Shown in pieces: positions 1 to 30,525 of a DNA stretch of 30,525 bases (position 1 is its first letter; every line of letters begins with the position of its first letter). The position numbers were made by a program, and so were the translations under genes. Under the pieces are notes generated by a model. It did no database searches and was not told where the DNA came from. It saw only the letters and a program-made list of their open reading frames with translations. The DNA comes from a virus, in the IMG/VR virus record IMGVR_UViG_3300042336_000420, positions 1 to 30,525 of that record. One strand, written 5' to 3'.

Positions 1-127
1 GGCCTTTTGATCTTACTTGATGAGGTCATTAGGCCGTTTTTCAAACAAAAAGAGTCGAAGTCTCTAGAGGAACTCACAGCGCAACTTGAGCAAGTCCAAA
101 TTGATTTAAACTCGATAAAATTAGATA
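1..127. repeat. Terminal direct repeat, left copy (contig circularisation overlap)
   Basis: These 127 bases are identical to the last 127 bases of the window (30399-30525). The repeat begins and ends inside one open reading frame that reads through intact when the copies are merged. A length of 127 equals a common maximum k-mer of short-read assemblers, so I read it as an assembly overlap of a circular or circularly permuted molecule rather than a biological terminal repeat. Confidence 0.95.
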
Positions 128-156
128 AAGCCATTAGGAAACTTAGTGATGTTTGA
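1..156 (+). CDS. Small membrane protein with coiled coil, C-terminal part (gene cut by contig ends)
   Basis: This is the 3' part of a gene whose 5' part is at 30291-30398; frame 1 continues that frame exactly. Joined, it encodes 87 residues starting at a TTG codon (30291) behind a GGCGAGGG ribosome site and ending at TGA 154-156. The first third is hydrophobic (about residues 14-46, enough for one or two membrane passes). The rest is charged and heptad-like, with several Leu/Ile spaced in a coiled-coil manner. It overlaps the next gene by about 11 bases and lies just upstream of the packaging genes. A holin or spanin-type role is possible from topology alone, but I do not recognise the family. 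Confidence 0.75.
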   Translation, partial: GLLILLDEVIRPFFKQKESKSLEELTAQLEQVQIDLNSIKLDKAIRKLSDV

Positions 157-427
157 TTTTTTAAATATAAAAAAACTATATGAGGATTTAGATTATTGGA
201 AAATGATTGGAATTGATTCGGACATTTATGAGTGTCCAGAGCATCGTCTTGAATATTATCCTCTCGTTCTAGAGGCTAAAAAGCTGCATTACTATGGTCC
301 AGAAATTACAGATTATGTACTTTTAAAACTCATTCTTGAGTCGAAGAGACCATTTTATAAACAAAAATATATTTGGTATTTGATAAAATTGAAAATTAAA
401 AAATTCTTTGGTATGATTAAATTATGA
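146..427 (+). CDS. Hypothetical protein upstream of terminase genes
   Basis: It encodes 93 residues from GTG 146, or 92 from ATG 149; both starts sit 6-9 bases behind AGGAA (136-140), so the sequence does not decide between them. The protein is rich in Tyr, Leu, Ile and Lys, with no signal peptide and no motif I recognise. Its start overlaps the end of the small membrane-protein gene and its end overlaps the next start by four bases (ATGA, 424-427), so it is translationally coupled inside the packaging operon. The C-terminus is strongly basic (several Lys-Lys pairs), which would suit nucleic-acid contact, but that is inference. Confidence 0.7.
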   Translation: MMFDFLNIKKLYEDLDYWKMIGIDSDIYECPEHRLEYYPLVLEAKKLHYYGPEITDYVLLKLILESKRPFYKQKYIWYLIKLKIKKFFGMIKL

Positions 428-747
428 GCAATTCTACTGTACAAAATTCTAGAAATAAGCCAGGAAAGAAACCAGGGTCTGAAAAGACTGGTGGTCGTAA
501 AGCTGGGACTCCTAATAAACGGACTTGTTGGTTAAAGTCAGTTCTAGAGGAGAATGATTTCGACTGGGGCAAAGACTTTGCTCTATCAATGAGATGCTCA
601 GACTACGAGAGAGTCAAGATTCTTATTGAGCTTCTTCCTTATCTCAATCCAAAAGTTAACCCACAAAGTTTAGATGATGAAAGCTCAGAGTCTAATGATA
701 TTAATATCAATTTAAATTTAAGCTCGCTATTGAATGAACAAAGTTGA
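424..747 (+). CDS. Putative terminase small subunit
   Basis: It encodes 107 residues. The basic N-terminus is followed by GGRKAGTPNKRT at about residues 23-34, a motif common in small phage proteins encoded directly before the large terminase and often annotated as small terminase subunit. The C-terminal quarter is acidic and Asn/Ser/Leu-rich. The stop lies 14 bases inside the large terminase gene, a typical TerS/TerL overlap. The expected role is recognition of the packaging site and loading of the large subunit. The assignment rests on the motif and position; no helix-turn-helix is obvious, and two TerS-like small proteins encoded at 23971-24464 are competing candidates. Confidence 0.55.
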   Translation: MSNSTVQNSRNKPGKKPGSEKTGGRKAGTPNKRTCWLKSVLEENDFDWGKDFALSMRCSDYERVKILIELLPYLNPKVNPQSLDDESSESNDININLNLSSLLNEQS

Positions 748-2080
748 AACTATTGAGACCTTAGTTAGGACTCTAAAGCCTGTTCAAAAAGAAATGCTAA
801 AAAAATTTATTGGTTCAAAGCAAAGAACTAATGTTTTTCATTGTTCAAGACGTTTAGGAAAGACATATTTACTTTGTATATTATCAGTCATTTACGCATT
901 AAAAAAAAATGATTCACAAATTCGCTATGCTTCGGTAACTCAAAAAGCTGCCAGAAAAATGGTTCATCCAATTTTTAAAGATTTATTTAATCAAATCCCT
1001 TTAAAATATCGGGGAAAATGGAACTCTCAAGAGGGTGCTTATGTTTTTCAAAATGGAAGCATGATCCACTTAGCAGGGGTAAACTGTGGCCACAGCGATG
1101 ATCTTAGAGGGACAGCTTCAGATCTTGCGGTGGTGGATGAAGCGGCCTTTGTAGATGAGTTGGGTTATTTAGTGGACTCGGTGCTAATGCCCCAGCTCTT
1201 ATCAGTAAAAGACTCTCGTTTGATTATGGCATCAAGCTCCCCCATCTCTCCGAGTCATGAGTTTGTAGATTTCATTCAAAAAACTAAAGTAGAAAATTCT
1301 TATTATAGTTACACAATTCGAGACGGTAACTACGACAAAAATTTAATAAATGAATTCTGTAAAGAGGCGGGGGGCGAAAATTCGACGGCTTGGCTCAGAG
1401 AATATATGAATCAAATAATAGTTGATTCTGATTATTCAATCATTCCTGAAGCGGCAAACATGTCTTTTGGAATAAACAAAAATGATAAATATAAATACTT
1501 TCAAAAATATGTATCAATGGACATTGGCACCAAAGATCTAACTTTTATTATTTTTGGATATTATGACTTTCTTAGGGCTAAGCTTTGCATTGAGCGAGAG
1601 TTTATTATCAATGGGCCTCAAATGACCACTCCCCTCATTGCTGAAAATGTTAAACAAATTGAAAAAGAGCTCTGGAGTAATTTAGAAAATGAAGTGCGGA
1701 GAATCTCAGACAATAATAATCTCTTATTGCTTCAGGACTTAGGTTACATTCACGACTGTCATTTTATTCCTACGTCAAAAGATAGTTTAGAGGCAATGGT
1801 TAACGAGATGAGGATCTGGTTTAAAGATGATAGAATTGAAATATCTGAAGAATGCCCGCTCTTGTTAGACTCTCTAAAATTTGGATTTTGGAACGAGTCA
1901 CGGTCAGCCTGGGGCAAATCAAAAACTCTTGGACATTTCGACGGGGTCGCCGCTATCATGTATTTGATTAGAAATGTGGACGTATTCACTAACCCAATTC
2001 CTGTGAGGGTTGGGCCAAATGAAATTTTGATAGAATACGAAAATGAATCTTATTCTGCACTAGAATCAATTTTAAGATAA
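734..2080 (+). CDS. terL: Terminase large subunit (ATPase/nuclease)
   Basis: It encodes 448 residues, the normal size for a phage packaging motor. The Walker A variant SRRLGKT is at residues 38-44 and Walker B LAVVDEA at 131-137, with catalytic D135-E136. A coupling-type motif, ASSSP, follows at about 166-170. The C-terminal RNase H-like nuclease starts at VSMDIG with first metal-binding Asp D263; later acidic positions are in LLQDLGY and GHFDGVAA. The ATPase pumps DNA through the portal and the nuclease cuts the concatemer. The ATG at 734 overlaps the preceding gene and fits the position of the N-terminal ATPase fold. The portal gene follows after 19 bases. Confidence 0.95.
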   Translation: MNKVETIETLVRTLKPVQKEMLKKFIGSKQRTNVFHCSRRLGKTYLLCILSVIYALKKNDSQIRYASVTQKAARKMVHPIFKDLFNQIPLKYRGKWNSQEGAYVFQNGSMIHLAGVNCGHSDDLRGTASDLAVVDEAAFVDELGYLVDSVLMPQLLSVKDSRLIMASSSPISPSHEFVDFIQKTKVENSYYSYTIRDGNYDKNLINEFCKEAGGENSTAWLREYMNQIIVDSDYSIIPEAANMSFGINKNDKYKYFQKYVSMDIGTKDLTFIIFGYYDFLRAKLCIEREFIINGPQMTTPLIAENVKQIEKELWSNLENEVRRISDNNNLLLLQDLGYIHDCHFIPTSKDSLEAMVNEMRIWFKDDRIEISEECPLLLDSLKFGFWNESRSAWGKSKTLGHFDGVAAIMYLIRNVDVFTNPIPVRVGPNEILIEYENESYSALESILR

Positions 2081-2099
2081 ATTATGGAGGATTTTTTAA

Positions 2100-4049
2100 A
2101 TGGCAAATACTTATTGGGCGGCAGAAACTAACGAGAATATTTCATCTGAAATTATAGCTAAATGGGGAGACTATAAAAAGTATCTCCTTCAAAGTGGAAT
2201 GTTACGAGTCTTAAGAAAATCTTATCAATGTTATTATGGGGCTCCTGATATAAAGGACGTTGATCAATCTCTAAAAGCAATTCATGTAAATAACTACGCT
2301 TCAATCCTTCGCAATTTGCACGTCATGATCACAAGCTCAAGACCAGCTTGGTCTTGCCGTGCAATCAACTCAGATCTTGAATCTCAAACAAGTGCAGAAC
2401 TTGGCGAAGGCTTACTTGATTATTATATGCGTGAGCAAGGCATTGAGGTTAAGTGTAACAAGGCGACTGAACTTGCTCTTTTCTTAAGAGAAGGCTGGGT
2501 GGTTGTTGATTGGGACGTTACTAAGGGCGATGTTATAGCCTACGATGAAAATCAAAATCCAATCTTTGCAGGCGATGTTGATGTCAACACTTACTCAATG
2601 ATAGATGTTTGCCGAGATATTTACAAAAGAGATGCAAACCATGATTGGTTTATTGTTCGCAAGTTTGTAAATAAATTTGATCTGGCTGCAAGTTATAAAG
2701 ATTTAGCCGATAAAATTGTGAATCTTTCGGAAGACGAAAGAAATAATTTTGAGTATGAACTTAATCCAGTTCAAAACCGTTTAATGACTTCAGAGAGTGA
2801 TTTAATTCCAGTATACACTCTTTATCATGCTAAGACTCCAGCTTTACCAGAAGGCCGCTTGGTGATCTGTTTAGACAAAGATATCACACTCTTTGATGGG
2901 CCACTCCCTTATAAAAAACCTTACTTGTTTGCTATTAGCACCACTCTTCAGCAAGATTTTGCCTTCGGTCATTCAAATATGTTTGATCTTTTACCTCTGC
3001 AAGATGCAATTGATTCGACTTTCTCGGCTATTTTAACCAATCAAGCTGCCAATGCGGTGCAGAACTTCCAAATGCCCAAAGGGTCGGGGATTAAAGTTAC
3101 GCAAGTTTCGGGCGGTATGAATGTCATAGAGTTTGATCCAAAGCTTGGGCCTCTTGCTCCCCTAGATCTTTTAAAAACAGCTCCAGAGGTTTTTAACTTC
3201 ACCGAAACATTAAATCAGTACATGCAGCTCTTATCAGGTGTAAGTTCCATCTCAAGAGGAGACGCTCCGGCTTCAATGTCAGGTGCTGCCATGGCATTAT
3301 TGCAGCAACAATCTATTCAATTCTCAAGTGGTCTCCAATTAAGTCATACGATGATGTTAGAGAACTTAGGGACTGCAATCATTGAGCTCCTTCAGACTTA
3401 TGCTGAAGAGCCAAGACTCGCAATTATTGCAGGTAAAACCAATCAGCCATTTATGAAGTATTTTAAAAGCTCTGACTTACAAGGTGTTAATCGAGTTATT
3501 ATCGACACGGCTAATCCATTAACCAAAACAAGTGCAGGACGTGTTGAGATTGCTAATCAACTTTTGGCAACTCCAGGCATGATCAAAACTCCAGAGCAAT
3601 ATTTGGGCGTCGTTACAACTGGAAACCTAGAGCCTCTTTATGAATATGATAGATCTAGGCAGCATCTTACTAAATCAGAAAATGAGGCTCTTATGCAAGG
3701 CCAGGACGTTATTGCAATCTTAACAGATGACCACGCAGTCCATGTTTTAGAGCATTCTTGTGTTGCTAATAATATTGAAGTCAGAACTAAGCCTGAGCTC
3801 CTTCAAAAGGTTTTAGATCACATTCAAGATCACATTAACATTGCTCAACAAATGACCCCAGAGATGGCGGCTATGTTGAAACAAACTAGCTTTTATCAAG
3901 CTCCACAACCTCCACCACAAGCTCAAGCAATGCCTCAAGGTGGCGGAGTAAATCCCAATTTGATTGGGCCTCAAACTACACTAGAACAAAAAGTTAGCGG
4001 AATAAATTTGCCAAAACCTGCGCAAAGTCCACTCCCTAACTTAACATAA
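2100..4049 (+). CDS. Portal protein
   Basis: It encodes 649 residues, in the usual range for podovirus-type portals. The dodecameric portal forms the DNA channel at one capsid vertex, binding terminase during packaging and the connector afterwards. Supporting signs are the position right after terL, the long mixed alpha/beta body, and the segment near residues 380-420 (SGVSSISRGDAP followed by SMSGAAMALLQQQ), which resembles the tunnel-helix region of portals in short-tailed phages. The C-terminal 60 residues are rich in Pro and Gln and probably disordered. A strong GGAGG lies about 8 bases before ATG 2100. The scaffold gene follows after 13 bases. Confidence 0.85.
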   Translation: MANTYWAAETNENISSEIIAKWGDYKKYLLQSGMLRVLRKSYQCYYGAPDIKDVDQSLKAIHVNNYASILRNLHVMITSSRPAWSCRAINSDLESQTSAELGEGLLDYYMREQGIEVKCNKATELALFLREGWVVVDWDVTKGDVIAYDENQNPIFAGDVDVNTYSMIDVCRDIYKRDANHDWFIVRKFVNKFDLAASYKDLADKIVNLSEDERNNFEYELNPVQNRLMTSESDLIPVYTLYHAKTPALPEGRLVICLDKDITLFDGPLPYKKPYLFAISTTLQQDFAFGHSNMFDLLPLQDAIDSTFSAILTNQAANAVQNFQMPKGSGIKVTQVSGGMNVIEFDPKLGPLAPLDLLKTAPEVFNFTETLNQYMQLLSGVSSISRGDAPASMSGAAMALLQQQSIQFSSGLQLSHTMMLENLGTAIIELLQTYAEEPRLAIIAGKTNQPFMKYFKSSDLQGVNRVIIDTANPLTKTSAGRVEIANQLLATPGMIKTPEQYLGVVTTGNLEPLYEYDRSRQHLTKSENEALMQGQDVIAILTDDHAVHVLEHSCVANNIEVRTKPELLQKVLDHIQDHINIAQQMTPEMAAMLKQTSFYQAPQPPPQAQAMPQGGGVNPNLIGPQTTLEQKVSGINLPKPAQSPLPNLT

Positions 4050-4062
4050 TAAAAGAGGGATC

Positions 4063-4992
4063 ATGTCAGAAGTAGAACACAGCGAAGTACCAAGCGAAGT
4101 AGAATCAACTAATGAAGGTCTAGACTTAGAGCTAGACCTTGGTCTAGGTAATGATGAAACTCAAGTTGAAACTGAGGAAAAACCTGAAGAGGTTGTAAAT
4201 AATCTTAAGAAAAAGTTTTTACTGAAAGTTGACGGCGAAGAGTTTGAAGAGGAGTTTGACCTCTCAGATGAAGAGTCATTAAAAAAAGAATTGCAACTTG
4301 CCAGAGCTGCAAAGAAAAGAATGGCTGAAGCTGCTGAAATTAAGAAAAAGAACTTTGAGATTATGCAGCAGCTTGAACAGGATCCCATTGCATTAGCTAA
4401 AAAGATGGGTCCAAAAGGTAGAGAAATTATTGAGAAATACCTTTACGAGCAACTCATTGAAGAGAATATGAGTCCTGAGGAAAAAGAATATAAAAACGCA
4501 ATGGCAGAGCTTGAACAGTATCGAGCTGAAAAAAAGCAAGCTGAAGAGCAAAGAAAGCTCGAAGCTGAGACAGCAGAACAGCAAAAATATGAGCAATATT
4601 ATCAAAACTTAATTATTGAGGGACTTGAGAAGTCTGGACTTCCTAAGACTCCGCAAAATGCTCAGAGAATGGCTTCACTACTTCAAAAGAATTTATCTCT
4701 TGGCTTAGAATTAACTCCGAGTGATTTAGCGAATGAAGTGAAGAGAGAGAATTTAGAGCTTATTAAAACTCTTTCCGCCAATGCAACTCCTGAACAATTA
4801 TTAGAATTATTCGGGGCAGATGTTGCAAAGAAAATAAGACAGCATGATTTAAAAATGATTAAGTCTAAACAAATGCAAGGTATCAAAACACCTTCACAAG
4901 TGGCAAGCCCAGCAAAGTCTGAAGTTAAAAGACCAATGACTACAGATGAGTATCGAGAAATGCTCAATGAAAGAATGAAAACTCTCAAATAA
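4063..4992 (+). CDS. Capsid scaffolding protein
   Basis: It encodes 309 residues. The N-terminus is very acidic (clusters of Glu, Asp and Leu up to about residue 45), followed by a long, highly charged helical region rich in Glu, Lys, Gln and Ala with coiled-coil character. A short basic C-terminus ends near residue 309. This composition, and a position between portal and major capsid genes, is typical of internal scaffolding proteins that guide capsid assembly and then leave. No protease motif is visible, so it is probably not a protease-scaffold fusion. GAGGG precedes the ATG. Confidence 0.8.
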   Translation: MSEVEHSEVPSEVESTNEGLDLELDLGLGNDETQVETEEKPEEVVNNLKKKFLLKVDGEEFEEEFDLSDEESLKKELQLARAAKKRMAEAAEIKKKNFEIMQQLEQDPIALAKKMGPKGREIIEKYLYEQLIEENMSPEEKEYKNAMAELEQYRAEKKQAEEQRKLEAETAEQQKYEQYYQNLIIEGLEKSGLPKTPQNAQRMASLLQKNLSLGLELTPSDLANEVKRENLELIKTLSANATPEQLLELFGADVAKKIRQHDLKMIKSKQMQGIKTPSQVASPAKSEVKRPMTTDEYREMLNERMKTLK

Positions 4993-5041
4993 TTTTTTAT
5001 TGCAAAATGCTCTTTTTTTATACACAATTTAATTATCAAAA

Positions 5042-5083
5042 AGCTCTCTAAATAAAATTCAATACCAGAATTTTTAGAGGGCT
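5042..5083 (+). other. Hairpin upstream of the HNH gene
   Basis: AGCTCTCTAAA (5042-5052) pairs with TTTAGAGGGCT (5073-5083): 11 base pairs including one G-U, with a 20-base loop. No T-run follows, so it is not a standard terminator. Its right arm holds the AGAGGG that would serve the 19-codon ORF at 5085, so it could hide that ribosome site. Confidence 0.45.
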
Positions 5084-5084
5084 A

Positions 5085-5144
5085 ATGAATACATTCAAAG
5101 TCTCACTACCAGAGATAGAGAAAAATCAGGAAAATTTAATATGA
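5085..5144 (+). CDS. Possible 19-residue leader ORF before the HNH gene
   Basis: An ATG at 5085 opens 19 codons ending in TGA 5142-5144, overlapping the HNH ATG at 5141 in an ATGA arrangement. An AGAGGG sits only 3-4 bases ahead of the ATG, a tight spacing. The peptide (beginning MNTFKVSLPE) resembles nothing I know. It could be a coupling leader for the endonuclease or a remnant of sequence brought in with it. Existence as an expressed peptide is uncertain. Confidence 0.3.
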   Translation: MNTFKVSLPEIEKNQENLI

Positions 5145-5686
5145 AAATTTGTTCTAAATGTAATCGTTCTTTAGAGAATAAATGTTTTTATAAAAACTCT
5201 CAAAGTTTTGACGGCCTTCGTCCATCTTGTATTGAGTGTGATAAAAATATTAGAAAACTTTGGAGAGATAACAATAAAACAAGAATAAAAGAAGTTAGTA
5301 CAGAATACAGAAAAAATAATTTGAAATACTTCTCAAAAAAAATGGTTCAAATTAATAAAAAGAGACGACATAACAACGATTCTTTTAAACTTGAACACAA
5401 TTATAGAGGAATAATTTCAAATGCAATTAGAAAGAATTATAAAGAAACTAAGGCAACTGAATTACTTGGTTGTTCAATAGATTTTTATAAAAACTATTTA
5501 GAGAGTAATTTTAGAGATGGAATGACTTGGGACAATAAAGGAAAACTATGGGACATTGATCACATAAACCCTTTAAAAAATTTTGATTGTTCTAATTACG
5601 ATCAAGCCAAAGAAGCATTTAATTATAAAAATACTCAAGTGTTATTAAAAAAAGAACATAAATTAAAAACTCTCTGCGGAAAATAG
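5141..5686 (+). CDS. HNH homing-type endonuclease
   Basis: It encodes 181 residues. Two CxxC pairs (C4/C7 and C30/C33) form a likely N-terminal zinc finger. A basic Lys/Arg/Asn-rich linker follows, then a C-terminal HNH nuclease core with D140-H141 in WDIDHINPL, N164 and H173 (spacing N-x8-H). Phage HNH enzymes of this type cut DNA and often spread by homing into intergenic sites. It lies between scaffold and major capsid genes, where most phages have nothing. The coding strand is more A-rich than its neighbours. AGGA lies about 8 bases ahead of the ATG. Too little sequence flanks it to fold a group I intron, so it reads as a free-standing insertion. Confidence 0.85.
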   Translation: MKICSKCNRSLENKCFYKNSQSFDGLRPSCIECDKNIRKLWRDNNKTRIKEVSTEYRKNNLKYFSKKMVQINKKRRHNNDSFKLEHNYRGIISNAIRKNYKETKATELLGCSIDFYKNYLESNFRDGMTWDNKGKLWDIDHINPLKNFDCSNYDQAKEAFNYKNTQVLLKKEHKLKTLCGK

Positions 5687-5698
5687 TACGCAGCAAAC

Positions 5699-5708
5699 AA
5701 GGAAGTGA
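5699..5708 (+). promoter_or_regulatory. Near-perfect Shine-Dalgarno for the capsid gene
   Basis: AAGGAAGTGA differs at one base from the full anti-SD complement AAGGAGGTGA. Counting from the AAGGAAG core, six bases separate it from the ATC at 5712, the ideal distance. No ATG, GTG or TTG lies at that position, so this site is the main evidence for the unusual start. Confidence 0.7.
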
Positions 5709-5711
5709 CTT

Positions 5712-6989
5712 ATCGCACAATATAATACAACAAGCACACTAGACGGCCTCTTTAAAATTGTTTATGGAGAAGGTCCTATCAATGCAATTCCTGAAATTGC
5801 AATCCTTCAAAAAGATATTAAATTTGAAAAAGCTCAAAAAATTGGGAAGTCTTACAACTTTCCAGTGATTTTATCATCTGAAGCAGGCGTTACTTACCTT
5901 GCTGCAGGTGCAGGCGTTACAACTCTCAATGATGCAATTGCGGCGCAATTAAAAGAGGCATCTGTAGATGCAAACCAAATCATTATCAGAGGTCAAATGG
6001 ACTACGAGGCAGCGGCAAAAGCTACTACTTCAAAAGATTCTTTCAAGTCTGCAACTGAATTGCTTGTTATGAACTTGCAAGAGACTGGCTCACAACGTCT
6101 TGAGATTGCAATGTTGTATGGACAATCACCAACTGGTCTTGGAACTGCTGACAGCTCTGTAAATGCATCGTCAACTACTACAACTGTGACAATGCTTGCA
6201 GCAGGTTGGGCTCCTGGTATCTGGTCTGGTAAAGAAAATGCATTAGTAAACTTTTATAAAGTGTCTGATGACTCTCTTATCTCTTCTGGTGACAACGCTA
6301 TCTTTTCAGTAACTACAATTGATTATGTAAACAAAAAGATTGTCTTCACAGGAACAAGCACAGGGATTTCAGCTCTCGACACTGCACTAGCTGCAGGTGA
6401 TTGTTACATCCATTGGAAAAATGCGAAAAGTGCTGAGATGGCTGGTATCGACAAGATTGTGACTAATTCAGGATCTCTTTTCGGAATTAGCGCGGCGACT
6501 TACTCTTTGTGGAGCGGTTCAAGCTACTCTTTTGGATCTGCAGCAGCTACAACTGCTAAATTGTTAAATATGGCAGGCTTAGCAGTGAGCAAAGGTGGCT
6601 TACTTGGCGAAGCTAATATCTATCTTTCTCCTAAAACATTTATGAATGTTTCTGGAACTATGACAGATCTACGTCGTCAAAATGGTGGTCAAAAAGAAAC
6701 TACTGGTATCGCTGGCTTTGAAACTATCACATTGATGGGACCTAACGGAAAACTTAACCTTGTTCCTCATCCAATGATTAAAGAGGGCGAGTGCTTCTTA
6801 ATTCCTGTGAAACAAATGAGAAGAATTGGAACTCAAGAGTTCTCTTACATGACTCCGGGCAGATCTTCAGAGCTTTTCTTGCACATTCAAGACAAAAATG
6901 CCTACGAGCTTCGTCTCTACTCAGCGCAAGCTATCGTGTGCTTGAAACCTGCTCAAACTGTAAAAGGTACTGGTATCGTTAACACTTAA
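5712..6989 (+). CDS. Major capsid protein (HK97-type), apparent ATC start
   Basis: The frame open from 5709 to 6989 gives 425 residues if it begins at ATC 5712. The N-terminal stretch (reading MAQYNTTSTLDGLF if ATC gives Met, then about 40 more residues) looks like real capsid sequence and is continuous with the rest. Starting at GTG 5865 would remove 51 such residues. An in-frame TGA at 5706-5708 prevents a longer protein. Ala/Gly/Thr-rich composition, size and position after scaffold fit an HK97-fold capsid subunit. Likely explanations are true AUC initiation behind the strong ribosome site or a G-to-C variant/error in an original ATG. Two hairpins follow the stop. Confidence 0.85.
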   Translation: MAQYNTTSTLDGLFKIVYGEGPINAIPEIAILQKDIKFEKAQKIGKSYNFPVILSSEAGVTYLAAGAGVTTLNDAIAAQLKEASVDANQIIIRGQMDYEAAAKATTSKDSFKSATELLVMNLQETGSQRLEIAMLYGQSPTGLGTADSSVNASSTTTTVTMLAAGWAPGIWSGKENALVNFYKVSDDSLISSGDNAIFSVTTIDYVNKKIVFTGTSTGISALDTALAAGDCYIHWKNAKSAEMAGIDKIVTNSGSLFGISAATYSLWSGSSYSFGSAAATTAKLLNMAGLAVSKGGLLGEANIYLSPKTFMNVSGTMTDLRRQNGGQKETTGIAGFETITLMGPNGKLNLVPHPMIKEGECFLIPVKQMRRIGTQEFSYMTPGRSSELFLHIQDKNAYELRLYSAQAIVCLKPAQTVKGTGIVNT

Positions 6990-7010
6990 TAACTTTTTTA
7001 AAAGTTATTA
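6987..7010 (+). terminator. AT-rich hairpin at the capsid stop codon
   Basis: TAATAACTTTT (6987-6997) is the exact reverse complement of AAAAGTTATTA (7000-7010). It overlaps the TAA stop and is followed by TTATTCTTC, a poor U-tract. It may stabilise the 3' end of capsid mRNA or act as a weak terminator together with the GC-rich hairpin just downstream. Confidence 0.45.
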
Positions 7011-7023
7011 TTATTCTTCATGT

Positions 7024-7050
7024 GCCCTCTGAAAAGTACACTCAGAGGGC
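7024..7050 (+). terminator. GC-rich hairpin between capsid and fibre genes
   Basis: GCCCTCTGA (7024-7032) pairs perfectly with TCAGAGGGC (7042-7050) around a nine-base loop. It is followed by CTCAATCTTT, an imperfect U-tract. It is among the strongest hairpins in this AT-rich genome and separates the capsid gene from the fibre gene, so partial termination or mRNA-end protection is likely. Confidence 0.55.
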
Positions 7051-7073
7051 CTCAATCTTTGGAAGGAATTGTC

Positions 7074-10000
7074 ATGGCAACAATAGTCAGTTTTAACGGT
7101 TCATCGTATTCAATACCTGCAAATGGTGACAGCAATTGGGGCGCAAATGTTTCATCGTATCTCATTGCATTAGCCTCGGGAACTTTACAGCGTTCGGGTG
7201 GTACTTTTACCCTCACGGCTGAATTAAATTTTGGAACTAGTTTCGGACTTAAATCTTTATATTATAAATCAACTGCAGCAAACCCATCTAGCGCAGGAGT
7301 TTTTAAACTCGGCAATAATGAATCTATTGGATGGAGAAATGCAGGAAACACGGCAGATTTTCTTTTAAAAGTAAATGCTTCAAATGCTCTTCAATATGAC
7401 TCTAAAACTTTTCTTTTCTCAGGTGAAATTGTAAATGCTGACATCTCTGCAAGTGCGGCAATTGCTCTTTCAAAACTTGCAGCTCTAACAACTTCAAAAG
7501 CTTTGGTCAGTGATGGGTCTGGAGTTATTTCCGCATCAACAGTGACAAGCACAGAGCTTGGCTATTTATCAGGAGTTACCTCAAGTGTTCAAACTCAACT
7601 TGATGGCAAGCAAGCTTCAGGATCTTATGCTCTTACAACTGGTAAGCTCTCACAATTTGCAGCAACAACAAGCGCTGAACTTGCGGGAGTTATCAGCGAT
7701 GAAACGGGAACGGGTTCACTTGTATTCTCAAACAGTCCATCATTTACAACTCCATCTCTCGGAGTGGCCACAGCCACTTCAATTAATGCTACAACTATCC
7801 CAAGCACTAAGACTTTAGTTGTTACAACTGATAAACTTTCTGTGATGGCTGCAACTTCATCTAGTGAACTCGCTGGAATAATTTCAGATGAAACGGGCTC
7901 TGGCTCTTTAGTATTTGCAAACTCGCCAAGCTTTACAACTCCATCTCTTGGTGCTGCAACTGCAACAAGTATCAACTCAACTACAATTCCAAGCTCAAAA
8001 ACTCTAGTGGTAACTACTGATAAGTTGAGTGTTCTTGCTGCGACTTCATCAAGTGAACTTGCTGGAGTGATTTCGGATGAGACTGGGAGTGGTTCTCTTG
8101 TTTTTGCAACTTCACCAACTCTCACAACTCCCACAATGGATGTTTTAACAATCGATGGCCAAGCCTCAACTCCCTCAACTCCTTCATCGGGCTTTTACAA
8201 AACATATATTAAAGATTCGACTGGTAAACTTACTGTGCTTGATTCTTCAGGTGTTGAGAGAAGTGCAGGGGGCGTAAGTGCATGGGGAGCAAGCACACCT
8301 TATTCTGTCGGTGACTTAGTTACCTATGGAATATTTATTTATTCATGTCTTACGGCTCATACTTCTTCTTCTACGATGGAAACAGATCTTGCTGGAACTT
8401 CTCCAAAATGGAAGATTGTAAACACGGAACCTAGTCAACAGAACTTAATGACTTACGGTTTTGACTTTGAAAGTGGTGATGTTGCAGGTTGGACAGCAGT
8501 CGGTTGTGCTACTGTCACTAATGGATTGCTTGTTAGTGCTGGATCTGGGGGAGCGGCTTTTTCTGCGGCCAATGGCGGCCGTACTAAAGGCGCAAACACG
8601 ACAAGCCCTGCGGTGGTATCAAGTGGACAACTTGATGGATTATACTCTCTAAATTTTGCGACTAGTGGAGCTGGTACAATCGGAGATATGTACATTTCAT
8701 CGACGTATAAAATTCCTATTGCTTACCAATCTACAGTCTTGCAAGTGAAGTTTAAATATAAAGTTGTTAGCGGATCACCTGTCATGGCAGGGACTTCGAG
8801 CAACACTTATGCAGCGGCAATCTATGACCTTGATAACAATAGTTGGTCAACGATGGCCCTTGTTGGGAATTTCAACTTTGTTCAATCAAGTGGAGTCGGT
8901 ACTTTCACAGGGACGTTTCAAGTTCCATACAACTCAACTCAGTTTCAGATTGCTATCTACAATCCAGTAGCACCAACGGGCGCAAGTAGTTTGTATGTTG
9001 ATGATTTTTACGTGGGTCCGCAATTGGGTGCAGACACAGGCACAACAGCTATTGCTACAAATGTTTATCGAGCAAGTTCTCAGTCACTCACAAGCGCATC
9101 GACAACAAAAATCCAGTTTGCAACTATAGTTTTTGACGATGGAAATTGCTACGATGCTACAACAAATTATCGTTACACGGTTAAAACCCCAGGAAGATAT
9201 TTAATTGCAACTCAGTTAGTTTTTGCAGGTAATGCGACAAATATTCGAATTACAATGATATATAAAAATGGATCTGAAATATTTAGATCACATTCAAACA
9301 CTAATATTTTAGCACAATCAACGTATCTCCCCGCGACTTTTACAGCAAATTTATTAGCAGGCGATTACATTGAAGTTTATGGCTATCAAGATAGTGGTGG
9401 TGCCTTAAATGTTGGTGGTTCTAATACGACATTTTTAAGTGTGCAATTACTGACATCACCAGCTGGTTTGATTAACTCTGGAATTATAGCTGCATCTATG
9501 ACAAATGGTTCGGGAGCTGCTCAAAGTATATCAGCAGCAACAAACACCAAAGTTGTTTTTAATACTGTCCTTTTTGATTCAAATAATGCCTTTGATAAAA
9601 CTACTAATTATAGATATACTTTCCCTGCATCAGGTTATTACAGTATTTTTGGAACTATTCCAACTACGGCGCCATCAAGTGCCACCTCTTTAAATGTTTT
9701 GTTATACAAAAATGGTTCACAATCTAAGCAAACATATATTTATATGCCAACTGTTCAGACAACAGCTTGCTCTTATAATTTCCAAGATAGTTATAATGCT
9801 GGAGATTATATAGAAATTTATGTTTTAGCATCTCAGGCTTTTACAATTTACACAGGTGCGGCGGCCTATGGTGGGGCGCAATTAAATGTTCAAAAAATAA
9901 CAGGCCCATCGGTCATTGCTGCGACTGAAACGGTGGCGGCAAGATATACAAACACCGCAGGGACAGCGGTTCCAAACGTTGACACAATTTTAGATTTTCC

Positions 10001-10352
10001 AACAAAAGACTACGACTCTCATAGTGCTGTGACAACAGGAGCGAGTTTTAAATTTTCTGCGCCGAATAGTGGGCTTTATGAAATTTCTGTCAATCTATTA
10101 ACAAATAATCCAACAACCGTTTCCGGAATCATTGGACGCATTAGAAAAAATGGAACTGCAGTAAAATCAACATTATTTACAAGAGAAGTAGCAACTGCGA
10201 CTTATATACCTCTAGTCATTCAAGCAAGAATAAGATTGTTGGCTGGTGAATATGCGGACTTTATTTGCAGTGAAACTGTCAACGCTAACTCCTTAGACAC
10301 AACAACAGGGGCCAATTCTTTTGAAGTAATCAGGGTGGGGAATTATGTATAA
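7074..10352 (+). CDS. Large multidomain fibre protein with repeats and C1q-like domains
   Basis: It encodes 1092 residues from ATG 7074, chosen because GGAAGGA lies 7 bases upstream; an in-frame ATG at 7020 falls in the hairpin region and lacks a ribosome site. The N-terminus (about residues 120-190) has phrases common in phage fibre proteins (e.g. STELGYLSGVTS). Three near-identical 63-residue repeats begin at about 196, 259 and 322. A carbohydrate-binding-like segment (AWGASTPYSVGDLVTYG) starts at about 403 and a FESGDVAGW domain at about 460. Three C1q/TNF-like jelly-rolls follow (about 655-800, 803-950, 955-1092), each with an I/LYKNG-type or RKNG turn. It is probably a trimeric host- or glycan-binding fibre. 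Its place right after the capsid gene leaves open a head-fibre role. Confidence 0.75.
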   Translation: MATIVSFNGSSYSIPANGDSNWGANVSSYLIALASGTLQRSGGTFTLTAELNFGTSFGLKSLYYKSTAANPSSAGVFKLGNNESIGWRNAGNTADFLLKVNASNALQYDSKTFLFSGEIVNADISASAAIALSKLAALTTSKALVSDGSGVISASTVTSTELGYLSGVTSSVQTQLDGKQASGSYALTTGKLSQFAATTSAELAGVISDETGTGSLVFSNSPSFTTPSLGVATATSINATTIPSTKTLVVTTDKLSVMAATSSSELAGIISDETGSGSLVFANSPSFTTPSLGAATATSINSTTIPSSKTLVVTTDKLSVLAATSSSELAGVISDETGSGSLVFATSPTLTTPTMDVLTIDGQASTPSTPSSGFYKTYIKDSTGKLTVLDSSGVERSAGGVSAWGASTPYSVGDLVTYGIFIYSCLTAHTSSSTMETDLAGTSPKWKIVNTEPSQQNLMTYGFDFESGDVAGWTAVGCATVTNGLLVSAGSGGAAFSAANGGRTKGANTTSPAVVSSGQLDGLYSLNFATSGAGTIGDMYISSTYKIPIAYQSTVLQVKFKYKVVSGSPVMAGTSSNTYAAAIYDLDNNSWSTMALVGNFNFVQSSGVGTFTGTFQVPYNSTQFQIAIYNPVAPTGASSLYVDDFYVGPQLGADTGTTAIATNVYRASSQSLTSASTTKIQFATIVFDDGNCYDATTNYRYTVKTPGRYLIATQLVFAGNATNIRITMIYKNGSEIFRSHSNTNILAQSTYLPATFTANLLAGDYIEVYGYQDSGGALNVGGSNTTFLSVQLLTSPAGLINSGIIAASMTNGSGAAQSISAATNTKVVFNTVLFDSNNAFDKTTNYRYTFPASGYYSIFGTIPTTAPSSATSLNVLLYKNGSQSKQTYIYMPTVQTTACSYNFQDSYNAGDYIEIYVLASQAFTIYTGAAAYGGAQLNVQKITGPSVIAATETVAARYTNTAGTAVPNVDTILDFPTKDYDSHSAVTTGASFKFSAPNSGLYEISVNLLTNNPTTVSGIIGRIRKNGTAVKSTLFTREVATATYIPLVIQARIRLLAGEYADFICSETVNANSLDTTTGANSFEVIRVGNYV
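7659..8225 (+). repeat. Three tandem 189-bp coding repeats in the fibre gene
   Basis: Copies begin at 7659, 7848 and 8037, spaced exactly 189 bases (63 codons). Each carries the phrase ELAGVISDETG or a close variant, followed by a GSLVF block; the third copy diverges after about 110 bases. Synonymous differences between copies show the duplication is not recent, while protein sequence is held. Confidence 0.85.
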
Positions 10353-10839
10353 AATTAAAATAATTAAAAATGAAATTAAAACACATGGGGCAAGTTTTGA
10401 AAGCATTGAACTTGCTAACGCTTGGCTTGATGAAGGTAAAAATGCAGAGTGGTGGGGAAAGTCTGAGCAGATCGAGCTTGATCTTGATGGCGTGCCTACT
10501 GGCAACATAATTCCAGCGGAATACACTGTAGTTATTGAAGATATCACGGCACAACTTGAGAAAGAGAAAGCTCTTGAAAAAAGCAAACTTGCATTAGCTC
10601 TTGGTGCTGACTTAGTAGCAGAAATTCGCCTTATAAATATTAATAAAAATATGAGTGCCGAGGTTTACTTGGCTCTTATCCAAGACCAAAGTCTAGCGGC
10701 AATCGAACGTCTTTTATGGGTCGGATCTTTTGAAACTGCGAAAGCTTTCATTCAAAGTTATGATGGCCCTTTTTACACAAGCGAAGAAAAACTAAGTATT
10801 ATCACATTAATTGATTCAGCAATTGAGAAGGTGGTTTAA
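10345..10839 (+). CDS. Hypothetical protein after the fibre gene, possible fibre-assembly partner
   Basis: It encodes 164 residues and overlaps the fibre stop by 8 bases, so it is coupled to it. The N-terminal 45 residues (YKIKIIKNEI, then SIELANAWLDEG and EWWGKSEQIELD) form a small domain of a kind I associate with genes next to phage tail fibres. A charged helix rich in Glu/Lys/Ala follows (about 68-90). The C-terminal half is helical, with the order GADLVAEIRLININKNMS then LIQDQSLAAIERLLWVGS. A role as a fibre chaperone or attachment protein is suggested only by coupling and position. Confidence 0.7.
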   Translation: MYKIKIIKNEIKTHGASFESIELANAWLDEGKNAEWWGKSEQIELDLDGVPTGNIIPAEYTVVIEDITAQLEKEKALEKSKLALALGADLVAEIRLININKNMSAEVYLALIQDQSLAAIERLLWVGSFETAKAFIQSYDGPFYTSEEKLSIITLIDSAIEKVV

Positions 10840-10840
10840 A

Positions 10841-11143
10841 ATGAAAAACATGGGATTAAAATCAAAAGTGCTACAAGATCTAATCAACTTCATGGGTGAA
10901 AAAGATGGCGAGATGCTTAAAAAACATCCTAAAATTACAGCCATCAAAGTAGATACTGTGAGTGCTATGCCAAAAAAAGAAATGATGAAAGATCTTGAGG
11001 AAGAATCTCCTGAAGAAATGCCTGAAGAGGATATGGGTGAGGAAGAAAGTTCAAAATTAGAGAGTTTTGAAAAGGCTCTCGGCTTTGACATTTCTGAAAA
11101 GTTATCTCCTGAAGAACTTAAAAAACTACTTTCTATGATTTAA
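10841..11143 (+). CDS. Small acidic hypothetical protein
   Basis: It encodes 100 residues from ATG 10841. That start is preferred over an in-frame ATG at 10811 because AAGGTGG lies 6 bases ahead and it starts just past the previous stop. The N-terminal 45 residues are basic/hydrophobic; a central run of Glu, Met and Pro (about 50-75) is strongly acidic; the C-terminus (FEKALGFDISEKLSPEELKK) is helical. It is a cotranscribed small virion or assembly factor of unknown function. Confidence 0.65.
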   Translation: MKNMGLKSKVLQDLINFMGEKDGEMLKKHPKITAIKVDTVSAMPKKEMMKDLEEESPEEMPEEDMGEEESSKLESFEKALGFDISEKLSPEELKKLLSMI

Positions 11144-11159
11144 AAAAAAGAGGTCCTTA

Positions 11160-12029
11160 ATGAACACGTCTGAAATGATTTCTGCCATTAAAATAAAAGG
11201 GTCTTTTCCGACTTCAGATGACCTTTTTAGTGATGATGATTTTTTAGTTTTACTTAATCATCAATTTAAGACTGAGATATTCCCCCTTATGATTTCTTTA
11301 AGTGAAGAATATTTTTTGTTATCAAAAGATTATTCAGTGACACAAGGGGGAACTTATAGAATCCCATCAAGAGCCATTGGTGCAAAGCTTAGAGATGTTC
11401 AGTATCTAGATGCAAGCAACAATGTGCAAGATCTTAACCGACTTTTTGAGGAAGATCGCAAAACTACCAAGTCTGGGTTTTACATTGTTAGAAACTCGAT
11501 TGAGCTTACTGACGATTACACCTCAAACACTTTAAGACTTAAGTATTTCGCAAGACCAAATAAACTTGTTTTAACAACAGATTGCGCACAAATAACATCT
11601 ATTGATTCAGCCACTCAAGTGACAACAGACTTTGTACCTGGAGCATTTACGGACACTTTGTATGTTGATTTTGTACAAAATAATAATCCTTATGACTTAC
11701 TATCGTATGACCAGACCTTGGTCGGGGTCTCAGGCTTATCTCTTACTTTTAATTCTTTGCCAGATGGATTGGAAGTAGGCGATTGGGTTTGTCTTGCAAA
11801 CACTTCACCAGTGGCAATGGTGCCTGAAGAGATTCATCCTATTTTAGTTCAAAGTGCTCTCGTGTCTTGTTTAGCTTCAAAAAAAGATAAATCATTAGAG
11901 TATGAAGCGGCAGTCTTAGAGAGAATTAAGCAAGATGCTAAAAACATGATGGACCCACGAGTAGAGAATGACAGTATCAAGTTTAGAACAGGCAATCTTT
12001 TAGGTTACTTTTCAGATCGGTGGTACTAG
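11160..12029 (+). CDS. Head-tail connector (adaptor) protein
   Basis: It encodes 289 residues. The order of elements (helical N-terminus with DDDFLVLLNHQF, a beta-rich middle with YRIPSRAIGAKLRDVQYLD, and a C-terminal helix rich in Glu/Lys) matches the adaptor proteins that sit under the portal in podoviruses (the role of T7 gp11 or P22 gp4). The position between head genes and the large nozzle-like gene agrees. GAGGT lies 6 bases before ATG 11160. The stop TAG abuts the next ATG directly (12027-12032). The function is inferred from gene order and general character, not from a catalytic motif. Confidence 0.6.
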   Translation: MNTSEMISAIKIKGSFPTSDDLFSDDDFLVLLNHQFKTEIFPLMISLSEEYFLLSKDYSVTQGGTYRIPSRAIGAKLRDVQYLDASNNVQDLNRLFEEDRKTTKSGFYIVRNSIELTDDYTSNTLRLKYFARPNKLVLTTDCAQITSIDSATQVTTDFVPGAFTDTLYVDFVQNNNPYDLLSYDQTLVGVSGLSLTFNSLPDGLEVGDWVCLANTSPVAMVPEEIHPILVQSALVSCLASKKDKSLEYEAAVLERIKQDAKNMMDPRVENDSIKFRTGNLLGYFSDRWY

Positions 12030-14501
12030 ATGAGCCAAAAATTAATTTTAAAAATTCGAGGCTTAAACACGAATCAAAACCAATTATCTGAAGTTCCCGA
12101 GGGTGGGCTTCAGGTTGCTAAAAATATGGTTATTGATAAGGATAGTATTGGAGAGTCTAGACGTGGTTTAAAGTATCTAGCAAATCCTCCCGCCTCTTCA
12201 TTGACTAGAATTGATAGACTTACAGGTTATCAAGAAAAGATAATTGCTAGATATTCAAACAATAATACAATGAATTATTATGACGGTACGGGATGGACCG
12301 CATTTTCAGGAACTTATGAAAATCCTGATGATGATTTCGCAAGGATGCGTTTTTCTCAAAGCTCAGGCAATCTTTATTTTACAACCTCAAACGGTGTAAG
12401 AGTTTTAGATAACATTGCAGGTCCAGTCTATTCAACAGGGATGCCGCAAGGACTTGACGGGAGTGGTGCTACAAGTGGCGCAAGTGGCTTTATGGATAAC
12501 AATACCCAAGTTGCTTATCGTATTGTCTGGGGAAGCAAAGACTCTAATAATAATCTTTACCTTGGGGCTCCATCCCAAAGAATTATTGTTGCTAATTCAA
12601 GCGGTGGTGCAAGAGATGTCTCTTTAACCTTTACAATTCCTGCAGGTATTACAACCTCTGACTTTTATCAAATTTATAGATCTCCTTTATCAGCAAGTTC
12701 CACAACAGAGCCAAACGATGAGATGCAATTGGTTTATGAAAATAACCCATCAGGAGCGCAAATCACAGCTAAAAGCATAACTCACACGGATTCAACTCCA
12801 GTAACTTTAATGGGTGCAGCTCTTTACACTAATGCAAGTCAAGAGGGTTTGAGTGAGGCTAATTATCAGCCTCCCCTTGCTAATGATATTTGTGAGTTCA
12901 AAGGCTTCATGTTTTTTGGTAATGTGCAAGACATTGAGAATTTAACTATTAACCTTTTATCAGTCAGTGGAACTGGTCTAGTTGTGGATGACACTATCAC
13001 AATCAACTCAGTCACATATACAGCAAAAGCTACCGAAACCGTGGCAAGCGCTCAATTTAAAGTTACAACTTCAGGAACTCCAGCTCAGAACATTGCCGAC
13101 ACTTCTTTATCTTTAGTAAAAGTCATAAATCAATACACTTCAAACACTTCAATTTATGCTTACTACGAAAGTGGATACGGCGACCTTCCAGGAATTATTA
13201 GACTTGAAAAAAGAGATTTAAGCGCAGCATCTTTTACAGTGAGTGTATCAAGAGCAGCAGCTTGGGACATTGGAACGGGAGAGAGTGCTAATGATAATTA
13301 TATCAATGGACTTATGTGGTCAAAAAATCAACAACCTGAACACGTACCCTACTCTCACTTAGAATTTATCGGGTCAAGAAACTATGCAATTAGGAGAATT
13401 ATTGCTCTTAGAGATTCACTTTTTATTTTAAAAGATGACGGGGTTTATCGCTTAACGGGAAGTGGTGGATCTTGGTCATTAGATCCTTTAGACACATCAA
13501 CAAAAATCATTGCTCCAGACAGTGCCGTGGTAGTTAACAATCAAATATTTTGTTTATCAGATCAAGGCGTGGTTGCTATTTCAGACGTGGGTGTAGAGGT
13601 AAAATCAAGACCTATCGAAAATAAAATACAAGACTTGATCAGTGCTAATTATTCAAACCTTAAAACTCTATCTTTTGGTGTGAATTACGAGACAGACAGA
13701 AAGTATATTTTATTTACTATTAGCAGCTCTTCAGACACTTCATGTACTCAAGCCTTTGTTTACAACACTTTTACAAATGCTTGGACCACTTGGGAGAAAA
13801 GTGTAGTTCATGGCTTTGTAAATGTGGCTGATGACAAATTATATCTTGCAAGCGCAGGGAGTGAAAATGTCTATCAAGAGAGAAAAGATTTTACATTTAC
13901 TGATTTTGTTGATGAAGAGCTTTCTGGTTTCAATATTATTTCACATAATGGCCCAATGGTTTATTTGGACACTGTGCAAGGGGTAGAAATTGGCGACATC
14001 ATTTATCAGTCATCGACTGTTTATGACATCATTATAGATATCGACGTTCCGACAAAGAGATGCGAAACTGCAAACAAAACAGGCTTTGCAAATTCATCGT
14101 GCACAATTTTAAAAGCGATAGAATGTGAATTAGAATTTTCAAATCAGCCCGAGGATAATGCGGGAGTGATGAAACACTTCCAAGAGATTGCTTGGCTCTT
14201 CAGAGATAAGTCTTTTAATAATGGGACAACCTCATTTTATACTGACATAAGCGGTGGATATTCTGAGACTGAGATTGCTGGATCTTTTGGGGCTGATCTT
14301 TGGGGTGGTTTTACTTGGGGTTCTGTACCTTGGGGAGGGATTCAGAGACCAAGTCCTATCAGAGTTTTTATTCCAAGAGAAAAGTCTAGAGGGTCTCTTT
14401 TAAGTATTAAATTAAAAATTAGAAATGCTTATGCGAAGTGGTCGCTAAATGGATGCTCAATGCAGTTTGAATATGTATCCGAAAGAATGACGAGATTATA
14501 A
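12030..14501 (+). CDS. Tail nozzle / tail tubular B-like protein
   Basis: It encodes 823 residues, dominated by beta-strand sequence with repeated short motifs such as DGVYRLTGSGG and SDQGVVAISDVG that resemble propeller blades. The N-terminal pattern (ENPDDDFARMRFSQSSGNLYF) and the later SHLEFIGSRNYAIRRIIALRD are characteristic of podoviral nozzle proteins in my experience. A separate small domain, from about residue 310 to 415 (VDDTITINSVTYTAKATETV), looks inserted and recurs in other phage structural proteins. It is expected to form the hexameric tip of the short tail. GGTGG lies 6 bases ahead of the ATG. The next gene begins one base after the stop. Confidence 0.65.
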   Translation: MSQKLILKIRGLNTNQNQLSEVPEGGLQVAKNMVIDKDSIGESRRGLKYLANPPASSLTRIDRLTGYQEKIIARYSNNNTMNYYDGTGWTAFSGTYENPDDDFARMRFSQSSGNLYFTTSNGVRVLDNIAGPVYSTGMPQGLDGSGATSGASGFMDNNTQVAYRIVWGSKDSNNNLYLGAPSQRIIVANSSGGARDVSLTFTIPAGITTSDFYQIYRSPLSASSTTEPNDEMQLVYENNPSGAQITAKSITHTDSTPVTLMGAALYTNASQEGLSEANYQPPLANDICEFKGFMFFGNVQDIENLTINLLSVSGTGLVVDDTITINSVTYTAKATETVASAQFKVTTSGTPAQNIADTSLSLVKVINQYTSNTSIYAYYESGYGDLPGIIRLEKRDLSAASFTVSVSRAAAWDIGTGESANDNYINGLMWSKNQQPEHVPYSHLEFIGSRNYAIRRIIALRDSLFILKDDGVYRLTGSGGSWSLDPLDTSTKIIAPDSAVVVNNQIFCLSDQGVVAISDVGVEVKSRPIENKIQDLISANYSNLKTLSFGVNYETDRKYILFTISSSSDTSCTQAFVYNTFTNAWTTWEKSVVHGFVNVADDKLYLASAGSENVYQERKDFTFTDFVDEELSGFNIISHNGPMVYLDTVQGVEIGDIIYQSSTVYDIIIDIDVPTKRCETANKTGFANSSCTILKAIECELEFSNQPEDNAGVMKHFQEIAWLFRDKSFNNGTTSFYTDISGGYSETEIAGSFGADLWGGFTWGSVPWGGIQRPSPIRVFIPREKSRGSLLSIKLKIRNAYAKWSLNGCSMQFEYVSERMTRL

Positions 14502-14502
14502 G

Positions 14503-14904
14503 ATGAAAATAAAACCTCAAAAATTTCTAGTTGAATCATTTCAAGAGCAAGCAAGTTGGATCGGGAATCTTTTCGGTCCTCTTAATCAAGTGCTTAATGA
14601 TCTTTGGATCTCATACAATAACAATTTGACGATTGGCGATAACCTTTATCAAGAAATTAAAGAAATAAAGTTTATTAACTCAACTACTAACTTCCCACTA
14701 AAATTTAAAACCAAGTTCAATGTTTTTCCACAAGGATTAAATTTGATTTATCTTTATGACAACACAACTGGGGCAATGGCTTCGCCAAGTGTTGCACCTT
14801 ACATCGTATGGACTTTTTTAAATGGTGAAGTGATAATAAGCAGTATCTCAGGATTAACCTCAAATAGAACTTATACAATGCGTATCCATTGCATTTATGG
14901 TTAG
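14503..14904 (+). CDS. Small virion-associated protein
   Basis: It encodes 133 residues with an N-terminal helix (NLFGPLNQVLNDLWISYNNN) followed by beta-rich sequence ending IHCIYG. Small proteins with an FxPLNxxL segment at this place, between nozzle and ejection proteins, are common in short-tailed phages and are usually unassigned. It follows the nozzle gene after one base with only a weak ribosome site, implying coupled translation. A tail-tip or neck component is plausible but not shown. Confidence 0.65.
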   Translation: MKIKPQKFLVESFQEQASWIGNLFGPLNQVLNDLWISYNNNLTIGDNLYQEIKEIKFINSTTNFPLKFKTKFNVFPQGLNLIYLYDNTTGAMASPSVAPYIVWTFLNGEVIISSISGLTSNRTYTMRIHCIYG

Positions 14905-14918
14905 AGAAAGGATATAAA

Positions 14919-16322
14919 ATGCCATTTGCACCAAAGATAAATCAAGATCAAGCGGGGCAAGCTCCACAAGCTGGACAAGCTGCTCCTAAATTATCGGGAG
15001 TTTCATCATCTTTCAATGTGCCTGGAAGTGGTCAGGCTCAAGCTCCTGGGGCTGCTAAGACTCAAAAATCAAGTGGGCAGTTTCAAAATATTGAGAAGTA
15101 TATTCAAGCCAATCAACCTCAAGGTGAAGTGTTAGGTCAAAAGATTGCTCAAAATGTTGAATCAAAAGTAGGGGAAGGATCTAGCAAATTGCAAAGTATG
15201 GCAACGGCTTTACCGCAAGCTCCTAAATACAATCCTCAAGAAGCAATTGCAAAAGCTGAGACTTTACAAGCTCCAGAGATTGAAGCTTACAAGCAAATGA
15301 AAACCACAGGTGGCTACACTGGCCCTCAAGATATTACAGCTCTTCAGGGTTACGGTGAGGCGGTCAAAGCAAGTGAAGCTGCAAAAGAGGCCGTTTCAAA
15401 AGCTGGAAATTTAGAGGGGCAACAAGCTCTTTTACAGGAGACTTTTGCTAAACCTAGTTACACAAAGGGTGCTAATATTTTAGATCAAATTATTTTAGCT
15501 GGCTCTCAAGGTGGCAAACAAGCAATTGAAAATGTCGGGGAAAAATATAAAGGATTATCTGATCTTTTTGCTAATCAATTCACAGGAACTCAAGGTCAAA
15601 TTGAAGCTTACAAAAAACAAGCTGAAAAAAACAAAGCTTTAATAAGTGAAGCTGAGAAAAAAGCTATGGAGGATTTAATCAATCCACTCCAAAAAGTGGC
15701 AGAAAAAAGAAACATTGAGTATCCACTTTTACAAGAAAGAATTGCTCAAGATATTAAGGATTATAATTTAAATCCTGAAACTCTTGCTTCTCTTGGTCTT
15801 AATGTCGGTCAAAATGTTTATGGATTAGATCTTTCAAAATACGTTACAAGTGATCAGACTCCCCAAACAATTAACACCGTAGCAAATGAAGCTCAAAGGC
15901 AAAAATATCAAGCTCTTTCTAGTTTATTTGATCAAAATGCTGGTCTTATCAGTGAGAAAAATCCAATGCCTGATTATGCGCCTATTTCTTTTAATAAAGA
16001 AGCATTTCAAAAAGACATAACACAAAAAGATTTAGAGTATAAAAAAGCATCTACTCAGCCAATAGATAAAGCTAATTTTGAATCAATAGCTTATTCAACT
16101 CCTCCTCAATCATCACCTGAGGCAAGATTTAGAGCTAATGTTTTGACTCCTTCAGTTTCAGGGATGAGCGTCGAACAAATGAAACAAGCTTTAATTAATG
16201 ACAAACCTTTCGGAAATATGACTAAAGAAGGTTGGACTACTTTCGGTAAAAAAGCTCTTGAAAACTATATTAACAATTTTGAAAATACTTATTCAGCTCA
16301 ATCAAAAATAGGGGAGACTTAA
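14919..16322 (+). CDS. Gln/Ala-rich internal virion protein
   Basis: It encodes 467 residues from ATG 14919, behind AAAGGAT at ideal spacing; an in-frame ATG at 14889 lies inside the previous gene and has no ribosome site. The first 60 residues are low-complexity Gln/Ala/Pro/Gly, followed by long helical segments rich in Gln, Ala, Lys and Glu. No transmembrane segment or enzyme motif is visible. Position and composition fit the internal (ejection) proteins that leave the capsid before DNA in podoviruses. It is followed after two bases by a second protein of the same kind. Confidence 0.6.
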   Translation: MPFAPKINQDQAGQAPQAGQAAPKLSGVSSSFNVPGSGQAQAPGAAKTQKSSGQFQNIEKYIQANQPQGEVLGQKIAQNVESKVGEGSSKLQSMATALPQAPKYNPQEAIAKAETLQAPEIEAYKQMKTTGGYTGPQDITALQGYGEAVKASEAAKEAVSKAGNLEGQQALLQETFAKPSYTKGANILDQIILAGSQGGKQAIENVGEKYKGLSDLFANQFTGTQGQIEAYKKQAEKNKALISEAEKKAMEDLINPLQKVAEKRNIEYPLLQERIAQDIKDYNLNPETLASLGLNVGQNVYGLDLSKYVTSDQTPQTINTVANEAQRQKYQALSSLFDQNAGLISEKNPMPDYAPISFNKEAFQKDITQKDLEYKKASTQPIDKANFESIAYSTPPQSSPEARFRANVLTPSVSGMSVEQMKQALINDKPFGNMTKEGWTTFGKKALENYINNFENTYSAQSKIGET

Positions 16323-16324
16323 CG

Positions 16325-17281
16325 ATGGATCCAATATCATTGGCACTATTAGCAGGTGGTGCTTTAACTGCCTACAATCAACAGCAAGGTACCCAGGCAT
16401 CTAGTGCAGCAGCACAAAGACAGATGGACATTTTAAACTCTGTACCTCTTCCAGTTTTAAAAGAATTCTATCCAGAATTATATAAACAAGTCGTAGAGCT
16501 TAATCCTGAAATGTTAGCCGCTCAAACTCTTGGGCCTTCAGCGATGGAACAAGTTCAAGTTAGTCCTGAGTTAAAACAGGCCCAAATGAATGCTCTTTTA
16601 AAACTTCAAGGCATTGGTGATACTGGCATGAGTGCAACTGATCAAGCTCGACTTGCTCAAATTGAATCCGATGTTGCTCGTAACTTAAAAGGCCAAACTG
16701 GAGCCATTCAACAAAACTTAGCAGCTCGAGGATTAAGCGGTGGAATGACTGAGTTAGTAGCTCGTAACATTGCAGCTCAGGAAGGCGCTAACAGACAAGC
16801 CCAACTTGGACTAGATGTTAAAGCGCAAGCTGAGCAAAGAGCGCTAGATGCAATCATGCAGAGCGGTCAATTGGGTGGTCAAATGGGTCAACAACAATTT
16901 CAAAATGCTGCACAAATTGCTCAAGCAAAAGACATAATCAATAAATTTAACACTCAAAATTTACAGCAAGTTAGTCAAACAAATGTTGAAGCGAGAAATG
17001 CAGCGCAATTAGCTAATGCACAAGCTAAACAAAACATTGCAGGTCAAAACGTGGGTCTTTCAAATGAAGCGCAAAAATATAATCTTGGTCTTGCTCAACA
17101 AAACTATCAAAATCAAATGGCGAGAGCGACTGGTCAAACTCAAGCTCTGGCAGATCAGGCAAAAGTTGATGCTGCAAATAGAGCTGCGCAAAATCAGATG
17201 ATCGGTGGTTTAGTTCAAACTGGTGCCATGTACTACGGCGGTGGTTACAAACCTAAAGAAAAATTAGCAGGGGAGTATTAA
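16325..17281 (+). CDS. Gln/Ala-rich internal virion protein
   Basis: It encodes 318 residues. A hydrophobic start (ISLALLAGGALTAYNQQQ) could insert into a membrane or form the N-terminal helix; the remainder is nearly all helix-forming with very high Gln, Ala and Asn. A conserved-looking phrase, GAIQQNLAARGLSGG, is near residues 120-136. The C-terminus (GGLVQTGAMYYGGG) is Gly/Tyr-rich. This pattern is typical of podoviral ejection proteins. GGGGAG lies about 8 bases ahead of the ATG. It is flanked on both sides by similar proteins, suggesting three or four subunits of one ejected complex. Confidence 0.6.
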   Translation: MDPISLALLAGGALTAYNQQQGTQASSAAAQRQMDILNSVPLPVLKEFYPELYKQVVELNPEMLAAQTLGPSAMEQVQVSPELKQAQMNALLKLQGIGDTGMSATDQARLAQIESDVARNLKGQTGAIQQNLAARGLSGGMTELVARNIAAQEGANRQAQLGLDVKAQAEQRALDAIMQSGQLGGQMGQQQFQNAAQIAQAKDIINKFNTQNLQQVSQTNVEARNAAQLANAQAKQNIAGQNVGLSNEAQKYNLGLAQQNYQNQMARATGQTQALADQAKVDAANRAAQNQMIGGLVQTGAMYYGGGYKPKEKLAGEY

Positions 17282-17282
17282 T

Positions 17283-18245
17283 ATGTTAGACGAATTACAA
17301 TTACAAGCTCAAATGGATTTGATAAATCAATACCAAGCTCTCCAAGATCCTGCCTATAGAGCTAAACAAAAATCTTTGTATGAAGAAAAAGCTGGAGATA
17401 TTAATGCAGCTCAAGCCTTCGCAAATATTGGTGATATTATCGCAGGTCAAAAGGTTGGTTCAACTGCACCTTATTTTCAAAATGTACAAAGTGAATTAAA
17501 AAAAGATATTTTAACAGGTGAAGACACACAGAGAAAAAATATTTTAGATGCTTATTTGAAAAGTAAATATGCAGAAAATTTGGGGACATCTCTTCAAAAC
17601 AAAAAAGAAGCTCAAGACTTGTCTCAAAAAAATAAAGAAGCTGAATTAGCTTTAAAAGGTAAACAAGTTGGAATCCAAGAAAAAGCTCTTGGATTAAAAG
17701 GACAAACTCTTGAGATGAAAAGTGCTCAAAATAAAGTTAATTTTGCTAATTTGCCAAAAGAAGACCAAATCATGATCAATAAATTGTCTGATCAAAAAGC
17801 AAAATCAGCAATTGTAAACAATCTTATGGATCCTTTAATGCAACAAATGAATGATCCTAAAATTTCTGAAGAGCAAAAAGCCGTTTCAGCGTTAGAACAA
17901 TTAAAACTAATGAACTCACAACTTGGTCCTGATGCTCTTGGAGCTGGAGAAACCGAGAGAGTTTCAAAATGGTTACAAACTGCACCAGATCCAATAGTTG
18001 GAAAATGGAAAGTTGGGCCAGATATTGAGAAGTTTTCTGAGCAATTAAAAAATGCTTTAAATAGAAATAAAAAATCTATTCAAACAATAGACCAACAAAT
18101 TAATCAATACTATGGCAGAACTCCAAAAAATCTAAATGTTCCTTTAGATCAAAAAAGCATAGTAAAAAAATTAGTAAATCCTAAAACTGGTCAAACTAAA
18201 ATCATTTATTCTGACGGTTCTGAGGAGGTGAAAGATGGCAAATAA
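17283..18245 (+). CDS. Internal virion protein
   Basis: It encodes 320 residues, predominantly helical and rich in Lys, Gln, Asn and Leu, with a coiled-coil-like middle (about residues 95-160). There is no recognisable catalytic motif. A GGGGAG ribosome site lies in the end of the previous gene, and the last 11 bases overlap the following gene. By position and composition it is probably another ejection or tail-core protein. Confidence 0.6.
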   Translation: MLDELQLQAQMDLINQYQALQDPAYRAKQKSLYEEKAGDINAAQAFANIGDIIAGQKVGSTAPYFQNVQSELKKDILTGEDTQRKNILDAYLKSKYAENLGTSLQNKKEAQDLSQKNKEAELALKGKQVGIQEKALGLKGQTLEMKSAQNKVNFANLPKEDQIMINKLSDQKAKSAIVNNLMDPLMQQMNDPKISEEQKAVSALEQLKLMNSQLGPDALGAGETERVSKWLQTAPDPIVGKWKVGPDIEKFSEQLKNALNRNKKSIQTIDQQINQYYGRTPKNLNVPLDQKSIVKKLVNPKTGQTKIIYSDGSEEVKDGK

Positions 18246-19887
18246 TTCAGATTGGATTGAAGTTCCTCTTGATAACAATTCAGATTGGATTGAAGTTCCT
18301 TTAACAGAACAAGAAACTAAACCTTGGTATAATATTTCTGCCGAGGGATTAGGTAAGTCAGCTCTTGAGGCTTTGCCCGTGGCTGGTGGTCTAGTTGGTG
18401 GTGCAATTGGTGGAGGGATAGGAACTCTTGCAGGAATTGGTCCAGGAACGGTCGGGGGAGCAGTCGCAGGATCAGGCTTAGGTGCTTCACTGGGAAAAAC
18501 ATTAGAGCAAGCTGGAAAGAAATTATTTTTTGATGAAGGGCCTGAAACTAGAGCGCAACAATATACTGAACTAGTTCAAGAAGGATTGGCTGGAGCTGCT
18601 GGCGAGGGAGCTGGGCAAATAATAGCTAAAGCTGTTCCTATGATTGTACCATTGGCAAAAAAGGGATTAACGAAAGTAGGTCAAGCTTTGACTGGTGTTC
18701 CAGAACAAGAAATTACTACTTATGCAAAAAATGCTGATAAAATAAAAGAGATGGCGAAAGCTAGTGATGCATCAACAATTGAAGCTGCCGATCAAATAAG
18801 AATGAAATATGCTGATGACATCAAATCCACGAAACAAATTTTAAATAAAACTATTGAAAGTACATTACAGAATAATACACAAGTAGTTTCTAATAATCCC
18901 ATTTTAGAAGCATTAGAAACATATAAAAGTAAGATTAACAAAGATCTTTATCCTGAACAAATTAGTCAAATTGATGATCTTATTTCAAAAATTAATTCTA
19001 CATCAGTTGAGGGAAATTTATCACTTTTGAAAGCTCATCAAGTAAAGCAGTTTTTACAAGACAAAGCATCTAGTGCTTATTCTAATCCAGGAGAAATTTT
19101 TTCTTTAGGAAGTGAAGCCGCTAAGGCTGCAAAAGATGCTGCTGCAAAAGCTCGTAATTTAGTTAATCAAGTAGCTCCAGAAATAGCTGAGGCAAATAAT
19201 CAATTATCTAAACTTCATAATATTGAAGACTCAATGAATGTTAATTTACTTAAAATTGGAAAACCTGAAGCTGGACTTCTTGCTGCTGGGAGTGGCGGTA
19301 ATGCTAGAAATGCAAAAGCATTAGAAAAGCTAGGAGAGATGACTGGGACTCCAATGCTTGAAGAAGCACAAAATTTAGCAGCGATGAGAACTTTTGCAAA
19401 TCCTCCCCTTTTACCTGTTGATGTTACGGGTAAAGCTGGTGCAAGGATGAATTTTGCAAAAGCTGGAGTAGGTGCAATAGGTGGCGCAATTGGTGCCGGT
19501 CCTATTGGTGCTGCAATTGGAACTGCTTTAACTTCACCTGCTGCCTTAAAGAGTGTAATTGATGTTGGTCGAAAAGCTGGAAAAGTAGGAACTAAAGCTC
19601 TAGAATTCATTCCTGAATCAATTAAAAATTTAGGACCTGGTCAGCAATCTAAAGATCTTCTTTATAAAACTATTATGCAAAAATATATGCAAAATAACCC
19701 ACAAGAAGAAGAAGCTCCTAAAATTCCAGACCAAGGTTATATAATGGAAAAAATAAAAGGGACTCCATACGAAAAGATTTTAAATAATTCTTTACAAAGT
19801 GGGGGACAACAATCCTTTGCGGCGGCAAACTATGTGCTCCAAAATAGGGATCAAAACTATAGAAAATTATTAGAAAGCGAAAGTTAA
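18235..19887 (+). CDS. Ejection protein with two glycine-zipper membrane segments
   Basis: It encodes 550 residues behind a strong GAGGAGGTG ribosome site. The N-terminus carries a tandem 11-residue repeat (SDWIEVPL twice, residues 5-12 and 16-23). A Gly/Ala/Val glycine-zipper region at about 49-86 and a second at about 404-435 could cross a membrane. Between them is a long helical, Lys/Ala/Asn-rich section. The C-terminus ends with AANYVLQNRDQNYRKLLES, of a type I have seen closing such proteins. It is likely an internal virion protein that inserts into the host envelope and helps form a DNA conduit. It overlaps the preceding gene by 11 bases and the next gene starts directly after its stop. 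Confidence 0.65.
   Translation: MANNSDWIEVPLDNNSDWIEVPLTEQETKPWYNISAEGLGKSALEALPVAGGLVGGAIGGGIGTLAGIGPGTVGGAVAGSGLGASLGKTLEQAGKKLFFDEGPETRAQQYTELVQEGLAGAAGEGAGQIIAKAVPMIVPLAKKGLTKVGQALTGVPEQEITTYAKNADKIKEMAKASDASTIEAADQIRMKYADDIKSTKQILNKTIESTLQNNTQVVSNNPILEALETYKSKINKDLYPEQISQIDDLISKINSTSVEGNLSLLKAHQVKQFLQDKASSAYSNPGEIFSLGSEAAKAAKDAAAKARNLVNQVAPEIAEANNQLSKLHNIEDSMNVNLLKIGKPEAGLLAAGSGGNARNAKALEKLGEMTGTPMLEEAQNLAAMRTFANPPLLPVDVTGKAGARMNFAKAGVGAIGGAIGAGPIGAAIGTALTSPAALKSVIDVGRKAGKVGTKALEFIPESIKNLGPGQQSKDLLYKTIMQKYMQNNPQEEEAPKIPDQGYIMEKIKGTPYEKILNNSLQSGGQQSFAAANYVLQNRDQNYRKLLESES
18244..18300 (+). repeat. Exact tandem repeat encoding SDWIEVPL twice
   Basis: A 24-base string (18244-18267) recurs exactly at 18277-18300 with a 33-base period, i.e. 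11 codons. Identity even at third positions indicates a recent duplication or strong homogenisation. Confidence 0.9.
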
Positions 19888-21150
19888 ATGCAACACTTCG
19901 TTTTTCCTCAACAAGTTCCATCAACTAACATTGAAGCTCTTACGACAAGTTTGAGCTTTGATGCATTTTCTAAATTAAGAGTGAGTCAAAGCTATGGTTT
20001 ATTAGAAAGTAAGTTTTTATTTAGTAAGCAAAACACAATTTGGGAGGATGTTACCGACACAAGCGGCGTCTCTACTTATTTGTCGAATGAGTCCGCAGTG
20101 CAAATTCAAGTAGGCAGCGGCGCAACTCATTATTGCTTACGACAAACCTACATGTACTTTCCTTATATCGCAGGCAATGGTCAGCGCATCTTACTCACTG
20201 GTAACTTTGAGAGCAAAGAAACTGGACGAGTAAAGCGCATTGGTTACTTTGATAACTACAATGGTGTTTTTTTTGAATTAGCTTCAGATGACCTTTATGT
20301 AGTTGTTAGATCAAACACGTCCGGCAGCCCAGTTGATACAAGAGTCAAGAGAACTGACTTCAATATTGATAAACTAGATGGCACTGGACCTAGTGGCATC
20401 ACTATTGACTTTTCAATGCGGCAAATATTTTTGATTCAATTTCAGTGGTTGGGTGTCGGCACTGTCTCTTACGGATTTAGTTACCGCGGTAAAATTTATT
20501 TATGTCATCAAATACACCACGCAAATACTGGCACAACAACTTATATGTCAACCCCTAATTTGCCTGTAAGGTACGAGATAAGAAATACAGGCACACCAAC
20601 GGGCACCGGTAGTATGAAACAAATTTGTGCTTCAGTAGCAAGCGACGGTGGTTACCAGGTACCTGGATATGAGTTTGCAGCAGGCAACGGAGCTACTGGC
20701 AAGTCAGTGTCAACAACTAGGACCATGGTCTTAGCAATTAGATTAAAAACGTCATTCAACGGAAAGCCTAACCGTCGCCTCGTTCGATTGAAACAAATGG
20801 ACGCGTTAGCAATTTCAGGCAATGCCTATTTAGAAATTATTAAAGTGTCGGGTGTTACTGCAACGACAGGCACATGGTCAGATGTAGAAAATGATTCTTG
20901 CATAGAAATATCGACAAACATTAGTGCTTACACTGCTACGGATGACCATAAGCTAGATGCAGTTTATATTGCTTCAGGCAATGGAGGCACCGGCGGCGGG
21001 ATTGCCAGTGAGTTTACAACGCTTGGTCATAACAGTGTTATTTCGCAAAACTATGCTTGTACTCAATCAAGTATGTTTGTTGTCTATGCAACGGCAACGA
21101 GTGGAACGCTAACAACTTATAACTCTTTGAGTTGGACGGAGTTTGAATAA
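19888..21150 (+). CDS. Putative virion surface / tail protein
   Basis: It encodes 420 residues, beta-rich. The N-terminal phrase SFDAFSKLRVSQSYGLLESKF is a widespread signature in structural proteins of marine and environmental phages, often annotated as tail or head-associated proteins. The body is rich in Gly, Thr and Ser, with aromatic residues spaced as in beta-sandwich folds. Glycine codons are often GGC here, whereas neighbouring genes favour GGA and GGT, hinting at separate ancestry. ATG 19888 follows directly on the previous stop. A receptor-binding or tail-surface role is inferred from position at the end of the virion gene block. Confidence 0.6.
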   Translation: MQHFVFPQQVPSTNIEALTTSLSFDAFSKLRVSQSYGLLESKFLFSKQNTIWEDVTDTSGVSTYLSNESAVQIQVGSGATHYCLRQTYMYFPYIAGNGQRILLTGNFESKETGRVKRIGYFDNYNGVFFELASDDLYVVVRSNTSGSPVDTRVKRTDFNIDKLDGTGPSGITIDFSMRQIFLIQFQWLGVGTVSYGFSYRGKIYLCHQIHHANTGTTTYMSTPNLPVRYEIRNTGTPTGTGSMKQICASVASDGGYQVPGYEFAAGNGATGKSVSTTRTMVLAIRLKTSFNGKPNRRLVRLKQMDALAISGNAYLEIIKVSGVTATTGTWSDVENDSCIEISTNISAYTATDDHKLDAVYIASGNGGTGGGIASEFTTLGHNSVISQNYACTQSSMFVVYATATSGTLTTYNSLSWTEFE

Positions 21151-21489
21151 ATGAAAGACGCAGTAGCTTATGTTGAGCCAATAAGTTTATTGGCTTTAAC
21201 TTCAAAAAGTTCTAATTTTGTCACTGATAAAATAGCATTAAATAATAACTCAAGTGTGAGCATTGAGTTAAATGCTTTAATAAGTTCAGACTTAAGTGCC
21301 ACGGCTAATGTGCAAGGTTCAAATGATGGCTCATCATGGTTTAATATAAAATCAATGCAGGCTTTAATATCTGGCGACGATAATATCTATTGGACTTTAT
21401 CTCAACTAGACGCAATCCTATATATGCGCATGAGTGTTTCAATTAGCTCAGGGAGTGCAATTTTTAACATTATTTATAGGGCTACATAA
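21151..21489 (+). CDS. Small beta-rich virion protein
   Basis: It encodes 112 residues starting directly after the previous stop. The sequence alternates polar and hydrophobic residues (VQGSNDGSSWFNI) in a manner suggesting a compact beta-sandwich, like small capsid- or fibre-decorating domains. It has no signal peptide or catalytic motif. It is probably a partner of the 420-residue protein encoded just upstream. Confidence 0.6.
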   Translation: MKDAVAYVEPISLLALTSKSSNFVTDKIALNNNSSVSIELNALISSDLSATANVQGSNDGSSWFNIKSMQALISGDDNIYWTLSQLDAILYMRMSVSISSGSAIFNIIYRAT

Positions 21490-21527
21490 TGCTAGATTTT
21501 AAAGAGTTTATAGCTTGGTTGTTTTAA
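21489..21527 (+). CDS. 12-residue ORF in TAATG overlap
   Basis: An ATG sharing one base with the previous stop (TAATG, 21487-21491) opens 12 codons ending in TAA. It may be translated by coupling but has no own ribosome site and no recognisable product. It could be the remnant of a longer gene. Confidence 0.2.
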   Translation: MLDFKEFIAWLF

Positions 21528-21553
21528 TTTAAATTTTAAAATATGGATAAAAA

Positions 21554-21805
21554 ATGGAAACATTAAAAATCTTAATTGAATTATGGCCAATTATTTTTCC
21601 CATTATTTTATCCATAGTTTGGATGATTAGATTAGAAGGGAAAACAAATTATAATTTAAAATTAACAGAACAAAATGAAAGATCATTAGATGAATTAAGA
21701 ATTAAGCATGAAAATCTTGATAGTAAAGTTGTTGAAAAACTATCGGGAATTGAAAAATCATTAGCTAGAGTGGAAGGATTTTTAAGTAGATCAAAAGATA
21801 ATTAA
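21554..21805 (+). CDS. Single-pass membrane protein with coiled coil, lysis-region
   Basis: It encodes 83 residues. One strongly hydrophobic segment near the N-terminus (about residues 4-26, rich in Ile, Leu, Pro and Trp) is followed by a charged helix with heptad pattern to the end. This topology fits an inner-membrane spanin, a class III holin or an XhlA-like membrane anchor; gene order (first of the lysis block) allows any of these. The ribosome site is weak (GGAT). Its stop codon lies on the palindrome TTAA, which also supplies the stop of the opposite-strand endonuclease gene. Confidence 0.6.
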   Translation: METLKILIELWPIIFPIILSIVWMIRLEGKTNYNLKLTEQNERSLDELRIKHENLDSKVVEKLSGIEKSLARVEGFLSRSKDN

Positions 21806-22470
21806 ACATCATTTAATACAGCATCCTTTCCATAAAATTCTAATGATTTTTTATTATATGCAATAGCTGCTTCAATCTCATTTGAAAAAGTACCTAAATG
21901 ATATTTAATTTTATTAAATACTATTGAAGCTTGATAACGATTTTTATAATAATTTCGAACACCAAGATATTTTGATTTTCTTTTTAAATTTGCTCTATTA
22001 TTAGAAGATTGTTGTTGATATGTTGCCCAACGACAATTTTCTTTAGAATATGGACCGTCATTATTAATTCTATCAATAGAATGATTTTTTGAAGGAATAG
22101 GACCCATATCATTATAAAAAGTAATAAATGAATTTATCCATTCATCACAAATTACAATCCCTCTGCCACCATAATTATTATAATAAGATGCATTCTTATT
22201 ATAGCATCGTTCCTTCATTTTACAAAAAATTTTATATTCAGGAGATTTTGATAAACCATGTGTTTTTCTTGATAAACCTAAAATATTTTTTCCATGACAT
22301 CCACATGAAATAGTATATTTTCTTAATAAACACATAGATTGAATAACTTTTATTGTTCCACAATCGCATTCGCATAAAAAATTTGCTCTTCCATATTTAT
22401 TCATTGAATGAAAGTTTAAAACTTTTAATTTTCCAAAATGAAATCCAGTTAAATCTTTAAATTTTCCCAT
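21802..22470 (-). CDS. HNH homing endonuclease with AP2 DNA-binding domain
   Basis: It encodes 222 residues. The N-terminus has the LTGFHFGKLKVL signature and Cys-rich motifs C33/C35/C37 and C56/C58, typical of the zinc-binding head of this enzyme family. The HNH core spans about 96-150 (YGGRGIVICDEW, H130 with D133, ENCRWAT). The C-terminal AP2 DNA-binding domain spans about 166-220 (YLGVRN, then YHLGTF). Such proteins are mobile homing endonucleases. It runs against all surrounding late genes and separates two lysis-region genes, so it is most likely an insertion. No Shine-Dalgarno precedes its ATG. Confidence 0.9.
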   Translation of the reverse strand: MGKFKDLTGFHFGKLKVLNFHSMNKYGRANFLCECDCGTIKVIQSMCLLRKYTISCGCHGKNILGLSRKTHGLSKSPEYKIFCKMKERCYNKNASYYNNYGGRGIVICDEWINSFITFYNDMGPIPSKNHSIDRINNDGPYSKENCRWATYQQQSSNNRANLKRKSKYLGVRNYYKNRYQASIVFNKIKYHLGTFSNEIEAAIAYNKKSLEFYGKDAVLNDV

Positions 22471-22476
22471 ATAGTC

Positions 22477-22504
22477 ATATAAATTTATAGTTAGAATATT
22501 GCAA
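22477..22504 (-). promoter_or_regulatory. Possible promoter of the AP2-HNH gene
   Basis: On the minus strand TTGCAA (22499-22504) is followed after 16 bases by TTATAT (22477-22482), with only six bases between it and the ATG at 22470. Together with the missing ribosome site this would give a leaderless mRNA. The -10 match is poor and the region is very AT-rich, so chance is a serious alternative. Confidence 0.25.
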
Positions 22505-22552
22505 AATATAATTTTATAAATGAAAATTATAAAGAAATAAGGAGATTTTAAA

Positions 22553-22759
22553 ATGATTTTAGATGTAGAAAAATTAAAAGATATCGCGGTAAAACACGGA
22601 GTGAGTTTAGCTGAAGAGCTTGTAGTAGAGCTTGCATTTCCAGCATTGCAACAAGTTGTAAAAGAGTCAGCAACTCCTATTGACGATGTTATTTTAAGCG
22701 CTCTTGAGGCTCCTTTAAAAAAGGCTCTTCTTGATGCATTGGCAAAATTAAAGGCTTAA
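22553..22759 (+). CDS. Small hypothetical protein of the lysis region
   Basis: It encodes 68 residues behind a strong AAGGAG. The protein is amphipathic-helical (VSLAEELVVELAFPALQQVV, then PIDDVILSAL and KKALLDALAKLKA), with no signal peptide and no clear membrane span. I associate proteins of this character with positions near endolysin genes in phages, but I do not know a function. It is five bases from the next gene, so the two are likely translated together. Confidence 0.65.
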   Translation: MILDVEKLKDIAVKHGVSLAEELVVELAFPALQQVVKESATPIDDVILSALEAPLKKALLDALAKLKA

Positions 22760-22764
22760 AGCTT

Positions 22765-22968
22765 ATGTCATTCTTAATTAAACTTTTATCAGATGTAATT
22801 ATTAAAGTTTTAAAATGGGTTTTAGATTCAATTTTAAAAACGATAGCTGACAAAAAAGAGATTGAGAATGACAACCTTAAAGCAAAAAAAAATGCTGGTG
22901 ATTTATTAGCTGAAAAAGATAGAGAAGCTCAGAGGAGAAAAAGTGAAAACTTGCTTAATGGCGATTAG
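22765..22968 (+). CDS. Small amphipathic/coiled-coil protein, possible inner spanin
   Basis: It encodes 67 residues. The first 30 are hydrophobic with interspersed Lys (LIKLLSDVIIKVLKWVLDSIL), which could be a membrane-associated amphipathic helix. The rest is a charged coiled coil rich in Lys, Glu and Ala. The last 26 bases overlap the lipoprotein gene at 22943 in another frame, the kind of overlap seen in Rz/Rz1 pairs. The weak hydrophobic segment makes an inner-spanin assignment tentative; the 83-residue membrane protein encoded upstream is the other candidate. Confidence 0.55.
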   Translation: MSFLIKLLSDVIIKVLKWVLDSILKTIADKKEIENDNLKAKKNAGDLLAEKDREAQRRKSENLLNGD

Positions 22969-23203
22969 TTTTTTATTTCTTTGCTCATGTTCAGAAAAAT
23001 TTCCAGTATCAGATCTATATAGAATAAATCACATTGATAAAATATGTGAGGTCTATAAAATCAATCCTGATAAAATATCATTTAAATTTGACCATGATCT
23101 CCCCTTTGATAATTGCCCGACTAATATATTTGGATTTAATGAGGAAGACAGCGGCAAAGTTACAGCTTGGGTAAGACGACAAAAAAATAAGTATAAAAAG
23201 TAA
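22943..23203 (+). CDS. Predicted lipoprotein, possible outer spanin
   Basis: It encodes 86 residues starting at GTG 22943, fixed by GAGGAG five bases upstream. A short hydrophobic signal (LMAISFLFLCS) ends in the lipobox L13-C14-S15-C16, so C16 is the probable lipidated residue. The mature part has two further Cys (in DKICEVY and DNCPTN) and a basic C-terminus (WVRRQKNKYKK). It is not proline-rich as classic Rz1 proteins are. Its overlap with a coiled-coil gene and its position before the endolysin suggest an outer-membrane spanin. An unrelated small lipoprotein is the alternative. Confidence 0.6.
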   Translation: MKTCLMAISFLFLCSCSEKFPVSDLYRINHIDKICEVYKINPDKISFKFDHDLPFDNCPTNIFGFNEEDSGKVTAWVRRQKNKYKK

Positions 23204-23221
23204 ATTTAGGAGAGGTTAAGC

Positions 23222-23248
23222 CCACAACTATTTTTAAGTGGTTTTTTT
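23222..23248 (+). terminator. Possible weak intrinsic terminator before endolysin
   Basis: CCAC (23222-23225) and GTGG (23238-23241) can pair, followed immediately by seven T (23242-23248). The four-pair stem is short, so termination would be partial. The 134-base gap that contains it (23204-23337) also holds a 6-bp hairpin AAACAA/TTGTTT (23284-23300), about 38 bases before the endolysin ATG. Confidence 0.4.
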
Positions 23249-23337
23249 AGTTAATAAATAAAAACAGCTAGGGCCGAACCTTAAAACAAGGGAATTGTTT
23301 GAGAGAGCTTTTAATTCAGGAATAAGGGGATTGCAAG

Positions 23338-23961
23338 ATGAATCGACAAATTGAATTAGCCTATAAAATAGCATTGTTGTATGAAGGCGAAAAAGAAATC
23401 CCAGGCTCTAAAAATAACCCTAATATAGTTGATTTTCATAAAGCCACAACATTAAGGGCGACCGATGACGAGACCCCACATTGTGCAAGCGCAATGAACT
23501 TTATGCAGATACAAGCTTGCCTTATTATCAATCCAGGCCTGACAACAAGATGCTTGGCAAATCGAGGGATGGATAAAGACATTCCATGCTTTTTAGAGCA
23601 TGCAATTAGAAACTGTGAAGAATTAAACTTAAAATCAGAACTTCATTCATTAAAATTCTGTGATTATACAAAAAATAAAAATCAATTATCTAATGGATTA
23701 CAAATTGAACTCCCCACCTTTTCAGCATTAGCAAGATCATTCGAGAAATTTGGTGTTGCTACGGATATGCCTGAAATTGGGGATGTGGTTGTATTTAGTC
23801 GTAGGTCTGATAATTCAGGTAGTGGTCACGTGGGATGGTGGTCTGGCTGGTCAGGTAACGAGAATAGATCTGTTTATTGTTATGGATCAAATCAATCCAA
23901 CAATTTTTGTTTTGCAAATTATGAAATAGAGCGCGTAATTTCTTACCGCACCCTAAAATAA
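23338..23961 (+). CDS. Endolysin, cysteine peptidase/amidase (TIGR02594/CHAP-like)
   Basis: It encodes 207 residues without a signal peptide. EGEKEIPGSKNNPNI (16-30) and DETPHCASAMNF (44-55, catalytic C49) match the layout of small NlpC/CHAP-type peptidoglycan hydrolases. GDVVVF (148-153) and GHVGWWSG with H164 supply the expected His. A Cys-rich insert of about 90 residues between Cys and His motifs makes it longer than usual. The usual Trp before the catalytic Cys is replaced by His. It degrades host peptidoglycan at lysis. AAGGGG lies 8 bases ahead of the ATG. Confidence 0.8.
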   Translation: MNRQIELAYKIALLYEGEKEIPGSKNNPNIVDFHKATTLRATDDETPHCASAMNFMQIQACLIINPGLTTRCLANRGMDKDIPCFLEHAIRNCEELNLKSELHSLKFCDYTKNKNQLSNGLQIELPTFSALARSFEKFGVATDMPEIGDVVVFSRRSDNSGSGHVGWWSGWSGNENRSVYCYGSNQSNNFCFANYEIERVISYRTLK

Positions 23962-23970
23962 GGCTTTAAA

Positions 23971-24186
23971 ATGATAGGAAAGAAACACGCCCGCAGACGG
24001 TTTACACATTATTGTGAGCCCTTTATCACTCAATTTAGAAAAGAACTCGCAGAGGGCTATTCTTGGGGCTATTGTTGCAGAACTATCGTAGGGAATGAAA
24101 CTAAAGTTAAAAAGTATTTTACAACATACCCCGAACTTAAAATTTTACATGAAAACTATATTAATCGAAAGCTAGATCAAAAATGA
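23971..24186 (+). CDS. Small TerS-like helix-turn-helix protein A (tandem paralogue)
   Basis: It encodes 71 residues, basic. The core FRKELAEGYSWGYCCRTI, followed by VKKYFTTYPELK, has the layout of the DNA-binding domain of phage small terminases (an ALA-x-G-x-S helix-turn-helix, then a short linker and W/F-x-x-xPE). It shares 25 of 50 aligned residues with the protein encoded next. There is no separate oligomerisation domain, so it is not a full TerS. It may act as a regulator or a site-recognition accessory near the noncoding region downstream. It follows the endolysin after 9 bases. Confidence 0.65.
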   Translation: MIGKKHARRRFTHYCEPFITQFRKELAEGYSWGYCCRTIVGNETKVKKYFTTYPELKILHENYINRKLDQK

Positions 24187-24464
24187 GTTTACCTAAATTT
24201 TTACAAGAGCCATTAAGAATTAAAAAGACTTATGCTCGACGAAAGAATCCAGTCTCAAGAAAGTATGAGAAAGTGTGCCCTGAATTTATAGCTGAATTTA
24301 AAAAAGATTTAGCCGATGGCTGGTCAATTGGCTATGCATGCAGAACTATTCCAAATGAACTGCACACAGTAAAAAGAGCATTTAAAGATTATCCTGAACT
24401 AAAAGAGCTTTATGATGCTTATTTACTAAGCAAAACAAATAGGACATTCCACATTAAAAAATGA
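24183..24464 (+). CDS. Small TerS-like helix-turn-helix protein B (tandem paralogue)
   Basis: It encodes 93 residues and overlaps its paralogue by ATGA. A basic N-terminal extension precedes FKKDLADGWSIGYACRTI and VKRAFKDYPELKELYDAY, matching the first paralogue at half of 50 positions and resembling terminase small-subunit DNA-binding domains. The arrangement shows a gene duplication retained under divergence. It is the last gene of the rightward late block; a terminator-like hairpin overlaps its stop. DNA binding is inferred from the pattern; the target is unknown, although the structured 668-bp region begins directly after it. Confidence 0.65.
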   Translation: MSLPKFLQEPLRIKKTYARRKNPVSRKYEKVCPEFIAEFKKDLADGWSIGYACRTIPNELHTVKRAFKDYPELKELYDAYLLSKTNRTFHIKK

Positions 24465-24480
24465 TTATGATAATCGTTTT
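24458..24480 (+). terminator. AT-rich terminator-like hairpin at the end of the late block
   Basis: AAAATGATTA (24458-24467) pairs with TAATCGTTTT (24471-24480) around TGA, ten pairs with one U-G. It overlaps the stop codon at 24462-24464. The right arm ends in four T. Low GC makes it weak, but a second hairpin follows within 20 bases. Confidence 0.4.
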
Positions 24481-24494
24481 CATTTAGAATTATT

Positions 24495-24513
24495 AAAAGT
24501 GAAGAACTTTTTT
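24495..24513 (+). terminator. Second terminator-like hairpin with six-T tail
   Basis: AAAAGT (24495-24500) pairs with ACTTTT (24506-24511) around GAAGA, and the T-run continues to 24513. With the hairpin just upstream it would close the long rightward late operon. Confidence 0.4.
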
Positions 24514-24570
24514 ACAGTTAAGTGATTATTTTATTTACAAGTGTGAAAGAAAGATAAAAGATCATGGCGA

Positions 24571-24594
24571 ACTCATTAATTGGCGTTAATGAGT
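24571..24594. other. Perfect 9-bp inverted repeat
   Basis: ACTCATTAA (24571-24579) and TTAATGAGT (24586-24594) are exact reverse complements separated by TTGGCG. No T-run follows. It may be an operator or an RNA hairpin at the 5' side of the noncoding region. Confidence 0.5.
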
Positions 24595-24640
24595 CTTAAC
24601 AGTAGTATATTTTGACTTTTAGCTATTAAATACAATACCG

Positions 24641-24757
24641 ATGCCATTAAAAGAAGAATGCATTAGTCTAAAAAAAGTTTCAAATCAAATTATATTTACA
24701 AAAGACTTAAAGCGGCAATGGGTTCCATGGTATTCAAAAGGACCTATAAAAATATGA
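24641..24757 (+). CDS. Doubtful 38-residue ORF in the noncoding region
   Basis: An ATG at 24641 opens 38 codons (beginning MPLKEECISLKKVSNQ, later RQWVPWYSKG). No Shine-Dalgarno precedes it, but TACAAT lies four bases upstream, so a leaderless transcript is conceivable. A TTGACT is present only 13 bases before that hexamer, too close for a standard promoter. It overlaps a predicted hairpin (24718-24747). It may be a small real gene, a gene remnant or chance. Confidence 0.25.
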   Translation: MPLKEECISLKKVSNQIIFTKDLKRQWVPWYSKGPIKI

Positions 24758-25051
24758 TATATGGCGAGAGCTATATATGCAGCGAGGAGTGGCCCCATTC
24801 AATAGTTAAACAGTGATCTATTGAAAGACAAGGACGAAGCTTGCCCATTGTTCTAAACGACTCTAATGCGTTTTAAATGCATTATTGACGGCATCGAGGG
24901 ATTAAGATGCGGGAGGAAAGCCTTTTTAATATTCGGGATATAGATAAGCGAAAATAAAAAATAAAGCTTATTAACGAACGACCGACAGCTCGAAAGGGTC
25001 AGTCATGATTTTATGGCTACTTTGTTTTAAAAAAAGAACAAGGTAGTCATA
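24718..25051 (+). ncRNA. Candidate structured noncoding RNA
   Basis: This part of a 668-bp gene-free stretch contains a chain of local hairpins: 24718-24747 (8 bp with a bulge), 24757-24778 (9 bp closed by a GAGA tetraloop), 24798-24825 (8 bp), 24828-24851 (6 bp with a bulge), 24864-24884 (6 bp), 24891-24910 (5 bp), 24944-24971 (6 bp), 24980-25000 (4 bp) and 25012-25051 (15 bp with two G-U pairs). A possible long-range pairing joins GCAATGGG (24715-24722) with CCCATTGT (24844-24851), competing with some local stems. The sequence is visibly richer in G and C than its flanks. I do not recognise it as tmRNA, RNase P, 6S, a tRNA or a self-splicing intron. Strand is inferred from the flanking rightward genes. 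Confidence 0.45.
24999..25011. repeat. 13-base repeat TCAGTCATGATTT, copy 1
   Basis: It is identical to 25089-25101, exactly 90 bases downstream. The core TCA-GTCA-TGA is an inverted repeat with a four-base centre, as expected for a protein-binding site or small hairpin. Confidence 0.75.
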
Positions 25052-25088
25052 TTCTATTGTCCACTCACTTCCCTCTAAACTCTCTGAA

Positions 25089-25101
25089 TCAGTCATGATT
25101 T
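25089..25101. repeat. 13-base repeat TCAGTCATGATTT, copy 2
   Basis: This is the second copy. Here the inverted repeat extends to AATCA-GTCA-TGATT (25087-25100). It lies 32 bases before the ATG at 25133, between ACTCT (25079-25083) and AGAGT (25110-25114), which can also pair. That placement suits an operator for the small gene downstream. Confidence 0.75.
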
Positions 25102-25132
25102 AAGATTAAAGAGTGAATTAAAAGGTTAATGA

Positions 25133-25345
25133 ATGAAAAATAAGGCACTTATAGAAATAAATGAATCAATAGAGTTAGTTAATAAGCAAGAAAAGGCTTA
25201 TCAAGATCTTAAGAATAGGTTTAGGAATGCTTACAGCGAGGCTAAAAGGCATGAGATTGTAATGGGGTATGCTAAGACATTAGTAAACGCTGATCTCTTC
25301 ACTTATGATGTTTTAGAAAGATTTTATCTTTTAAGAAAGAAATGA
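25133..25345 (+). CDS. Small hypothetical helical protein
   Basis: It encodes 70 residues, rich in Lys, Glu, Asn and Leu, predicted to be almost entirely helical (INESIELVNKQEKAYQDLK), with no motif I recognise. AAAGG lies 7 bases ahead of the ATG. It is the only rightward gene between the noncoding region and the leftward early block; its TGA ends one base before the stop of the convergent gene, with no visible terminator between them. Confidence 0.65.
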   Translation: MKNKALIEINESIELVNKQEKAYQDLKNRFRNAYSEAKRHEIVMGYAKTLVNADLFTYDVLERFYLLRKK

Positions 25346-25346
25346 T

Positions 25347-25601
25347 CTAATGTATAGAGTCATCATCCTTGGCCTCTTCAGTGTCCATCAAACAATTTAG
25401 TTCATCTATATAGGCAATGAGGGCTGCGATTGTGTTAATGCATAGCTCGTGGGGTTTGGCTTGCTTATAAAACCCCTTTTGAACTAATGATTCTTTTAAA
25501 TTAGTTAGGTAGTCTAATTCAGGAGAATTGTGTACTAGATCATAAAGATCAATCTCACCTTGCTCTAACTGAATAACAAAATTCCCTTTTTTTATTTTCA
25601 T
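25347..25601 (-). CDS. Hypothetical protein, end of the leftward block
   Basis: It encodes 84 residues, acidic at the C-terminus (EEAKDDDS). The pattern (FVIQLEQGEIDLYDLVHNSPELDYL, shortened here to its Ile/Leu/Asp-rich helices) shows no known domain. It lies three bases after the RusA stop and should share its transcript. Function unknown. Confidence 0.65.
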   Translation of the reverse strand: MKIKKGNFVIQLEQGEIDLYDLVHNSPELDYLTNLKESLVQKGFYKQAKPHELCINTIAALIAYIDELNCLMDTEEAKDDDSIH

Positions 25602-25604
25602 TCT

Positions 25605-26045
25605 TTAATCGTGAAGCTTAGAAAGGGTTATTTCAAGAAAATATTCAGGCCCTTTAATAGGTTTTCTTCGTGATCCATCAAAGCCGCCTATTATTGTGTC
25701 ATTTGAAATGATTTGAGCTTTTTGTAAGCAGTCATTCACTAAGCCAAAAAGATTGTCGAGGTCGGGGAGCTTTAAAGATCTAGCCCCTTTTTTAGTATAA
25801 TATATAGATTCGGGAAAATAGAAAGTATATTGAGCGTTCAAATCACAAGTTAGAGCATCATCAAGTTTATGCTTAATCTTTTCATATCTTAGTTTAGTTA
25901 AAAGCCAAGCCTCTGACATTTTACTAGAATCTGACGAAGTGATAAACCTAGACCCTGTTTTTCTATTAAATCTTATTTGCTTATTATTCTTTAATATCCC
26001 ATGCCGATTTACTTTTATAAGACACTTAAAAAGAATGCTAGACAT
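25605..26045 (-). CDS. rusA: RusA-family Holliday junction resolvase
   Basis: It encodes 146 residues from ATG 26045; an in-frame upstream ATG (26102) would add 19 residues lying wholly inside the preceding gene, so I prefer the internal start. LPDLDN places D95 and D97, and NDT places D116; the 19-residue spacing D97 to D116 equals that between D72 and D91 in E. coli RusA. A conserved-looking C-terminus (GGFDGSRRKP, then YFLEITL) matches the family. The enzyme cuts four-way junctions, resolving recombination or replication intermediates before packaging. It is cotranscribed with a zinc-ribbon protein and downstream of the annealing protein. Confidence 0.85.
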   Translation of the reverse strand: MSSILFKCLIKVNRHGILKNNKQIRFNRKTGSRFITSSDSSKMSEAWLLTKLRYEKIKHKLDDALTCDLNAQYTFYFPESIYYTKKGARSLKLPDLDNLFGLVNDCLQKAQIISNDTIIGGFDGSRRKPIKGPEYFLEITLSKLHD

Positions 26046-26253
26046 CGTATCTTTTGCCCTTCTCTTTAAGAAGGTGACGACATCTTGAACAGCGGCGGTC
26101 ATTCATTACATAAGTATGAAACTCTTTACTGCAACCGCTACAAACGCGTTTAAGCTCTTGGAGTGGAGAGAGTCCCGATGCAATTCGAAACTCGTTTATT
26201 TCTTGAATACGTTTATCATTGCGGTGATATTTTGTGGTGTGTGCTCTGCTCAT
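26038..26253 (-). CDS. Zinc-ribbon protein, leaderless start
   Basis: It encodes 71 residues. Two CxxC pairs at the C-terminal half (CSGC and CSRC, 16 residues apart) form a probable zinc ribbon; the N-terminus is basic (SRAHTTKYHRNDKR). This is likely a small DNA- or RNA-binding protein. The ATG at 26253 has no Shine-Dalgarno; instead a strong promoter ends six bases upstream, so the message should begin at the A of ATG. The stop overlaps the resolvase start by eight bases. Confidence 0.75.
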   Translation of the reverse strand: MSRAHTTKYHRNDKRIQEINEFRIASGLSPLQELKRVCSGCSKEFHTYVMNDRRCSRCRHLLKEKGKRYDV

Positions 26254-26259
26254 TTAAGC

Positions 26260-26287
26260 ATTGTAAGCGATGAAAGCTATCTGTCAA
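26260..26287 (-). promoter_or_regulatory. Internal early promoter giving a leaderless mRNA
   Basis: On the minus strand TTGACA (26282-26287, perfect -35) is followed after 16 bases by TACAAT (26260-26265, five of six for -10). Six bases (26254-26259) separate the -10 from ATG 26253, so +1 falls on or next to the initiating A. The 97-base gap 26254-26350 holds nothing else convincing. Confidence 0.7.
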
Positions 26288-26350
26288 AAAAATTATTCTT
26301 TAGATATAAATAAATAAAAATTGCGTTTAATAATTTAATTATAATCATTT

Positions 26351-26542
26351 TTATTCTCTCAATTCTTTAATTTTATTTTCAAGAGCCTTAATCTTATCTT
26401 TAAGCTCTTTAATCTCCTCTAAAAGAGAAGAGGCTTCCTCGCTTGCTGCAAGGTAGCCTTTTCTATATGCCATCAATGTAAGATTATATTTATCAACATG
26501 ATTAATAGATGATAAAAAAGCGCAATCCTTTGCATCGGTCAT
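26351..26542 (-). CDS. Small coiled-coil protein
   Basis: It encodes 63 residues. The N-terminal half is mixed (DAKDCAFLSSINHVDKYN), the C-terminal half an almost ideal coiled coil of Leu, Glu, Lys and Ile (SLLEEIKELKDKIKALENK). AGGAG within the end of the annealing-protein gene is six bases from the ATG, so translation is coupled. It is probably an accessory protein of the recombination genes; function unknown. Confidence 0.65.
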   Translation of the reverse strand: MTDAKDCAFLSSINHVDKYNLTLMAYRKGYLAASEEASSLLEEIKELKDKIKALENKIKELRE

Positions 26543-26543
26543 T

Positions 26544-27311
26544 TTATTCTCCTAAGATCTTTTGAATTTCTAAGCCAAACTCTTCAGCATTTTTTGATTT
26601 CTCAAGTGCATTTATGATCACTTCAGCATTTTTAATAGTCATCTTTCTAGGATTGTCGAGTCCAAATAACAATGCACAAGCTGATTCGATATGATTAATT
26701 TGCAAGCCCAGAATCTCTCTGAACTCTTTCATCTTTTGAAATTGACCGAGTGTCGCTGGGATATTGTCAGCATGGTTTTTAATTTCTTTTTTTTGTTCAA
26801 CTTTTTTAGGTTCCTCTATTTTAGGCTCTTGCGCTTTAACTTCAAGAGCAGCAGCGGGAATCGTTTCAATTTCAGCCTCATCGAGCAAACCTAGACCACA
26901 AATCGAAAGAGTCACTCTGCGTTTTGCTTTTGTCTCGCATTTCATCAAAGCATTAGCAAGCTGGTCACCTTTTAAGTTAAGAATTGTCACAGCACCCAAA
27001 GACTCGTCTTCACGATTGTCAGGAGTTTTTGCTCTTGCTGTGACAGTGTAAAGTCCATCTTCTTTTTGACGAGAAGTAATTACGACCGAAACATTGTAGA
27101 TTTTGCGAAGTTGGTCAGTACAATCTTTTTTCGCGTATAAACAAAGCTTGCCATTTAAACTTATATAACCGAAAGGTTGAGATAATTTATTTAGTCCTAA
27201 GCTATCGCATAAGTTGTTATAGTAACTTAATCTCTCTTCATCATTTAATTGCGACAAATCATTTTTAATTAATGCAGTTTCTATTTTATTGATTTTTTGA
27301 AGTTGATTCAT
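26544..27311 (-). CDS. Putative phage single-strand annealing / recombination protein
   Basis: It encodes 255 residues. The N-terminal section (SLGLNKLSQPFGYISLNGKL, 37-56, then YAKKDCTDQLRKIY, 59-72) and the stretch LANALMKCETKAKRRVTLS (118-136) with SICGLGLLDE (136-145) match a phage protein type regularly found beside Gp157-family and resolvase genes, which I place near the RecT/Bet-like annealing proteins. The C-terminus after a Lys/Glu-rich linker (about 155-185) is a separate helical domain. It would anneal single-stranded DNA in phage replication or recombination. The exact family needs a profile comparison. The leader contains repeated CAA triplets ahead of AAGGG. Confidence 0.6.
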   Translation of the reverse strand: MNQLQKINKIETALIKNDLSQLNDEERLSYYNNLCDSLGLNKLSQPFGYISLNGKLCLYAKKDCTDQLRKIYNVSVVITSRQKEDGLYTVTARAKTPDNREDESLGAVTILNLKGDQLANALMKCETKAKRRVTLSICGLGLLDEAEIETIPAAALEVKAQEPKIEEPKKVEQKKEIKNHADNIPATLGQFQKMKEFREILGLQINHIESACALLFGLDNPRKMTIKNAEVIINALEKSKNAEEFGLEIQKILGE

Positions 27312-27337
27312 GATTTTTTCCCTTGTTGTTGTTGTGT

Positions 27338-27844
27338 TTAGTTTTTGATTAATGATTTTCGCAAACTAAAAGATTCTTCTAATTTGCAATTTTCTATCTG
27401 TACACCACTTTCAAGCGCAGCAAAAATTTTTTCCTTATCGGGTTCATAAGATATTTTTTCTCGAACAAATTCCATGGGCAAAGATTCAGGATTTTCAATC
27501 TTAACTTTTGGCTTAGACTTAGCGAGTTTGTAGCAATACTCAAGACCGCGAAGCTCATTAGTATTAAGAGTTTTCATCGCAAATTTTAAACGCTCTTTTA
27601 AATTATCAATCGTTGATTCATAACTCTTTTTAAGTTTTGCAGCTTCTTCTTGTTTAGCTTTAAAAAACTCTGCACCCATCTCCAAGCGATCTATTAAATA
27701 AACGTACTTATCAACCTTTTCGATGAGGTTCTTTTCTGTTATTTCTAAAGATAATTCTAGCTCAGGAGTTAGCTCGCCGCCGTTGTCTAAGATCTCATTT
27801 TCTAGAGCGATAATTGATTGAGTAATAGATATTAAGTTAGACAC
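27338..27844 (-). CDS. Siphovirus Gp157-family protein
   Basis: It encodes 168 residues starting at GTG 27844. The N-terminal two thirds are coiled coil; the C-terminal signature comprises LKERLKFAMKTL, YCYKLAKSKPKVKIENPESL, and VQIENCKLEESFSLRKSL, the typical order of the Gp157 family. These proteins are usually encoded beside recombinases and were originally linked to phage resistance of Streptococcus thermophilus phages; biochemical function is not established. It overlaps the RHH gene upstream by eight bases and the annealing-protein gene follows after 26 bases. Confidence 0.85.
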   Translation of the reverse strand: MSNLISITQSIIALENEILDNGGELTPELELSLEITEKNLIEKVDKYVYLIDRLEMGAEFFKAKQEEAAKLKKSYESTIDNLKERLKFAMKTLNTNELRGLEYCYKLAKSKPKVKIENPESLPMEFVREKISYEPDKEKIFAALESGVQIENCKLEESFSLRKSLIKN

Positions 27845-27989
27845 TTTTTAAGTCCTTTTTAATTAATTTTTCCAAATGATCATGAATCAACTTTGAAATT
27901 GTAGTTTTCTTTTTAAGAACAATCTTTTTAAGTTGTTCTTTTTTGTCGTGTTCAATTCTTATTAGAATTTGTGAGTCTTTAAATTTCAT
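27837..27989 (-). CDS. 50-residue ribbon-helix-helix DNA-binding protein
   Basis: ATG 27989 opens 50 codons ending in TAA 27837-27839. Residues 6-14 (SQILIRIEH) form the predicted beta-ribbon, 15-28 the first helix (KKEQLKKIVLKKK) and 30-43 the second (TISKLIHDHLEKLI), the full layout of an Arc/MetJ-type RHH domain with nothing added. GGAAG lies 8 bases upstream. The gene is coupled to the membrane microprotein ahead (one base between) and to the Gp157-family gene after it. It is a natural candidate repressor for the twin-box early promoter, though this is inference. Confidence 0.75.
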   Translation of the reverse strand: MKFKDSQILIRIEHDKKEQLKKIVLKKKTTISKLIHDHLEKLIKKDLKSV

Positions 27990-27990
27990 T

Positions 27991-28137
27991 TTATTTTCTT
28001 CCTATAACTTTAAAAAGGTCCAGTAGTAAAAAAGCATTAAAAAGTAAAAGAATATTAGTAACATATATTTGATTTATATTTGTTAAGAAAAAATAAGCTA
28101 AAATTAAAAATACAATAAATGATATTAAAGATTTCAT
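27991..28137 (-). CDS. 48-residue membrane protein with two spans
   Basis: ATG 28137 opens 48 codons ending in TAA 27991-27993. Two hydrophobic stretches (about residues 4-18 and 29-42) are joined by a polar turn (TNINQIYVTN), with a basic tail (KVIGRK). GGGAG lies at four bases, inside the end of the preceding gene. A very small two-span protein made early could act at the membrane on host functions or exclusion; no family is recognised. Confidence 0.7.
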   Translation of the reverse strand: MKSLISFIVFLILAYFFLTNINQIYVTNILLLFNAFLLLDLFKVIGRK

Positions 28138-28138
28138 T

Positions 28139-28549
28139 TTACTCCCAGTCCTCTCCGTCAAAAACACAATGTTCTCGCTCAGGCTCTTCAGTCCACTCTA
28201 ATTGATCAAAATCTATTACAAATTGAATTAAATCCATTTGTATATCTCTAAAAGTTTCTTGCTCTAAATCAGATAGTTTTAAATTAGCATTAACATCAAT
28301 AGGATCTTTGTCATAAACTAAATTTTCGGCTTTGTTATCGCTTAAATCCCAAGCGGTTTTATTGAAATATTTTAAAAGATCAAATAAATACTCTTCAAAA
28401 TAAACAACGTCAGATTCTATATCTAAGTCATATTCTTCTTTATTAAGATGTTTTGCTCGAATATCTCGTAAAAAAAAATTTATTCTCTGACTTAGCTTAG
28501 TGTAAGCATCTTCTTTTCTATTATGATAAAGATCATTGTTGAATTTCAT
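28139..28549 (-). CDS. Acidic hypothetical early protein
   Basis: It encodes 136 residues from ATG 28549, preferred because AAAGGA lies at ideal distance; an in-frame ATG at 28573 overlaps the previous gene. The protein is strongly acidic (many Asp and Glu, ending EEPEREHCVFDGEDWE) and helical. Small acidic early proteins often act as DNA mimics or inhibitors in phages, but nothing here proves that. It is the second gene of the leftward operon. Confidence 0.65.
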   Translation of the reverse strand: MKFNNDLYHNRKEDAYTKLSQRINFFLRDIRAKHLNKEEYDLDIESDVVYFEEYLFDLLKYFNKTAWDLSDNKAENLVYDKDPIDVNANLKLSDLEQETFRDIQMDLIQFVIDFDQLEWTEEPEREHCVFDGEDWE

Positions 28550-28563
28550 TTTGTTTTCCTTTC

Positions 28564-28821
28564 TTATTGCCATTCGCTTTTAATAAGAAAATCAGTTTCA
28601 TCAAAATTTATTACGATTGGATTACCTGAAATTGTGTCAGATTGTGAAAGCTCATAAGAGTAATGAGCTGTATTATCAATTTTTTGAACAATATCATTTA
28701 AAATAAATTCGATATATTCTGAGCATTTTGGTTTAAGCAATCGTCCTAAATAAAATGCCGCTTTAAGTTTATCTTCAGGTCGAAAATCAATAATTGTTTG
28801 AACCAATACTTTATCTTCCAT
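28564..28821 (-). CDS. First gene of the leftward operon, hypothetical
   Basis: It encodes 85 residues, with helical N-terminus (RPEDKLKAAFYLGRLLKP) and an acidic, beta-like C-terminus. AAGGA lies 6 bases ahead of ATG 28821. It is the gene closest to the regulated early promoter, so it should be made earliest and most abundantly of this block. No known domain is visible. Confidence 0.65.
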   Translation of the reverse strand: MEDKVLVQTIIDFRPEDKLKAAFYLGRLLKPKCSEYIEFILNDIVQKIDNTAHYSYELSQSDTISGNPIVINFDETDFLIKSEWQ

Positions 28822-28853
28822 TTTTTAATCCTTTGTGCGTTGTTGATGAATAC

Positions 28854-28882
28854 AGTATATACCGATGTATATACAAAGTAAA
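28854..28882 (-). promoter_or_regulatory. Early leftward promoter
   Basis: On the minus strand TTTACT (28877-28882) and TATACT (28854-28859) are separated by 17 bases, a good sigma70-type promoter for host RNA polymerase. It lies about 33 bases before ATG 28821 and should drive the whole leftward early operon. Confidence 0.7.
28855..28874. promoter_or_regulatory. Twin GTATATAC operator
   Basis: Two copies of the self-complementary octamer GTATATAC (28855-28862 and 28867-28874) flank CGAT. One overlaps the -10 element and the other fills the spacer of the early promoter, so a bound protein would exclude RNA polymerase. The spacing of 12 bases between box starts suits two dimers on nearly the same face of DNA. 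Confidence 0.65.
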
Positions 28883-28963
28883 CAAAAAAAGGATTTATAT
28901 TAAAAAAATGTTTGAAAATGAGAATTTTTTACAAGATACTAAGCTAAGTTGTTGAATTCATGT

Positions 28964-29002
28964 GGTGGCCCTTGTTTAAACATAGAAACTACAGGGGTCG
29001 CC
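28964..29002 (+). other. 12-bp hairpin that pairs fully only as plus-strand RNA
   Basis: GGTGGCCCTTGT (28964-28975) can pair at all 12 positions with ACAGGGGTCGCC (28991-29002) if three G-U pairs are allowed; on the opposite strand these become A-C mismatches. It lies just past the end of the transglycosylase gene and before the early promoter. It may be a bidirectional stop or a small antisense RNA element. The rest of the gap 28822-29011 holds the early promoter only. Confidence 0.4.
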
Positions 29003-29011
29003 TCCTTTATA

Positions 29012-29698
29012 TTACTGACAAAAATCTATAACTTTCATTTTTTTAATAATTTGTGGAACTTTACTATACTTATATGGGGGTTTTCCGATAACTGCCCAGT
29101 ATAGTGACTTTGTAACTACAATTAGATTTTGTCTATCAAGTTGCTTACTAAAAATCTCAAGAGCAAGCTTCATGTTGTTTTTTGGGTCTTTAAGTTCTTC
29201 ATAACTGAAACTAAAAGGAATTTTCCAATTTTTACTATCAGTCGATGAAATTTGGAAAAGTCCAACTGACCAGGTATTCTTGTCGCTCTTACTTCCAACG
29301 TCTACACTAGATGATTTAGGATTATAACCAGACTCATAATAGACGATTGAATCAAATAATAAAGCCCACGCTATTTTCTTTTGATCATCTCTTAAACTGT
29401 AATACTTTGGACAGAATTGGCCCATATCTTTTGCTTTTTTCAAAGAGGCAAATTTTTGATCAATTAAAGAATAAAGAGTGGTTGTCCACTCGATACGTTC
29501 CGGATGATTTTTTTCCCAAGGTAAAGGGATTTGAACTAAGTCTGGAATGTTAGGCTTCATTTGTTCCACAGGTTGAGGCACTGGTTTGATATCTTTGCTC
29601 TTGCAAGAAACAAATACGTTAAAGGCAAAGAATGAAAGCGATAAAACAACGAACGTAGCAACAAAAGATTTTGTGATTTTGATATCTTGATCATACAT
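29012..29698 (-). CDS. Lipoprotein lytic transglycosylase (SLT-like)
   Basis: It encodes 228 residues. A basic start, hydrophobic segment (about 12-30) and F29-V30-S31-C32 suggest a lipoprotein signal with an atypical lipobox. A Pro-rich linker (38-60) precedes a goose-lysozyme/SLT-type domain with catalytic E122 in YYESGYNP, then WSVGLFQIS (143-151) and a later LYWAVIG. The enzyme would cleave glycan strands at the periplasmic face. It is the second cell-wall hydrolase of the phage, but is encoded alone on the minus strand, diverging from the late block, so its timing may differ from the endolysin. AAGGA lies 9 bases ahead of the ATG. Confidence 0.8.
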   Translation of the reverse strand: MYDQDIKITKSFVATFVVLSLSFFAFNVFVSCKSKDIKPVPQPVEQMKPNIPDLVQIPLPWEKNHPERIEWTTTLYSLIDQKFASLKKAKDMGQFCPKYYSLRDDQKKIAWALLFDSIVYYESGYNPKSSSVDVGSKSDKNTWSVGLFQISSTDSKNWKIPFSFSYEELKDPKNNMKLALEIFSKQLDRQNLIVVTKSLYWAVIGKPPYKYSKVPQIIKKMKVIDFCQ

Positions 29699-29724
29699 AG
29701 ATGAATTTCCTTTTTGATTATGTG

Positions 29725-29783
29725 TTGACAGACTTGATCTTTGTTATCACTTTATTATAAAAGAAAGGAGTCACACAATGGCA
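29725..29783. promoter_or_regulatory. Divergent promoter region
   Basis: This interval, in and next to the 79-base gap between divergent genes, contains rightward candidates TTGACA (29725-29730) and TTGATC (29734-29739) with TATAAA (29756-29761) 16 bases from the latter. A leftward TATAAT (29754-29759, minus strand) lies 19 bases from TTGCCA (29778-29783). It should start the long rightward block and the transglycosylase gene. The exact hexamers are uncertain. Confidence 0.4.
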
Positions 29784-29837
29784 AAAAAAGCAGCAACAAA
29801 AAAAGCGACAAAAAAAACTACTAAAAAAAAGTGCTAA
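29778..29837 (+). CDS. 19-residue Lys-rich microprotein
   Basis: ATG 29778, seven bases behind a strong AAAGGAG, opens 19 codons: 10 Lys, 4 Thr and 3 Ala in a histone-H1-like KKAT pattern, ending Lys-Cys. The strong ribosome site argues that it is translated. A run of eight A ending in G (29823-29831) contains A-AAA-AAG in the frame used for -1 slippage in dnaX; one inserted or deleted base would also change the C-terminus. A DNA- or RNA-neutralising role is suggested by charge. It is the first gene of the rightward block. Confidence 0.6.
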   Translation: MAKKAATKKATKKTTKKKC

Positions 29838-29852
29838 CAAAGGAATAAATTT

Positions 29853-30080
29853 ATGAGCGAATTAATTGACGTTAAACCAAATGAATTAAATGAACTTAAA
29901 AAAATCCATGATCTTTATGCAACAACTCACCACATCCTTTGCACCAGGATTCAATTTTATGCTGAAGAATTCAAAGGTGTAGAAGCTTTGCTAGATTTTT
30001 ATAAAAAATTAACAGATGATTTAAAATTAAAAATTGAAGAACTTGAGCCAAAAGAAGAGCCAAAAGCTGAGGCAGAATAA
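29853..30080 (+). CDS. Small coiled-coil hypothetical protein
   Basis: It encodes 75 residues, helical throughout (NELKKIHDLYATTHHIL, then LDFYKKLTDDLKLKIEELE), with a Pro/Glu/Lys/Ala tail. AAAGGA lies 8 bases ahead of the ATG. Its last base is the first base of the next start codon (TAATG), so translation is coupled. Function unknown; the position is just upstream of the packaging genes once the circle is closed. Confidence 0.65.
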   Translation: MSELIDVKPNELNELKKIHDLYATTHHILCTRIQFYAEEFKGVEALLDFYKKLTDDLKLKIEELEPKEEPKAEAE

Positions 30081-30301
30081 TGGCAGATCCAAAAAAAAAG
30101 ATTGATCCAGTTAAAAAATCAGGTCCAGTAAAAGTTATTTTATTAGACCGAGAGGATGGCTGGTTTATTTTTAAAGAACTTGAAATAGATGACTCAATTC
30201 TAGAGCATCACGGGAAAGTTGTTTATAAAACTAATCCAGACATTTTTCCAATCTTTAAAGAGCAATTAATCGCCAAGGCGAGGGATATTTTTGGAATTTA
30301 A
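30080..30301 (+). CDS. Small hypothetical protein
   Basis: It encodes 73 residues. A basic start (ADPKKKIDPVKKSG) leads to an alpha/beta-like body (VKVILLDREDGWFIFKELEID). It overlaps the previous stop by one base and the TTG-started membrane-protein gene by 11 bases. No domain is recognised. Confidence 0.65.
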   Translation: MADPKKKIDPVKKSGPVKVILLDREDGWFIFKELEIDDSILEHHGKVVYKTNPDIFPIFKEQLIAKARDIFGI

Positions 30302-30525
30302 AAATAAATTAATAAATGACTACTTACGAATTATTGGATTGATTCTTATTTTTCACTCATTAATAATAAATCAACTCATTAGTTCGCTCGTAGTTTTCGG
30401 CCTTTTGATCTTACTTGATGAGGTCATTAGGCCGTTTTTCAAACAAAAAGAGTCGAAGTCTCTAGAGGAACTCACAGCGCAACTTGAGCAAGTCCAAATT
30501 GATTTAAACTCGATAAAATTAGATA
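30291..30525 (+). CDS. Small membrane protein with coiled coil, N-terminal part (gene cut by contig ends)
   Basis: TTG 30291 starts a frame open to the end of the window; because of the terminal overlap it continues at base 1 (equal to 30399) and stops at 154-156, giving 87 residues. The start is chosen from GGCGAGGG seven bases upstream and the absence of an in-frame ATG. Hydrophobic residues dominate from about 14 to 46, followed by charged helix. It belongs to the rightward operon leading into the terminase genes. Confidence 0.7.
   Translation, partial: MEFKNKLINDYLRIIGLILIFHSLIINQLISSLVVFGLLILLDEVIRPFFKQKESKSLEELTAQLEQVQIDLNSIKLD
30399..30525. repeat. Terminal direct repeat, right copy
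   Basis: Exact copy of bases 1-127; see the left copy. Removing one copy gives a circle of 30,398 bp. Confidence 0.95.

Follow-up and report, generated by a model that had tools for sequence, protein, structure and literature searches.

A probable large structured RNA, outside the catalogued families, in the widest gap of a compact phage genome

The plus strand of a 668-bp gene-free region in an environmental phage genome probably encodes a large structured RNA, as judged from modelled folding, that is new, an orphan and assignable to no catalogued family. A preliminary description had proposed a new structured RNA at this place, and our analysis supports that reading in part and finds it the best supported of those considered, because the region shows excess stability specific to one strand, a predicted helix that closes a multi-branched domain, no coding signal, and a weak sharing of motifs with a gap in G007, a related uncultured phage. 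Only a handful of classes of phage RNA with structures this large are known, and their function is open.

A gene-free region in a compact genome

The window, by which we mean the whole stretch of DNA that was analysed (30,525 nucleotides), is a complete circular phage record from an environmental sample, and its genome is probably 30,398 bp (30.4 kb) long. The ends of the record share a 127-bp repeat, and since the repeat has the identical length in three related records, this suggests the k-mer overlap of an assembler on a circular genome and not a biological repeat. Among the genes of the window are those for a terminase, a P22-like portal, a capsid protein, a RusA-type resolvase, a Gp157-like protein and an SLT lytic enzyme, and no tRNA or tmRNA was found in it; named phages are distant relatives only, the nearest of which has a Silvanigrella host. 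Very AT-rich DNA also contains two free-standing ORFs (5141-5686 and 21802-22470) that are homing-endonuclease-like, of HNH type by eye, and that both fall below every Pfam threshold. The capsid protein aligns to its relatives over its full length from the codon ATC at 5712 (site 5712-5725), with AAGGAAG just upstream, a stop two codons earlier and no ATG, GTG or TTG start there, which points to a rare ATC start or else to an error in the sequence.

The coding share of the genome is ~95%, and its largest gap is the following:

24465..25132, plus strand: gene-free region of 668 bp, between a plus-strand 93-aa ORF before it and a plus-strand 70-aa ORF after it

Frames stop at 24464 and restart at 25133, and both flanking ORFs are on the same strand as the predicted RNA. 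The gap is almost four times the size of the second-largest (178 bp, followed by 154 and 148 bp) and takes up ~2% of the genome length, which bears out the earlier claim of a gene-free 668-bp stretch in a compact genome. The short ORFs at 23971-24186 and 24183-24464 are tandem and overlapping and seem to be mutual paralogs, with a GYxCRTI, YPELK pattern in both; searches of PHROG and Pfam gave no match for either.

The longest ORF within the gap is 41 aa, the hexamer coding score of the best gap ORF was equalled in 9% of shuffled versions of the gap, and the two top-scoring gap ORFs lack a recognisable ribosome binding site. A Pfam scan of read-through translations in four frames (three plus, one minus) returned no domain above the cut-off, and tblastn of one read-through frame against phages returned no match. 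On these grounds the gap encodes no convincing protein, as had been proposed. A decayed HNH gene, considered for a frame-2 stretch (YGESYICSEEW) that recalls the HNH-like ORFs of the genome, was rejected for want of Pfam or tblastn support. The preliminary description was mistaken in calling the gap more GC-rich than its flanks, as its GC content is 32.3% versus 35.3% in the 1 kb upstream and 33.5% in the 1 kb downstream (genome, 35.6%). Within the gap, only 24701-25010 is richer (39%), and 24465-24700 has a GC content of 24.6%.

A closed multi-branched domain is predicted on the plus strand

Pair probabilities were obtained from a partition function on 24556-25055 of the plus strand. This predicted a domain that is closed by a 10-bp helix (P1) and followed by a further hairpin, with these features:

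24559..25011, plus strand: predicted closed multi-branched RNA domain, 453 nt, MFE -106.9 kcal/mol
24559..24568, plus strand: 5' strand of the closing helix P1, AGATCATGGC, mean pair probability 0.98
25002..25011, plus strand: 3' strand of P1, GTCATGATTT, mean pair probability 0.98, within the 13-nt repeat TCAGTCATGATTT
24581..24717, plus strand: long interrupted 5' arm, most helices with a mean pair probability of 0.87-0.96
24581-24597/24702-24717, 24604-24624/24676-24696 and 24640-24648/24657-24664, plus strand: helices of the 5' arm
24757..24778, plus strand: hairpin with a GAGA (GNRA-type) tetraloop and a 9-bp stem, inside the closed domain, P 0.99
24798..24825, plus strand: hairpin TTCAATAG/CTATTGAA, P 0.96
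24864..24884, plus strand: hairpin TAATGCGTT/AATGCATTA, P 0.95
24891..24910, plus strand: hairpin GCATC/GATGC with loop GAGGGATTAA, P 1.0; the loop holds GAGGGATTAAG (24896-24906)
24943..24972, plus strand: hairpin GATAAGC/GCTTATT, P 0.97
24996..25005, plus strand: GGGTCAGTCA, also found in the G007 gap
25012..25051, plus strand: 17-bp hairpin immediately 3' of P1, then TTCTATT, P 0.96

The chain of hairpins noticed earlier is thereby recovered, with six named hairpins at P 0.95-1.0, as are the GAGA tetraloop hairpin and, in the strongly predicted pairing of 24559-24568 with 25002-25011, the possible long-range pairing; the hairpin that had been given as 15 bp is present at 25012-25051, and its length is 17 bp. 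A rival local 9-bp hairpin, ACTCATTAA/TTAATGAGT, read from the sequence, is possible at 24571-24594, overlapping the 5' arm. The 13-nt repeat is exact and occurs at 24999-25011, where it holds the 3' strand of P1, and again at 25089-25101, and this second copy could compete for the 5' partner of P1. From its modelled fold, the hairpin at 25012-25051 may be terminator-like or may protect a 3' end; it is the sole terminator-like site in 23900-25700, a count that is not above chance.

Folding stability exceeds chance on one strand

On the plus strand, the domain 24559-25011, which excludes the 17-bp hairpin, had a z of -3.5 with none of 80 shuffles equally stable, a value that is somewhat flattering because the boundaries were picked after the fold was known. 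Its confident pairs numbered 67, versus 28 +/- 16 in shuffles, and the minus strand of the same domain gave a z of -0.9 and 14 confident pairs. The whole 668 nt gave -2.9 on the plus and -1.8 on the minus strand, and 24757-25056 gave -4.3 on the plus versus -1.1 on the minus strand. P1 was stronger than the closing helix of any of the 80 shuffles, five of which exceeded P 0.9; since shuffles commonly form some long-range helix, P1 alone is no proof. In an unbiased scan of the genome in 202 windows of 300 nt, the two most extreme both start at 24901, and both contain the 17-bp inverted repeat at 25012-25051, which scores on both strands and explains part of their extremity. The very AT-rich part at 24465-24700 was ordinary in the fold scan.

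The main rival to a structured RNA is an ordinary intergenic spacer or a decayed gene, with hairpins that arose by chance or from the inverted repeat, and we regard it as a serious minority reading. Without that repeat the domain keeps its z of -3.5, and does so on one strand only, which argues against such a spacer, as do the absence of Pfam remnants from all four scanned frames and a size that is out of scale in a genome with ~95% coding. A spacer would nonetheless agree with the ordinary, AT-rich character of 24465-24700, with the lack of a recognisable homolog by blastn or covariance model and the weakness of the homology to G007, and with the other complete relatives, which seem to lack such a gap; phages of this group also carry many insertions, a possible source of remnants.

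An origin of replication or a packaging site, with hairpins that act as DNA, had been put forward as an alternative, and we consider it unlikely. The strand-biased stability fits an RNA and not a symmetric DNA element, and a search for DnaA boxes in the gap found three one-mismatch matches (24508-24550), none exact and no cluster, with the total across the genome below the shuffle mean; the origin reading is thus unsupported. The divergent promoter region (29699-29852), moreover, lies elsewhere. The paired 13-nt repeat would suit a control site, but it has only two copies. The AT-rich segment 24465-24700 does adjoin the hairpins, as in a DNA-level site, and no obvious replication initiator was seen among the tested genes, which implies that a host-recognised origin must exist somewhere in the genome.

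A gap in a related phage shares motifs with the window

Relatives were uncultured phages gathered via terminase, capsid and portal searches, among which G004, G007 and G013 are complete and G012 is near-complete. The samples from which L002, L004 and L011 come contain close relatives of the phage, represented by terminase-portal fragments. G007 has a gap of 774 nt (3684-4457) at another place in its genome, with a z of -2.2 on the minus versus -1.3 on the plus strand, and the minus strand of this gap has TTAATTGGCG, GAGGGATTAAG and GGGTCAGTCA in common with the plus strand of the window. This sharing was spotted by eye first and tested afterwards, by counting 10- or 11-mers with at least four G+C, which gave a shuffle P of ~0.004 (0.4%) for the three motifs and placed the G007 region first among 780 real windows taken from six phage genomes; the opposite strand of the G007 gap shares no such 10-/11-mers. 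The 11-mer GAGGGATTAAG lies in a hairpin loop in both gaps, on stems that differ. These sequences weakly show a related region in G007, and the homology of the two gaps is likely but unproven, because the order of the motifs is partly kept (only GAGGGATTAAG then GGGTCAGTCA), the stems do not match up pair by pair, and a looser test, the 11-mer in hairpin loops of both gaps, has a chance rate of 2-6%.

Searches for further relatives of the region gave little. A single-sequence covariance model of 24755-24912 found only itself in 710 kb of sequence from this phage and its relatives (45 loci, the G007 gap included), a search of 33 more distantly related phage records did not find GAGGGATTAAG, and blastn of the window gap against phages and plasmids returned chance matches of 20-70 nt only, with likewise only short chance matches for the gaps of G007 and G012. 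When the gaps were aligned loosely in pairs as nucleotides, the scoring was in the non-local regime and the outcome uninformative. The pattern GAGGGATTAAGN{2,9}RGRGGAA had 25 matches in 2.9 million viral contigs, and only that of G007 looked non-coding and structured, the remaining ones being in open frames or right at gene starts. Neighbouring proteins (the 207-aa lysis-type protein and RusA) found no relatives among viral contigs by tblastn, and GTDB genomes contained neither an exact 18-mer match nor capsid relatives.

Gaps were also seen in other relatives. In G012, a 617-nt gap comes after genes read as an Erf-like recombinase and SSB and has a plus-strand z of -4.4 (30 shuffles; -2.5 with just 8 shuffles), without sequence common to the window. 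A large plus-strand-structured gap at L067 12963-13640 (G012 27963-28640) has a 10-bp helix, AGGGCGCAGA/TTTGCGCCCT, that encloses ~380 nt, and no Rfam match was found in it. The joined ends of G004 (L022 and L005; 31096-31486 joined to 1-252) form a gap of ~640 nt with several strong hairpins, stable on both strands, among them a bidirectional terminator-like hairpin, GGCAGGGG...CCCCTGCC; unlike the gap of the window, this one perhaps holds terminators or an origin. In the complete relatives G013 and G032, an automatic caller found no gap of at least 300 nt; low-scoring short ORFs made the same caller overlook the gap of the window, too. Automatic gap calling is unreliable in distant higher-GC relatives, having reported a gap in G011 at the place of a genuine RusA gene, and we therefore make no claim on how common such gaps are.

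Comparison with known RNA families

ROOL forms a homo-oligomeric nanocage, GOLLD also multimerises, and the covariance model of GOLLD covers a conserved 3' region. A scan of the gap against Rfam at the gathering score gave no match, including to ROOL, GOLLD and introns, and a permissive scan (E up to 10, 801 bases) again gave none, including to ROOL, GOLLD and Intron_gpI, in agreement with the earlier remark that ROOL and GOLLD motifs were not recognised. ROOL (RF03087) is a large, phage-borne structured non-coding RNA with a multi-branched predicted fold and unknown function that is often close to tRNA islands, while GOLLD expression goes up in phage lysis and many GOLLD RNAs are >800 nt (PMC12286853). 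The predicted RNA resembles ROOL in being large, phage-borne and multi-branched, and differs in that the window has no covariance-model match and no tRNA genes, whose proximity is a frequent and not an obligatory feature of ROOL. GOLLD (RF02032) is likewise a large phage RNA, and the locus of the window sits after lysis-end genes, but its domain spans ~450-500 nt and has no match to the model. A very diverged member of ROOL or GOLLD, for which size, closed multi-branched form and phage context would speak, is therefore highly improbable, as Rfam is empty up to an E of 10 and no tRNA genes are nearby.

We consider a group I or group II intron just as improbable, even though group I introns (RF00028) are likewise structured RNAs of phages, a few hundred nt long, and introns occur in this group of phages, the capsid gene of G007 having a group I intron-like element. 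This element served as a positive control and matched Intron_gpI with an E of 2.5e-7, below the gathering score, and as the same procedure finds it, the absence of Intron_gpI from the window is informative for that family. Moreover, the locus is outside any split gene and its flanking ORFs look complete: the 93-aa ORF ends in a stop codon of its own (24464), and no exon looks cut because this ORF, by eye, resembles the preceding 71-aa ORF up to its end. The major capsid gene is split after codon 14, between MAxxNTTSTLDGLF and KVVYGEGP, at L008 (G007) 12375-13519 and L055 (G012) 8657-9745, with inserts of ~0.9-1 kb that contain an endonuclease-like ORF and have a mutual identity of 79% over 213 nt.

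A model for the structured RNA and its implications

In the model that we propose for the structured RNA, the plus strand at ~24556-25055 would encode a stand-alone large RNA of ~450-500 nt, in which P1 would bring the ends together and close a multi-branched domain with some eight arms, and the 17-bp hairpin would seal, protect or terminate the 3' end. Provided that the structured RNA is real, it would probably act as an RNA on its own and not by stabilising the 3' end of late messages. Transcription would be late, reading through from the lysis-end genes that immediately precede it, since a search for plus-strand sigma70-like promoters, which unusual phage promoters would escape, found none. 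By analogy with what has been proposed for ROOL and GOLLD (PMC12286853), the molecule may itself work as an RNA late in infection; its transcription, timing, processing and function are inferred.

More tentatively, the RNA could be the first representative seen of a new and rapidly evolving family of large stand-alone phage RNAs, also represented in the gaps of G007 and perhaps G012, that has a common closed architecture and the GAGGGATTAAG loop, little sequence in common, and a ROOL/GOLLD-like role; we hold this to be possible but doubtful. If the RNA is real, small podovirus-like phages (~30 kb) that lack tRNA islands also give rise to such molecules, in families that have diverged too far for the covariance libraries now in use. 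With 2% of its length devoted to one RNA, a compact genome like this would also be convenient for deletion tests of what such RNAs do.
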